Assembly (NCBI GenBank): GCA_037892935.1
Contig: JAYXKI010000012.1
Location: 1,116,001-1,180,000, forward strand
Direction: 5' to 3'
Origin: Phlebopus portentosus
Lineage: Eukaryota > Basidiomycota > Agaricomycetes > Boletales > Boletinellaceae
Length of the DNA stretch: 64,000 bases
Shown: in pieces, positions 1 to 64,000 of the stretch
How the letters are laid out: each line of letters starts with the position of its first letter
Numbering within the stretch: the first letter of the stretch is position 1
The notes under the pieces: generated by a model
Database searches by the model: none
Seen by the model: the letters and a program-made list of their open reading frames with translations, nothing else
Told to the model about the DNA's origin: nothing
Program-made: the position numbers and the translations under genes

Positions 1-1637
1 AGCTGATCGCCAGCGCCATTATTGGACAGATCTGCACTAGGTCTCGACACGGACCCGAGACTCTGTATCGAGCTTGACATTGTAGAGTAAGACGCATCGG
101 AGCCGGGCGAAGGAGGCAGGACATTCGTCGTACCTTGCGGGCTCGGGTCTGAGGTGGCGACAACCGTTGGATATCCCTGGCCACCTGTAAAGCGAGAATC
201 TGGCTGCGTGTGGGTTGGAAGGTCCTGAGTTAGGCCACGTAGGTCAAGTGCGGACGAGAAACTTGCTGGCGGTTGGGTTGGTGAAAGGGCGACCATAGAC
301 AATTGTCTAAACCGTTCGTTTTCCTCGTCCATGGCATTATTTCCATTTTGCTTGTTTTTGCTATTTATGAGTCGTTCGCGTCGCGGAGAAGGAGTAGGGG
401 AAGTCTCGCGGAAAAAGGAGCTGCGTAGGACGGAAGGCCGGCGACTACGTTCAGTTGGGCGACGTCGACTTGCTAGGCCGTGCAGGGCTTGCATGCGAGA
501 GACGAGGGAGAGTGACCCTGAGCTGGAATTGATCATGTCGATGGGCGAGATAGGAGTTGATATCTCCTCATCGCTTATATCCGGCGGAGAATTAGCGGTT
601 GGAGAGGACGGTGCATCAGAAGGCAATTGGACCTCCGGCCACTGATCTGCCATATTGCCTGGGTTGCATGGATTCAACGATCATCTCAAAGGTATAAAAG
701 AAAGGGAAACATTACTCTTCTTTTCTGTATATTTGCTCGAGCCGGAGAGGTGGCAAATGCAATGAGTAGAATCAACTGGTTGCCACGGAATCACTTCTTG
801 GCGCGATTGAAAGCGCATCTAGTGTGGGATTGTAAGTCGTTTGATCGCGATTATAGACCATGGCTAAATCGTTGTTACTTACCGTTTTACGGAAGACTTC
901 AAACAGGCGCGCCAAGCGCACCAAGGGATTTGCAATGACATGAAGAATAATACCGCTCTGTAACACTGAGGACTTCAACTCCAAGTGAAGATTTGAGGTC
1001 TCTACTTACCTCTTGAAGCCTCGTTATTACAGTTTCCCATTTTTCGACTTCGGGCTGGGTCTGCTGATGCGGATGTACAGACTTTTCCGGTAGATCGTCG
1101 ATAGGATTCGACACGGCCACGACAAACAAATGACGCGTTATAGGCGCCTTTGAGCTGTCTCCTGACAAGAAGAGCTGAAAGTGGAAAACCCGCGTCTAAG
1201 TCAGCACAGGGGGTCAGCGGATAAGAAGGAAACTTGCGCACGTCAATCGATCGCCGGATAAAGAGGGGGGATAGTTTGTTCTGCGGCAGACCGACAATGT
1301 CGATGTCCGGGAAGTCATTGAAGTGGCGCTGGGATTTGTATGCCGGTCGTTGGTCCTGTGTCTTGCCTGTTGTCTCCCAGAATATTTGAACCTATAAGAA
1401 AGGCACAGACAGAAGGAATGGACGTCTTGCACTTATCAGAGGCCAGTAAGTTAGTTTACTCACGTTTATCCCAGGGTTTGCGATACGAACAGCACCCAAG
1501 ACCCCAGGTAAAATATGCTGCTGGAGATCTTGCCAATGCTCTACCATTGGCAAAGAGTTTTCAATAAGAAGGAGAACATGAACAGCCTGACCGGGACGGG
1601 AGGAGCCAAAGACTGCCGATGGCGGAAGTTGAGCCAT
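1..1637 (-). CDS. Mediator subunit 25-type VWA domain protein (partial, 3' end beyond window)
   Basis: Six exons on the minus strand: 1637-1464, 1391-1242, 1174-1010, 957-883, 818-716 and 658-<1. All junctions are GT..AG and keep frame. The last intron (715-659, 57 nt) avoids a TGA at 683-681 and joins a Ser codon in phase 1. The N-terminal ~220 residues alternate short hydrophobic strands and helices like the Mediator-25 von Willebrand A fold (HVLLLIENSLP near residue 20, RHLFVVAVSNP near 120, SGIILHVIANP near 164). The MIDAS-type DxSxS is not conserved, as expected for this subfamily. Exon 6 encodes a long Ser/Pro-rich disordered tail that is still open at base 1. Mediator-25 proteins link activators to RNA polymerase II in the nucleus. 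The family call rests on pattern recognition only; another VWA protein is possible. Confidence 0.6.
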
Positions 1638-2594
1638 GACGAAAGATATTGTTCTCCTGAGCGGAGCTTGCGAAAGTAGAACTTAGGCGTTGGAGCGGAT
1701 CTTGCTATATTTGTATAAAAAAATGGAAGGGTGAACAGAATGGTTCACGGGTGCACAAGTGGCAATCGATAGAGGCCAGGTTAAATCAGGTAGATCGTGA
1801 AGGGAAAGGAGACGGGGAGCTGAAGTAGGTGGATTGAAAGAAGGCGGATGTTCGGTCGGAAGTCACGAGGACGGAATACGTAGCAATGCAACAGAGGGCC
1901 CACAAGATGACTATACACGAGAATACCAAAGCAAGTAGTCACGGTGAGAAGATCCGCTGGGCGCGTGGCTGGTGTGCATACGTACTCGGGTACGTATCTT
2001 ATAGCACGGAGGCAGAGAGGACACCGCGAAAAGGAAATAATAAAGGAGCGACTTCTCTGCTCCCTATTAGAGTTCTTTGTGCTCGGCTAGACAGGGACGC
2101 GGAGCGGAGATGTGTTGTCTAAAGGCAAACAGAGACACGCTGCTGAGAACTCGCAGGGTTGCCGAGGGCAGCTACTGTGTGGTACCAGCGCTAGGAGTGA
2201 TGGCTCGTATCTTTCCGAGAGGTAGCATCGAAACTAGTATACTGGTGTTGGTGTTAGGTAAGTGCTATATCCAGTAGATCTTCATTTGTATCCCAGCAGC
2301 GGAGACTAGCGGAGACTGATACTGCTGATACTAGTGCTGATAGTCTGATCATTGATCACCCACGATCATGAATCATGATGAAATGAATGAGATCGGTTTA
2401 TTGTCGCCTGCCTCGCCTCTTGCGGATCTATTCTACTGAGCTTACGTAGCATGCTGACACATCACCAGTTGCCTTTCTGAGATTACACGCGTTGGTCGTG
2501 CGTGAGCGTGACGACCCGTTCTCTTGTCTTGTCTTGTGCCGGTGCCGCCGCTCTCGTAGTCAAACCAAGTCCAACCAGCAATACTCATCCAATC
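1638..2594. promoter_or_regulatory. Divergent intergenic region between MED25-like and WHI2-like genes
   Basis: About 950 bp between two divergently transcribed starts, so it probably holds both promoters. An A-rich TATA-like stretch lies near 1709-1722 on the MED25 side. Short ORFs here (1886-2277) have no recognisable features and are treated as chance. No RNA gene was seen. Confidence 0.4.
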
Positions 2595-3926
2595 ATGGCT
2601 GCCGTGGCGCCTTCATCGTCTCCAATCACTCAAGTCTCGCAGCAACCGACACAGGCAAACCTCCAGCCTCAACTCCTCACTCGGCTTCAGCTCGATCTGC
2701 GTGGAGAGCGGTTCTCCGTTGACCGCGAAATCATCATGAACTTACCAGAATCTGTCCTTCTCTGCCTCTTTCCCAATGGCCTTGTACTAAGCAGGCAGAG
2801 CGTCGCACTGTCTGATGGCGGAGAAAATGAGGAAGACGAGGAGATTTACCCTGTTGACGTATGTCCACATTCTATCCCGTCGACCAATCGCGGTATTGAC
2901 AATTCTTTACATTCATTCTTCTTTCTATGAAAAGTTCGATCCAAAATGTTTCTCCTATGTTCTTAGCTTCTTCCGAAATGCCTCGGATACTTTCTATGGG
3001 ACTGCCACAACACCAGGCCTTTTCGCCCGCCAGCAGCATCTCGCCGAGAACGAACCGACACCCGATTTCGGTCCCCCCCGATCCCAGAATCCTTTACTCA
3101 CAAAGCAAGCTATCATTGTCTTACGAGAGGAACTGGAGTACTTTGCCATCCCTCCGAAAGATGGCAAGGCATCCACAGACTCATCTGGTATTGCGAACGA
3201 TGCATTGTTGGAAATCAAACGCCAGTGTGGCCAGGTCCTTCTCGAAAAGCGCAATATATTCACTGCTTTGCAACGGAATGTGAACAAAGAAAACAATCTG
3301 GCTGAACAGCATTTGATAGATATGTTGTGCATGAGGTATGCTTGCCCCTTATCGACCAAAATATAACTGTCAGATGATCCTCCGATTGCGACAATATCGT
3401 CGATCGTCTGACTGGTGCATTTGCTTCCGAGCTTATCGCCTACATCACTCAATCAAGCATAATTACTGACGTTCTGATTCCCACCAGTGGGTTTGACCGG
3501 GAGGACATGTGGGGCTTCCGAGCACTTGAGCCTTCGCGGTGTTGCATTTCATCGATTGCGCTTGTCCTATTGAAAACCGGCATCACCCACAATGGGCCTC
3601 CTTATCATGGTGATCCTGCAGTCAGTGCAGTCACTATTGACTACATTCAGATGGCAACAGCTCAAAAGCTACTCCTTTTCTGGCGAAAACCGGCAGTGAG
3701 TTCTCTTTGACCTCTGACGTCTTAGCGCGGCATGATGATTCATTCTTCCGTTCTCGTTCCAAGCGGAAATGCTGGTGGGACGGCGCTGAGGTGGAACTTG
3801 AGCGACCTGGACAAGATCCGCTCGATGTGAAGTTGTGGGCGCGTCGCGTCTGGACGCTAGAACTCAGCTTGGTGAGTCTCCACAAGCCTGATGAATTTCT
3901 GTAACCTGACAACCATAAAGATTTAG
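2595..3926 (+). CDS. WHI2-like BTB/POZ-domain growth/stress regulator
   Basis: Five exons: 2595-2858, 2935-3335, 3488-3695, 3764-3871 and 3921-3926, giving about 328 residues. Frame is exact at every junction. The first motif is LQLDLRGERFSVDREIIMNL followed by ESVLLCLFPNG. Exon 2 opens with FDPKCFSYVLSFFR, and later come GFDREDMWGFRALEPSRCC and RKCWWDG. These are the signature blocks of fungal WHI2-type proteins, which carry a BTB fold and act with PSR-type phosphatases in stress response and growth control. An upstream in-frame ATG at 2502 would add 31 residues; I prefer 2595 because the extra sequence looks untranslated. The last coding exon is only Ile plus stop; reading through the intron instead would end at 3904. 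No lesions seen. Confidence 0.8.
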
Positions 3927-4146
3927 TTCCTTGCTGCGATTGATACACTTTTTTTTAGCTGCATTATTTCCGGGACGTTCTGTGTTTGTTTACTGCATCG
4001 TAGATACCCTTGGCTCAAATACGTACACTAATATACGGCATTTTCGAAGACATACAGTTTGCATCACGTGAGAATTTCTAAAAAGTAAGAGTAGCGAAAC
4101 ACAACAGTTCAAGTAGTTCAGGTTCTTCACTTGCTCAGTCACTTGT

Positions 4147-4790
4147 ATGGCCGGATCTTACGTTGGGAACACGATCGATATCGAGGCGCTCGTCGATCTT
4201 GAGCAACAGTATGCGTGTCTCGCTGTATCGCGCACTCATCATGATTATTTAGGTTCTATTCTTACTCTCAGATTCTATGACTCTGGTTATTCGGACGGTG
4301 TAGGGCATGGGAAGATTCACGGGAGCATCGAAGGGAGGCAGTTAGGAAGGGAGAAAGGCTTTGAGATGTGGGAAGAGCTCGGCTTCTACGAAGGCTTCGC
4401 AAAACTTTGGAAAACATTGTCAGAGCACGGGAAGGGCAAGGATAAGTATGTTGCTGATTATATGACCCACCTGATCTGACTGTATTTGGCGGTAGTCGAG
4501 TAAAACATAACGCAAGCCTTTTGCTCGATCTTATTGCTCAGTTCCCGACGGAGAATCCTTCTCATTCAACTTTTGAGGACCTTGACATACCGAAACTCTT
4601 TGCTCAGATCCGGGCACGATACAAGGTATTATGTTCCATTCTCGGGGTCAAACCGAGCCTTCGTGCTGCGCAATCCCACGCTTCGACCAGCGTTGATGAT
4701 GATAGTGCGGCGATAAGACAGCTCAAAACGAATGACGTGTGGGCGGTCGAAATCAAGCAGGATCCAGGACCTGTGGATTATAGTTTCTAG
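4147..4790 (+). CDS. LTO1/YAE1-family protein (Fe-S cluster delivery adaptor)
   Basis: Three exons: 4147-4208, 4272-4445 and 4496-4790, giving 176 residues. Both introns are about 50-63 nt and frame is kept. Residues 20-60 contain the family hallmark of glycines every fourth residue (GYSDGVGHGKIHGSIEGRQL, then GREKGFEMWEELGFYEG). The C-terminal half has the predicted helical NASLLLDLIAQFP and DLDIPKLFAQIRARYKVLCS. LTO1 works with YAE1 to recruit the ABCE1/RLI1 ATPase to the cytosolic Fe-S assembly machinery. The protein ends in SF with no C-terminal Trp; the Trp-rich tail known from some orthologues is not obvious. It is tandem to the WHI2-like gene and convergent with the amine oxidase gene. 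Confidence 0.78.
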
Positions 4791-5307
4791 TGGATGTTTA
4801 TCTCAGGTGAGGAGGGCTCCTGATCAGATCAGTTCCCGCTAAACCGAGACACTAAACCAGGCTCTGCATGGGACGATGTGTACGTATGTACTGTACGTCA
4901 GCGGTCATATCGCGATAGATCGTCATGGACCAAGCCTCTGGCTCGTTCCTGATTTCGGCCTAAGGAATAGTGGGAAGCTTCCTATCCGATTGCGTCTCTG
5001 TGTCGTCCATTAAGATTGCTTGGCTTTTTCGCCTATTTGCCCCCTGATGCCCGTTCTATCTTACACGGTCATTCAAATTTCGAATATTGGAGAAGAGGTT
5101 TCTTAAGGCATACGCTCACTGACAAGTCAGTCGGAACAGTCGCATTCTTTGATAGTAAATAGAATCTTGACTCGGCTCGGCTGTGGACACACTTGAAATC
5201 CATCCATTTTACATACCACTTTCTTTATTCTTTATCCAGTACAAGTAATGACTATTAAGACACGCATCGCGAAGGATCGCTACGTTCTCCCTATTCTCTA
5301 CCGTCGT
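4791..5307. other. Convergent intergenic region
   Basis: About 515 bp between the 3' ends of the LTO1-like gene and the amine oxidase gene. It should carry both polyadenylation regions. No gene, tRNA or repeat was recognised. Confidence 0.5.
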
Positions 5308-8144
5308 TCATTTCTCGCAACAGCCATAATTGGTATTTCCGGTTTCGGAAAATGCAGCGCAGCTCTTTGCGTCGTTCGCGGCAGGAATATCAAGACCAGG
5401 ATTTGCCCTGAAAAAGCTCTGCGGTTTGAAGTACACGTTGAGGTGTTCCATCGGCATACTATTCGAACATAGATGATTAGTTCCAGAGCAGTTATCATAG
5501 CAATTTCGGCAACACGTACACCGGCCAATCTTCAGGGCGGGGAATATGGTTTGTACCTGTATGGATGGTTCAACTCGTCAACCCGCCGAAGTCAACGAAC
5601 TTATAGGCTACATACCCAGCGTCAGATATAAGACAATATCTTCATTATCAATGGTAGCGTCCTCCTTCGCCCAAGGGCCGATCGATTCTTCAGGCTCTTC
5701 GCGTGTCTGTGGAACGTATTTTCCAGACGGATAAATGCGAGAGCCGATAGTACTTTCTTTGTCCTTGATGACCCATAGAGCCTTCGTTCCAAAAAACGCG
5801 CGTTTCTGTACCCAGCTCCTTTCCCTGGCAAGAACAGTCTGCACTGCACCCTTCATCGCGATGCCATAGCCCGGCTGGGCTCCAGTGGAGTAATGAGGAA
5901 CTGCGTTCGGATTCACAATGCGCCACCGCCTGTCCCGCTCAAAAGAATAATCTCGGACACCTTCGAGAGATGTTTTGAGTATATGTGATTCGGTTTTGAA
6001 GGCATTGCCAGCAAAGTTTTCCTTGGAACCGGTCAAAGCAGATTCAGGCGCAACATCGATCTCAAGCACGCTATTGAAAAGCCCATCGACCATTGGGTCC
6101 ACACGCAGGCAAAATAGGTGCTGATGGTAATGTGCGTTGACATTCCTGGCGACGGTGGTACCATATGGGTTTGCTTCGTTGTCGGCTTTTACATAGACCT
6201 GGAGAATACCAGTTAGGCGAACCTCAAATTCGACCGTGCCGTCTTGATAAAAGCGATAATTCCATATGTATTCTAGTGACGGTGGATTAATACACAACAG
6301 CACTGCATCATCATCACAGGGCTTACCGTAATTTGCTAACGTGCAACACATGCTCACAACCAGGCGCCTGCTACGCGCAGCAAACGACCGACCACCCGGA
6401 CGATAGTCAGTGTGTTTCCAGAGGAGGCCATGATCTTCCTCGTGAATGCAAATTGCGTGCTTAATCTTTATCGCACTTCCGTTGTGGCCGACAAAACATC
6501 CAGGCTAAACCACGACCCTCAATTAGAGCAGTTCTGCGTACCAATTACATCGAAACTCACAAGGTAATGAATAGCACCGACACAATCGCAGCCGAGAGCA
6601 AGATCATTTGCCATAGAGCCCATGCCGTATTCTCCGCTGAGAAGGTGAGTAGTTGGATCATGGATTGAGATACTCAGACTTACGTGTCGAACGCAAATTT
6701 TCTGGGATGAGGGAATTCCGGTGCAGCATATGGTACGACCATCTCCGCCAAAGACAGCCGATAGAATACAGGACGCAGAGTACCCTCGTCATTATAGGTT
6801 ACCGTTGAGATTACAATCCCTTCCCGGTGATGAAACGCTGATCACATCTTTGTTAGCTGAAGTATCGACAATATCAATATACAAACTGCCTACCGATATG
6901 CATTTTCCACTTTTGCCATTCGAGTTCATGCCCATTCATCTTGAAACTCACGCTTTCGGGCTGGATAATATGCAACGGTTTAATATCGTCACGAGGTTTA
7001 TAATTATCTCCCCTCAGATCAGGCAGGAAGTCGAATTTTTCCATTGGGACCGGAATGCGTCCCCGATTCGCGCTCGTAAGGGCATCCTCGTCATGCGGTT
7101 TGGGTACCGTATCCGGAACAGACAGATTGCCATTTGCGTCACGATGCGGCGGGAAGTCGATATGAATAACTTTGCACGCGTTTGAATCAATGACAGGAAT
7201 GAAATCCTAATAAACATGTCCACATCGTCCTAAGCACAGCGATTTGGGTAAGGACGCACAAGAGGATGGGCATAAAGATTCTCGTGCTTGCCAAACCGTG
7301 CAAACATTAGTGCTTGTTGAAGTCGCAGCGACTTTGGGAAACGTTCATCGTAACCAATGGCCCAACCATCGCATGAGATATTTTCAGGCTCCAAACCTAT
7401 GAACAGTTAGTTGTACGTGTTTATGACAATGACGGAACATCAACATGTCTGTGCTTACCGAGTCCTCTGACGAGAGCTATGACCCTTGGATCCTTCTTTA
7501 CGATTTCCTCGGCCATTGAGAGTTCTTCAACTGTGATCTGAGGCTGCGTGCCTTCAGCAAGCTTATTGACCAATTCTATGACCCATTTGCCATCCTTCAA
7601 AGCGGAAATAACGTTATACGCATCACTAGATGTTCAAAGCTCAGAAAATATTGGGCAAATCAATCCCATGTGATAGACTACCCAGTTAATAGATCGATGA
7701 GCTAAGGTGGCCTCAGTATTCATCGCTCACACCCGAATAGGACATGCATGAAGCTCACGTCTGAATCGGCACGCCTTGGAAGCGCAGCCTTAGCCAGCAC
7801 AGGTTCCTCGCCCGTTAGTCTTGGAATTCTAAGAAATGCCAAAACATCTTGCTTTGGAGGGGGGATGAGATTAGTTGTGATGAACTTCATGGCCTTGACA
7901 CCGATGTTTTCGGCGACATGAGAACGGATGCACAGAGTAATACTAGTGATCTGGAGATGTTCGTCACAGAGACATCTATTGCACTATCAGGGAGAGATGA
8001 ACGGACCTCATCAGGGCTCAAAGGATCTAGTGGATGGTTAGGAGTCGAAGAGAAGACATGAGGATCCGATGCCCGTTCGATGCCAGATGCCGTTCCCGGG
8101 ACATGAGCGACAGTGTCCTGTTCGTTGATGAGGTCGGATATCAT
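5308..8144 (-). CDS. Copper amine oxidase (TPQ-dependent primary amine oxidase)
   Basis: Eleven exons: 8144-8007, 7950-7733, 7625-7459, 7396-7260, 7206-6894, 6837-6684, 6636-6561, 6504-6327, 6272-5616, 5556-5520 and 5458-5308, total 741 residues, all in frame. It oxidises primary amines to aldehydes with release of H2O2 and ammonia. Visible landmarks in order: HPLDPLSPDE at the N-terminus, CDGWAIGYDERFP, the catalytic-base region FAFDTGEYGMG, the cofactor motif TLANYEY (Tyr becomes topaquinone), FYQDG, copper ligands in HYHQHLFCLRVDP, and the third copper His in TNHIPRPEDWPVMP. The cofactor motif appears only after splicing intron 8. No signal peptide with the 8144 start; an upstream ATG at 8294 would add a hydrophobic stretch. 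No SKL-type C-terminus (ends CCEK). Confidence 0.9.
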
Positions 8145-8490
8145 GTCTGGGATAAGAAGCTGGAGAAAGTGCGTGGGCGGTGATGTCGCTGTTGGTTCAT
8201 TTATCTGTTCAGCAGGTGACTTCACGGAACGGAAAATAAAAGATAAGACCCGAGAGAAGATAAGCACGACTTCTCGGTTGATATGATAAAGCAATTTCCG
8301 ATGTTGCGATACAGATAGCTGCGCAACACAGCGTCTTCAGATAAAGGGTAGGCAAACGAAAACAAAAAACACCACGCGATAATACCTCCCAATAGGGTAT
8401 AGTATCATAGATATGTCACGTGTACACCCACCGTCACACACAGTGACAACAGGCAAATGGCATATCATTCATAAAGATATGATATGCAAC
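8145..8490. promoter_or_regulatory. Upstream region of the amine oxidase gene
   Basis: Probable promoter and 5' leader of the minus-strand amine oxidase gene. An in-frame alternative ATG lies at 8294. The region becomes sharply AT-rich at about 8460, where mobile-element sequence begins. Confidence 0.35.
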
Positions 8491-8735
8491 TAAATATTCA
8501 AAATATCATAAAGCATATCCATATTTAGGATATTTAGAATATCATAAAGAATATCCAAATTTAGGATATAATAAATATTAGAAAGGATATATAGTCAGCT
8601 GATATTCAAAATATCATTTTGCATCTCTTGAATATCAATATTTATTATATAATCATGCTTTGTGATATGCTTATTGATATTTAGAATATCTGAATAGAAT
8701 ATCATTAAGCTAAATATCCTTTTCAATATTTTACA
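8490..8735. repeat. AT-rich cluster of GATATTT/AAATATC repeats
   Basis: About 250 bp in which ATATC, GATATTT and AATATC words recur in both orientations at short irregular spacing (for example ATATTCAAAATATC twice, near 8499 and 8602, and ATTTAGGATAT twice). This gives many overlapping short palindromes. It borders the host genes and the repeat module starting near 8735. The other copy of that module, near 41865, is also followed by AAATATCATTTTAAATATC, so this looks like the element's subterminal sequence. Confidence 0.55.
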
Positions 8736-10160
8736 TATCTTACAGCTGTTTGCAAAAGTAATGAGAAAAGCTAAAATCACATGATTTTTCACTTGCGCCG
8801 TACCCTTGAAAAGCAAAAATGAACAAAATGGCCAATTGCTTACTCAATATTGCACATTAAGACATACTATTATAACATAAAAAAAGTACTCAGAAATGCG
8901 CTTCTACAGATGCAAAATTTTCTAAACAATGTGGTGTATAAGTGGCAATACAAGAAAGACAACCTCATCAAGTCAGTACCTCAACCCCCTCTCTCAGACA
9001 GTGAAAAAATTGTAGCTCATGATATACTGCTCATAAAAATATGATTCAAGCAGATAAATTCATACAAGAATGGGTATAAATTTATGCAAGAATAGGTGGT
9101 ATCTATGTATGAGTTTTGTGGCTAAATGAGGTGTCCTTTATAGAGAAAAGCAGTCCTCCAGCATGCCTACATGCAGATTTCTCTCCCTCTTACCCTCTTA
9201 CCCATCATAACTCACATACTTTAACAGAAAAACCTAACCATTTCTACTACAATCATTTTTTGATAGGAATATTAGAGTCTGTGCAAGTTTTGATTACCAA
9301 CAGGTCAGTACCCACCCTTCACTACCTATCCCATCCAGTCGACACTAAAGAGAATATACAGCAGCCTTTGGAACTAAGTCCATCAATGTCTTCAAATTCA
9401 TCTTTGCATTTTGAGCCAGAGCAGACCAAAAAGTCTCAGCAACAGATCAGTTAGCTATAATTTGTTGTGTTCATTATTGCTCAGTACACAGCTCATATGA
9501 ATAAGCCTACTATCTATAAAAAAATAATTCTGACTTATGGCAAACTCTCGATTAAACGAAAGCAGACAGAACTCGAACCATCACTACTATGCATCATTGC
9601 TACCAAAGAATACAATCTGATCCATACATGTGTCAACATACAGGAAAAATATGGAGGCAGATTTCATATAGAAGAACAGAATACTTATGATAGGAGACAA
9701 GAGGAGCATGACACAGCGACTCCTATTGTACATGTATTACAAGGCAAGGGAAATGGAGCTATTGTGTAGTGACCTAATACAGTAAGCTCTTTATATACAA
9801 ATAGCTGTAAATAGGGTCAATATACCTGCATAAGAAGACTGAGTCAAATATAAATATGGGAGGAGATCTTTTTAAATAACAGCCTCCAAACAAAACAAAG
9901 GAGAGGTGAAGAGGGCATAATTCTACCTGTAGAGGGCAAGTGATCATCCAGTCCATAGTACTTTCAGTCTCCGACTGTAAAGCAAGGCTGGATTGTTCCT
10001 GGCTCAACTCACGTTGCCTCCACCTTTGAACCCATCGTTTCCAGCTCTTGATTTATCTGAACAGACTTAACTGAATCTAACTATTTTAATAGAATAACAC
10101 TATCTAGATATGTCATTCCTTTTTCACCCTCCAACTCTACTTCAATAAATGAATCAATTG
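8735..10160 (-). repeat. Dispersed repeat module, copy 1
   Basis: Closely matches the reverse complement of about 40395-41870, with scattered substitutions. The match includes the 3' end of a degenerate coiled-coil-like gene (reading LFSIEKAIDSFI here, MSLEKAINSFI there) and roughly 1.2 kb beyond it. On the plus strand it contains an ORF at 9116-9454 that is also open in the other copy (41473-41150). AT-rich, and very poor in CpG. Confidence 0.75.
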
Positions 10161-11719
10161 CTTTCTCTATGCTAAACAAGGTTCTACTAACTTCATTTTC
10201 ATTTATATCAAAAACTTCAACTTTCTCTATCACATAAAAAGCTTTGCTGGGATCAAGAACTTTTTGCAAGTCAATGTCTCACAAGCCAATCTTTTTGACA
10301 GTAGCCCATGCATCTTCTAGGTCACTGGGAAATAGCTTGACCTTAAGCACACCTGCTTTTATGAGCTTGTATATGCTAGTGGACCCAGATACTGCTAGAT
10401 TCTGTAAATTCTTATTGCCAAGCACCTATAGACACTGCTAAAGAACATTAAGCTGATGAGCATAGCTCTGCTGCTTCTTAAGAAGCTTTGTAATTTCCTT
10501 CTCAAATACTTCTGCATTTCTAAATAAGTGTTGTATCAAGGTTGACTTGATCGCAGGTCTGATCTGCTGATCCTTATGTGTGAAACCTAGATGCTGCACT
10601 GGCCCTCTAAATACATTGATGGTATGGGCTGCCTAAGAATGTTGCTGACTAATAGAAGATGCCACCTCTTCCACTGTACCACTATGATAAAGTGTATCTG
10701 TAAGACTGTGTTGCTCAGCCAGCCCAGCTTTCAGAGATTTCATTTCTATGCCCATTCATTTCATTTCCTTCTTAGTCATACTATATTCCTAGATTATGAG
10801 CAGGATGAAGAACTTCATGACACGATCAAAAAATTTGTTAATAGATTCCATATCAAAACGTCTAATTTTGTTACAATAGTGTATTGCTTCCGATTGAAAA
10901 TCTTCGATAATTGTAGTATTTAGAAGACTGCCAAAATTCAGACCATTGAGTGAATAATGCTCCTCTTTCAAAAGATAGTGGAAAACAGAGCAGCAAGGAC
11001 AAAACAGGTATGTCCCATTCACCTTTGATTTGATATCGAAGTGGCAGTGGTAATGCTTGGTTAACTTGAATAAAAATATGTGCCACAAGTTAACGGGCAT
11101 CGCTCATCCCAGTTCAGATAGAAAACTCATGATCATGAAGAACTTGGGAAGGATGAGCATAAAACCATGCACTAGATCAAATTGCACTCTCATATACGCT
11201 CTTCAAACATCTAGCAACCTCATAGTTACATCACTCTAAAAAGAAAGAGGGACTATTAGGAAAGATGCATCTAAATGTGAATAAGTTATTTACCCCTAAA
11301 GAAGAAGCCTCAAGTATCTTAACATGCTCCATGGTCTTGGACAGCGCCATCGCCAACTTGGCAATATCCTTTTTCACAGTTGAGGAATGATTCTGCAAAT
11401 TTGCACATTGCTTATTTACAACATCCTTCAAGTCACCACAACTCTTTCCAAGGTGAGAGACATGCTGATGAAGTTGGTTAATGACATCACACAGTACATT
11501 TATGACATCGATTACTTTGTTAGAATGAGCATCCTCATCCTCTTTGAGTTTCCTCTTGATCCTTTTATGCTCAACAACTAGACCCTCAACAGGATCTACA
11601 GAGCCTATTCTTAAAGAGATAGGGCAAAACAATATATACCATGGAGGATACTCACCACTCTTCTTCAATGCACCATAGGAAACAACTGCCGGTGGGCGTC
11701 TGCTATGCCTACGTATCAT
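9970..11719 (-). pseudogene. Degenerate multi-exon gene of unknown function, element-associated
   Basis: Not recognised. A start at 11719 opens a basic segment (IRRHSRRPPAVVSYG). Exons 11719-11656 and 11577-11294 join in frame and encode a helical, lysine-rich stretch. A third exon from about 11236 continues with typical protein composition but is broken by TGA and TAG codons, mostly where CGA or CAG would restore sense. It includes a Cys pair in TYLFCPCCSVFHYLL and the block FRNAEVFEKEITKLLKKQQS. The 3' end overlaps the dispersed repeat module, so the gene probably belonged to that mobile element. The related region at about 39.5-40.7 kb shares only the C-terminal part. Transition-type stops argue it is dead. 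Confidence 0.5.
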
Positions 11720-11929
11720 GATGGTGGGGTGACTTTGAGAGAGGTGCAAAGCATAAGACATTCTAAACAGTCCAAACTGTGATAAATAGGGTAAAGGGAG
11801 AGGTGTGTGTGTTAGGAAGACAGAGTGGGTTGATTTTGATAGACTTTGGCTCTTACACTTACTAAGCATGTAGTACTGCCACAAATATTATAATATTATA
11901 TAATGTTAAAGCTTTTCTTTTGCCCAATA

Positions 11930-13100
11930 TAATGCATGGGGTTCCTATCTCAGATGATCTACATCATGTTATCATCCACATGTCTATGAACTATGGTCTA
12001 GATGTAAAAAGCATTATTTATCTTATTGCAGTTCCTCAAGCTTTAGTGTATTGAATCCTGAATGCTTGAAAGCAAACTGGGGAAGAGTGTCTTGCACCCT
12101 GTTCAAAATTGGGACATCTAAGGGCATTAGACTTCTCTAATACCCAGATATGCCTGCAGAATTGTGATCTTGGGGATATAACTAACAAGGAACAAGTTTT
12201 TTTTGAAAACAGTGATGCACCATAATAATATCTATCTTGATGAACTCAGACAGTTGCTTGAAGAAAGATGTGGTGTGAGAGTATCTGATGCTATCATTTG
12301 GAGAACTCTTAACTGGGCAGACTTTTAAATGAAGAAGGTAATTTGTAGCTTATCTAAATAGATTGATAAAAAATCACTAATTTTAACATAGATCATAAAA
12401 TATGCTTAAGAACGCAATGAGTCCCATCGGGCAGAGTATCAGCTTCACATCAGAGCAAATTATTCTCCAGATCAGCTGGTTTTTATTAATGAAAGTGCAT
12501 GTAATTGAAGGACATATTTGCATGGAAGAGCATAGGTATTAGAGAGAGTTCACGCATGCTGAAAGCAGGTCTTCACGAGAGGAAAATAGTATACCTTTCA
12601 AAGCTACCTGCTCGCTATGTTATTTTTTATACTTTTAGGTATTCCATCCTCCCAGCTATATCTCTGAGCAGAATCATAAAATGTATAATAGTTGAAGGAT
12701 TATTTAATACAGAGCTTTTTATAGTTTTTATCGAGGACCTTCTGGTCAAAATAGATCCATTCCTGATGCTGATGTCTGTTGTTGTTATGGACAATTGTGC
12801 CATCCATAAAGCTCCTGAACTTTACAAGCTTGTCAAAGAAAGGTGATAATTTTTTTTAGGTATGTTACTGAAAATTTATTCACCCTTTTCATAGAGGAAT
12901 GAGACTAGAATATCTACCAACATATTCTTCTGACTTCAATCTGATTGAGCTAGCCTTCTTGCTGCTTAAATATAATCTCTGTTGTAGCCCCCCACCTGAA
13001 GAGGATGAGTTTCTTGTCTATGAATACCTATATCTTCAAACTTTTAGCATCTCTGCAGTGAATTGTCAAAGTTTCTATCACCAATCAGGCTATCTCTGAT
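11930..13100 (+). pseudogene. Tc1/mariner-type DDE transposase relic
   Basis: The N-terminal part reads VPISDDLHHVIIHMSMNYGL then DVKSIIYLIAVPQ, a helix-turn-helix start typical of fungal mariner-like transposases. Downstream are LDELRQLLEERCGVRVSDA, FINESACN (the first catalytic Asp appears changed to Asn), VVVMDNCAIHKAPELYKLVK (second Asp) and, after a probable intron at about 12845-12894, MRLEYLPTYSSDFN followed by LIELAFLLLKY (third acidic residue). Several stops and frame changes break the ORF, so it is inactive. Neighbouring genes on the minus strand flank it on both sides. I could not define its inverted repeats. Confidence 0.72.
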
Positions 13101-13315
13101 GGGGTCCTAATATGATTCTCAATGAACAAATACAGTTGAAGCAGTTTTATATTTTTCATGTATAGAAAGAGCTGTTGAAGTCCGAAATAGATTAAATATA
13201 GTAAGTGAAAGACAGGAGGAAAGAAACTGTGCACAGATAGAAAGGGAGTACTTCACATGCATCAAACATCAAACAACTAATAGAGAAAGAAGTAAGTCAA
13301 TATAACTGCATTATT

Positions 13316-14775
13316 TTAATAGCCAGACAACTTTCCATCTCTCTTGATACAAGCAACATCCCTCACTGTATAATTATGAATATAATTCACAAGTCCAATT
13401 GTCACATCTACTCCTTCTGCCTTTGCTAAAGCTTTGATCTTATCTGCATTCATCCTTGCAATATCATTGATTCTTGTGCAACCATTACTCAAAAACACAG
13501 GTGCCAGCTTGTGGTATTCGTGGTTATCCCTGCCACACTCCAAATTATCTTCACATGCCTTAAGCCAATCTCCAATAGCTAGGTAGTTCAGTGGTCCTCT
13601 GTACATTGTAAAACTTGAAATTTCTTGTATTACTCTGACGAGTGCCACATGCATGTCTACCTGTATCCTGTGGGCCCCACCATCAGTAGGAGGTGGCTCT
13701 TGATTTGTTCTTCCTAACCTCTTGTAGTCAAGTAATTTTGTCGACATTGACTCTGAGATTTTACTTGCAACTACATGCAACTCTCGCCATGCTTCATGAT
13801 GCCCAGTTGTCAGATTAGTAAGTGAAGAGAGTCAAACACAGAACTCATGAGTTTTTGTGCATGTTCTAAAATGAGATTGGAGGTATAAACACTACAAGCA
13901 CCATTGTATTTCTCATAATACATGTGGTTGTACATTTGATAAAATATAACAGCCTGGATGCTCTTTGTAGCTTGAGTGATCTTGTCATTGGCTGAGTCTC
14001 TGGTAGAATATGTAGGGTCAATCTGTTTTGATGGCTGACCCCTTGATGCATCAGTTACATGGATAGTCATCTTTGTGACACTCTATAGCAAATTTATTGA
14101 GCAAATATTATCATATTCTTAAAAAGCAGTTTACCTAAAGAGTGTTTTGAGTCTTGATCAGCAACTATGAACAATTAAACCATACACTTTAGAGCCTGGA
14201 TACCTCTAGAGCTGAGTTAGCCTGACCCAATGGGAGAGGTAGATTTGGAAAACAACTAAGTTTGCAAGGTTGGATGACAAACTTTGGAAGAATTAGAATA
14301 TAAACAGATTCATGAGACCAAGAATATACCTTATCATCTTTTTCTCCCTCAGATACATAATGACGACAGCACCTCCCAGCTCTGAGTTTAAATGCCTCAC
14401 TCTATAACATTCTTATTGCTTTAGAAGCGGTAAATAGTAGATACAAAAGTGGAAAATAAGACTATTATTACCTGACTATCCCTGTCAGTTCCAGTCCTAT
14501 CTTCATACTGAATTTTCACAGCTTGAACAGCATGCTGCAACAAGTATATCAAAACTAGTGTAAGATAAAAGAAAAGGAGCATACTCTAGTTTTGTCAATG
14601 TGGAAATCTACATTTGAGCTGTGCTGTTCTAGTGTGACTTTGCAAGGGTGCCCATGACCATGCTAATCTATAGGGACATCTTAGGCAGCTGCATCAAGAA
14701 TCTTCTAAGACAGCTTTGGTTGACATTTGCTTTCTACAATCGCTGCCGCAGATTGATTTGGAGAAGACAACATGG
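13316..14775 (-). pseudogene. Degenerate multi-exon gene of unknown function
   Basis: Not recognised. A plausible start at about 14773 (MLSSPNQSAAAIVESKCQPK) is followed by stops explained by CAG to TAG and CAA to TAA. GT..AG introns lead through short exons (HAVQAVKIQYEDRTGTD, then SEAFKLRAGRCCRHYV) to the open stretches 14070-13810 and 13780-13316. These two are separated by one stop. The C-terminal half (WLKACEDNLECGRDNHEY; MNADKIKALAKAEGVDVTIG) has the composition of a real globular protein and ends at 13316. It probably belongs to the same mobile element as the 9970-11719 gene, which has the same strand and decay pattern. Confidence 0.45.
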
Positions 14776-15923
14776 TGGTGGTGGAAAGAATAAGAAATTA
14801 TGACTATTTTATCTATGTTATGTGTGTGATATCATAATGAGTCATGTGACACACATATCCTTCCTTCTCATCACTGGTGAGAATGCCATCACTTCTATTA
14901 CTATGTCAGGCAAAGGGGTTTGACTTGGGAGTTATCTTTTCTTTTACCACCATCCCAATATAGAACAATTTATTAATTTCCTGCCACCTCTGTCTACCTC
15001 TCCATTCATGGATAATACAAGACTATAGGATAACAATTTGGATAGTACGTGATGTTTAAGATGCTGGATATCTGCCTGTATAGCATTACTAATTAGAGTT
15101 ATAATGATATTCAAGAAGCTCATAGACAAGAGAGATGAGTTGATGGAAAGCTTGTGAGAGAAAGGGAGAAAAGCAAATACTTCTACTTCTGCTGTCTTTG
15201 CTGCAGTAGATGTAGTCCTCAAAATGCATCAAGAGATGACTAAGTTGTCTGGCAAAATTGAGATGGGAGAAGACAAGACTAAAGAGATCTCAGAACATCT
15301 AGAGACTATTACTAAGACAGTTAAAATGGACATTGAGGATCAAGCTGTGGTGATAGAGGAACTTATAGGAATAACAGACATGCTGAAACTTAAGGCCCTT
15401 AGGGTGAGCATAGTGTATAACATTCAGATGCATTTTTTACTGATGCCACCTTGCTCCTAGTACAAGAGAAGCCATCAGGCTATCGCTGTCTGCAGGGACC
15501 TTGATGACATTCACTCTGCCATCGTACATGGATTCATGTAGCTTATGCCTAATTGCTTCATACACGACAGACTTCTCAATTGTAATAATCCACTTCACCA
15601 TTCAGTGATATGATAGAAGTTTACTGATAGTCTTTTTGAAGAGTGGAAGTTATTTTACCAGTCTAAACTGGGTGGCATGAGTCAGATAGATTACACCCTC
15701 AAGTGTATGCCCTGCCCTGCAGATTAGAAATATATAGATTTTATCAGCTATACAATTCTGGGCCAGCTCGTACCCATAATAGCTTGCGATGAGACATCAT
15801 ATGCTGCATGAAAGTGGGGAAGATATGCTTGTGAGACAATTGAAGTTCTTTATGCCAGCATTTATATGAGCCTACATGGAGGCAAAGAAGGCCATGATTC
15901 AAGATAGTGAGTAGGTGCAATTA
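14776..15923. other. Degenerate AT-rich region with a short helical ORF
   Basis: No complete gene. The plus-strand ORF 15224-15460 is strongly helical and charged (KLSGKIEMGEDKTKEISEHL). It may be a remnant of a coiled-coil gene, possibly with 15480-15900, where coding-like words are interrupted by stops. No inverted repeats or RNA genes were recognised. Confidence 0.35.
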
Positions 15924-16055
15924 AAAGGATCCACTCAAAAAACTCACATCAAGATCAACACAATCGGCAGATCAACAGGATCAGCATTCCAAATGCAACT
16001 AGTAGCAGGCTAGCAGTCACTAGAGCCAAACTACTGTTTACGCGACCAAGGCAAT
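15924..16055 (+). repeat. Repeat R1, left fragment
   Basis: Aligns with 48437-48570 (same order of words: aaaggatc, aaactcacatcaagat, cagatcaacag, actactgtt). At 48.4 kb the match continues directly into the sequence found here only at 38.1 kb. The copy at 15.9 kb is therefore cut by a later insertion of about 22 kb. Confidence 0.65.
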
Positions 16056-16181
16056 AGTGAAGAGTAAGTCTGAAGCTTGGGAACATACAGAGTCGTTATG
16101 ACCAGTTCCACAGTGTTCCAACTGGTTTCGCTCAGTTTCAACTGGTTTCGCTCAAACGAGTAAACTTAGTAAGAACGTCAT
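16056..16181. mobile_element. Left flank of an inserted LTR-like element (outer layer)
   Basis: Lies between the R1 left fragment and the gypsy 5' LTR. It repeats the words AACTGGTTTCGCTCA twice, and related words (GAACTGTTTTGCCCAG) occur at about 37367. It is probably the left tip of the same element as 36620-38115, split by the gypsy insertion. Confidence 0.35.
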
Positions 16182-17786
16182 TGTTACGAAAATTGTAGAT
16201 ATACAATGTGGCGTGGAATCAGACACTTTACATACCGAATTATGCAACCTAATCAAGAGCACTTCAAAAGGCTTCAAGGACAGAATAGTGGAGGCGATTC
16301 TCACCCACTAATGCAGCAAGGACCTGTGAAGGTAGCTGCAGAAGATATTCAAGAGGAACCTGATCGACGATATTATGAAGACGAACGTGACGAGAGGGAG
16401 GACCCATACGATTTGCAGGAAGGACTAGCTGGAATGCACATTGGACATACTCCCCTACCCGAGTGAAGCTACGTGCAGATGGAGGAATGGAACATCGCAA
16501 GATACGTGGAACTCCTGCAGAAGAGATGATATCGACATAGTGCAACCAGATGCTTTGTTCACGAAAGCCTGGTCTGTACGAACTGTTATTTGGCATACCA
16601 AAGGAGTTGGGTTCTTTTAGAGTGGCTCTTCAAGAACTTTGTGGAATGCTTAGTAACCAGAGAAGGAGCTGACGTCAAGATTCGACATAAGCCCAGACCC
16701 TCGAAACGAATGTTAGACCAACCGATGCCAAACCACGGAATGAGCGCATACGATCATGAGGTATCCATATGGCTCGGCAATAGAGATATCTATGCACTGA
16801 AGGTCTGCGTGAGAGCTTGGATCAATCAGCATCGTCACCAGACCTTGTGTCGAAACACTGCAGTGGAAGTCGATTGGCCAGTCTATTACAGGGCACCATC
16901 GGACGTCAAAAGTCTTATTGAGGAAGCAACAGATCGAATGCTAGAAGCATGGGAACAATCGGAAGAAGGGGTTATTACAGTCGACGAATAGCGCAAGACA
17001 AATCACCTGGGAAGAAGATTCAGGTTAACGACAGGTACCGGACTACAATTCTCCGACATCGATATAGCGGCAAGGCATAGAAGGGTATCTGCCAAGTTTA
17101 CACAGCCGCTAAGGTTATTCTCTGAAGATCGGCAGGGGTTGCCAATCCCAAATCCCAAGATAACGGTCAGCCCCATGATGGAAGACTAATAGCAGAAGCT
17201 CAGGCGGAGTAACGGAGCGCTGGCGAAGCGAGATCGCAGCACATGGAAGAAGTCTCTCGTGGGAGAATTGGCATTAAGGATTAACATGTGATAGGAATGG
17301 AGATCGATAGAAGCCTGGGGAAAGCTTCTTCAGAACGGAGGAAGAGAAGGGCCTGTCTAATAGGGAAGGAAGTGGTCAGTGGTGCTACCAGGAGTTTTGG
17401 TAGCGCCACCAGAGTTGTCAGTGGTACCACTGACTCGAGAAAGTGGTGGTGAAACCAGCTGAAACATATTGTCCTAACCAATGGCAAGGCAGAGTCGGTA
17501 GTATTTAGTAGTCGGTAGTATTCAGTAGAAATTTTATTTAAGGCGCCAGTTGAGTGGGGTGTTGTCCCTCAGCGAAATTATTTTGTACTCTCAATCATAG
17601 CTGTACCCCTTTGATTGAACCTCTGCTCTACTGCTGGGTTAAGCTTGAGCCTATAGCTCACTTCTTAGTAGTACATCTAACCTTCGCTACTCTACTCTCC
17701 AATTATACATTGTCAGAAGGAGGAAGCAGGGACTTGTTCCGGTATGCTCGGACTAACCACCTCATCCGAAAACTATGGTCCTAACA
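16182..17786 (+). repeat. Gypsy 5' long terminal repeat
   Basis: 1605 bp, TG...CA ends, similar along its length to 35016-36619 with scattered differences. A TA-rich stretch and short direct repeats (GGTAGTATTTAGTAGTCGGTAGTATTC-like) lie near 17497-17535, possibly the promoter zone. It encloses a coding-like ORF (16206-16991). Confidence 0.9.
16206..16991 (+). pseudogene. ORF carried inside the gypsy LTR (5' copy), unknown function
   Basis: One frame runs from 16206 to 16991 with TGA codons at 16464-16466 and near 16527. The second is CGA in the 3' LTR copy. Protein-like blocks include MQPNQEHFKRLQG, EDPYDLQEGLAGMHIGH, LVCTNCYLAYQRSWVL and DWPVYYRAPSDV, ending GVITVDE. Not recognised as a known family. 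The matching ORF at 35040-35825 shows the reading frame is part of the LTR itself. Confidence 0.5.
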
Positions 17787-18006
17787 TTATAATTTTGCTC
17801 CAATCCTGGGATAATCAATCTTGCTGTTTCGTAGTGCAATACCCACTATCAACCAGTAAGTATTGCTCTGCTCTGGGAGGGTTTCTTTCGTGCCTGTTAT
17901 AAAATTAGCTGATCACCGATAAGCATATCACCGATGGCTAAAGCAGGCTTACACACTCCATAGGAGTTTTGGTAGAGCACTACATACATTCGAAGAAGAA
18001 CTAAAC
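17787..18006. other. Gypsy untranslated leader and primer-binding region
   Basis: Sequence directly after the 5' LTR. I could not assign the primer tRNA with confidence; no TGG-type primer-binding site abuts the LTR end. Confidence 0.3.
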
Positions 18007-20375
18007 GTGGCATTTCGCACGATAAACTTCTATCGAGGTAAGAAGCACTCAAACACCCCTATCTTAGAACCCTACCAGTCAGTTATACTATCCGCCCTGG
18101 AGCTTCGAATCACCACCAAAAGACATGAAAGAGCTGGGAGGAAGTTCTTGCTTGTACATGCAGACAACCTGCTGAACGGACATAGCTTCAATTGGGAAGT
18201 GCTCAGAGGTCTGATGCCTGTTGAAGAAGAACTACTTGCTCTGTGTTAAGAATATAAAGCGTTCGAATACACCTTACTCGAACATTCTCATTTCCTCCAT
18301 CAAGTCCTCCTACAAGTCTATCAAGGCAACTACTCTCTAGCGAAACAACTATGTCACCGATGGAACTGTGGCAAGTTGGTTGGTCTAGTCTCTGGCTTAC
18401 ACTCTGCTTCGTCTGGTTTTCTTCTCTGGTATTCATCATTGCTCAACAACTCCGAGGTCGAATCAGCCTTCTTTGAGGCTTTAGAACGTTATGGATGTGG
18501 GTGGAACAGCAAAACAGCAAAGGAAGTTCCCCATTTCGTCATGCCAGTTGGAGCTTTTTACTCCAAACTCAATGACTGGCAGTTCCTCAACCCGGACCTG
18601 GAGAACGCATGGAATCCGCTCTGGCTCGCATTGGAGAATGACTCGACAGTCTACATGGACGCCTGGACAGAATGGTCGGTGCTAACGGGCAACCCCACAA
18701 AGTTATCTCTGCTCTCCGACACTCTGTCATCGATCTTGACCTCCGACTTACTAGCGTTGATCGATCCCTCTGAACTCTCACAGCTACAGTCGCTCGACTC
18801 TACGACATGGGTGCTCAGTACTCCGAGAACCTCACTATAGAAGGACAAACGCTGGGGGAGTTTCTCTCGCATATATTGGGACATGTTGGAGATCAGGTCA
18901 TAGAGGCAGTCAACACCAATGTGAGATGGGAAGGCGAACTATGGGACGTGCGACTCAACTTCGCATTTGGTTTACTTCAGGCTCAAATTCTGGGAGCAGT
19001 GACAGTGGCCATTCAGGGCAGTCAATCAGCCCTCAGTCAACAAGTGGCCAACTCCCAGCAAGAGATCGTTCGACTGTGTAGTGTAGACTTTCTACAGCTG
19101 CACACGCAGGCTAGCTATCTGATCGAACAGGTAGAAGCCATTCGAGCCCGAATCAGTAATGCAGAAGAGGAACTCGTGGCCCAGTACTCGATCACGGAAG
19201 GTCTTCGTCAAATGCAACAGACACTCAGGCTTCGTCAATCCTACCTGACGCAGTGAGCCAGACGAGGAGGGGCAAGGTTAAGCCCTGACTCCCCGCTGCA
19301 AGGTAGAGGCCTACGTCTGGCTAATCGCTTCACAAGCATAAGCTCGGACTCTGATGATGACCAGATGCCCAGCCTGATCCCTCAGACGAACCCGGTGGTT
19401 ACTCCAGGGGAACATTTTGTAGATCAGGTAGTCGAGATCATTTGCCAGAGCAGAGAACTAGAAGGAACAGACACTCGTACAGGACAACTGTCATCGCCAT
19501 TGTGACAACAAGCAGCAGAAGTGTTTAGAGGCTATGCTGCAGAAGTAGTCGGAGAAGGGCTGGTAGCGCCTGTTGCACTCACCCAAGAAGAACAGGAAGT
19601 CCAAGAAAGCATCAAAGTCAAAGAAGACCTCCCGGACTACGTCTCCACAGATACGCAACCCGGAAGCCTAGACCAGCAAGCAGAAGAGTTGCTGAGGGAG
19701 GTAATACCTGAGTCGCCACACCCCTGGCCATCCAACGATGGATGGGGACCGCCTCCAGATGCTGGGGAAGCATGGGAGGCGGACAATACTCAAGAGACAG
19801 GCTATGGAACAGAGGTCCGGGAGCTCATGTAGAATGAGCAGGGAGAGCTCATCAAAGGAGCAATCCAAAGGCTGGGATGGAATGGCCACTACGTCGAAAG
19901 GAATCACCTCCAGTACCCACATCAGGACTCGCCTACTCCAAGTGCTCGAGAGCTTGAGGAGAGAGAAGAAAGGCTCCAGGCGGCAAGTGAGTACTCCCCA
20001 GACTCTGATTATGATTATGATCCTATCATACGCCCTAGCAGCTGCCCTGTACGGTCGGAGTTTCTCAACGTATTAGAGGGACCGCCAAGGCAGGGGGTAG
20101 CAAACATGGCAATGGTAGTATGGGTATGAGGTCACGACGTAGAAGAGCCAACCAGCGAGGACCAAGAGTACTTCGATGCAAACAACGACTGGGAGACAGA
20201 AGAGGAAAGCGAGGAACATGAAAGCGGTGAGGAAAGATATGAAGCTCAGGAAGAAAGGAGATAGGCCCTGGTTTAGAGCCGGGAGCTTGCCAGGAAGAAG
20301 GAAGATGCCCAAGAACCGACCGGGGAGGAAGGGTAAGGTGGCTAGTTGGAAAGCGGAGGTGGTACTCGCTGGATA
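18007..20375 (+). pseudogene. Gypsy-associated N-terminal (pre-Gag) ORF, broken
   Basis: A long region of coding composition: 18007-18840 in one frame with a TAA at 18247, shifting frame near 18800 into 18807-19256 (TIEGQTLGEFLSHILGHVGD; a Gln-rich helical stretch follows). Further acidic segments are at 19330-19832 and 19850-20250. ORFs of this type (short helical protein, then acidic disordered tail) commonly precede Gag in basidiomycete gypsy elements. Probably a structural or Gag-like protein. At least one frameshift and several stops. Confidence 0.45.
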
Positions 20376-20461
20376 ACTTAGCTACTAGACCATGTATTAT
20401 TGTAATGCGTGGAATAAGAGTGATACTCATAAAAATGTTGGTTGAATTCGTCTAGGTCAAT

Positions 20462-21480
20462 ATGTCAAACAAAGACATCATAAAGTATCCCTTGTTTAAG
20501 GGGAACCCTTATGAGTCGCTTGAGAACTTCCAGAATCAAATGATCAGCCGGTTGAATGAAAAACATCCGAGTGACCCAGTCAAGAGGGTTAAGATTATTC
20601 TGGAATGTCTGCGAGGTCAAGCTCAGACTTGGGTTAATGGCAAATGAGCCGTGAACAGAAATCAATTAGTCTCCACCTACAAGCGGGACACGGATGGCAA
20701 GCTTGTTATAGATAAGAAGGGTAGATGGGACGACGAGGATGATCTATGGAACGAATTAGCGCTCAACCATAACAGCATTTTTGGACTTCAAGAAGAAGCT
20801 GAGTGAAATATTAGGACAATTTATCAAGAACGGGCATGGGTGAAGCAGTATAACAGGGCCTTTGACGACATCAGGATGAGGTTGCCAAAGCATTATGACC
20901 ACCAGGTGCTGATTTATGAGTACAAGAGAGGACTCAATCAGGCAATCCTAAAGGCCCTGCTTATGAATACAGACCACCCAGATTGGGACCTGAACCAATG
21001 GAAAGAGAACGCTAGCAATCTGGAGGCCAGTCTGATAGCTGCCAAGGTGATAGGTAGTAATAGGAAGTACACCCCTATGTTTAAAGATGGGCAGGCAGTA
21101 TTGTACATGCCAGAGCCCCCAGAAGCTCACTGACCAGCCGAGTTTCTGGGTGAGCCTATGGACATTGATATGTCTAGGCACTTTACTAGGGGGTCCTGAG
21201 GAGATGCCGGGATATGCTGGGCATGCAGCAAAACAGGTCACTTCGCACAGGACTGCAACAACGTAGGGTGAGATACACAGGGAAGCCATGGACACCGAAC
21301 CAACTATAAGAGACGGGTGCAGAAGAGACGATCTGGCAAGACTGGCCGCTTCCTAAAATGCCGGGAAGTTGGGATTAGCAGTGATTCTGAGATGGAAGAA
21401 CTACTGGACAAGAGAACGAAGTTACCAAGGCGTAAGGAACGGGCTTCGTATGCCCTCGAGGAGGATTCTGAGGAGGATTC
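20462..21480 (+). pseudogene. Gypsy Gag with CCHC zinc knuckle, broken by stops
   Basis: MSNKDIIKYPLFKGNPYESL starts the frame, followed by LRGQAQTWVNGK and a TGA. Capsid-like sequence continues (WVKQYNRAFDDIRMRLPKHY, then HQVLIYEYKRGLNQAILKAL). A zinc knuckle CWACSKTGHFAQDCN (C-x2-C-x4-H-x4-C) lies at about 21217-21262. Stops at 20645, near 20800, 21131, 21197 and 21481 inactivate it. Gag packages the element RNA. Upstream of the protease ORF, as expected. Confidence 0.75.
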
Positions 21481-22269
21481 TTGAAGGGCCGCCAGTCAAC
21501 ATTGGACACTGGTGAGGGCTCAAAGGACACACAAGAAATAAAGCGCCGATGGACTATTGCTAGACCAAATTCCAACCATCCTTCTATACCCATTGACATC
21601 ATTCAGGGACAGAAAAAGGTTAATCTCTCGGCTATGATTGACTCTGGATCTGCAATCACTACTATTAGCCCTACGGTTGTACAGAGCCTAGGACTAAGAA
21701 CAGTGCCTGCAGAAGGAAACTATACCATCCGGAATGCCGATGGATCGATTAATCATGGTGGATGGACTTGGAATGTCAGAGCAATAGTGGACACAGGGAT
21801 TACAAGAGGCTTAATGGACATTGCAGTGGTGGACACACATGAAGACAAGTTTCTCATAGGAAACGATTGGCTTGAACAGCATAAGCCAACTATCGACTGG
21901 ACTAAAGGAATCCTTCGCAAAGGCGGGAAGGAAATTGCTTTTAATGGGATGGCCCGTTTGCGCTCCATTCAGCTATTCCTAGCCCCAAGGAGACTCTGAA
22001 AGTGTAGAAGATGACAAAGAATTCCAGAATACATACCATCCGAATGGGATGCAGATGACGAAAAGGAAGAAGAATGGAAAACTAGGGTCTATTACCACAG
22101 CGACATCGAATCAGGACAAGAAACCGAGGAAGAAGGAGATAAAGTGCTAATAACGGTACCACCAAAAAGGGAAAAAGAAGAGGAATCTACAGGGCCGCTT
22201 GTAACGTTTGAGGAAGTCATGCATAAACTACCAGAACTCTCGCATCAGGAAAACAGTCCAAATTATCCA
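21481..22269 (+). pseudogene. Gypsy aspartic protease and start of pol (truncated by insert)
   Basis: The open frame 21481-21999 holds the retropepsin active site MIDSGSAITTISP (DSG variant of DTG) and the later LIGNDWLEQHKPTIDW block. After a stop and probable frameshift, pol-like acidic sequence continues (DDEKEEEWKTRVYYHSD) until about 22269. There the AT-rich nested insert begins within ENSPNYP. The pol reading resumes at about 30020. Confidence 0.75.
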
Positions 22270-22274
22270 CTGCT

Positions 22275-22810
22275 ACCCATGGCTACCCATAGCTACTCAT
22301 AGCTACTCACTACTATAGGCTGCTATATAGCAGCCTATAGTAGGTTAGTAGTCCATAGTGATTTATCGTGACCCCCCTACTATATAGAGGGCTGTAACAG
22401 TGTATAGATGCTATAGTTAATATTTATTCATAGTACTAGAAAGAGATGAATAGTGCATAATATATAGCAACCTGTAGCAATTGATACAGATTTATAGTAC
22501 TACTAGCACATAGTGCATAGTGCCTTATAGTAATTAGTATGAGTTTATAGCTGATACTAGATGCTTATAGTTGATAGTTCTTATAGGTGATATATTGCCA
22601 TAGCATATTAAAGATATAGATAGTCATATATTATCATAGATAGCACTTATTAGAGACCACGAGCATATCGGAGAACATATTTAATTTTTATTAAATTTAA
22701 ATATATTGATAGTATACTACTTACAGACCCATACAAGCATGTAACTAATTACATGTACAGCTTACTACAGAATCTATGTGAGCTAGGCATACACTCATAT
22801 ACATCTATAC
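22275..22810. repeat. Left AT-rich arm of the nested insert
   Basis: Dense in ATAGTA, CTATAG and TAGTAG words. Includes a perfect hairpin around 22318-22343 (GGCTGCTATATAGCAGCC). Noncoding. Similar words, but no clean inverted match, occur in the right arm. Confidence 0.6.
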
Positions 22811-23216
22811 TAATATAGACCAATGCTACTTGTCGGAGATAATAAATAGTCAAAAGTGTTAACACTAGACACTGTTGACAGGACAAAGGAACTTCCACTG
22901 GCTTCAAGGCCCAAACTGGTTAACACAAGGTCAGAGTGCACTAGCACCGCCCCAGCTAAGTGGCACAGGTTCAGCAGCGCATAGCACACCTCCAGCTGGC
23001 TGGCAAACAGCCACAGTATAATAGGTGCCGCCCTGGCTAAGTGCACAGGTTCAGCAGCACTCAACATACTGCCTCTACACCTGGGCTGCCCGCTGCGACA
23101 GGGACAGAGGTATCCAAGAACCACAGACCTCCCAACAGCCAGAACAACAATTAAAAGAAAAGGTAATGAAGTGGCCTGAAGCTATTGCAATCTGCAAGGT
23201 GAGAGACGGTTCAGAA
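22811..23216. other. Unassigned sequence left of the Argonaute fragment
   Basis: About 400 bp of higher GC. A 40-bp unit (CGCCC-GGCTAAGTG-CACAGGTTCAGCAGC) occurs twice, near 22947-22981 and 23026-23060. No family recognised in any frame. Confidence 0.4.
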
Positions 23217-23238
23217 TGTGGATGCGTACGCATCCACA
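23217..23238. repeat. 22-bp perfect palindrome left of Argonaute
   Basis: TGTGGATGCGTACGCATCC followed by ACA reads identically on both strands. Its 14-bp core recurs at 26813-26826 on the other side of the Argonaute pseudogene. Confidence 0.85.
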
Positions 23239-23298
23239 ATTCGGTGGCTCAACATAAGGAGCCAATTACCTTACAGGTCCATTCAGCACCAGCCTGGA

Positions 23299-23382
23299 GA
23301 CGTGCATGAGTGCATTCCATGTCCCACATAGCATGGCCAATGCACTGCGCGAGTTCATGCAGTAATCTTGCAGTGCCGTACC
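23299..23382 (+). repeat. Duplicated Argonaute linker segment
   Basis: About 84 bp similar to 23929-24012 within the same pseudogene (shared words GCATGAG-GCGTTCCA, AGCATGGCC, GCGAGTTCATGCAG, GTGCCGTACCT). The extra copy sits upstream of the N-domain, out of protein order. Confidence 0.75.
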
Positions 23383-25559
23383 TAGGAGGCCGTCGACTTG
23401 CGCAGGCACATTGTTGCCGAATTTGCTCAGTCTCAGGAACTATCGCAGAACGTGCAGGGCATCGCGCATGATGGCGTCGGTCGCCTCATCACAAAGCTGC
23501 CGCTGCCGAAAAACTTTCAGGTCACGGTGACAGCACCAGCCCCGTCGTCCGAGGAACTGGGTGCACGCACGCATGATATTCCGTACTTTGTCACACTTGT
23601 CGGACCTAATCCTCTTAAATCAGCGGACCTCGCTGGGTAAGGCTTGCCCTTCGACCGTAATCTAATAGTGATACTGACTTCTTTCTTCAACAGGTACCTA
23701 CGTGGTGAGAATCCCGACTACGATCCTGCACCTATCGTCTCGGCCTTCAACCTGATCGTTATGGCGCATGCCGCTCACACTGGTTTTCGCGCACTCACCA
23801 AGGATGCATACTATTTTGACCCCAATGCAGATACGGGCATGCCTACTCGCCCTAGCATCAAGGTCGTCAATGGCTTCTTCACTTCCGTCCATCCAGTTCA
23901 CAAGTCCCTCATGGTCAGCGTGAATACGTGCATGAGCGCGTTCCACATCCCGTGAAGCATGGCCGATGTGCTACGCGAGTTCATGCAGCAATCTCGCGGT
24001 GCCGTACCTCAGAAATTCTTCGGTAATATGAGGGTAGTTACAAGTTACCTCAGGTACAATAGGCGCAACACCGTGAAGGCGATTGGACCCGGTACGGCGA
24101 GACGGACAAAGATCCAGAGTGAAAAATTTGGCAATATCACAGTGGAGGAATATTTCCAGAAAAGTAAGTCATCCATGGATCGAATAGGAATCGTGCTGAC
24201 TATCGCACAGAGTTCCACATCACACTCCGCCATGCAGATGACCTGCCCGTGGTGAATGTTGGGAAAGAGGGCAAGGACATTTTCGTACCAGCCGAGCTGT
24301 GCAAGATTGTACCAGGGACCCTTTTCGCGGGTGAGCTGAAGTCTGGGGAGAGCGCAGCCCTGTGTGCTGCAAACAACAAGACGCCAGCCGGTCACGCACA
24401 GACAATCACTATCAAGGGTCTCCGTCTTCTAGGCTTCGAGGAGGGCACACCTCCGATGGTCAGCTTCGGAATCAAAATCTCGACAAATATGGCTGTTGTC
24501 GCGGCTTGCGTTCTCCCTGCACCGTTGGTGATTTATCCTTCGGGCCATGCACAAATTGTCAATAGATCTTGGACGGCGCGTGGCATTCAGTTCGCGAGGC
24601 TTGCAGAGCTTAAACGCCTTGCAGTTGTGGTCTTAAAGGATGGGAATATAGAAGAGTCCGACAGCTCACTCGAGGTGCAGGTGCGCGAGGCGGTGAAGGC
24701 TCTGATCGGAAAATGTCATGCACGTGGAATGAACATCAACTCGGACTTCATCATGCAGGTCCTGCAGCTCCACCATCTGAGTCGAGAGGATCCATACCGC
24801 GATGAGGATGTGGACAAAGTATCAAGGTTGTTCGAATCGCTGCCAGGCAGGCCCCAAATGGTTCTTGCCCTCATGTCAAACGAAAATGAGCACATCTATG
24901 CGGGACTCCACTGGTACTTTGACGTCGGCCAGGACTTCCAGTCCGTGATTGGCCTCATTGAGAACATGCTCGACAAGGAGGGCCACAATCAGTATCTGCC
25001 GAATCTCGCGCTCAAGGTTAACACAAAGCTCGGTGGGGTCAACCATCGGCTGGAGCCTGCTTCTCTGAAACGGCTGGCAAACACGATGGTGGTCAGGTTT
25101 GATGTGATTAAGCCGGGTGGGAATGCGGTCAAGGGCGCGCCTGGTATCGCAGCGGTCGTGGTGTCGTGCGACGTGAACTTCAGAAAGTGCCATGCAAGTG
25201 TCTCCCTTCAGGGAGTAAAAGAAGAGGTGAGCTCTTGTTTTTATGCTATTATGCAGGCGCCTGATGCAGCTATTCATAGACAGTTGAAAACTTATGTGGT
25301 ATGATTCTGGAATGCTTAAAGAACTACCATCAAAGCATGGGCTTGTTCCCTGAATGGATCCTTATATTCCGTGCCAGTATTTCAGATGGCCAGCACGCAC
25401 GGGTAATGGCCACCGAGATCAAGCAGCTGAACGAAGCATTCGGTGAACTGAAGAAATACAAACTGAAGTTGACTTACATCACTTGTAGCAAAGGTCATCA
25501 GACTCGGTTCTACCCTAGCCGCAGACGATCCTAAGTTCGAAATGCCCCTATACAGTTTC

Positions 25560-26230
25560 TTGAGTTGCTGTACGAAAACACTGGAACTTGCATATTCCCG
25601 AGGCTGCCCGTCAAACAAGTGTCGATGATGTTGACGACCGTCAGTGGTGGTCGCTAGTTCGGCAAACGTTTGCATGGCAGCCCCATTGACTCTGAGCTTC
25701 AAAGTCTTCGTGATCGGACTGTGGCAGCCTAGACTTCACTGCGGAAACGGGATATAAGCTGGAAGGCTAGGTCGCTGGCGATATGTGGTGGAGGTCTGTC
25801 ATTTCGTTCGTGCTGGTCATGGATGAGGCTGAGACAACGGTATACACGCATCTCCAATTTGTTAGGTGATTCAGCCTTTCCTCTTTGATCGTCACAGAAC
25901 TCCTTTAGAGACAGCAGAGCTTTTGCAGGCGTAAAGATCCAGACAACAACTTGACGGCAAGGTTGAGGACTCACAGTTCATAAGCTGCTGGATCTCCAAA
26001 GCTCGATCAAACGTAGGTACGTCGTACATGAGATAGAGTGAAAGGATATGAAAACACGTACATCGTTCGTGAGACTCGATAGCTATTGGTCCGTTATCTT
26101 GCTGAATTGTGAAACCGTTGCGTACAGCTCGAGAGCAATCTCTGGCAAATGCCCGAGTCTCCGTGAAGTCACTGAAGTTCATCAGACGCATTCTGCACAT
26201 CACGACGACTGACAAGACCTCGTGCTCTAT
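25560..26230 (-). pseudogene. SAC3/GANP-family fragment inserted in the Argonaute PIWI region
   Basis: On the minus strand the region reads TETRAFARDCSRAVRNGFTI, then QQDNGPIAIESHERCTCFHI and YDVPTFDRALEIQQLMN. A retained intron (about 25975-25921) follows, then SLLSLKEFCDDQRGKAESPN and KLEMRVYRCLSLIHDQHE. These are the conserved blocks of the SAC3/GANP domain, the scaffold of the TREX-2 mRNA export complex and related factors. Reading ends with stops near 25730, and a further related piece (AMQTFAELAT) follows to about 25600. Fragment only; the rest of the gene is absent. Its ends fall where Argonaute similarity stops and resumes. Confidence 0.8.
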
Positions 26231-26498
26231 GGTGGGAACGAGCATAGACCAGGGCATGATGAGCATTTACGACTACGATTTCTCTTTGCAGGCTCATGCA
26301 GGCATGCAAGGTATCGCTCGTGCAGTTCACTACACCGTCCTCCATAATGACAAGAAGTTATCTCCCAACACCCTACAGCAAGGCATCAATGAAATCTCAT
26401 ACCTGTGGTCAGCATCAATGAAGGGTGTGAGCCTGAAACTGCCAGCCTACTGGCAAGTCAAGCATGTGCAAGGTGATGTCGCCAGTCGAGGGCAGTAA

Positions 26499-27144
26499 GG
26501 AGGTGAGGATGGGGAAGGAGGGATGTGACTTGTGTGAGTTGCGAGTTGCAAAGTCAACTTTGTCACGTGCAACAAAAGGGTAAGACCGAAAAAAAAAGAC
26601 AAGATTGATGCTCCCCATGTTCACAAGTCCTAATGATAACAAACAAATCTTGATAAAATTGAACCTAAATTTATATCATTATAGCACTTTCTAAAGCTGC
26701 CTGATGTAAACAAAGCAAGCTCAGAAGGTCAGCATAACCAGAAAGTACTGTACTATATTTAAGGTGTTATTTAACTCTATCATGTGATTGCGGGAAAGTC
26801 TTCAAAAACTCGGATGCGTACGCATCTGTTGCTCTTACTCTTAGGAGGTGTGTATTTGGGTAGGTCATGTAACCCATGACTATACTAGCTTTGTACATCA
26901 TCTACACGAGATCTGTATTAAATTGCAAATGTATAACCAGCACTGGTTTAGCACGGACCGTCTAGATGAAATAGGTTGTACATACATATAGATATGCATA
27001 CATGACCTACATCTCTATGTGTAGGCCTGCATATATTTACTCTCTGCTTTGTTAACAGGCTCTGCTGCCTCAACAGTTAGAAATTTTGTTTTCCGCTTTC
27101 AGACCAATTTATAATTATATTTGATTAGAAATTATCAAAATACA
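26499..27144. other. Spacer between Argonaute and HSP70 fragments
   Basis: About 650 bp with no gene recognised. Contains the second GATGCGTACGCATC palindrome (26813-26826) and AT-rich sequence with ACATACATA-like words at 26975-27035. Confidence 0.45.
26813..26826. repeat. Second GATGCGTACGCATC palindrome
   Basis: A 14-bp perfect palindrome identical to the core of 23217-23238. The pair encloses the Argonaute/SAC3 mosaic. Confidence 0.8.
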
Positions 27145-27562
27145 TGCAAGCTTAGCAGATGGTGGCACCGTACACAACAGTCTCATCTGGGTTGATAGAC
27201 TTGCATGGCTTCTTGCTGTTGAAGAAGTCAGGCATGAACTTGACAATTCGGGGTATACAGGTGGAACCATTGACGAGGATGATCTTGTGTACATTGGAAT
27301 TGTCTATCTTGGAGTCCCGGATAATCTTCTCAACAGGCTCAAGCGTGGAATGGAAGAGATCCTGGCACAGCTCCTTGAATCATTGTCGGCATACGTCAAG
27401 AAGATCTCTGACTTCTTCATTGGGACAGTCATATTATGCTTGATAAATACAGTCATGACACTGCCAGTGGTCTCGATACTGAGCGACAGAGGAGCGACAT
27501 TGAGCAAGAAGGGGTCTTGGGTCTTCTCCGAGGTGTCGCCCTTGAGGATAGCAGCCAACAAT
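27145..27562 (-). pseudogene. HSP70 fragments: substrate-domain start, then a misplaced ATPase-domain piece
   Basis: Minus strand from 27562 reads [20 protein letters not shown] then [17 protein letters not shown] and [12 protein letters not shown] (start of the substrate-binding domain). It then jumps to [35 protein letters not shown] and [14 protein letters not shown]. The last three belong before the first in a normal HSP70. This second piece duplicates sequence also present at 28210-28440. HSP70 is a cytosolic chaperone. Confidence 0.85.
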
Positions 27563-27564
27563 CT

Positions 27565-28190
27565 TGTTTGCTTAGAGCAAAATGATCTGCCTGGGGACCC
27601 ACACTATTTGACTGAGTTTGGCCCCAGTCTCCTTGCTCTGGGGACTGCCACACAGAGATCAGAGACAATAACACAAAGCGAAAGCGATACAACATACTGC
27701 ATGTTTATTCATCACTATAGAAGCCGGCATTGTACAGAGGAGTAACAGAAAGATTGAGACAAAAGCCTGCATAAAATTGGTCAGAGTTCAGACATGAATA
27801 TATAGGTTGGGTATGCACTCAAATAGGGCACTAGTCAGACCTGGAGATACACCATAGACATCTTGTGCAACGATAGCTGTCAGTTGAAGATGATATAACC
27901 ATGTTGATACTGAAGAAAGACGTCCATATGCTTATTGTACCAAAGATCTATATGCTTTCCAGTATCTTGAATCACATATTGCACTTGAGGGTATTCTCTC
28001 GATCCATTCTGCACAAGCTCTTATAAGTACGCAATATTGTACGGAGTCACTGTCAAACAATTTTAAATCACACATCAACCAAGATGCTCTTCCTACTAAC
28101 CTCTTTCTTGGTACGTGAGAGGCATGATGATGCTCTTCAGTGCGGCAACTTCATCCAGTTCCAGATTTGGGTCTCCGGTGATGACAGTAT
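27565..28190 (-). pseudogene. RPB1 (largest RNA polymerase II subunit) fragment, embedded in HSP70
   Basis: Minus strand reads VITGDPNLELDEVAALKSII then MPLTYQER, a retained intron (about 28104-28054), VTPYNIAYL, a stop, [20 protein letters not shown] and [10 protein letters not shown]. After another intron comes CLNLSVTPLYNAGFYSDE, corresponding to the universal active-site loop NADFDGDE of multisubunit RNA polymerases, with two of its three metal-binding Asp lost. Then [15 protein letters not shown] joins HSP70 sequence at about 27563. Clearly non-functional. Confidence 0.82.
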
Positions 28191-28202
28191 GTGCCAAAAA
28201 AT

Positions 28203-28998
28203 CAATACATTTCTCTATCAAGTTACTATGTAGACGTCCGCGACAGCCTCATCTTGGTTGCCAGACCTGCATGGCGCCTTGCTGTTGAAGGAGTCAGAAA
28301 AGAGCTTGACAATATAGAGGATATGGGTGGAACCTCCGACAAGGACCATCTCGTGTACATTGGACTTATCAACCTTGGAGTCCCAGAGAACCTTCTCAAC
28401 AGGCTCAAGCATAGACTGGAAGAGATCTTGGCATAACTCCTCGAATTGTGCATGGGTGATTGAGATATAAAAGTTGATACCCTCATAGAGTGAATCAATT
28501 CCAATGGTCATCTGTGCTGCTGATGACAGTGTATGCTTTGCATGCTTGCAAGCGGTACAGAGTCGGTAAAGAGCACAAGGGTTCAATGAAAGATCTAAGA
28601 AAATCAGTGTCAATACCATGATCATACGCCATCGGAATGACTTAAATTACATACCCTTCTTGTTCTTGCATTTGAACTCCTGAATAAAGTGGTTTACAAG
28701 GTGATTGTCAAAGTTCTCATCACCCAAGTGACTATTGCTGACAGTCGCCTTGACTTTGAAGATACCCTCCTCAATGGTCAAGAGTGATACATTAAAGGTA
28801 CCTCCACCAAGGTCAAATATGAGGACATTGCACTTGCCTTAGAGCTTCTTGTCAAGACCATACATGATAGCAGCCACTGTGGGTTCATTGATGAGTTGGA
28901 AGAAGTTGAGGCTAGAGATAACACTGGTGTCGCCTGACATTGCGAGTTGTTAAAGTAAGCAGGAATAGTGATGATAGCCTCAGTGACGGTGCTGTAAA
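28203..28998 (-). pseudogene. HSP70 ATPase-domain fragment
   Basis: Minus strand reads AIITIPAYFNNSQ, a disrupted joint, LINEPTVAAIMYGLDKK, a stop, [35 protein letters not shown], a retained intron (about 28658-28592), [34 protein letters not shown] and [15 protein letters not shown], ending DEAVADV. HSP70 reading then switches to RPB1 at about 28190 and resumes at 27562 exactly where it stopped. The N-terminal third is missing. Confidence 0.88.
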
Positions 28999-28999
28999 A

Positions 29000-29440
29000 C
29001 AGTCATGAATGAGGAGGATAAAGCAGGGATGGAGATGATTTGTAGGTGCTGAGGGTGAAAAGAGTGGCATGACAGTGGTGGCAAGAGACAAAGAGGACAA
29101 CATGTCAAAATGAATCTAAGCCCGTCAAATACTGGCACTGGCCCATGTAGATCTGTGTAGATTTACATAGTTCTATTATGCAAATCTAGTCCAGTTCTTG
29201 TATATCAACTCTCAAAACCTAATCAAACACCATGTCAGTTAGACAAAACTATACAGACATTTATGTTAGATGATCTACACAGAAATGCATATATTTGTGT
29301 ACCTAATATATCTTGTTCTACACAGATTTTCTGTATGATGTAAGACAGATTTTTGTGTAGATTTCCTTATCTTGGGTACGTTCGGCTATACAGGCATGTG
29401 TTAAGGATCTCCAATATGCAGTGATTGATTGCTATTCATA
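29000..29440. other. Unassigned sequence between HSP70 and the right arm
   Basis: No gene recognised. GTAGAT and TACACAGA words recur (29145-29365), giving a loosely repetitive AT-rich stretch. Confidence 0.4.
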
Positions 29441-29460
29441 ACTATGTACTAATATTGATA

Positions 29461-29985
29461 TAGAATATCATCTATATGCATTTATATATTACTATATATT
29501 ACTAGTCATATATTGACTATGTATTACTAATCTCTATCCAGTAATATAGACAGTTTACCACTATAAACAACTATATACTTCTTTAAACTATGGACTATAA
29601 CTATTTATTAGGATCTATACAGAGATATCAGACAATATACTACTATTGATTACTATTTATATCTATGTAGTATATGTTACTATAGGATATCATCTATATG
29701 CATCTATATATTACTATATATTACTATATATAACTAATCATATATTGACTATATATTACTAACCTCTATTGCTATCTAAATACTGTTATGAATTGCTCAC
29801 CACTATAAACAGCTATATACTTCTTTGAACTATTACCTATAACTGTCTACCAGGCCCTATACAGAGGTATCAAACTATGTGATACTATTAATTGCTATTC
29901 ATATCTATATACTATGCATTACTATAGAATACTATCTATATGTATCTATATATTACTATATATTACTATAGTATACTATGCACTA
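29461..29985. repeat. Right AT-rich arm: ~222-242 bp tandem repeat
   Basis: The unit beginning TAGRATAYCATCTATATGCA recurs at 29461, 29683 and (partial, diverged) 29925. Within a unit the same order of words appears (CTCTAT, CACTATAAACA, CTATATACTTCTTT, CTATACAGAG). Noncoding. Confidence 0.75.
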
Positions 29986-30019
29986 CTATGAACTACTATG
30001 GTGTTATAACTCACTATCC

Positions 30020-31338
30020 ATTAATAACTCAAATGGACTGATTTCCTGATGTCCTTTGCGAAGCAGGAAGGGAGATGGAAATTCTTCTGGTTTAGGGACA
30101 AGTGCTAAATAATGAAGAATGAGCAAAACTGGCACAACTTCGACAGTCTCGAGGAAGCGGATAGTACAGTATACTGCACCATGGTCAGGGATATGGACAA
30201 GGGCACCAAACATGATAAACTCCTCAATGAATATGGCGGCATGTATATGGTGCGTCTTCAGCTGCTGGCGATTCAAGGAGGCCTAAGAACAGCGACCTCA
30301 CCAACAACGTCTGAAGCCCAAGCAAGAGTGCGGGAAGAAATACAAGCACAAATGACAATCGACGCAGAAGGATCTGATACGACTAGAAGGAAGAAGCCGA
30401 GTGTATCACCTAAAGGAGGAAAACCTGGACACTACGCACCTGATCCACTCAAGATGCATTGACAGAAGAGTGGAGGAAGTGGTACAGATTCAAGCCCTGT
30501 CATAAGGAGTATTAGGGTAGAGTGGACTCCTCCATCCGTGCACGAGGGCCACAATGACTCAACCCTGGCAGTGCAAAAGCAGTCGGTAAGCTTCACCACA
30601 CGAAGCAGAAGTGCAAGCAGGAGTACTTCGGGTCGGGAGCGCTGTGGAACTAAGGCCACGAAGTGTACTAGGTTTGGCCACCTAGCGAGATCTCCTCCTA
30701 CGAGAGACCGAGGAGTGACTAGACATGAGACGCCGTTCAAGGGTAGGCTAGTGTCTAGGAAAGTGGTCCACCCCAAAGGGAGGGTAGTCCCACTCAAGTG
30801 GCACAGGGCCGAGGTTAGTACGCTACAATCATCAAGTAGGCTAGCTTCGGGAGCTCAAGTGCACCCGCAAAGACTACGGTTTAAGAACCAAATGCAGGGC
30901 CCTGCTCCGACAGAGAAAACAAACAGTAAAGGTAACAGGTTCATTTCGAATTATGCCGCGATGGAGCAGGGACTCTCACAGGGGCAGAAGGGGCACTGAT
31001 GGTGCACGCCTGTTGACTCGGTTATACAGCCGCCCAAAGTGGAAGGAAAAGTGCTAGAGAGAAGAGCTGGATCTGAGATGGAGTTCAAGGGTACCCTAGG
31101 ATCGCACAAGTCCGCTATCTCAACAGATGTGGAGGACGCCTCTCGAAGAGGAAGGCCACCCAAGCCTCCTCACTGGATCCGCCGCCTAGAGCATCGACAA
31201 GTCGCATCTCGGAGAGAACGCCTTCTCAAGTATAACAGCATAGCTCAAAAATATGCGCAAGAGAAAGCACTTGATGAAAGGATGGCAGACTCTGTTGGCA
31301 ACAAAACTCTCGAAGAAATTCTTTCAAAGCAAATATGA
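30020..31338 (+). pseudogene. Gypsy pol, region before reverse transcriptase (resumes after insert)
   Basis: LKWTDFLMSFAKQEGRWKFF resumes coding-like sequence just after the insert. It continues through a stop into 30112-30462, then basic and Ser-rich segments (30478-30999), then 31039-31338 (RLEHRQVASRRERLLKYN; KALDERMADSVGNKTLEEIL). Several stops. No enzymatic motif; probably the linker between protease and reverse transcriptase. Confidence 0.55.
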
Positions 31339-32603
31339 GAGTTCAGGGATAGGTTCGACAAGGACGCCGCTAAATGGCTGCCTAGGTTGGGCCAATGGGA
31401 CATGAAGATCGAGCTCCTACCAGGAGCAGAGCTCCTGAAACCTGGACCGGTATATCCACTCGCTCCTGCTAAAAAGCGAGCAGTAGAAGAATGGATTTGC
31501 GAGGATCTGAAGAAAGGATGGATTCGTGTTGTAGGAAATTGAGTACCAGCTGAAGAAAAGGTGAACACTTGTGCACCAGTATTTGTCATGGCCAAGAAGA
31601 CGATAGGGAAGGATGGCAAGCCGGAGTATAGAATTGTTATTGACTATAGAGGGCTGAATGTGGTGGTCATCCCAGACCACCAACCAATGCCTCTATTGCA
31701 TATGCTCCCAGACGATCTTGCACATGCTAAATGGTTCTCTACACTGGACCTGCGAAGGGGTACAACAACATTCGAATACACCCTGGGCATGAGAAATATG
31801 CCGCCTTCAGGACTCACATGGGAGTATACCAGCCGATGGTAATGCAGTTCAGATTAATGAATGCACCTGCGGTATTCCAATATGCAATGAACGAGCTCTT
31901 TCAGGACATGATTGGGCAGGGCATACTCATTTATCTGGATGACATTATAGTCTATGCAGAAATGGAACAGGAACATTGGGACCTGCTAGCGGAGGTATTG
32001 CGCAGGTTAAGAAAAGCAGACTTCTTCTACAAACCAGAGAAGTGCTACTTCGGAAAGAAGGAACTCAACTATTTAGGATTTGTGGTTAACCAGTCGGGCA
32101 TGCAGATGGATCCCTACAAGGTAAAAGTGGTTCAAGAATGGCCGGATTTGTCAAGCAAGCGAGACATTCAAAAGTTTATTGGTTTTGCAAATTTCTACCA
32201 AAAATTCATCAAAAGCTTCGCCAAGATCGCTAGGCCACTAACGGAACTTATGTCTGGCAAGAAGACCTTTACCTGGGGAGAACGACAACAGGAGAGCTTT
32301 AGGAAACTAAAAGAAGCTTTCACCACTGCACCAATGCTAGTACGACCGGACCACGAGAAGCAATTTGTGCTGGAAACCGACGCGTCAAACTTTGCGATGG
32401 GAGCTATGCTCTCACAGCTAGGGGACGATGAAATTTTGCACCCCATTGGATATTGGTCGAACACCTATTGTGATGCCGAGAATAACTACCTGGTAATGGA
32501 CAAGGAATTACTGGCGATTGTCAAGGCCTTGAGCAACTGGAGGCACCACTTGGAAGGAGCTAAACATGAGATTCGAGTGGTTAGCGATCAAGCCAACCTT
32601 TGA
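31339..32603 (+). pseudogene. Gypsy reverse transcriptase and RNase H
   Basis: EFRDRFDKDAAKWLPRLGQW opens the RT domain after a TGA that replaces CGA. Fingers and palm follow: PVFVMAKKTIGKDGKPEYRI, VIDYRGLNVVVIPD, FSTLDLRRG (first Asp), a frameshift near 31756, VMQFRLMNAPAVFQYAMNEL and the catalytic YLDDIIVYAE. RNase H starts at about 32345 with FVLETDASNFAMGAMLSQ and includes ENNYLVMDKELLAIVKALSN. Stops at 31336-31338 and near 31540 plus the frameshift inactivate it. Confidence 0.9.
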
Positions 32604-34468
32604 TATTTATGGGAGCTAGGAAGCTAAGTGGCCGCCAAGCAAGATGGGCGACATTTCTCAGCAGATTTCAATTTTGAATCGAGTATCGATCTGGAACCAA
32701 GAATTTACGAGTGGATGCATTATCAAGAAGGCCAGACTACGAACAGGGCCAAGAGGACCAGCCAGAACAAGTCCTACTTCCTCTGCAATTGTTCAGAACA
32801 TCGGACCTGCCCATGCGCACAGTACGGGTATTTGAGCTTACAGGGGGTCCAGAACTGGGAGAGAAGATTTGAGACGCCTATGAATGATCCAAAGAGCCAG
32901 CAATCGGAATGTTCAAGGAAGGATATTGGTGGAAGGATGATAAATTGGTTATCCCACCAGATGAAGAAGTTAAAAAGGAAATTGTATGACAGTACCATGA
33001 CGCACTGGTGTCGGGACACCCGGGGTTACAGAAGACTATAGACAAACTGGAAAGAAGAGTTTGGTGGCTGAAGATAAGGGAATGGGTCGAAGAATATGTG
33101 TGCACATGCGACATATGCCAGAGGATAAAAACGCAATGAGGAAAGACACAACCACCACTGCAACCACTGCAGATAGCGACAAGGCCCTACAAAGAGATTA
33201 CTATGGACTATGTCACTGGACTCCTGACGACAAGCAAAGGAAATAGTGCGATACTAGTGGTGGTAGACAGGTTCTCTAAAATGGGAACTTTTATACCTAC
33301 TACAGTAAATGCAAACTCGAAGACCACTGCAGATTTAATGATCAATTATGTCTACAGTAAGGTTGGGACTCCGAAGACAGTGATCAGCGACAGGGGACCT
33401 CAATTCACTAGCTGGTTTACAGAACAGGTGAACCAGACCCTCGGGATCGAGATGAAGCTTAGTACGGCATATTATCCACAAACAGATAGGCAAACAGAGC
33501 GAGTAAATCAAGAAATGGAACAGCTGTTACGTTGCTATTCTAGCTTGCAGCAGGACAATTGGGATGAACATCTGCCTATGGCAGAATTTGCTTACAATAG
33601 TCAATCTCACTCTAGTACAGGCAAGACGCCATTTGAATTGGTGTACGGATTTCAACCGGAATTAGAATTCAAGCTTCCAATCCGAGGAACACCAGACTAT
33701 GTGGCTATGCAAAGGAAGAATCAAGAAGAAGCAACGAAGGTGCTGGAGAAGGCACGAGACGCGATGAAGAGATTTGCAGATAGACATCGAGGCCCGATGC
33801 CGTCATTTGAAGTTGGCGATAAAGTTATGCTAGATGGCCGGAATCTAACCTTGCTAGTTCCCATGAGGAAACTAGGGGATAGGAACCTGGGACCTTATCA
33901 AGTTATCGTGAAGCATGGGCTAGTCAACTACGAGTTGGATCTCCCAAAGGAGTTGAGGATCCACCCGGTGTTCTATGCAGGACTATTAATTCCCTATCGA
34001 GAAAGGAAAGATCTGGCACAGAGAACAAGACCACCACCAGAAGTTATCACTGGAGAAACTGAGTATGAGGTTGAAGCGATCCGGGACATAAGGAAAAGGC
34101 ATGGAAAATGGGAGTATCAGGTTAAATGGCTCGGCTACCCAGAGGAAGAAAATACCTGGGAACCTATGGAAGGACTGCGCAATGCCCCAGAGAAATTGCG
34201 GGAGTATCATGAGAGGAATCGTTGGCCGGACACGATAGATCTTCCCTCTAGAAAGAAGATTGCAGATATTATAGACTCTACGCAGAGAGTCATCGACATC
34301 AAGAAAGAAGATGACGAGTTCCTGAGGACGGCACTAGGAGAGTCCATAGCTCAGAGGGTAATCAAGAGAAGAAGATACCAGAGCAAGACAGGTATCAAGC
34401 AGCAAGATTTCGGTTATCCAGAATGGCACAAGCGTCATTGGAGAGCCGCAAAAAGGCCATTCACTTGA
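32604..34468 (+). pseudogene. Gypsy integrase with C-terminal chromodomain
   Basis: The N-terminal part (32604-33202) is split between frames; the HHCC zinc domain is readable as HDALVSGHPGLQKTIDKL and CTCDICQRIK. From 33203 a single 421-codon ORF contains the catalytic core: MDYVTGL, VVVDRFSKM, VISDRGPQFTSWF (second Asp), and the third acidic residue in RQTERVNQEMEQLL. Then GPYQV and HPVFYAG, and a chromodomain (YEVEAIRDIRKRHGKWEYQV, KWLGYPEEENTWEPMEGL). Chromodomains direct integration to methylated-histone chromatin, so this is a chromovirus. This half of the gene is the best preserved. Confidence 0.9.
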
Positions 34469-35015
34469 AACAAAGCGCTGCCAGTTCACAGATGGGATCT
34501 GCCGGATGACAAAGGGAATCCTTTATATAAGGATTGGTTTTGGGCTGACTCCTCAGATAGTGAGTGCAGCAAGGCTTAGGAAGGCCTCATATTTGACCTG
34601 AACAAGTCATTAAACTATTCCTAGCATGTTGGGAAGCATCTAGCATGTTGGAAGCCGACACGCAGTGAGGCTTTGAATTGATGAGCAAATTGTCACATGG
34701 CTGTCACCTTTCTCTGAGAACAGGTTGAGCGTCAATCACGTGGTTGCCGCCCTTTCATCCAAACAGGAAGTGTTTAGGTCACATGACTGCTGCACTTTTG
34801 TCTGGACGGGTTGTGCATCAGGTCACATGATCAATAACAAGATATGGACTCTGGATGTACAGTGCTACAGTTATTCCAGATAAGAGGAATAAGCCACTGG
34901 TACACAAGAAGGGTCTGGCCTAGGAAGCAACAATATGAAACAGCAAGATTATGGTTACCACAATTAAGGGATCCACACTCTCCTTGCAGTCCAATTTGGA
35001 TCTTAAGGGGAGGAA
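34469..35015. other. Gypsy 3' untranslated region with polypurine tract
   Basis: No gene. Ends in the polypurine tract TTAAGGGGAGGAA next to the 3' LTR at 35016. Paired words GTCACATG and GGTCACATGA occur at 34690-34830. Confidence 0.6.
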
Positions 35016-36619
35016 TGTTACGAAAATTGTGGATATACAATGCAGTGTAGAATCAGACACTTTACACACCGAATTATGCAGCCTAATCAAGAGCACTTCA
35101 AAAGGCTTCAAGGACAGACTAGTGGAGGTGATTCTCACTCATTAATGCAGCAAGGACCTGTGGAGGTAGCTGCAGAAGATATTCAAGAGGAACCTGATCG
35201 ACGATATTATGAAGACGAATGCGACGAGAGGGAGGACCCATATGATTTGCAGGAAGGACTAGCTGGAATGCACATTGGACATACTCCTCCACCCGAGTGA
35301 AGCTACATGCAGATGGAGGAATGGAACATCGCAAGATACGTGGAACTCCTGCAGAAGAGACGATATCGACATAGTGCAACCAGACGCTTTGTTCACAAAA
35401 GCCTGGTCTGTACGAACTGTTATTTGGCATACCAAAGGAGTTGGGTTCTTTCGGAGTGGCTCCTCAAGAACTTCGTGGAACGCTTAGTAACCAGGGAAGG
35501 AGCTGACGTCAAGATTCAACATAAGCCCGGACCCTCGGAATGAATATTAGACTAACTGATGCCAAACCACAGAATAAGTGCATACGATCATAAGGTATCC
35601 ATATGGCTCGGCGATAGAGATATCTATGCACTGAAGGTCTGCGTGAGAGCTTGGATCAATCAGCATCATCACCAGACCTTGTGTCAAAACACTGCAGTGG
35701 AAGTCGATTGGCCAGTCTATTACAGGGCACCATCGGATGTCGAAAGTCTTATTGAGGAAGCAACGGATCGAATGCTAGAAGCATGGGAACAATCGGAAGA
35801 AGGGGTTATTACAGTCGACGAATAGCGCGAGACGAATCATCTGGGAAGAAGGTTCAGGTTAACGACAGGTACCAGACTACAATTCTCCGACATCGATATA
35901 GCGGCAAGGCATAGAAGGGTATCTGCCAAGTTTACACAGCTGCCAAGGTTATTCTCTGAAGATCGGCAGGGGTTGCCAATTCCAAATCCCGAGATAACGG
36001 TCAGCCCCATGATGGAAGACTAATGGCAGAAGCTCAGGCGGAGTAACGGAGCGCCGGCGAAGCGAGATCACAGCACATGGAAGAAGTCTCTCATGGGAGA
36101 ATTGGCATTAAGGATTAACATGTGATAGGAATGGAGATCGATAGAAGCCTGGGGAAAGCTTCTTTGGAATGGAGGAAGAGAAGGGCCTGCCTAATAGGGA
36201 AAGAAGTGGTCGGTGGTGCTACCAGGAGTTTCGGTAGCGCCACCAGAGTTGTCAGTGGTACCACCGACTCGAGAAAGTGGTGGTGAAACCAGCTGAAACA
36301 TATTGTCCTAACCAATGGCGAGGCAGAGTCGGTAGTATTTAGTAGTCGGTAGTATTCAGTAGAAATTTATTTAAGGCGCCAGTTGAGCGGGGTGTTGTCC
36401 CTCAGCGATATTATTTTGTACTCTCAATCATAGCTGTACCCCTTTGATTGAACCTCTGCTCTACTGCTGGGTTAAGCTTGAGCCTATAGCTCGCTTCTTA
36501 GTAGTACATCTAACCTTCGCTACTCTACTCTCCAATTATACATTGTCAGAAGGAGGAAGCAGGGACTTGTTCTGGTACGCTCGGACTAACCACCTCATCT
36601 GAAAACTACGGTCCTAACA
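35016..36619 (+). repeat. Gypsy 3' long terminal repeat
   Basis: 1604 bp, TG...CA, paired with 16182-17786. Followed by GCCAT, the presumed target duplication. Scattered single-base differences between the two LTRs show the insertion is not recent. Confidence 0.9.
35040..35825 (+). pseudogene. ORF carried inside the gypsy LTR (3' copy)
   Basis: Same frame and length as 16206-16991. TGA at 35298-35300 is shared with the 5' copy. The second stop of the 5' copy is Arg here, while TGA and TAG at 35541-35552 (SE*ILD*LMPN) are new. The two copies together imply an ancestral ORF of about 260 codons within the LTR. Confidence 0.5.
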
Positions 36620-38115
36620 GCCATAGTCCAGATGGCACATGCACTATTCTTTGATCAGCCATCAAGGCAGAAGAATCACGGCATCGAGTTTGCATGCATT
36701 GATCACAAGTCTCCAGATCTCAGATCTGCATTCTAGACAAAGAGATTTGACCCTGCAACCTCGTCCACAGTCCCTCTCCTTTGTAAAACCTCGCAGACTT
36801 ACTTTGTCAGGCTAGCCAAAGCCTTTTCGAGTCATTTCCCCGAGTTCTGCTTTGTTCCGCTCAAAGAGATCCAGTTCTGAAGGTTTTGCTCATATTCTGA
36901 CCTTTCTATATGCGTCCCCTTTAATCTATTATGCTCTCGTTCCAGACATGCTCAGTATTGTTTCTTTTGACTTATGTATCCCTTAAACCATTCATATGCG
37001 CTCCTCTCCTTTGTAGATAGTGATATGCATTCCTTTTTCTTTATGACATATGTTCTCTGACCAATGGGAGGCTCAGTCTTAGACATTTAGTATAAATATA
37101 GCACAACTCTCGTAGTAGAGGGACAGCTTAGTGGGAGCTTAGCTAAGCAGTTCTCACATTGTCTCAAAGTCCCTCATCCTCTAGTCTACTTGTTCGTAGT
37201 GGACTCTCTCGTCTCTATAGTCTAATATACGACATTTCGTGTTCTGTACAGTTGATCAGTGATCTCTCTTTGCAGTAGAGCCGTTCATGTGTTTGTATAG
37301 TTTGCTGTCATTGTATAAAGGCTCCTCTTACTTCTCTCACCCAAATTGAAACCTCCATACGTGTTCCGAACTGTTTTGCCCAGTTTCGCTTGTAATCCAG
37401 TTACTCTGCATGCTACTTGCATTTGGTCTCGCAACACCTTCTCCTCTCTATTGTCATCAGGAAAGGACACCATATCACCCCTTTCCTCCTGACATTCCTC
37501 TCCCTGCTTCCTCAAGTCATTGCCCAGCATTATTTTGCATTATTTTAATCGGAAACAGTCAGTTCCATCATCCCACACATATCCTTCAATTCTCTCAGTC
37601 CCCCTCCATCATCGTTTTGCACCTCCATCCCTCGCATCATATTTCAACACACTCAGCAATTGTTCTTCGTTCATCGTATCGCATTTCGAATTGTTACACC
37701 ATGTTCTGACACTTTAGACTACAAGTGAGATCGACTGCAGTCGCTTACCAGTGTGTTAGCACAGTTGATTAGTCATGTTCGGGTTGGTGGTTCGACTAGC
37801 GTAGCTTAGTTAGTTTAGTTCTTGTGCCTTGGGTTAGTCAGCTTTAGTCTAGAGCTCGCAGCTGAGCCGGAGAGTCAATTTAGCCTTTGCACCGCCACCG
37901 TCGATCTTGGAAGAAGTTCACCCTCGGAATTCTTCCTCGAGCGCTTTCCTCACATCCCTCAGTTCTCACTAAGCCACTCCATTGTATATCCCTATTTCCC
38001 TCCATTCCTTTGTGCCCTTAGCCTGGGTGTAACTCTCTGCTGACTGCTTGAAGGTATTCTAGGGCAGCCTCTCAAACTATATACTCCCTGTCCAGCATCA
38101 GAACGTCCACAGGAG
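36620..38115. mobile_element. Right part of an LTR-like element interrupted by the gypsy
   Basis: About 1.5 kb with no protein family recognised. A TATA-like AGTATAAATATAGCAC at 37089-37104 is followed by CT-rich leader-like sequence, as in a retrotransposon LTR. With 16056-16181 it would form a roughly 1.6-kb element, perhaps a solo LTR, lying between the two halves of repeat R1. Confidence 0.4.
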
Positions 38116-38940
38116 TTTTAATGGTCACAGGCATAAACGGCAATATACGAGCACCTAAGAAGCATGCCACAAGTACATAACCCCATGGACTACTTAACAC
38201 CGCCGACCAGTAGTTACCACCACCGACTTATTACTGCTGACTATCACCTTAACACCACCAACCAAACTTCCAATCTGACCCGATCAAAAGAAGTCAAGAA
38301 GCGATTAAACTACTAGAAGCTCAAGAAGTCTAGAACGTGACTACCAAAGCCTAATGCCTAACAACTAAAGTCTAAAGGCTAATCCGAGCCCAATAGAAAC
38401 ATCACTGGCATTCTAGCACTGTCAGACTTGTGCCCAAGTGTACATAGTTCTTTATGAGATATACTTCACAGTATGTCATGCTATAAGCAAAATGTGTGAC
38501 TGCCAGATTGAAGTCCAATGTCACACACAAGAAGCATTACATGCCAATCCACCAAATCCTATAATACCCAAGCGACATGAGGAACTCATTATTATAACTC
38601 AAACCCCTCGAGCTGCAGACCCGATAACTTGGAAGATACTAGGATGGTACAAACCAGAGCTGCATAATTCATGTCCAGCTTCTACAGTACAAGCGAACCT
38701 TTATTTACCAAGGAACACAAATCTGGACACCAAGCAACTACAACTGGTACTCCAACGAAGGATATGGCAATACATTTGCAACATAAGACTTCCAGGCAAA
38801 GCACGGCTAGTCACTCGAACACAACTGCATCCCCCAGCTGAACTCATACAGATCATGATATGCATTGGACCATACTCTACACTAACCCGACATCTCAATA
38901 CCGATGTGCAAGTTGTGCTTACACCCTTTGGACCATAAGA
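38116..38940 (+). repeat. Repeat R1, right fragment with ORF
   Basis: 38116-38750 aligns with 48567-49191; this copy keeps many C and CG where the 48-kb copy has T or TG/CA. It contains an ORF at 38438-38938 (LPGKARLVTRTQLHPPAELI among its words) of unknown family. The 48-kb copy is cut by a copia LTR, so the ORF is complete only here. Confidence 0.65.
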
Positions 38941-39530
38941 CGAACAGTGAAGAGTCACATATTGAGCAGCCTATATTGCATCAAGAGCTACAATCCCACC
39001 TGGTGATAGAATTGATGTCATAATAGAGCACTGACAGTGGAGCTTTCTATACTGGAACAGCACCTTTATTGTCTCAGTCAGCAACCCCACAGAATTCCAT
39101 CATAGTGGAGATACATTGGAGCAAAGTAGTGCTCAGTGGAGCAGAATGACGAAGGAAGTGATGTAATGATAGAGAGAAGTGGAGCAAGGTGGAGCAAGGT
39201 AGAGTAAAGTGAAGAGAAGATGAGTAAGAAATAGGATGGAAAATAAATTATCTAGAAAGCATAAATAGCATTAGAAGTAGGCCCTCTTTTGATCCTCTTA
39301 ACACACTGATGATAGTGTCCTAACACAACTCACTGTGTGCTTTGTACTACTACACCTCTTGGAAATCCCAATCTGCTCTTACTCTACCTTATCTCTGAAA
39401 GCATCTCTAACTAGGACTGCAACTAGGAAGGATAGTAAGGGGACCACGTGGTACAGCTAAACGTGGGTAGATAGATCATCTCTGCACAACATACTGCTGC
39501 TTAGGCAAAAGGATCAAAACCGGTGTAACT
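38941..39530. other. Noncoding region with short GTGGAGCAA repeats
   Basis: GTGGAGCAAGGTGGAGCAAGG and related words cluster at 39100-39215. Possibly LTR- or leader-derived. No gene seen. Confidence 0.35.
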
Positions 39531-40680
39531 CCGAACCTACACCTCTAACAGCAATACCATGAGGAGCAAGACAACTACTATCAATGTTGGTTCAAAGCCC
39601 TGCAGGACCCCAAAACGACTCTTGCTTAGGTGCTCAATTGCTTTAAAAATGTGGCTGTACCCAAGGAGCTTAGAGATAAAGATGGTATTCAAGACAAATT
39701 TATTCTTGAAATAGTGCTATAATTACGACAGAGCTTTTCTTGGCGTGCATAGTTGGACTATTTACAATCTTCATAGGAGAAGCAGTTGGAAGATGGAGGA
39801 CAAGTACAAAAGCAAAAGGCAGATGACAATAGTGGCACATATGGAGGTCCGCAACCTTGACTCAACCTTAACATGTCAACCTTAATCTATAGTTATGCTG
39901 CTGAAGGGCTCGAGAGGGCTCATTTAATTTATCCAAATATGGGCCTGCCTTCTCAAAATACTGGCAAGCCCTCTGCCCTCCTTTCTCATGAGCATATCCC
40001 AACCTCCAGTGATAAATATTCCACCTATCACGCTTCTTCAAAAAAGCAGGAGAAAAATTTGGAGATGAAGAAAATTGTTATCAAGAGACTTAATGAATTC
40101 AAGAAAGAATTCAAAATATACTGAAAGTGTCTTTATATACTCCTTTCCAACACCAAATGTTGTCTTATAGTAACTGGCTCATCGGTATTGAGAAGTACAT
40201 TGAACCATCTAGTACACGCCAGGTGCTTATATGATAAGGATTATAAGGAGAGCTTACAAGACATTGCATAGTTGTTTAAGATGGCTCAGCAGGGCCTCAT
40301 TGCTGATACTTCACTGTCAAAGGGATTCTCCAACTTACTGAAAGATGAAAAAGAAACACAACATACTGAGGAACTCTAAGAGGCACATATGCATCTTATA
40401 AAGGATAATTACTTAGATAAGAATGGCATGTCGCTGGAGAAAGCAATTAATTCATTTATCAAAGCAGAGTTGAAGGGTGGAAAAGAAATGATATATTCAG
40501 ATAGCATTATTCTATTGAAATAGTTAGATTCAGTTAAGCCTGTTTAGATGAATCAGGATCTGGAAATGACAGGTTTGAAGGCAGAGGCAGCATGAGTTAG
40601 GCCAGAGACCATTCAGCCTTGCTTTATAGTCAGAGGCTAAAAGTACTATGAACTGGATGATCACTTGCTCTCCACAGGTA
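39531..40680 (+). pseudogene. Degenerate element-associated gene, unknown function
   Basis: Coding-like words interrupted by stops: YHEEQDNYYQCWFKALQDPK, VAVPKELRDKDGIQDKFILE, the open stretch 39873-40124, then GMSLEKAINSFIKAELKGGK and DSIILLK. From about 40395 onward it matches the C-terminal part of the 9970-11719 pseudogene. Upstream the two are unrelated by eye. Not recognised. Confidence 0.4.
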
Positions 40681-41870
40681 GAATTATGCCCTCTTTAACT
40701 CTCCTTTGTTTTGTTTGGAGGCTGTTATTTGAAAGGATCTCCTCCCATATCTATATTTGACTCAGTTTTCTTATGCAGGTATGTTGACTCTATTTGCAGC
40801 TATTTGTATATAAAGAGCTTGCTGTGTTAGATCACTACACAATAGCTCCATTTCCCTTGCCTTGTAATACATGTACAGTAGGAGTTACTATGTCATACTC
40901 CTCTTGTCTCCTATCATAAGTATTCTGTTCTTCTATATGAAATCTGCCTCTGTATTTTTCCTATATGTTAGCACATGTATAAATCGGATTGTATTCTTTA
41001 GTAGCGGTGATGCATAGTAGTAATAGTTTAAGTTCTGCCTACTTTCATTTTATTGAGAGTTTGTCATAAGTTGGAATTATTTTTTTGTAGATAGTGAGCT
41101 TGTCCATGTGAGCTATATACTGAGTAATAATGAACACAACAAATTATAGCTAACTGATCTGTTGCTGAGACTTTTTGGTCTGCTCTGGCTTGAGATGCAA
41201 AGATGAATTTGAAGATGTTGATAGACTTAGTTCCAAAGGCTGCTGTATATTCTCTTTAGTGTCGACTGGATGAGATAGGTAGTGAAGAGTGGGTACTGAC
41301 CTGTTGATAATCAAAACTTGCACAGACTCTAATATTCCTATCAAAAAATAATTATAGCAGAAATAGTTAAGTTTTTCTGTTAAAGTATGTGAGTTATGAT
41401 GGGTAAGAGGGTAAGAGGGAGAGAAATCTGCATGTAGGCATGCTGGAGGACTGCCTTTCTCTATAAAGGACACCTCATTTTAGCCACAAAACTCATACAT
41501 AGATACTACCTATTCTTACATAAATTTATACCCATTCTTGTATGAATTTATCTGCTTGAATCATATCTTTATAAGCGGTATATCGTGAGCTATAATTTTT
41601 TCACTGTCTGAGGGAGGGGGTTGAGGTACCAACTTGATAAGGTTGTCTTTCTTGTGTTGTCACTTATACACCACATTGTTTGGAAAATTTTACACCTGTA
41701 GAAGTGCATTTTTGAGTACTTTTTTTTCACTATAATAGTATATCTTAATGTATAATATTGAGTGAGCAATTAGCCATTTTGTTTATTTTGCTTTTTGAGG
41801 GCACGATGTGAGTGAAAAATTATGTGATTTTAGCTTTTCTTATTACTTTTGCAAACAGCTGTAATGTACT
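40395..41870 (+). repeat. Dispersed repeat module, copy 2
   Basis: Reverse-orientation partner of 8735-10160. Contains an antisense ORF 41473-41150 equivalent to 9116-9454. Ends near 41870 with AAATATC words like those bordering copy 1. Confidence 0.75.
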
Positions 41871-42080
41871 ACATTTTAAATATCATTTTAAATATCATGC
41901 CTGATGATTATATACACAATGAGTGGGTGACATTTAGGCACAATAAGGAAGATTAGAGGGTACATTAAGAGAACATTATGAGTGAAAAGAGGGTATATAA
42001 AGGGTGCATAGAGAGCATGCAGAGAGCAAGCTGTGGAAGACTTCTCTGTTAAAAATATAATGTGCTAATTTTATTTATAG
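41871..42080. other. AT-rich spacer
   Basis: Short spacer between the repeat module and the aldo-keto reductase relic. TTATTTATAG at its end could be the acceptor site of that gene's intron. Confidence 0.3.
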
Positions 42081-42918
42081 GAGTCTCGATGAGATGTATG
42101 AGATACTTGAAGAACTTTGCAAGAAAGGAAAGATTAAGTTTATTGGCATATCAGAACTGAGAGTAAAGACATTGAGGAAGGCAGCCAAGGTATTTAAGTC
42201 CTGTTTTGAGTGTCATTTCTCACTACTGAGATCTGAGTCATATTTCAGATAGTGAAGATAGATACTCTTCAAATTGAGTATTCTTCTTAAACAACTGATA
42301 TAGAAAAAATAAGAGAATTAATTCACACTAGCTTGGTCAAGGACTGACATATTCTAATAGACAGAATTGTTTAAACAGCTAGAGAACTTGAAATTCTAGT
42401 CATAGCGTATTTCTCTCTAGATCATAGATTCTTGATGATAAGTTGCATATACACTATAAATTAAACAGTTGTATAGACTTACCTTTATCTCAGAGCTATT
42501 TCAAGTCTTCTGAAGAACTTAATCTAAATGACTGTCATTGTATTCATCTATGTTTTTCCTAAAAATTTTTTATAAAGAACCTTAAAGTAGGATGTTCTTT
42601 CAACTTTCATTTTCTTTAAGAAGGCTAAAAACAAATTTTATTTCTTTAGGGCCAGATTGTCAAAAAGCTTAAATCTATTACATTCAGAAAGAAAATTACA
42701 CCTGCTCAACTTGCACTTATATGAGTCACTGTACAAAAAACTGACATCATCTTTATACTGAGAATAAAGACTATTTTTCATCTTGAGAAGAACTGGGCCT
42801 CGTACAATATAATTTTCTTGCCTAAAGAGTTAAAGAAACTATATAAAATGATTGACAGCTTTACAACTAGTGGCAAGTGTTACCTGAAACAGATGATAAA
42901 ATATATCAGCAAATAAAT
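42081..42918 (+). pseudogene. Aldo-keto reductase pseudogene (C-terminal two thirds)
   Basis: Reads LDEMYEILEELCKKGKIKFI then GISELRVKTLRKAAK, a probable intron, VKIDTLQIEYSS, TARELEILVIAYFSLDHRFL, and later KITPAQLALI, VQKTDIIFILRIKTIFHLEKN and ELKKLYKMIDS. These follow the order of the NADPH-dependent aldo-keto reductase barrel (lysine/serine region, AYSPLGRG-type loop, PxPGxK-type nucleotide loop). Many stops and substitutions such as the loss of PLG show long decay. The N-terminus with the catalytic Asp/Tyr is missing. Confidence 0.72.
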
Positions 42919-43063
42919 ATATTGTCCTATAGAGGATAGAAAAGTGATTATAGTTCAAAATTTAGGAGGCTAGAAGTAGTACATGTATAATTGTATAATG
43001 TAATGATATATACAGCTGGGTGATAAAAGTGATGGTCACTATCACGCTTGACCGTAACTCATA

Positions 43064-44684
43064 CAGTTACTCAAAAAACTGATGCAATAATTAATGTGTT
43101 TTGACTGTTTCCCTTATAACTCTACAACTACTGTAGCTACACAAAAATAAAAAATACTCTCAGAAAGTGGTGAATCTCAGCTTTGTGGCAATAAATATAT
43201 CATAAAAAAATTCAAAAATTTGACGAAGTTATGAAGTGATGATCACATGATACTCATTGTATTAGTTTTTTGACTGTCATTTCAGAAACATAAAAATCAT
43301 TCATATCTTAGTCAATTCTCTATTGTTTTCTATCAAATAAGTTTCTATAGGTAGTACATGGTCATGTGACTTTGTTTATATGTTGAAATTTGCCAAAAAG
43401 CATAACCACATCAATTACCATCACCATGAAGTCTATTTCTCCTGCTGATTAAGCTCACATTATTAACCTACTCACTGCTGACCAGACCACTCGCCAGATT
43501 GCCTCTGCTACTGGTTTTAACCAGTCTACCATCTCCAGAATTTGCTCTAAACACTGCCCTGAGCTTGAAAAGGCTTTAGGTGGTCGTCCTTCCAAGCTCA
43601 CTCCTACTAATGCTCATCATGCTGTTTGTCTCATCACCTCTAGCAATGCCAAAACTGTTGTTCAAGTTGCTCATGCACTGCGTACTATTACCAATGACAC
43701 ACTCTCTACACAAACTGTTAGGAACTACTTGAGGAAAGCAGGAATGAAGGCTGTGGTGAAGAAGAAGAAGCCGAAGTTAATGTACAAGTAGAAGCAAGAT
43801 TGTTATGACTTTGCGATTGTCTATCGTTACTGGACTTTGGAGGACTAAAAGAAGGTTGTCTGGTTAGATGAGACTAAAATCAACAGAATTGACTCAGATG
43901 ACAGGCAGTGGATCTGGAAATTTGCTAGGCAGGGCCTCATTAGTAAAGAGGTGAAGGAGTTGCTAAAGTTTAGAAGAGGTTATATTATAGTATGAGGCTG
44001 TATGCTATGATAGGGCACTGAGATTGTATGCAAGATTGATGGAAATATAGATAAGAAGCTCTATACCTAGATCCTGGAGGATGAATTGCAAGGAAGCCTA
44101 AAGCATCATGGTATTAGTGTCGACAATATCATTTTTTAGCATGACAATGACCCTAAACACACTAGTAAAATAGCCACCAGCTAGCTTAAAGTCTATAGTT
44201 TTGAGGTTTGTCTATGGCCAGCACAGTCCCCAGACCTTAACCCCATTGAACACCTCTGGAATTATGTGAAGGATAGGCTGAGAGAGTATGAAAGTCCATC
44301 TGGTGGGATTTTGGAGTTATGGGAGAGAATTGCAGAGAAGTGGAATAAGATTCCTATAGAGGTCTGTCAGAATTTGATAGAGAGTATGCCTAGGAGGATG
44401 GAAGCAGTAATTAAGGCAAAGGAAGCCCACACAAAGTATTAATATAGTTGATTTTTATGTTTTTAAAATGACAGTCAAAAAACTGATGCAATGAGTATCA
44501 TATGATCATTGCTTCATAACTCTGTCAAATTTTTGAATTTTTTTATAATATGTTTATTGCCAGAAAGCTGAGATTCACCACTTTCCGAGAGTATTTTTTA
44601 TTTTTGTGTAGCTACAGTAGTTGTAGAGTTATAAGGGAAACAGTCGAAACACATTAATTATTGCATCAGTTTTTTAAGTAACTG
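43064..44684 (+). mobile_element. Inner Tc1-like element with long terminal inverted repeats
   Basis: 1621 bp. About 220-230 bp at 43064-43295 is repeated inverted at 44460-44684. Outer ends are CAGTTACTCAAAAAACTGAT and its complement with one base changed. TA duplicated at 43062-43063 and 44685-44686. Inserted 51 bp inside the left end of the outer Tc1-like element. Confidence 0.92.
43426..44442 (+). pseudogene. Tc1-like transposase, full-length frame with nine stop codons
   Basis: One uninterrupted frame of 339 codons from ATG to TAA with no indel. It holds a helix-turn-helix (TTRQIASATGFNQSTISRIC), the first catalytic Asp in KVVWLDETKINRID, the second in HDNDPKHTSK and the Glu in QSPDLNPIEHLWNYVKDR. 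Nine internal stops (for example TGA at V*GCM, TAG at F*HDND, TAG at S*LKV) fall where Trp or Gln is expected in the family, so each needs only one C to T or G to A change. Inactive. Confidence 0.85.
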
Positions 44685-44792
44685 TATCTCAATCCTACAA
44701 CTTTATCTTCTCCTCAATCACACAAAACAAAAAATTATGGCTTGATTTTTTGTATGTACATTAATAAGTATCTACAATTAGCTATTATAGTG

Positions 44793-45837
44793 TTAGTATC
44801 TAGTTGGTCCTTCTCTAGAATTAATTATTGCCTTTGCACGATGTAGTATAGATAAAATATAGTTGTTTATCTTCTTTATTGGTATCTGTTCCCATACCTC
44901 AAGTACAGCCTGTTTGAGCTCTCCAAGCAATGTTGGAGGATAGGGCCAGGCTCATATATTCTATTTAAGGTCTAGCCAGTAAGGCTCAATTGTGTTGATA
45001 TCTAGTGATAAGGGTGGGTGTGGAAATCTTAGAATGCCATGTTACTAAAACTATTGCTCCATTGATTTTGCTATATGATACTATGCATTGTCCTACTAAA
45101 ATGTAACCAGCTGATTCTGTTGTTGCACCTGATTGTAAAAGTCCAAGAGATACCTTTCCAAAATCTGCTTAATATACTGTTTTGCTATCATCTCTCCACT
45201 CTTTCCACCTAGGTACTCAAGTACAATAAGTGGACCCTTCCTACTATACATAATGTATCCTCAGACTATAACACATACAAGCAACTTGGTGAAGGTTGGA
45301 ATAATGCAGTCTTCATGTCAGACTTTGTTAGGGCTGCATGTATAGTAAACAGAGTCAGGGTACAAGTCAAGATAGATGTAGCATTTATTAGAGAAAATGA
45401 CTAACTTTAATTCTTTTATTATGATCTTCACAAGCTCCTTTGCACAGGCCAGCCTCTACACATGATGTGACTTGTTAATGTAAGGGGCATGTTGGGCCTT
45501 CCTACGCTTAAGTTCTTTGGCCTCCAGCTCACGTTTAACAGTTTGAGAGCTGATTTTGACAAGCAGCTACTTTGCAAGAGTTTTGTATAGTGCAAACCTA
45601 TTTTTTCTAGCATAGAGTATAAGAAAATAGTAGGCATGACCCTTGAGCTTATATAGATGTCCAGTCTATAGCTTGTTTTTTATTGTACCAGTCTTCTTGA
45701 AGCGGGTAACTATATGGTTCACAGTTGTCTAAGGTACACCAAATAACCTCGCAGTTTCAGATGCATTTTGGCCACCACATATAGTACCAACAATATGATT
45801 CTTCACTGAAAATGCGAGCTGCAACCTCTGAAGACAT
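44793..45837 (-). pseudogene. Tc1-like transposase pseudogene of the outer element
   Basis: Starts MSSEVAARIFSEE, with helix-turn-helix-like sequence following across frame changes. The C-terminal part reads IEPYWLDLK (third catalytic residue region) and LGELKQAVLEVWEQIPIKKI then NNYILSILHRAKAII, ending RY and TAA. A QQDNA remnant lies upstream of IEPYW. Multiple stops and at least one indel; inactive. Confidence 0.7.
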
Positions 45838-45962
45838 GCCCCAAATATTTGGGAGAGAGGGTAGGTAGTAAGTAAATGATGAGAGATAGATGAAGTGAGA
45901 ACATGGCCTATATATCACTTAATTTTTATGACAGTGACCATCACTTTTGTCATCCAGCTATA

Positions 45963-48436
45963 GTATTATTCTGTATTTGAATAAAGGTGGGTTATAATAT
46001 ACTAATTGACATTGTAGTACACAGTGCTATCCTATAGCATCAGCAAGATATATAGTACATATTTTCTCAGTGTTTAACACACTGGTACAACACCTATCCA
46101 AGTGACTTCAATAGTCCTAAGGAGTATATACAACTTATACACACCCTTCTGAGTAGTCCAACATAGCTTAGAACTTACTTAATACTTTATCACATAAATC
46201 TAGTATATATCATTTCACTATTCTTTATATATATGTCATATCCCAGGATCTCAAACTTGTTAATATTATGCCACAGATGCCACACCATATTTTGTTGTAG
46301 ATATTCTATCACCTCAGGACTGAATAACATGTACTTAAGTTCATTATAACAATTACCAATATGCTAAAGATCTAGACACCACTCTCTGAAGAGGCTCTCT
46401 AGATCCCTTGGTTAACATTTCATATAGTTAAAAACTGCTCTAAACTATTTAAAGTTAGCAGATGGATATGTACCTTGCTTATAGGATGTTCCTGAGATGT
46501 GCTCTATTCTCAGCTACTGCCAAAGTGGCCTCTAAAGCTTGGACTCCCAATTATAGTTCACTAATTAGGTATTTCTGCTTGAATATTTTATATATTTTGC
46601 TCATCGACTGAAGTGCATCTCTCAGAGAACCCTTTATGGATAATTTTTATATAGTTTCACAGTTCTTTAGGTCCACTTAACTCTCATCTTGTTAGTTTTA
46701 CACTTCTTACTGTACTTTTATTATATTTCACTTCACTTTTGACCTCAACTGATCCTACAGATATAGATCACTTATTTTATATATGTTTTGGACCTCGACA
46801 GTCTATTTAAATAGCTCAGATATTATAGTTATTCTTAGAGAATAGTAGAGATCTGTTCAGTGCTAGTATTTATTATTCTAAAGTCACCCCAGATATTTCA
46901 AAGTGCTCTCTTCTTATAGACAAAAAAAGATAACAATCTCCAAAGTGTACTTTCTTCTCTATTTGAACTAGCCTGAGCATCTTGGTCATGCCTTTACACT
47001 ATTGTTTCTTGTCTAGTTAATCTTATTCATCTTTAAAAGTAGACTGTAGATTAAAGCAGTTACTTGGGTTACTATTATTAATCCCCTAGTGACTGTAAAG
47101 CTACTTAGTTGAGTACAATATGCCTATGTCTATTTTCTATTAGTTTTTACAGATTCTTCAGTACATTTTGAGTCTATTATCATGCATATACTTATCTACT
47201 ATGCTTTGACACTATTATCAAGATTTCTAGTATACTTCAGCTTAATCCTCTTCTTGTCTATAGAGGTTTGGTCAGTTTGTTATCTATCTACAAGTTATCT
47301 ATCAGATCATTCTCTTTGATTGGTTATCTTGAATTATTCTTACTCACTCTCTATAGGACTGAATATCTTAGTCTACTAGAACTACATCTTACAGTACTAG
47401 TCTAATTATTCACACTTATACATGAGCCTTTCAAAATTTACATCTGGAGCCCATAGCAAAAAATTTCTATTTTAAGTCTTAGCTATTCATTCTATTATAG
47501 TCTCTAACCATTTCTTCAATAATTTTACAATAGTCTAAGTATCTTGCTAACTGATACAGTCCAGGACCTACTCACTCATATGTTCATGTACTTTCTAGCT
47601 ACACTCAGTCTATTAACAGTTGAGTAGATTCTATTTCAGGCACTTTTACTAAATCCTCTTTGAAATAAAGGTCTATTGTCCTGTCTGACAGTGTAATCAT
47701 TATTAAGAACCTCACTGAATAAGATCTCAGACTGCTATCAGATAGCTCACATTTACTTCTAAGATACACATCTAACTTGTTCACACTCATACTCAATACA
47801 TCTACTATGTTAGTATCAGACACAATCAACTTACAGAGAGAATTGTCATTACTATTAGCATCATTGTATGAATAACATCAACTAAAATATCTGGTTTCTA
47901 AACTAACATGCTTTGAACAACTCAAGATGATCTCCAGGGCAGGATATACATGTTATTCACATGATTAAGATCTACCCAAATATATTTAATCTAATACCAG
48001 AATAGGAATTTATATTCAGAATCTAATACCAACTTATAGAGTCTAAATTTATTAAACCTTATAGATCTGAACAATATACTACTCTAAGGCAATAGTCTAA
48101 AGATATTGAGAGCCATCATGCCATCTTGAGAAGACTACTGGGCTCTGACCTTTAACTTAGTAAATGAACTAGTATTAATAGTTAGATTTTTTGATGATAT
48201 CAACCACTACAGAGTTAATGCCAGCCTCAACTACAAACAAATAATTGTAAGAGCACAATTCTACACTCTTCTAATAATAAACCTCTATAGCAATAATTAA
48301 AGATGGCTCATAGAACAGACTTTAATGCATTCTGATAAGAAGTATATACCTACTACCTGACTGCCTTTAGAAATTATGTAAATCACTAACTTATTTGAGC
48401 TCACTAAAGACTATGCTGGCAACTGGTATTAGACAT
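45963..48436. other. Unresolved AT-rich degenerate DNA
   Basis: About 2.5 kb with very few CpG and no ORF above about 74 codons. Stretches of coding-like composition occur (for example near 46480-46680 and 48300-48430) but no family is recognised. The right end runs into repeat R1, so part of it is probably the body of that element. Confidence 0.4.
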
Positions 48437-49191
48437 TAGTAAAAGGATCTGTTTAAAAACTCACATCAAGATTAACAGAATCAGCAGATCAACAGAATTA
48501 GTATTCTAAATGTAACTAGTAATAGGCCAGCAGTCACTAAAATTAAACTACTGTTCATGCAACTAAGACAATGGTCATGAGCATCAACAGCAATACATGG
48601 ACACCTAAGAAGTATGCCACAAGTACTTAACTCCATGAGCTACCTAACACTATTGACTGGCAAGTTATTACCACTGACTTACTAACACTGACTGTTACCT
48701 CAATACTGCTGACCAAGCACCTGATCCAACCTGATCCAAAGAAGTCAAAAAGGAATCAAAACTACTAGAAGCCTGAGAAGCCTAGAACATAACTACTAAA
48801 GCCTAATGCCTAATGACTAAAAGGTTAATTTGAGCCTAATAAAGACATTACTGGCATTTCAGTACTGTCAGACTTATGTCCAAACGTATATGGTTCTTTA
48901 TGAGATATACTTTGTAGTATGCCATACTATAAGCAAGATGCATAACTGCTAAATTAAAGTCCAACATCACACACAAGAAGCATTACATGCTAATCTACTA
49001 AATCCTATAAGACCCAAGTGACATGAAGAACTTATTGTTACAACTTGAACCTTTTGAGCTGCAGACCTAATAACTTGAAAAATACTAGAATGGTACAAGC
49101 CAGAGCTGCACAATCTATGTCCAGCCTCTATAGTATAAGCAAACCTTTATTTACTAAGGAATGCAAACCTGGACACTAAGTAACTACAATT
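48437..49191 (+). repeat. Repeat R1, contiguous copy truncated by copia A
   Basis: Contains in one piece the sequences found separately at 15924-16055 and 38116-38750. Heavy C to T and G to A decay. Truncated at 49191 where a copia LTR starts. Confidence 0.7.
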
Positions 49192-49442
49192 TGTTAGAAG
49201 TGTGATCCTGACACTGTTACTATTCTTTATTTATTATTCTGTTACTATTCTTAGTTATGTCCGCTTTCTTGATCATGTGATGCTTATGTAATCTTCTATA
49301 AAAGCGGCACAGTCCATTAGTGAGTACTCTACATCAAGTGTACTCACTACTGGACTCAGGTATGTAGTTAGACTGTTAATATATATTAAGTGTACTCACC
49401 ACTGGACTCAGTGGTCCCTTGCTGGATTTGTGTGATCAAACA
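49192..49442 (+). repeat. Copia A 5' LTR
   Basis: 251 bp, starts TGTTAGAAGTGTGATCCTGA and ends GTGTGATCAAACA. The preceding 5-mer is CAATT. Same family as the LTRs at 51142, 53989, 59997 and 60158. Confidence 0.9.
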
Positions 49443-50631
49443 GGTTATGAGCCTTAAGCTCTAGCTCTCTGCACTGTCGCATTTTTGAGTTTTTAGGTTT
49501 GAAGAGCTGCTGCTGCTGTCAGAAAAGCTTTTGGTGTTCTGGACTGGCCTTTTAGTGTGTTCCTAGTGTTCTTATTATCTTCTGCACCCTTCTGTGCAGT
49601 TTCCACAGTCCCATAGCCCTCTGTCTTCTTTCTTGGCCTTTATTAGTGCCAAATCTCTCTAAACCTCTGCTGCTTAATTGCTCTACAACTGTCTAGCCGT
49701 TTTTGATGCTCTTTAGCATGTTTACTCAGCTCATATAGGCCTATTGTCCTGCCAATTTTCAGCCTGATCCATTGCAATTTGATACCACTATAGCCCTATC
49801 ATTTTTAGCTATTTTTGAAGTTATATTGCCTATTCTGGGCAAACTGCTGATCCGTTTCTCACAAAATTTGACACATCTTTTTGAATTATTTTCACATCTT
49901 CTGTTGTGAAGTTTCAGCCAAATCGGTTATGAACTCACCGACTTATTGAAGGATCTTTGTTTTCTACCTTATTTTAGCAACTTTTAATTTTCATAGCAAC
50001 TGCTCATCCGATCTGAACGACCTTTGGTGTGCATATGGCTACCATACCTGTGCATACTTCCACCTCATTTCAACTTTATTGGCTACGGTTTAACTGCACT
50101 GTGAGCTATTCTTGTGCCAATAAAAATCATTAATTGCTGCCAATCTGCTGATCTGATCTGCATGCTTTTTGCACTGTTCAATTTGGCTCATTCCTCTTTA
50201 TCTGCATGTCAATTTGTGCACCGTTCTGCCTATCCATTCCCTCTCTGTGCTGCATTTTATATCTGGCAGCTCTAGTGTTAATTGGTGTATAGATCCATCA
50301 CTGTTGTTGGATTAGCCTAGCCTACAGACTGTAAAGCTTGCCTGCCTAGCCTTAGTTTGCTAGTTGTAGTTATTCTTTGAGTGTCTACTTAAGCCTAGAG
50401 CCTCTCTCAGTCAGCAGTGCCTGTGGGGTCTTAGCAGACCAACAGACCAGCACTGTCTTGTGGCAAATCTGTATATACTTCAGTGACTATAGAAGACTGC
50501 ACTGGTTGGCATTGATCTGTCACCTCTAGGCATAAATTTGTTAGTGCTCTCTTCCTCACTACTCCCTCACTGCTTATTTTCTTCTGAGTGCATCATCTGT
50601 CCACTCTTATCTATACCTCATTCTCACTATC
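49443..50631. other. Copia A untranslated leader (~1.2 kb)
   Basis: Begins GGTTATGAGCCTTAAGC, the probable primer-binding region. Aligns along its length with the leaders of copia B and C but has lost most CpG present there. No conserved ORF across the three copies. Confidence 0.75.
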
Positions 50632-51141
50632 ATGTCTGAACCCACAACCTTTAAGATGCTATCTGCTATCACCAAGCTCAATGATAGCAATTACTCTGTC
50701 TGGAAGCATGATATGTGTGCTGCACTTCAAGTCAAGAAGTTGTAGCACCTGACCTCTGGTCAGGAAGCTAAGCCTAGTACTCTAGTAGAGGCTGTCCAGC
50801 TCTAGGAAGAGAAGGCTGAGCAAGCTGTAGGCCTGATCTATCAGAGACTTGAGCATAGCATGCAGGTTATGGTGCAGGACTACATAGATGATCCAGTTAA
50901 GATGTGAACTGAGCTCCAGAAGATTAATGAGCAGGACAACCCAGCTGCGCGCTTTAATGCTTATGATGAGTTCTTCAACATCACCAAGAAGGAAGATGAG
51001 TCCCTCACCAATCTGGTGAGCAGGGTTGAGCTGGCATTACATAAGATCAGAAGCACTCATTTTAGCACTCTCAAACTTGAGGAGCCCGAGAATGAACTTG
51101 CATGTGCATATCTGATTTGTGCTCTTCCTAAGGACTATGCT
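50632..51141 (+). pseudogene. Copia A gag, N-terminal part
   Basis: Reads MSEPTTFKMLSAITKLNDSN then SVWKHDM, in the same frame as copia B and C Gag. Three TGG codons have become TAG, TAG and TGA. Ends at ATGCT (51137-51141), immediately followed by an inverted LTR. The rest of this gag continues, inverted, from 53988. Confidence 0.85.
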
Positions 51142-51393
51142 TGTTAGATCACACAAATCCAGCAAGGGACCACTGAGTCCAGTGGTGAGTACACTTGATA
51201 TATATTAGCAGTCTAACTATATACCTGAGTCCAGTGGTGAGTACATTTGATGTAGAGTACTCACCAATGGACTGTGCCGCTTTTACAGGAGATTACATAA
51301 GCATCACATGATCAAGAAAGCGGACATAAGGAAGAATATAAACAGAATAATAAACTACAAAATACTAAGAGTGTCAGAATCACACTTCTAACA
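51142..51393 (-). repeat. Copia LTR in inverted orientation
   Basis: 252 bp; the reverse complement begins TGTTAGAAGTGTGATTCTGA and ends GTGTGATCTAACA. It includes the same internal duplication (CATCAAGTGTACTCACCACT twice) as 53989-54240. Interpreted as a recombinant of the copia B and copia A 3' LTRs. Confidence 0.9.
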
Positions 51394-53988
51394 CTCGCCC
51401 CTGGTCTGACTGGTTCAAATGTGCCATTCTCAATCAGACTGATAAATTTCTCCATGGCTGCTTTCTCCTAGAGGTCTGCATTAGGACGTCCTTTGATGTC
51501 CTTCCACTGATAGGGTTCAGAACTGATGTGTTGCACATCTTGTACAGAGAACACATGCTCAGCGCAATTAGATGACTGGAATGCATATTCTAGAGCATCT
51601 TCATAAGACAGATAGATGTTCTCTAGTCCTACATTAGCACCAAAATTCATTAGGCCAGCAAACATCAGTGCTTCAGCTTGCAACTCCTCTTCTGACATGA
51701 TGTCCAGTTCATCAGGTGAGTCACTATCCATCTCAACATCCTGCTCTGGCTGCTCTACAACATCTGGCTGAGCTGCAGAGTCAGTATCAGAAGCAGTGTC
51801 AGGCGCAGTGTCAGATACAGTTGGCTCTGCTGAGTTGAAGTTGAAGCGCTGTGGTAGAATAGGGGAGCCTGACACATGTCTAGGAAGGCGCTGTCCAACA
51901 TAGTCCATATCCTACCAGCCAGTGGTATGACGTCTAATAGGTCTCCATATTGGATCTGGCCACCAGGGAGAAGCAGGCCTTTATTTCTTTAAGGCCTGCT
52001 CAGATAGCAGTGGTGAAGTAGTATGTTCACGCTTTGGTAGATGAGTGGCTGGTGAAGGAGGATAATATGGGGGACTGTGTGAAGGAGGACTAGGTGATAG
52101 ATTGGGTGGAGGACTAGGTGTAAGTGTAGGTGTAGGCATAGGAGGATCTGCTGGATGCACAGAAGCAGGTGGAGGAGGAGGAGCTAGCAGAACATCAATA
52201 GCATCCTCTACTCCCCTCTGTTCTGGCAGGTCTTCTGTCTGTGTAGGCATATTCACCCTCAAGTCAACTGGGTTTCTAGATATACCAGGGAAGACTCTCT
52301 CATCAAATTGAGCAGAGTCACTAATGACTTCCTGGTAAGTGGATTTCAGAACAACCAGCCTTTATAGTTAGAGGGGTAGCCTAGAAACACACATTTCTGT
52401 GTGTGGGACTGCAGCTGCTTGTGTTGATCTTTCTTCACAAGCACATAGGAGGTGCATTCAAATACACGCAAGTGAGAGATATCTAGCTTTGACTAGAACC
52501 AGAGCTCATAGGGTGTACTGGCAGATACAGCAGAGGTGGGAGAGCAGTTGTGTACATGTACAAATGCTGCTACTGCATCCCACCAGAAGCTAGAGGGCAG
52601 ATGTGCTTCATTAAGCATAGTAGTAATGCCCTCTGCAAGTGTCCTGTTAGCACGCTCTGCAACACCATTCTGATGAGGTTCATCTCTAATAGTGTGCTGT
52701 CTGTGGATGCCTGCAGTAATACAGAACTAGTCCCATTCCTTAGACACATACTCTCCACCTTTATCATCACGAGTGGCTTTGATCTTCACTCCTAACTGGT
52801 TCTCTGCATAGGCCTTAAATTGCTTGAAGGCAGCAAATGCATCACTCTTCTTCTTCAATACGAGAACAGCCCAGTAGCGGCTGTAATCATCAATGAAGGT
52901 GATCCAGTATTTGAAGCCATGTCTGGACTGGACAGGCAATGGACCATGAACATCAGAGTGGACCAATTAGAGGAGACCAGAAGCTCTGTGAGATGCAAGT
53001 TTGGAGATATTAGACCTGTGCTGCTTGCCAGCAATGCAAGGTTCACAGATAGGATCTGGAGTGCTCTTGGACTTGACAACCATTCCCTTAACTAGCTCCT
53101 CAGTCATCAACCTGTTCACATCACCATGATTGAGGTGTGCAAAGTGCCTGTGCTAAAGTGTAGTGTCAAGTGGACAGGTGCTGGTGAATGCAGCATAAGC
53201 AATAGTAGGGACAATGTGGCTATTGAGAGTTGCTGCATTGTAAGAGGTGATGTTTGCAGTGAAAAGAACTGTTCCATGATGATGGAAAAGCATCTTGTTA
53301 TGGTGAATGGTGACAACATATGATTTGGAATGAGTCAAATATAGGACTGAGAGGAGATTGTTTCTGAGATCAGGAACATGAAGTACATGCTCAAATTCAA
53401 GTAACTGTCCAGGTTTGCCACCAACTACAGGCTGAAAGTGCACTGTGCCAACACCAACTGAATAAATAACTTGGTTGTTGGCTAAACAAATAGGGGTGTG
53501 ATTTGTTGAGTATTTGGTGAACCAATGACGATGTGGAGTCATGTGGCAAGTGGCTCCTGTATCAGCAATCCAGTCAGTTCCTGCATCTGGGATAAGAGGT
53601 GAATGGGGATTGGTGTAGTCAAGAGCACTTGCATTGCCAGCAAATTTAGCAGATTCAGCAGATTTATCTTGTTGAGCAATATGGGCCTTCTGGCCCTTCC
53701 TGCCCTTCCTCCTCTTCTCTTCCCTGTTTTTCTTAGCCCTAACATGTGCATCCTTAGAAGCTGCCTGCTTCATATAGCAGTTCTCCTCTGTGTGCTTAGG
53801 AATACCACAGAAGGTGCAAGTAACACCTTAGGATATAGGCTTTGCAGCACTACTAGTGGATGTGAACATGGCCTGGGGCTGAAGCTGAATGCGCTCTTGA
53901 CAGTTTTGCTGCTCTTGGGCAAATGCCTCCTTAAGGTTATTCCACTTGAATTCCTTCATAAGGAGCACTGCAGAGCAAAAGGAAGCAT
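51394..53988 (-). pseudogene. Copia A gag/protease/integrase remainder, inverted and internally deleted
   Basis: On the minus strand, gag resumes at ATGCTTCC (53988) and continues through the protease WIADTGATCHMTPH, the integrase zinc region, the core block DDKGGEYVSKEWD, the Pro-rich linker and MDYVGQRLPRHVSGSP to PYQWKDIKGRP. It then jumps near 51405-51410 straight to the polypurine tract and LTR. Relative to copia B about 1.46 kb is missing, removing reverse transcriptase and RNase H. Stops further break the frame. Confidence 0.87.
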
Positions 53989-54240
53989 TGTTAGAAGTGT
54001 GATTCTGACACTCTTAGTATTTTGTAGCTTATTGTTCTGTTTATATTCTTCCTTATGTCCGCTTTCTTGATCATGTGATGCTTATGTAATCTCCTGTAAA
54101 AGCGGCACAGTCTATTGGTGAGTACTCTACATCAAGTGTACTCACCACTGAACTCAGGTATGTAATTAGACTGCTAATATACATCAAGTGTACTCACCAC
54201 TGGACTCAGTGGTCCCTTGCTGGATTTGTGTGATCTAACA
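53989..54240 (+). repeat. Copia B LTR (left)
   Basis: 252 bp, TGTTAGA...TCTAACA. The preceding AGCAT (53984-53988) is the complement of ATGCT at 51137-51141, the presumed 5-bp target duplication. Confidence 0.9.
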
Positions 54241-55427
54241 GGTTATGAGCCTTGAGCTCTAGCTGTCTGCACTGTTGCATTTTTGAGTTTTTAGGTTTGG
54301 AGAGCTGCTGCTGTTGTCAGAGAAGCTTTTAGTGTTCTGGACTGGCCTTTTGGTGTGTTCCTAGTGTTCCCATCATCTTCTGCACCCTTCTGTGCAGTTT
54401 CCACAGTCCCAGAGCCCTCTGCCTTCTTCTTTGGCCTTTATTAGTGCCAAATCTCCCCAAAACTCCGCCGCTTGATTGCTCCACAACTGTCCAGCCGTTT
54501 TTGACGCCTTTTGGCATGTTTACTCGGCCCATATAGGCCTACTGTCCTGCCGAGTTTCAGCTCGATCCGTTGCGATTTGACACCGCTATAGCCCTATCAC
54601 TTTTGACTATTTTTAAAGTTGCATTGCCTATCCCGGGTGAACTGCTGATCCGTTTCTCACGAAATTTGGCAGGTCTAATTGGCCTATTTTTTCGTCCCCT
54701 GTCGCGAAGTTTCAGCCAAATCGGTCAAGAACTTGCTGACTTATTGAAGAATCTTTGTTTTACACCCCATTTTGCCAACTTTTGAATTTTCTCGGCAACC
54801 GCTGATCCGATCCGGACGCCTTTTGGTGTGCATATGGCTCTCAGATTTGTGCATACTTCCACCAAGTTTCAGCTTGAGCGGCTGCGGTTTAACTGCGCTG
54901 TGGGCTATTCTTGTGCCGACGGAAATTGTCGATTGCTGCCGATCCGCTGATCCGATCCGCATGCTCTTTGCACCGTTCGATTCCGCTCGTCGTCTTCTAT
55001 CTGCGTGCCAATTTGCGCACTGTTCTGCCTATCCATTCCCTCTCTGTGCTGCATTTTGTGTCTGGCAGCTCTGGTGTTAATTAGTGTGTAGCTCCATCAC
55101 TGTTGTTGGATCAGCCTAGCCTACAGACTGTGAAGCTTGCCTGCCCGGCCTTAGTTTGCTGGTTGTAGTCACTCTTTGAGTGTCTACTTAAGCCTAGAGC
55201 CTCTCTCAGTTAGCGGTGCCTGCGGGGTCTTAGCAGACCAACAGACCAGCACTGTCTTGCGGCAAATCTGTGTATACTTCAGTGACTGTAGAAGACTGCA
55301 CTGGTTGGCATTGATCTGTCACCTCCAGGCATAAATTTGTTAGCACTCTCTCCCTCATTGCTCCCTTACTGCTTATTTCTTCTAAGCATCATCTGTCCAC
55401 TCTCATCCACACCTCATTTCAACTATC
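54241..55427. other. Copia B untranslated leader
   Basis: About 1.19 kb from the GGTTATGAGCC primer region to the gag ATG. CpG content is intermediate between copia A and copia C. ORFs within it are not conserved. Confidence 0.7.
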
Positions 55428-58400
55428 ATGTCTGATCCTGTCACCTCTGAGACGCTATCCACTATCACCAAGCTCAATGACAGCAATTACTCTGTCTGGA
55501 AGCATGATATGCGTGCTGCACTTCAAGTTAAGAAGTTGTGGTGCCTGACCTCTGGTCAGAAAGCTAAGCCTAGTGCTTCAGCAGAGGCTGTCCAGCTCTG
55601 GGAAGAGAAGGCTGAGCAAGCTGTAGGCCTGATCTATCAGAGACTTGAGCATAGCATGCAGGTTATGGTGCAGGACTACATAGATGATCCAGTTAAGATG
55701 TGGACTGAGCTTCAGAAGATCAATGAGCAGGACAACCCAGCTGCGCACTTTAATGCCTATGATGAGTTCTTCAACATCACCAAGAAGGAAGATGAGTCCC
55801 TCACTAATCTGGTGAGCAGGGTTGAGCTAGCACTGCACAAGATCAGAAGCACTCGTTCTAGCACCCTCAAACTTGAGGAGTTTGAGAATGAGCTTGCATG
55901 TGCATGTCTGATTCGTGCTCTTCCTGAGGACTATGCTTCCTTTCGCTCTGCAGTGCTTCTTATGAAGGAATTCAAGTGGAATAACCTTAAGGAGGCATTT
56001 GCCCAAGAGCAGCAAAACTGTCAAGAGCGCATTCAGCTTCAGCCCCAGGCCATGTTCATATCCACTAGTAGTGCTGTAAAGCCTATCTCCTCTCAAGGTG
56101 TCACTTGCACCTTCTGTGGTATTCCTAAGTACACAGAGGAGAACTGCTATATGAAGCAGGCAGCTTCTAAGGATGCACATGTTAGGGCTAAGAAAAACAG
56201 GGAAGAGAAGAGGAGGAAGGGCAGGAAGGGCCAGAAGGCCCATATTGCTCAACAAGATAAATCTGCTGAATCTGCTGAATTTGCTGGCAATGCAAGTGCT
56301 CTTGACTACACCAATCCCCATTCACCTCTTATCCCAGATGCAGGAACTGACTGGATTGCTGATACAGGAGCCACTTGCCACATGACTCCACATCGTCATT
56401 GGTTCACCAAATACTCAACAAATCACACCCCTATTTGTTTAGCCAACAACCAAGTTATTTATTCAGTTGGTGTTGGCACAGTGCACTTTCAGCCTGTAGT
56501 TGGTGGCAAACCTGGACAGTTACTTGAATTTGAGCGTGTACTTCATGTTCCTGATCTCAGAAACAATCTCCTCTCAGTCCTGTATTTGACTCGTTCCAAA
56601 TCATATGTTGTCACCATTCACCATAACAAGATGCTTTTCCATCATCATGGAACAGTTCTTTTCACTGCAAACATCACCTCTTACAATGCAGCAACTCTCA
56701 ATGGCCATATTGTCCCTACCATTGCTTATGCTGCATTCACCAGCACCTGTCCACTTGACACTACACTTTAGCACAGGCACTTTGCACATCTCAATCATGG
56801 TGATGTAAACAGGTTGATGACCGAGGAGCTAGTCAAAGGAATGGTTGTCAAGTCCAAGAACACTCCAGATCCTATCTGTGAACCTTGCATTGCTGGCAAG
56901 CAGCACAGGTCTAATGTCTCCAAACTTGCATCTCACAGAGCTTCTGGTCTCCTCCAATTGGTTCACTCTGATGTTCATGGTCCATTGCCTGTCTAATCTA
57001 GACATGGCTTTAAATATTGGATCACCTTCATTGATGATTACAGCCGCTACTGGGCTGTTCTCCCATTGAAGAAGAAGAGTGATGCATTTGCTGCCTTCAA
57101 GCAATTTAAGGCCTATGCAGAGAACCAGTTAGGAGTGAAGATCAAAGCCACTCGTGATGATAAAGGTGGAGAGTATGTGTCTAAGGAATGGGACCAGTTC
57201 TGTATTACTGCAGGCATCCACAGACAGCACACTATTAGAGATGAACCTCATCAAAATGGTGTTGCAGAGCGTGCTAACAGGACACTTGCAGAGGGCATTA
57301 CTACTATGCTTAATGAAGCACATCTGCCCTCTAGCTTCTGGTGGGATGCAGTAGCAGCATTTGTACATGTACACAACTGCTCTCCCACCTCTGCTGTGTC
57401 TGCCAGTACACCCTATGAGCTCTGGTTCCAGTCAAAGCCAGATGTCTCTCACTTGCATGTATTTGGATGCACCTTCTATGTGCTTGTGAAGAAAGATCAA
57501 CACAAGCAGCTGCAGTCCCACACACAGAAATGTGTGTTTCTAGGCTACCCCTCTAACTATAAAGGCTGGTTGTTCTGGAATCCACTTACCAGGAAGGAAG
57601 TCATTAGTGACTCTGCTCAATTTGATGAGAGAGTCTTCCCTGGTACATCTAGAAACCCAGTTGACTTGAGGGTGAATATGCCTACACAGACAGAAGACCT
57701 GCCAGAACAGGGGGGAGTAGAGGATGCTATTGATGTTCTGCCAGCTCCTCCTCCTTCACCTGCTCCTATGCATCTAGCAGATCCTCCTATGCTTACACCT
57801 ACACCTACACCTAGTCCTCCACCTAATCCATCACCTAGTTCTCTTTCACACAGTCCCCCACATCATCCTCCTTCACCAGCCACTCATCCACCAAAGCGTG
57901 AACACACTACTTCACCACTGCTATCTGAGCAGGCCTTAAAGAAACAAAGGCCTGCTTCTCCCTGGTAGCCAGATCCAATGTGGAGACCTATTAGACGTCA
58001 TACCACTGGCTGGTGGGATATGGACTATGTTGGACAGTGCCTTCCTAGACATGTGCCAGGCTCCCCTATTCTACCACAGCGCTTCAACTTCAACTCAGCA
58101 GAGCTAACTGTATCTGACACTGCACCTGACACTGCTTCTGATACTGACTCTGCAGCTTAGCCAGATGTTGTAGAGCAGCCAGAGCAGGATGTTGAGATGG
58201 ACAGTGACTCACCTGATGAACTGGACATCATGTCAGAAGAGGAGTTGCAAGCTGAAGCACTGATGTTTGCTGGCCTAATGGATTTTGGTGCTAATGCAGG
58301 ACTAGAGGACATCTATCTGTCTTATAAAGATGCTCTAGAATATGCATTCCAGTCATCTAATTGCGCTGAGCATGTGTTCTCTGCACAAGATGTGCAACAC

Positions 58401-59969
58401 ATCAGTTCTGAACCCTATCAGTGGAAGGACATCAAAGGACGTCCTGATGCAGACCTCTGGGAGAAAGCAGCCATGGAGGAATTTATCAGTCTGATTGAGA
58501 ATGGCACATTTGAACCAGTCAGACTACCTCCTGGCAGAAAGCCCATTGGATGCAGATGGGTGTTCAAGCTCAAGCGCAAGGCAGATGGATCTGTAGACAG
58601 GTACAAGGCAAGGCTGGTAGTTAAGGGCTTCTCTCAGCAACCAGGTCTTGAGTTCTCTCAGGTGTTTGCCCCTACAGCCAAGTGAGCTGCACTTAGAGCC
58701 ATCCTGGCAATAGCTGCATTTGAAGACCTTGAGCTCTATAGTGTTGATATCTCTACTGCTTTCCTCAATGGTGAGATGGAGCATGATGTCTACATGAACC
58801 AGCCTGAAGGATTTGAGGACTACTTTGGCCCTGGATTTGTTCTCAAGCTGATCAAGTCAATTTATGGCCTTAAGCAGGCTGGCCACCAATGGCACAAGAA
58901 GCTTGATTTAGTGATGAAGAGCATGGGCTTCAAGTTAGTGCACTGTGACTACAGCATTTGGGTGTACAGCAGAGATGAAGTGTGCATCATCATTCCAGTC
59001 TATGTTGATGACATGACCATTGCTGTAAAGTCTAAGCAGCAGTATGAGTCTATCAGAGATGAACTGGCCAAGCACTTTAAACTGCATGAGTTGGGCCCAA
59101 CCTCATTCCTGCTAGGAGTCCATATTTAGAGAGACCGCTCCAAGCACTCTATCAGTCTGTCACAAAGACAGTATATTATTGATGTGCTAGAGCGCTTCAG
59201 CATGAGCAACTGTGGCACTGTTACTACTCCTCTCCCTGAGCAGAAGCTCAGCAAGAACATGGCTCCTAAGACCTCTGCAGAAACTGAATACATGAAGCAG
59301 ATGCCCTACAAGCAATTAGTTGGTGGACTCATATATTTAGCTATTGCTACTAGGCCAGATATTGCCTATGCAGTTGGTGTCTTGGGACGCTTCAGTTCTA
59401 ATCCTGGTCCAGCTCATTGGAAGGCAGCAAAGCATCTATGTCGCTATCTACAGGGTACAAAGGATTTCAGGTTGACTTATGCACCTGATCCTAAGTCCTC
59501 TGAGCTGTTCACTACCTTCTGTGATGCTGACCATGGAGGAAATGAGGATAACAGACGGTCCACAAGTGGGATGATTGTCAAGATGAGAACTGGTGCTATC
59601 AGCTGGGCTAGCAAGTTGCAGCCCTTTGTGACTCTATCTACCACTGAAGCAGAATACATTGCTGCTGTTAGTGCAGGACAAGAGATTATGTGGCTGAGAA
59701 ATCTCTTTACAGAGTTTGGCTACAAATTTGATGCACCCTCTTCCCTGTACATTGATAACCAGTCTGCTCTGTCTGTGGCAAACAATTCTGAGCATCATGG
59801 ACGCATGAAACACCTAGATCTGCGCTTCTACTGGTTGAGAGATGTTGTAGAGGCTGGTCATATCAAAGTGCATTACTTGCCCACTCAGACCATGCCAGCA
59901 GACATTATGACCAAAGCACTAAGCAGAGTAAAGGTGCAGGAGATGTGTAAGATGCTGGGATTATATTGA
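55428..59969 (+). pseudogene. Copia B Gag-Pol polyprotein, full length with six stops
   Basis: A single frame of 1514 codons. Gag N-terminus MSDPVTSETLSTITKLNDSN; knuckle CTFCGIPKYTEENC (His replaced by Tyr); protease WIADTGATCHM; integrase zinc region ending CEPCIAGKQHR; catalytic blocks HSDVHGPL, DDKGGEYV and PHQNGVAERANRT; Pro-rich linker; RT WVFKLKRKADGSVDRYKARL, YSVDISTAFLNGEM and YVDDMTIA; RNase H FCDADHGGNEDNRRSTSG, LSTTEAEYIAAVS and MKHLDLRFYWLRD. In-frame stops end at 56771, 56996, 57968, 58160, 58685 and 59129. Order (integrase before RT) defines Ty1/copia. Where copia C covers the site, the stop is a C to T or G to A change. Confidence 0.93.
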
Positions 59970-59996
59970 AGGAAGAAGTGTCAGATCAGGGGGGAG

Positions 59997-60157
59997 TGTT
60001 AGAAGTGTGATTCTGACACTCTTAGTATTTTGTAGTTTATTGTTCTGTTTATATTCTTCCTTATGTCCGCTTTCTTGATCATGTGATGCTTATATAATCT
60101 CCTGTAAAAGCGGCACAGTCCATTGGTGAGTACTCTACATCAAGTGTACTCACCACT
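59997..60157 (+). repeat. Terminal copia LTR, truncated by copia C
   Basis: First 161 bp of the LTR following the polypurine tract (CAGGGGGGAG at 59987-59996). It stops at CACCACT where a second TGTTAGA begins. Confidence 0.88.
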
Positions 60158-60357
60158 TGTTAGAAGTGTGATTCTGACACTCTTAGTATTTTGTAGTTTA
60201 TTGTTCTGTTTATATTCTTCCTTATGTCCGCTTTCTTGATCATGTGATGCTTATGTAATCTCCTGTAAAAGCGGCACAGTCCATTGGTGAGTACTCTACA
60301 TCAAGTGTACTCACCACTGGACTCAGTGGTCCCTTGCTGGATTTGTGTGATCAAACA
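60158..60357 (+). repeat. Copia C 5' LTR (short variant)
   Basis: 200 bp; lacks the internal repeat unit (about 50 bp) that the copia A and B LTRs carry. The preceding 5-mer is CCACT. Ends GTGTGATCAAACA. Confidence 0.9.
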
Positions 60358-61542
60358 GGTTATGAGCCTTGAGCTCTAGCTGTCTGCACTGCCGCATTTT
60401 TGAGTTTTTGGGTTTGGAGAGCTGCTGCTGTTGTCAGAGAAGCTTTTGGTGTTCTGGACTGGCCTTTTGGTGTGTTCCTAGTGTTCCCATCATCTTCTGC
60501 ACCCTTCTGTGCAGTTTCCACAGTCCCAGAGCCCTCTGCCTTCTTCTTTGGCCTTTATTAGTGCCAAATCTCCCCAAAACTCCGCCGCTTGATTGCTCCA
60601 CAACCATCCAGCCGTTTTCGACGCCCTTTGGCACGTTTACTCGGCCCATATAGGCCTACTGTCCTGCCGAGTTTCAGCTCGATCCGTTGCGATTTGACAC
60701 CGCTATAGCCCTATCACTTTTGGCTATTTTCGAAGTTGCATTGCTTATCCCGGGTGAACCGCTGATCCGTTTCTCACGAAATTTGGCACGTCTATTTGGC
60801 CTATTTTCGCGTCCCCTGTCGCGAAGTTTCAGCCAAATTGGTCAAGAACTCGCTGACTTATTGAAGGATCTTTGTTTTGCACCCTATTTTGGCAACTTTC
60901 GATTTTCTCGGCAACTGCTGATCTGATCCAGACGCCCTTTGGTGTGCATACGGCTCCCATACCTGTGCATACTTCCACCAAGTTTCAGCTTGAGCAGCCA
61001 CTGTTTAACTGCGCTGTGGGCTATTCTTGTGCCGACGGAAATCGTCGATTGCTGCCGATCCGCTGATCCGATCCGCGTGCTCTTTGCACCGTTCGATTTC
61101 GCTCGTCGTCCTCTATCTGCGTGCCAATTTGCGCACCGTTCCGCCCATCCGTTCCCTCTTTGCGCTGCATTTTGTGTCTGGCAGCTCTGGTGTTAATTGG
61201 TGTGTGGCTCCATCACTGTTGTTGGATCAGCCTAGCCTACAGACTGTGAAGCTTGCCTGCCCGGCCTTAGTTCGCTGGTTGTAGTCACTCTTTGAGTGTC
61301 TACTTAAGCCTAGAGCCTCTCTCAGTTAGCGGTGCCTGCGGGGTCTTAGCAGACCAACAGACCAGCACTGTCTTGCGGCAAATCTGTGTATACTTCAGTG
61401 ACTGTAGAAGACTGCACTGGTTGGCATTGATCTGTCACCTCCAGGCATAAATTTGTTAGCGCTCTCTCCCTCATTGCTCCTTACTGCTTATTTTTTCTAA
61501 GCATCATCTGTCCACTCTCATCCACACCTCATTTCAACTATC
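60358..61542. other. Copia C untranslated leader
   Basis: About 1.19 kb, the most CpG-rich of the three leaders (for example GACGCCCTTTGGCACG, CTCGGCCC). Begins GGTTATGAGCCTTGAGC. Noncoding. Confidence 0.7.
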
Positions 61543-64000
61543 ATGTCTGATCCTGTCACCTCTGAGACGCTATCTACTATCACCAAGCTCAATGACAGCA
61601 ATTACTCTGTCTGGAAGCATGATATGCGTGCTGCACTTCAAGTCAAGAAGTTGTGGCGCCTGACCTCTGGTCAGGAAGCTAAGCCTAGTGCTCCAGCAGA
61701 GGCTGTCCAGCTCTGGGAAGAGAAGGCTGAGCAAGCTGTAGGCCTGATCTATCAGAGAATTGAGCATAGCATGCAGGTTATGGTGCAGGACTACATGGAT
61801 GATCCAGTCAAGATGTGGACTGAGCTTCAGAAGATCAATGAGCAGGACAACCCAGCTGCGCGCTTTAATGCCTATGATGACTTCTTCAACATCACCAAGA
61901 AGGAAGATGAGTCCCTCACCAATCTGGTGAGCAGGGTTGAGCTAGCACTGCACAAGATCAGAAGCACTTGTTCTAGCACCCTTAAACTTGAGGAGTTTGA
62001 GAATGAGCTTGCATGTGCATGTCTGATTCGTGCTCTTCCTGAGGACTATGCTTCCTTTTGCTCTGCAGTGCTCCTTATGAAGGAATTCAAGTGGAATAAC
62101 CTTAAGGAGGCATTTGCCCAAGAGCAGCAGAACCGTCAAGAGCGCATTCAGCTTCAGCCCCAGGCCATGTTCATATCCACTAGTAGTGCTGTAAAGCCTA
62201 TCTCCTCTCAAGGTGTCACTTGCACCTTCTGTGGTATTCCTAAGCACACAGAGGAGAACTGCTATATGAAGCAGGCAGCTTCTAAGGATGCACATGTTAG
62301 GGCTAAGAAAAACAGGGAAGAGAAGAGGAGGAAGGGCAGGAAGGGCCAGAAGGCCCATGTTGCTCAACAAGATGAATCTGCTGAATCTGCTGAATTTGCT
62401 GGCAATGCAAGTGCTCTTGACTACACCAATCCCCATTCACCTCTTATCCCAGATGCAGGAACTGACTGGATTGCTGACACAGGTGCCACTTGCCACATGA
62501 CTCCACATCGTCATTGGTTCACCAAATACTCAACAAATCACACCCCTATTCGTTTAGCCAACAACCAAGTTATTTATTCAGTTGGCATTGGCACAGTGCG
62601 CTTTCAGCCTGTAGTTGGTGGCAAACCTGGACAGTTACTTGAATTTGAGCATGTACTTCATGTTCCTGATCTCAGAAACAATCTCCTCTCAGTCCTGTAT
62701 TTGACTCGTTCTAAATCATATGTTGTCACCATTCACCATAACAAGATGCTTTTCCATCGTCATGGAACAGTTCTTTTCACTGCAAACATCACCTCTTACA
62801 ATGCAGCAACTCTCAATGGCCATATTGTCCCTACCATTGCTTATGCTGCATTCACCAGCACCTGTCCACTTGACACTACACTTTGGCACAGGCGCTTTGC
62901 ACATCTCAATCATGGTGATGTAAACAGGTTGATGACTGAGGAGCTAGTCAAAGGAATGGTTGTCAAATCCAAGAGCACTCCAGATCCTATCTGTGAACCT
63001 TGCATTGCTGGCAAGCAGCACAGGTCTAATATCTCTTAACTTGCATCTCACAGAGCTTCTGGTCTCCTCCAATTGGTTCACTCAGATGTTCATGGTCCAT
63101 TGCCTGTCCAATCTAGACATGGCTTTAAATATTGGATCACCTTCATTGATGATTACAGCCGCTACTGGGCTGTTCTCCCATTGAAGAAGAAGAGTGATGC
63201 ATTTGCTGCCTTCAAGCAATTTAAGGCCTATGCAGAGAACCAGTTAGGAGTGAAGATCAAAGCCACTCGTGATGATAAAGGTGGAGAATATGTGTCTAAG
63301 GAATGGGACCAGTTCTGTATTACTGCAGGCATCCACAGACAGCACACTATTAGAGATGAACCTCATCAGAATGGTGTTGCAGAGCGTGCTAATAGGACAC
63401 TTGCAGAGGGCATTACTACTATGCTTAATGAAGCACACCTGCCCTCTAGCTTCTGGTGGGATGCAGTGGCAGCATTTGTACATGTACACAACCGCTCTCC
63501 CACCTCTGCTGTGTCTGCCAGTACACCCTATGAGCTCTGGTTCCAGTCAAAGCCAGATGTCTCTCACTTGCGTGTATTTGGATGCACCTCTTATGTGCTT
63601 GTGAAGAAAGATCAACACAAGCAGCTGCAGTCCCACACACAGAAATGTGTGTTCCTAGGCTACCCCTCTAACTATAAAGGCTGGTTGTTCTGGAATCCAC
63701 TTACCAGGAAGGAAGTCATTAGTGACTCTGCTCAATTTGATGAGAGAGTCTTCCCTGGTACATCTAGAAACCCAGTTGACTTGAGGGTGAATATGCCTAC
63801 ACAGACAGAAGACCTGCCAGAACAGGGGGGAGTAGAGGATGCTATTGATGTTCTGCCAGCTCCTCCTCCTCCACCTGCTTCTATGCATCCATCAGATCCT
63901 CCTATGCCTACACCTACACCTACACCTAGTCCTCCACCCAATCCATCACCTAGTCCTCCTTCACACAGTCCCCCACATCATCCTCCTTCACCAGCCACTC
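61543..64000 (+). pseudogene. Copia C Gag-Pol, nearly intact, runs off the right edge
   Basis: Open 498 codons to a TAA at 63037-63039, then in the same frame to the window end. Zinc knuckle intact (CTFCGIPKHTEENC), protease WIADTGATCHMTPH, integrase WHRRFAHLNHGDV, CEPCIAGKQHR, DDKGGEYVSKEWD and PHQNGVAERANRT, then the Pro-rich linker. The only visible lesion is the TAA, where copia B has CC-AAA and copia C has CT-TAA. The RT and RNase H parts lie outside the window, so activity cannot be judged. Confidence 0.9.

Follow-up and report, generated by a model that had tools for sequence, protein, structure and literature searches.

A transposon with PlavakaB-type ends carrying pieces of Argonaute, SAC3/GANP, HSP70 and RPB1 genes

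The window, meaning the whole 64,000-nucleotide stretch of DNA analysed here, contains a gypsy pol region interrupted by an insert with pieces of several host genes, which raises the question of what kind of element gathered these pieces and whether they are of use to it. The insert is very probably a 'Pack-Plavaka', a non-autonomous transposon from the PlavakaB lineage within the CACTA/EnSpm-like group, in which pieces of host genes were captured as DNA and are carried as passengers. The evidence for this comprises ends common to its copies, a Plavaka-encoding relative, its insertion into gypsy, its presence in about 20 copies, and host pieces that still bear introns. An earlier note on this DNA had also proposed a non-autonomous element that takes up host genes as DNA, and this proposal is supported.

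When the joined gypsy flanks were searched in the genome (64 candidates, 40 scored), 39 of the 40 matches listed were found to span the junction, the remaining one being the window's own left flank. Four empty gypsy sites were aligned at the insertion point and prove that the element inserted into gypsy, in agreement with the earlier placement of the insert within the pol region. These empty sites also rule out the case named in the earlier note as refuting it, namely an original host locus around which the two gypsy halves were rearranged; other copies of the family sit in unrelated flanks, no point in support of such a rearrangement was found, and it retains practically no probability. The AT-rich arms described earlier are present, but the borders given with them (22270-30011) were too narrow, as comparison of 13 two-ended copies places these at 22243-30051 (7809 bp). 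The element and its surroundings are as follows.

21000 to 22242, + strand: left gypsy flank (joined-flank search), with a stretch which we take to be protease-like
22243 to 30051, + strand: whole non-autonomous PlavakaB-type element (borders common to 13 two-ended copies; empty gypsy sites)
22243 to 22259, + strand: 5' terminal inverted repeat, CATCAGGAAAACAGTCC (termini comparison)
22243 to 22472, + strand: 5' subterminal region, 78% shared with the transposase-bearing relative
22910 to 23060, + strand: repeat unit also present, several times over, in the large relative
29424 to 30051, + strand: 3' subterminal AT-rich repeats, about 82% shared with the large relative
30035 to 30051, - strand: 3' terminal inverted repeat, 16/17 identical to the 5' repeat (termini comparison)
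30052 to 31500, + strand: right gypsy flank (joined-flank search), presumably pol

The family has about 20 copies in the 38.4-Mb genome, most of them 92-100% identical, which excludes a chance origin of the insert. The terminal inverted repeats are 17 bp in length (CATCAGG...CCTGATG), with 12 of the 13 two-ended copies starting with CATCAGG and one with CATTAGG, while all 13 end with CCTGATG. A search of the genome for the same ends, as had been suggested, gave 62 termini with the end pattern and none with the reversed pattern used as control. A flush 2-bp target-site duplication is present in 8/13 two-ended copies compared with 23/156 mismatched pairs (P 1.4e-4), the window's own copy having a TC duplication plus an extra G on its left. 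The five two-ended copies without this feature count against the preferred reading, and a flush 3-bp duplication was found in none of the 13.

Ends of the form 5'-CATCA..TGATG-3' with 2-3 bp target-site duplications are described for PlavakaB in section 3.2.2 of Kojima (2025, PMC12730594). With CATCA at the start of 12/13 copies (CATTA in one) and TGATG at the end of 13/13, the element would belong to PlavakaB rather than PlavakaA, an assignment made by its ends. About eight larger elements in the genome carry the same ends. The one that was read, on C6, has the same terminal inverted repeats, is 23.7 kb in length and encodes a Plavaka transposase (PF18759, E 1e-61) as well as a weak TET/JBP-like ORF. 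Six large elements for which both ends are listed (on C1, C2 and C6, two on C7 and one on C14) contain a PF18759 match between these ends. The large 5' end at C6:317231 is without such a match nearby among those listed, which counts against the preferred reading. Only Plavaka relatives were confirmed in the homologue search. As no transposase was found in the open segments scanned of the 7.8-kb element, nor any PF18759 match at its place in the window, it is considered to be non-autonomous.

A chimeric cargo drawn from several genes is generally known as a Helitron-like feature, and the alternatives considered were a Helitron and, as suggested in the earlier note, a gene-capturing element of an undescribed class. 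Helitrons, however, lack terminal inverted repeats, create no duplication and have TC..CTRR ends, whereas the two-ended copies here possess terminal inverted repeats and short duplications and share their ends with a Plavaka-encoding relative. Helitrons were rejected on these grounds, the termini and related transposase are PlavakaB-like rather than of an undescribed class, and either alternative is highly improbable.

The cargo of the Pack-Plavaka element lies in both orientations, as the earlier note had observed.

23166 to 23198, + strand: element-supplied start exon MKWPEAIAICK, then GT (start shared with NCBI proteins P0002 and P0004)
23290 to 23383, + strand: short duplicate of the Argonaute exon-2 piece, within the predicted first intron
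23386 to 25534, + strand: Argonaute part 1, predicted exons 23386-23636, 23694-24163, 24211-25226 and 25280-25531, stop 25532-25534
25518 to 25650, no strand: 133-bp filler between cargo pieces
25651 to 26172, - strand: SAC3/GANP fragment, antisense to Argonaute, 90% to the host SAC3 gene on C19
26211 to 26511, + strand: Argonaute part 2, the more diverged of the two (C-terminal PIWI)
27155 to 27379, - strand: HSP70 piece (profile match; 27169-27380 duplicates 28235-28446)
27376 to 27561, - strand: HSP70 piece, profile 370-429 (profile match)
27823 to 28059, - strand: RPB1 domain-2 piece inside the HSP70 fragment (profile match, E 4e-15)
28221 to 28931, - strand: HSP70 pieces, profile ~154-365 (profile match)

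The Argonaute cargo, which covers most of a gene, matches Pfam Piwi, PAZ, ArgoL1 and ArgoL2 as well as Argonautes in the PDB, and shares 88% identity with a host gene on C4 whose frame is open. The SAC3/GANP piece, nested inside it, is sub-threshold in Pfam (E 0.021) but is 90% identical over 523 aligned columns to a host gene which itself scores E 1e-25 for SAC3_GANP. Together with the HSP70 and RPB1 profile matches, this bears out the gene identities first proposed; captured host DNA with related genes in the genome lies between terminal inverted repeats. A retrocopy was rejected, as three introns are retained in the Argonaute cargo, where introns had also been noted earlier. The C4 gene was dropped as the exact Argonaute donor, its dS being 0.30 to part 1 and 0.62 to part 2, a difference which suggests that the two parts may derive from different genes; no exact donor was found in the genome. 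The 133-bp filler is left unexplained by the preferred reading and counts against it.

HSP70 and RPB1 form one antisense chimera, which was also found at at least 15 loci outside the element family. Neither CATCAGG nor CCTGATG occurs in the 5-6 kb around two of these (L035, L036), and at L036 the module adjoins a tnp2-like transposase (Transposase_21, E 3e-8). Since the two genes share one chimera found outside the family, few independent captures remain, and the bias of the cargo towards silencing proposed in the earlier note is consequently unsupported.

The element start exon could, as predicted from sequence, splice onto a truncated Argonaute frame, and one alternative is that the product, holding this exon with partial N, L1, PAZ, L2, MID and part of PIWI, would blunt the host's RNA silencing and thereby benefit the transposon, a role like that suggested for the TET/JBP genes of Plavaka relatives. 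In the window's copy, part 1 is disrupted by a stop upstream of 25532-25534. One of nine uninterrupted copies, however, is open for 674 codons, GT..AG borders survive at all four predicted introns in eight of the nine, and the majority of the nine compared with the host shows no stop and no coding indel over 658 codons, a one-base insertion in exon 3 aside. Annotated proteins of Sanghuangporus sanghuang and S. vaninii have the same start exon, which is missing from an Argonaute of the same type in S. baumii, and P0002, for which this genome holds no full-identity match, ends at the element's own stop. Against this, the exon-3 insertion shifts the frame in 9 of the 16 copies with that site, which indicates that frame-broken copies multiplied too, as did a subfamily marked by exon deletions of 7 and 31 bp. 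The other 7/16 copies are without the insertion, as are the host gene and the older copy on C14. Early in the history of the family the truncated frame was probably still open, though the founder may already have had the insertion. P0002 lacks residues here, which may represent a predicted intron sidestepping the frameshift.

Selection on the Argonaute cargo also bears on this alternative. Compared with the host gene, the cargo has an overall dN/dS of 0.17, but this was rejected as a sign of selection on the cargo, as the constraint falls on the path made up of the host gene and the pre-capture lineage (142 changes, omega ~0.20; the codon counts in these tests pass over the exon-3 insertion). 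The old C14 copy (143 changes) gave p 0.10 against neutrality and the family branch p 0.28, while changes between copies fit neutrality; no purifying selection was detectable among the copies or on the family branch, which has only 24 changes. Argonaute was constrained before capture and no constraint is detectable since. We therefore give a silencing-blunting Argonaute only a slim chance, and the tests favour the cargo being passenger DNA on present evidence. C-to-T changes at CpG amount to 586/866 compared with 626/3538 cytosine contexts, and after insertion the copies would appear to decay neutrally, chiefly by such changes, as expected if methylated.

Transcripts of the Argonaute cargo might alternatively feed small-RNA silencing that also strikes the host Argonaute. 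The cargo is present in both orientations, and the C4 Argonaute contains, letter for letter, 102-338 of the ~2,100 21-mers in each of nine copies, so that the small RNAs against host genes proposed in the earlier note are compatible with the sequence. At ~88% identity, however, the majority of 21-mers differ from the host gene, and we regard this effect as unlikely.

For the Pack-Plavaka element, the following history may be proposed. An ancestral PlavakaB element would have lost its own genes and then filled with host DNA, perhaps through template switching while gaps were repaired or DNA was replicated. What it captured would have been the greater part of a functional Argonaute gene akin to that on C4, together with an antisense insertion of SAC3 sequence and an HSP70::RPB1 chimera that had already formed and is also seen at other loci. 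The 7.8-kb element could then have been mobilised in trans by the large relatives' transposase.

The nested capture shows one chimera recurring in several repeat settings. With an Argonaute among the captured genes, and a start exon that the element itself provides for it, it becomes testable whether the transposon gains from host silencing machinery or merely carries a passenger. On a more speculative and very improbable view of these sequences, a Plavaka element in several Sanghuangporus species would use the start-exon Argonaute as a dominant-negative brake on silencing, beside TET/JBP-bearing relatives acting against DNA methylation; if true, one transposon group would be armed against both silencing systems.

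Like this element, the Helitrons of Pleurotus reportedly capture host gene pieces in a mushroom, with different ends and transposase type. Among the open-access PMC matches listed, there is no account of Argonaute capture by Plavaka or any fungal transposon. In the portions of the literature drawn on below, the closest system is PlavakaB (Kojima, 2025, PMC12730594), with the same CATCA..TGATG ends and 2-bp duplications, to which the large relative adds the PF18759 transposase and weak TET/JBP-like ORF. The 7.8-kb element differs in carrying Argonaute, SAC3, HSP70 and RPB1 pieces and no transposase that was found, whereas TET/JBP capture is what that paper describes. Cut-and-paste gene capture is extended here to a non-autonomous Plavaka element, TET/JBP being the only cargo in the Plavaka literature consulted. 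The Pack-TYPE and Pack-CACTA elements of plants (PMC8903248) are likewise non-autonomous, with transposon ends around captured coding DNA, but the present host is a fungus and the lineage Plavaka. In the Pack-TIR elements of animals (PMC8277862), captured DNA is also held in a TIR element and template switching has been proposed, a mechanism which cannot be traced here as the exact donor was not found. Finally, histone H3 has been transduplicated by hAT elements in fungi (PMC6710886, PMC3538342), likewise a case of a DNA transposon multiplying a captured host gene, the copies in Pseudocercospora being inactivated by RIP; that case concerns another superfamily and one gene, whereas here several genes are nested and decay is concentrated at CpG.

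The transposon in the window occupies positions 22243-30051 (7809 bp). The insert described in the earlier note is real, but the borders placed there (22270-30011) fall within the true ones. Its ends are 17-bp inverted repeats, identical at 16 of 17 bases. In the genome searched (38.37 Mb, 23 contigs) the terminus pattern CATCAGGAAAWCAGTCC, with at most one mismatch, is present at 62 places and its reversed control at none; other copies sharing these arms therefore do exist. The 5' end (147 bases) has 30 full-span matches, 21 at 90-100% and nine at 84-86% identity, while 21 matches at 96-100% cover all or nearly all of the 3' end. Both ends are found in a single locus of less than 10 kb in 12 fetched copies (L009-L020) as well as in the window, and eight of these 12 (L009-L016) are near full length. 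At C7:1137656-1137672 a 5' terminus stands alone (37 bp, 97% identity), with no partner nearby among the ends listed.

A flush 2-bp duplication borders 8 of the 13 two-ended copies, the window's included in that total; with flanks of different copies agreeing in 23 of 156 left-right pairs as the chance level, this gives P 1.4e-4. The window's own copy has no flush duplication, empty gypsy sites reading CTC-TCC and the window CTC-TCG-element-TCC. When the gypsy flanks are joined, 39 of the best 40 of 64 candidate matches cross the junction, the other being the window's own left flank, which shows that the element was inserted into gypsy. The alternative that gypsy halves were rearranged around an original host locus is ruled out by these uninterrupted flanks elsewhere.

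With regard to class, a large element on contig C6 (138517-162224) shares with the window element its inverted repeats, its 5' subterminal region (78%) and its 3' one (about 82%). The Plavaka transposase profile PF18759 is hit by two open segments on its minus strand (E 1.3e-61 and 2.6e-22). A further ORF (L029:4239-4814, minus strand) matches TET/JBP below threshold (E 3e-4), a weak resemblance to the TET-bearing PlavakaB elements in the account of Kojima (2025, PMC12730594). The passages on PlavakaB in that paper assign TET-bearing Plavaka families to this group and give its ends as CATCA..TGATG with duplications of 2 or 3 bp. A PF18759 match also lies between both listed ends in five further large elements (C1, C2, two on C7, and C14), and is present at a second C14 locus and one C3 locus, where the ends are far apart or a single end is listed; none is nearby, among the matches listed, at the 5' end without listed partner at C6:317231. 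Of the PlavakaB features tested, only a transposase is absent from within the window element, and on these sequence features it is classed as a non-autonomous PlavakaB-type element. The earlier note's proposal of a non-autonomous capturer of host genes is borne out by the host-like Argonaute and SAC3 pieces and the lack of an internal transposase, but its suggestion of an undescribed class does not hold, given the PlavakaB-type ends and transposase-bearing relatives.

The Argonaute and SAC3 cargo is arranged as follows, with the host Argonaute on contig C4 (L032) as reference.

23166-23198: element-supplied ATG exon, MKWPEAIAICK, with GT directly after
23384-25517: Argonaute part 1, 88% identical to L032 535-2664
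25518-25650: 133-bp filler between Argonaute part 1 and the SAC3 piece
25651-26172: SAC3 piece, antisense, 90% identical to a host gene on C19
26211-26511: Argonaute part 2, 74% identical to L032 2682-3005

The host gene on C19 matches the SAC3_GANP profile (E 1e-25). L032 is an open gene of 909 codons with three introns, all of which are kept in the element, as had been noticed from the sequence (44/54, 43/47 and 44/52 bases identical in the majority sequence). This host Argonaute shares 90% identity with a protein of Sanghuangporus weigelae, so that the host is probably a Sanghuangporus or closely related to one. The gene is duplicated about 12 kb away in inverted orientation, the pair including C4:1896402-1898864. 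The usual Argonaute motif is RDGVS(E/D)GQ; since RAGISDGQ replaces it here, the host protein may be non-slicing. Other Argonaute-like copies (the longest piece at about 82%) lie at C20:329826-330893 (L043), C18:90448, C12:1562482 and C10:718347; L043 has both Argonaute parts together without the SAC3 insert, perhaps as cargo of another repeat. An older, interrupted relative of about 36 kb end to end (C14:323646-359985; L034, L041, L042) holds an Argonaute/filler/SAC3 stretch resembling that of the family. The palindrome GATGCGTACGCATC, possibly a promoter or binding site, flanks the Argonaute part at 23221 and 26813 and is found again, in variant forms too, at several places in the large C6 relative (L029-L031).

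The remaining cargo is antisense and consists of HSP70 pieces enclosing a piece of RPB1 domain 2. The stretch holding this chimera aligns at 85-86% at no fewer than 15 loci away from listed family ends, and the RPB1 part is found outside the family in at least 18 rows (81-87%). CATCAGG/CCTGATG is absent from the 5-6 kb around two of the chimera loci (L035, L036); beside L036 lie a tnp2-like transposase and a weak match to DDE_3. As it also occurs outside the family, the chimera was probably acquired ready-made. The bias of the cargo towards silencing is consequently unsupported, HSP70 and RPB1 being a single chimera. By eye, cargo junctions share a few bases at most, which does not prove how the cargo was captured; one conceivable route would be the template switching that PMC8277862 puts forward for Pack-TIR elements of animals.

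With GT after 23198 and AG immediately before 23386, MKWPEAIAICK could be spliced onto Argonaute. Among nine uninterrupted copies, one is open over 674 codons and eight, including the window's, stop early at seven sites (two copies share one); GT..AG is kept at all four predicted introns in 8 of 9. Their majority sequence has no stops and no missing codons in 658 host codons, inserted bases not being counted. A one-base insertion in exon 3 (after 25182) is present in 9 of 16 fetched copies holding the site and absent from the other seven, the older C14 copy and the host. With the C14 copy and the host as outgroups, the uninterrupted length is ancestral, with the state of the family founder uncertain, and the two states are a possible subfamily marker. 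The same start exon is found in 2 of 17 Argonaute-type proteins (48 proteins retrieved), both annotated predictions, from S. sanghuang (P0002) and S. vaninii (P0004). P0002 terminates as the element does (TRFYPSRRRS) and has residues missing where the exon-3 insertion falls; it was not found at full identity in this genome. A predicted S. baumii protein (P0012), without the start exon, matches the open frame at 85% identity across 455 residues.

Between element and host, dN/dS is 0.17 in part 1 (dS 0.30) and 0.25 in part 2 (dS 0.62). In a branch test with the older C14 copy as third sequence (573 codons, a few beside the exon-3 insertion being misaligned in the selection counts), the host plus pre-capture path has 142 changes, 47 of which alter the amino acid where 100.7 would be expected to do so (p 1.4e-20, omega ~0.20). 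Amino-acid or stop changes number 99 of 143 on the C14 copy (89.1 expected, p 0.10) and 14 of 24 on the family branch (16.5 expected, p 0.28). Distinct copy-to-copy changes are compatible with neutrality whether they are CpG transitions (109/177 amino-acid or stop, p 0.70), other transitions (30/52, p 0.14) or transversions (5/7, p 0.62). With low omega on the former path and neutral-like change later, the constraint on the Argonaute sequence thus precedes capture; none was detected afterwards, the 24 changes giving the family branch low power. Copies with the exon-3 insertion multiplied nonetheless, as did a subfamily (L011, L013, L014) in which exon deletions of 7 and 31 bp occur.

Mean divergence among the nine uninterrupted copies is 2.5%. 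Their differences from the majority total 1026. C>T or G>A accounts for 866, and CpG holds 586 of these 866 but just 626 of 3538 cytosine contexts, a CpG-focused excess with the pattern of methylated-cytosine decay.

In the open-access PMC literature, no paper was found that describes the capture of an Argonaute by Plavaka or by a fungal transposon. Close precedents for the element are described in plant Pack-TYPE elements, in the account of PMC8903248, and in the transduplication of histone H3 by fungal hAT elements, in those of PMC6710886 and PMC3538342.
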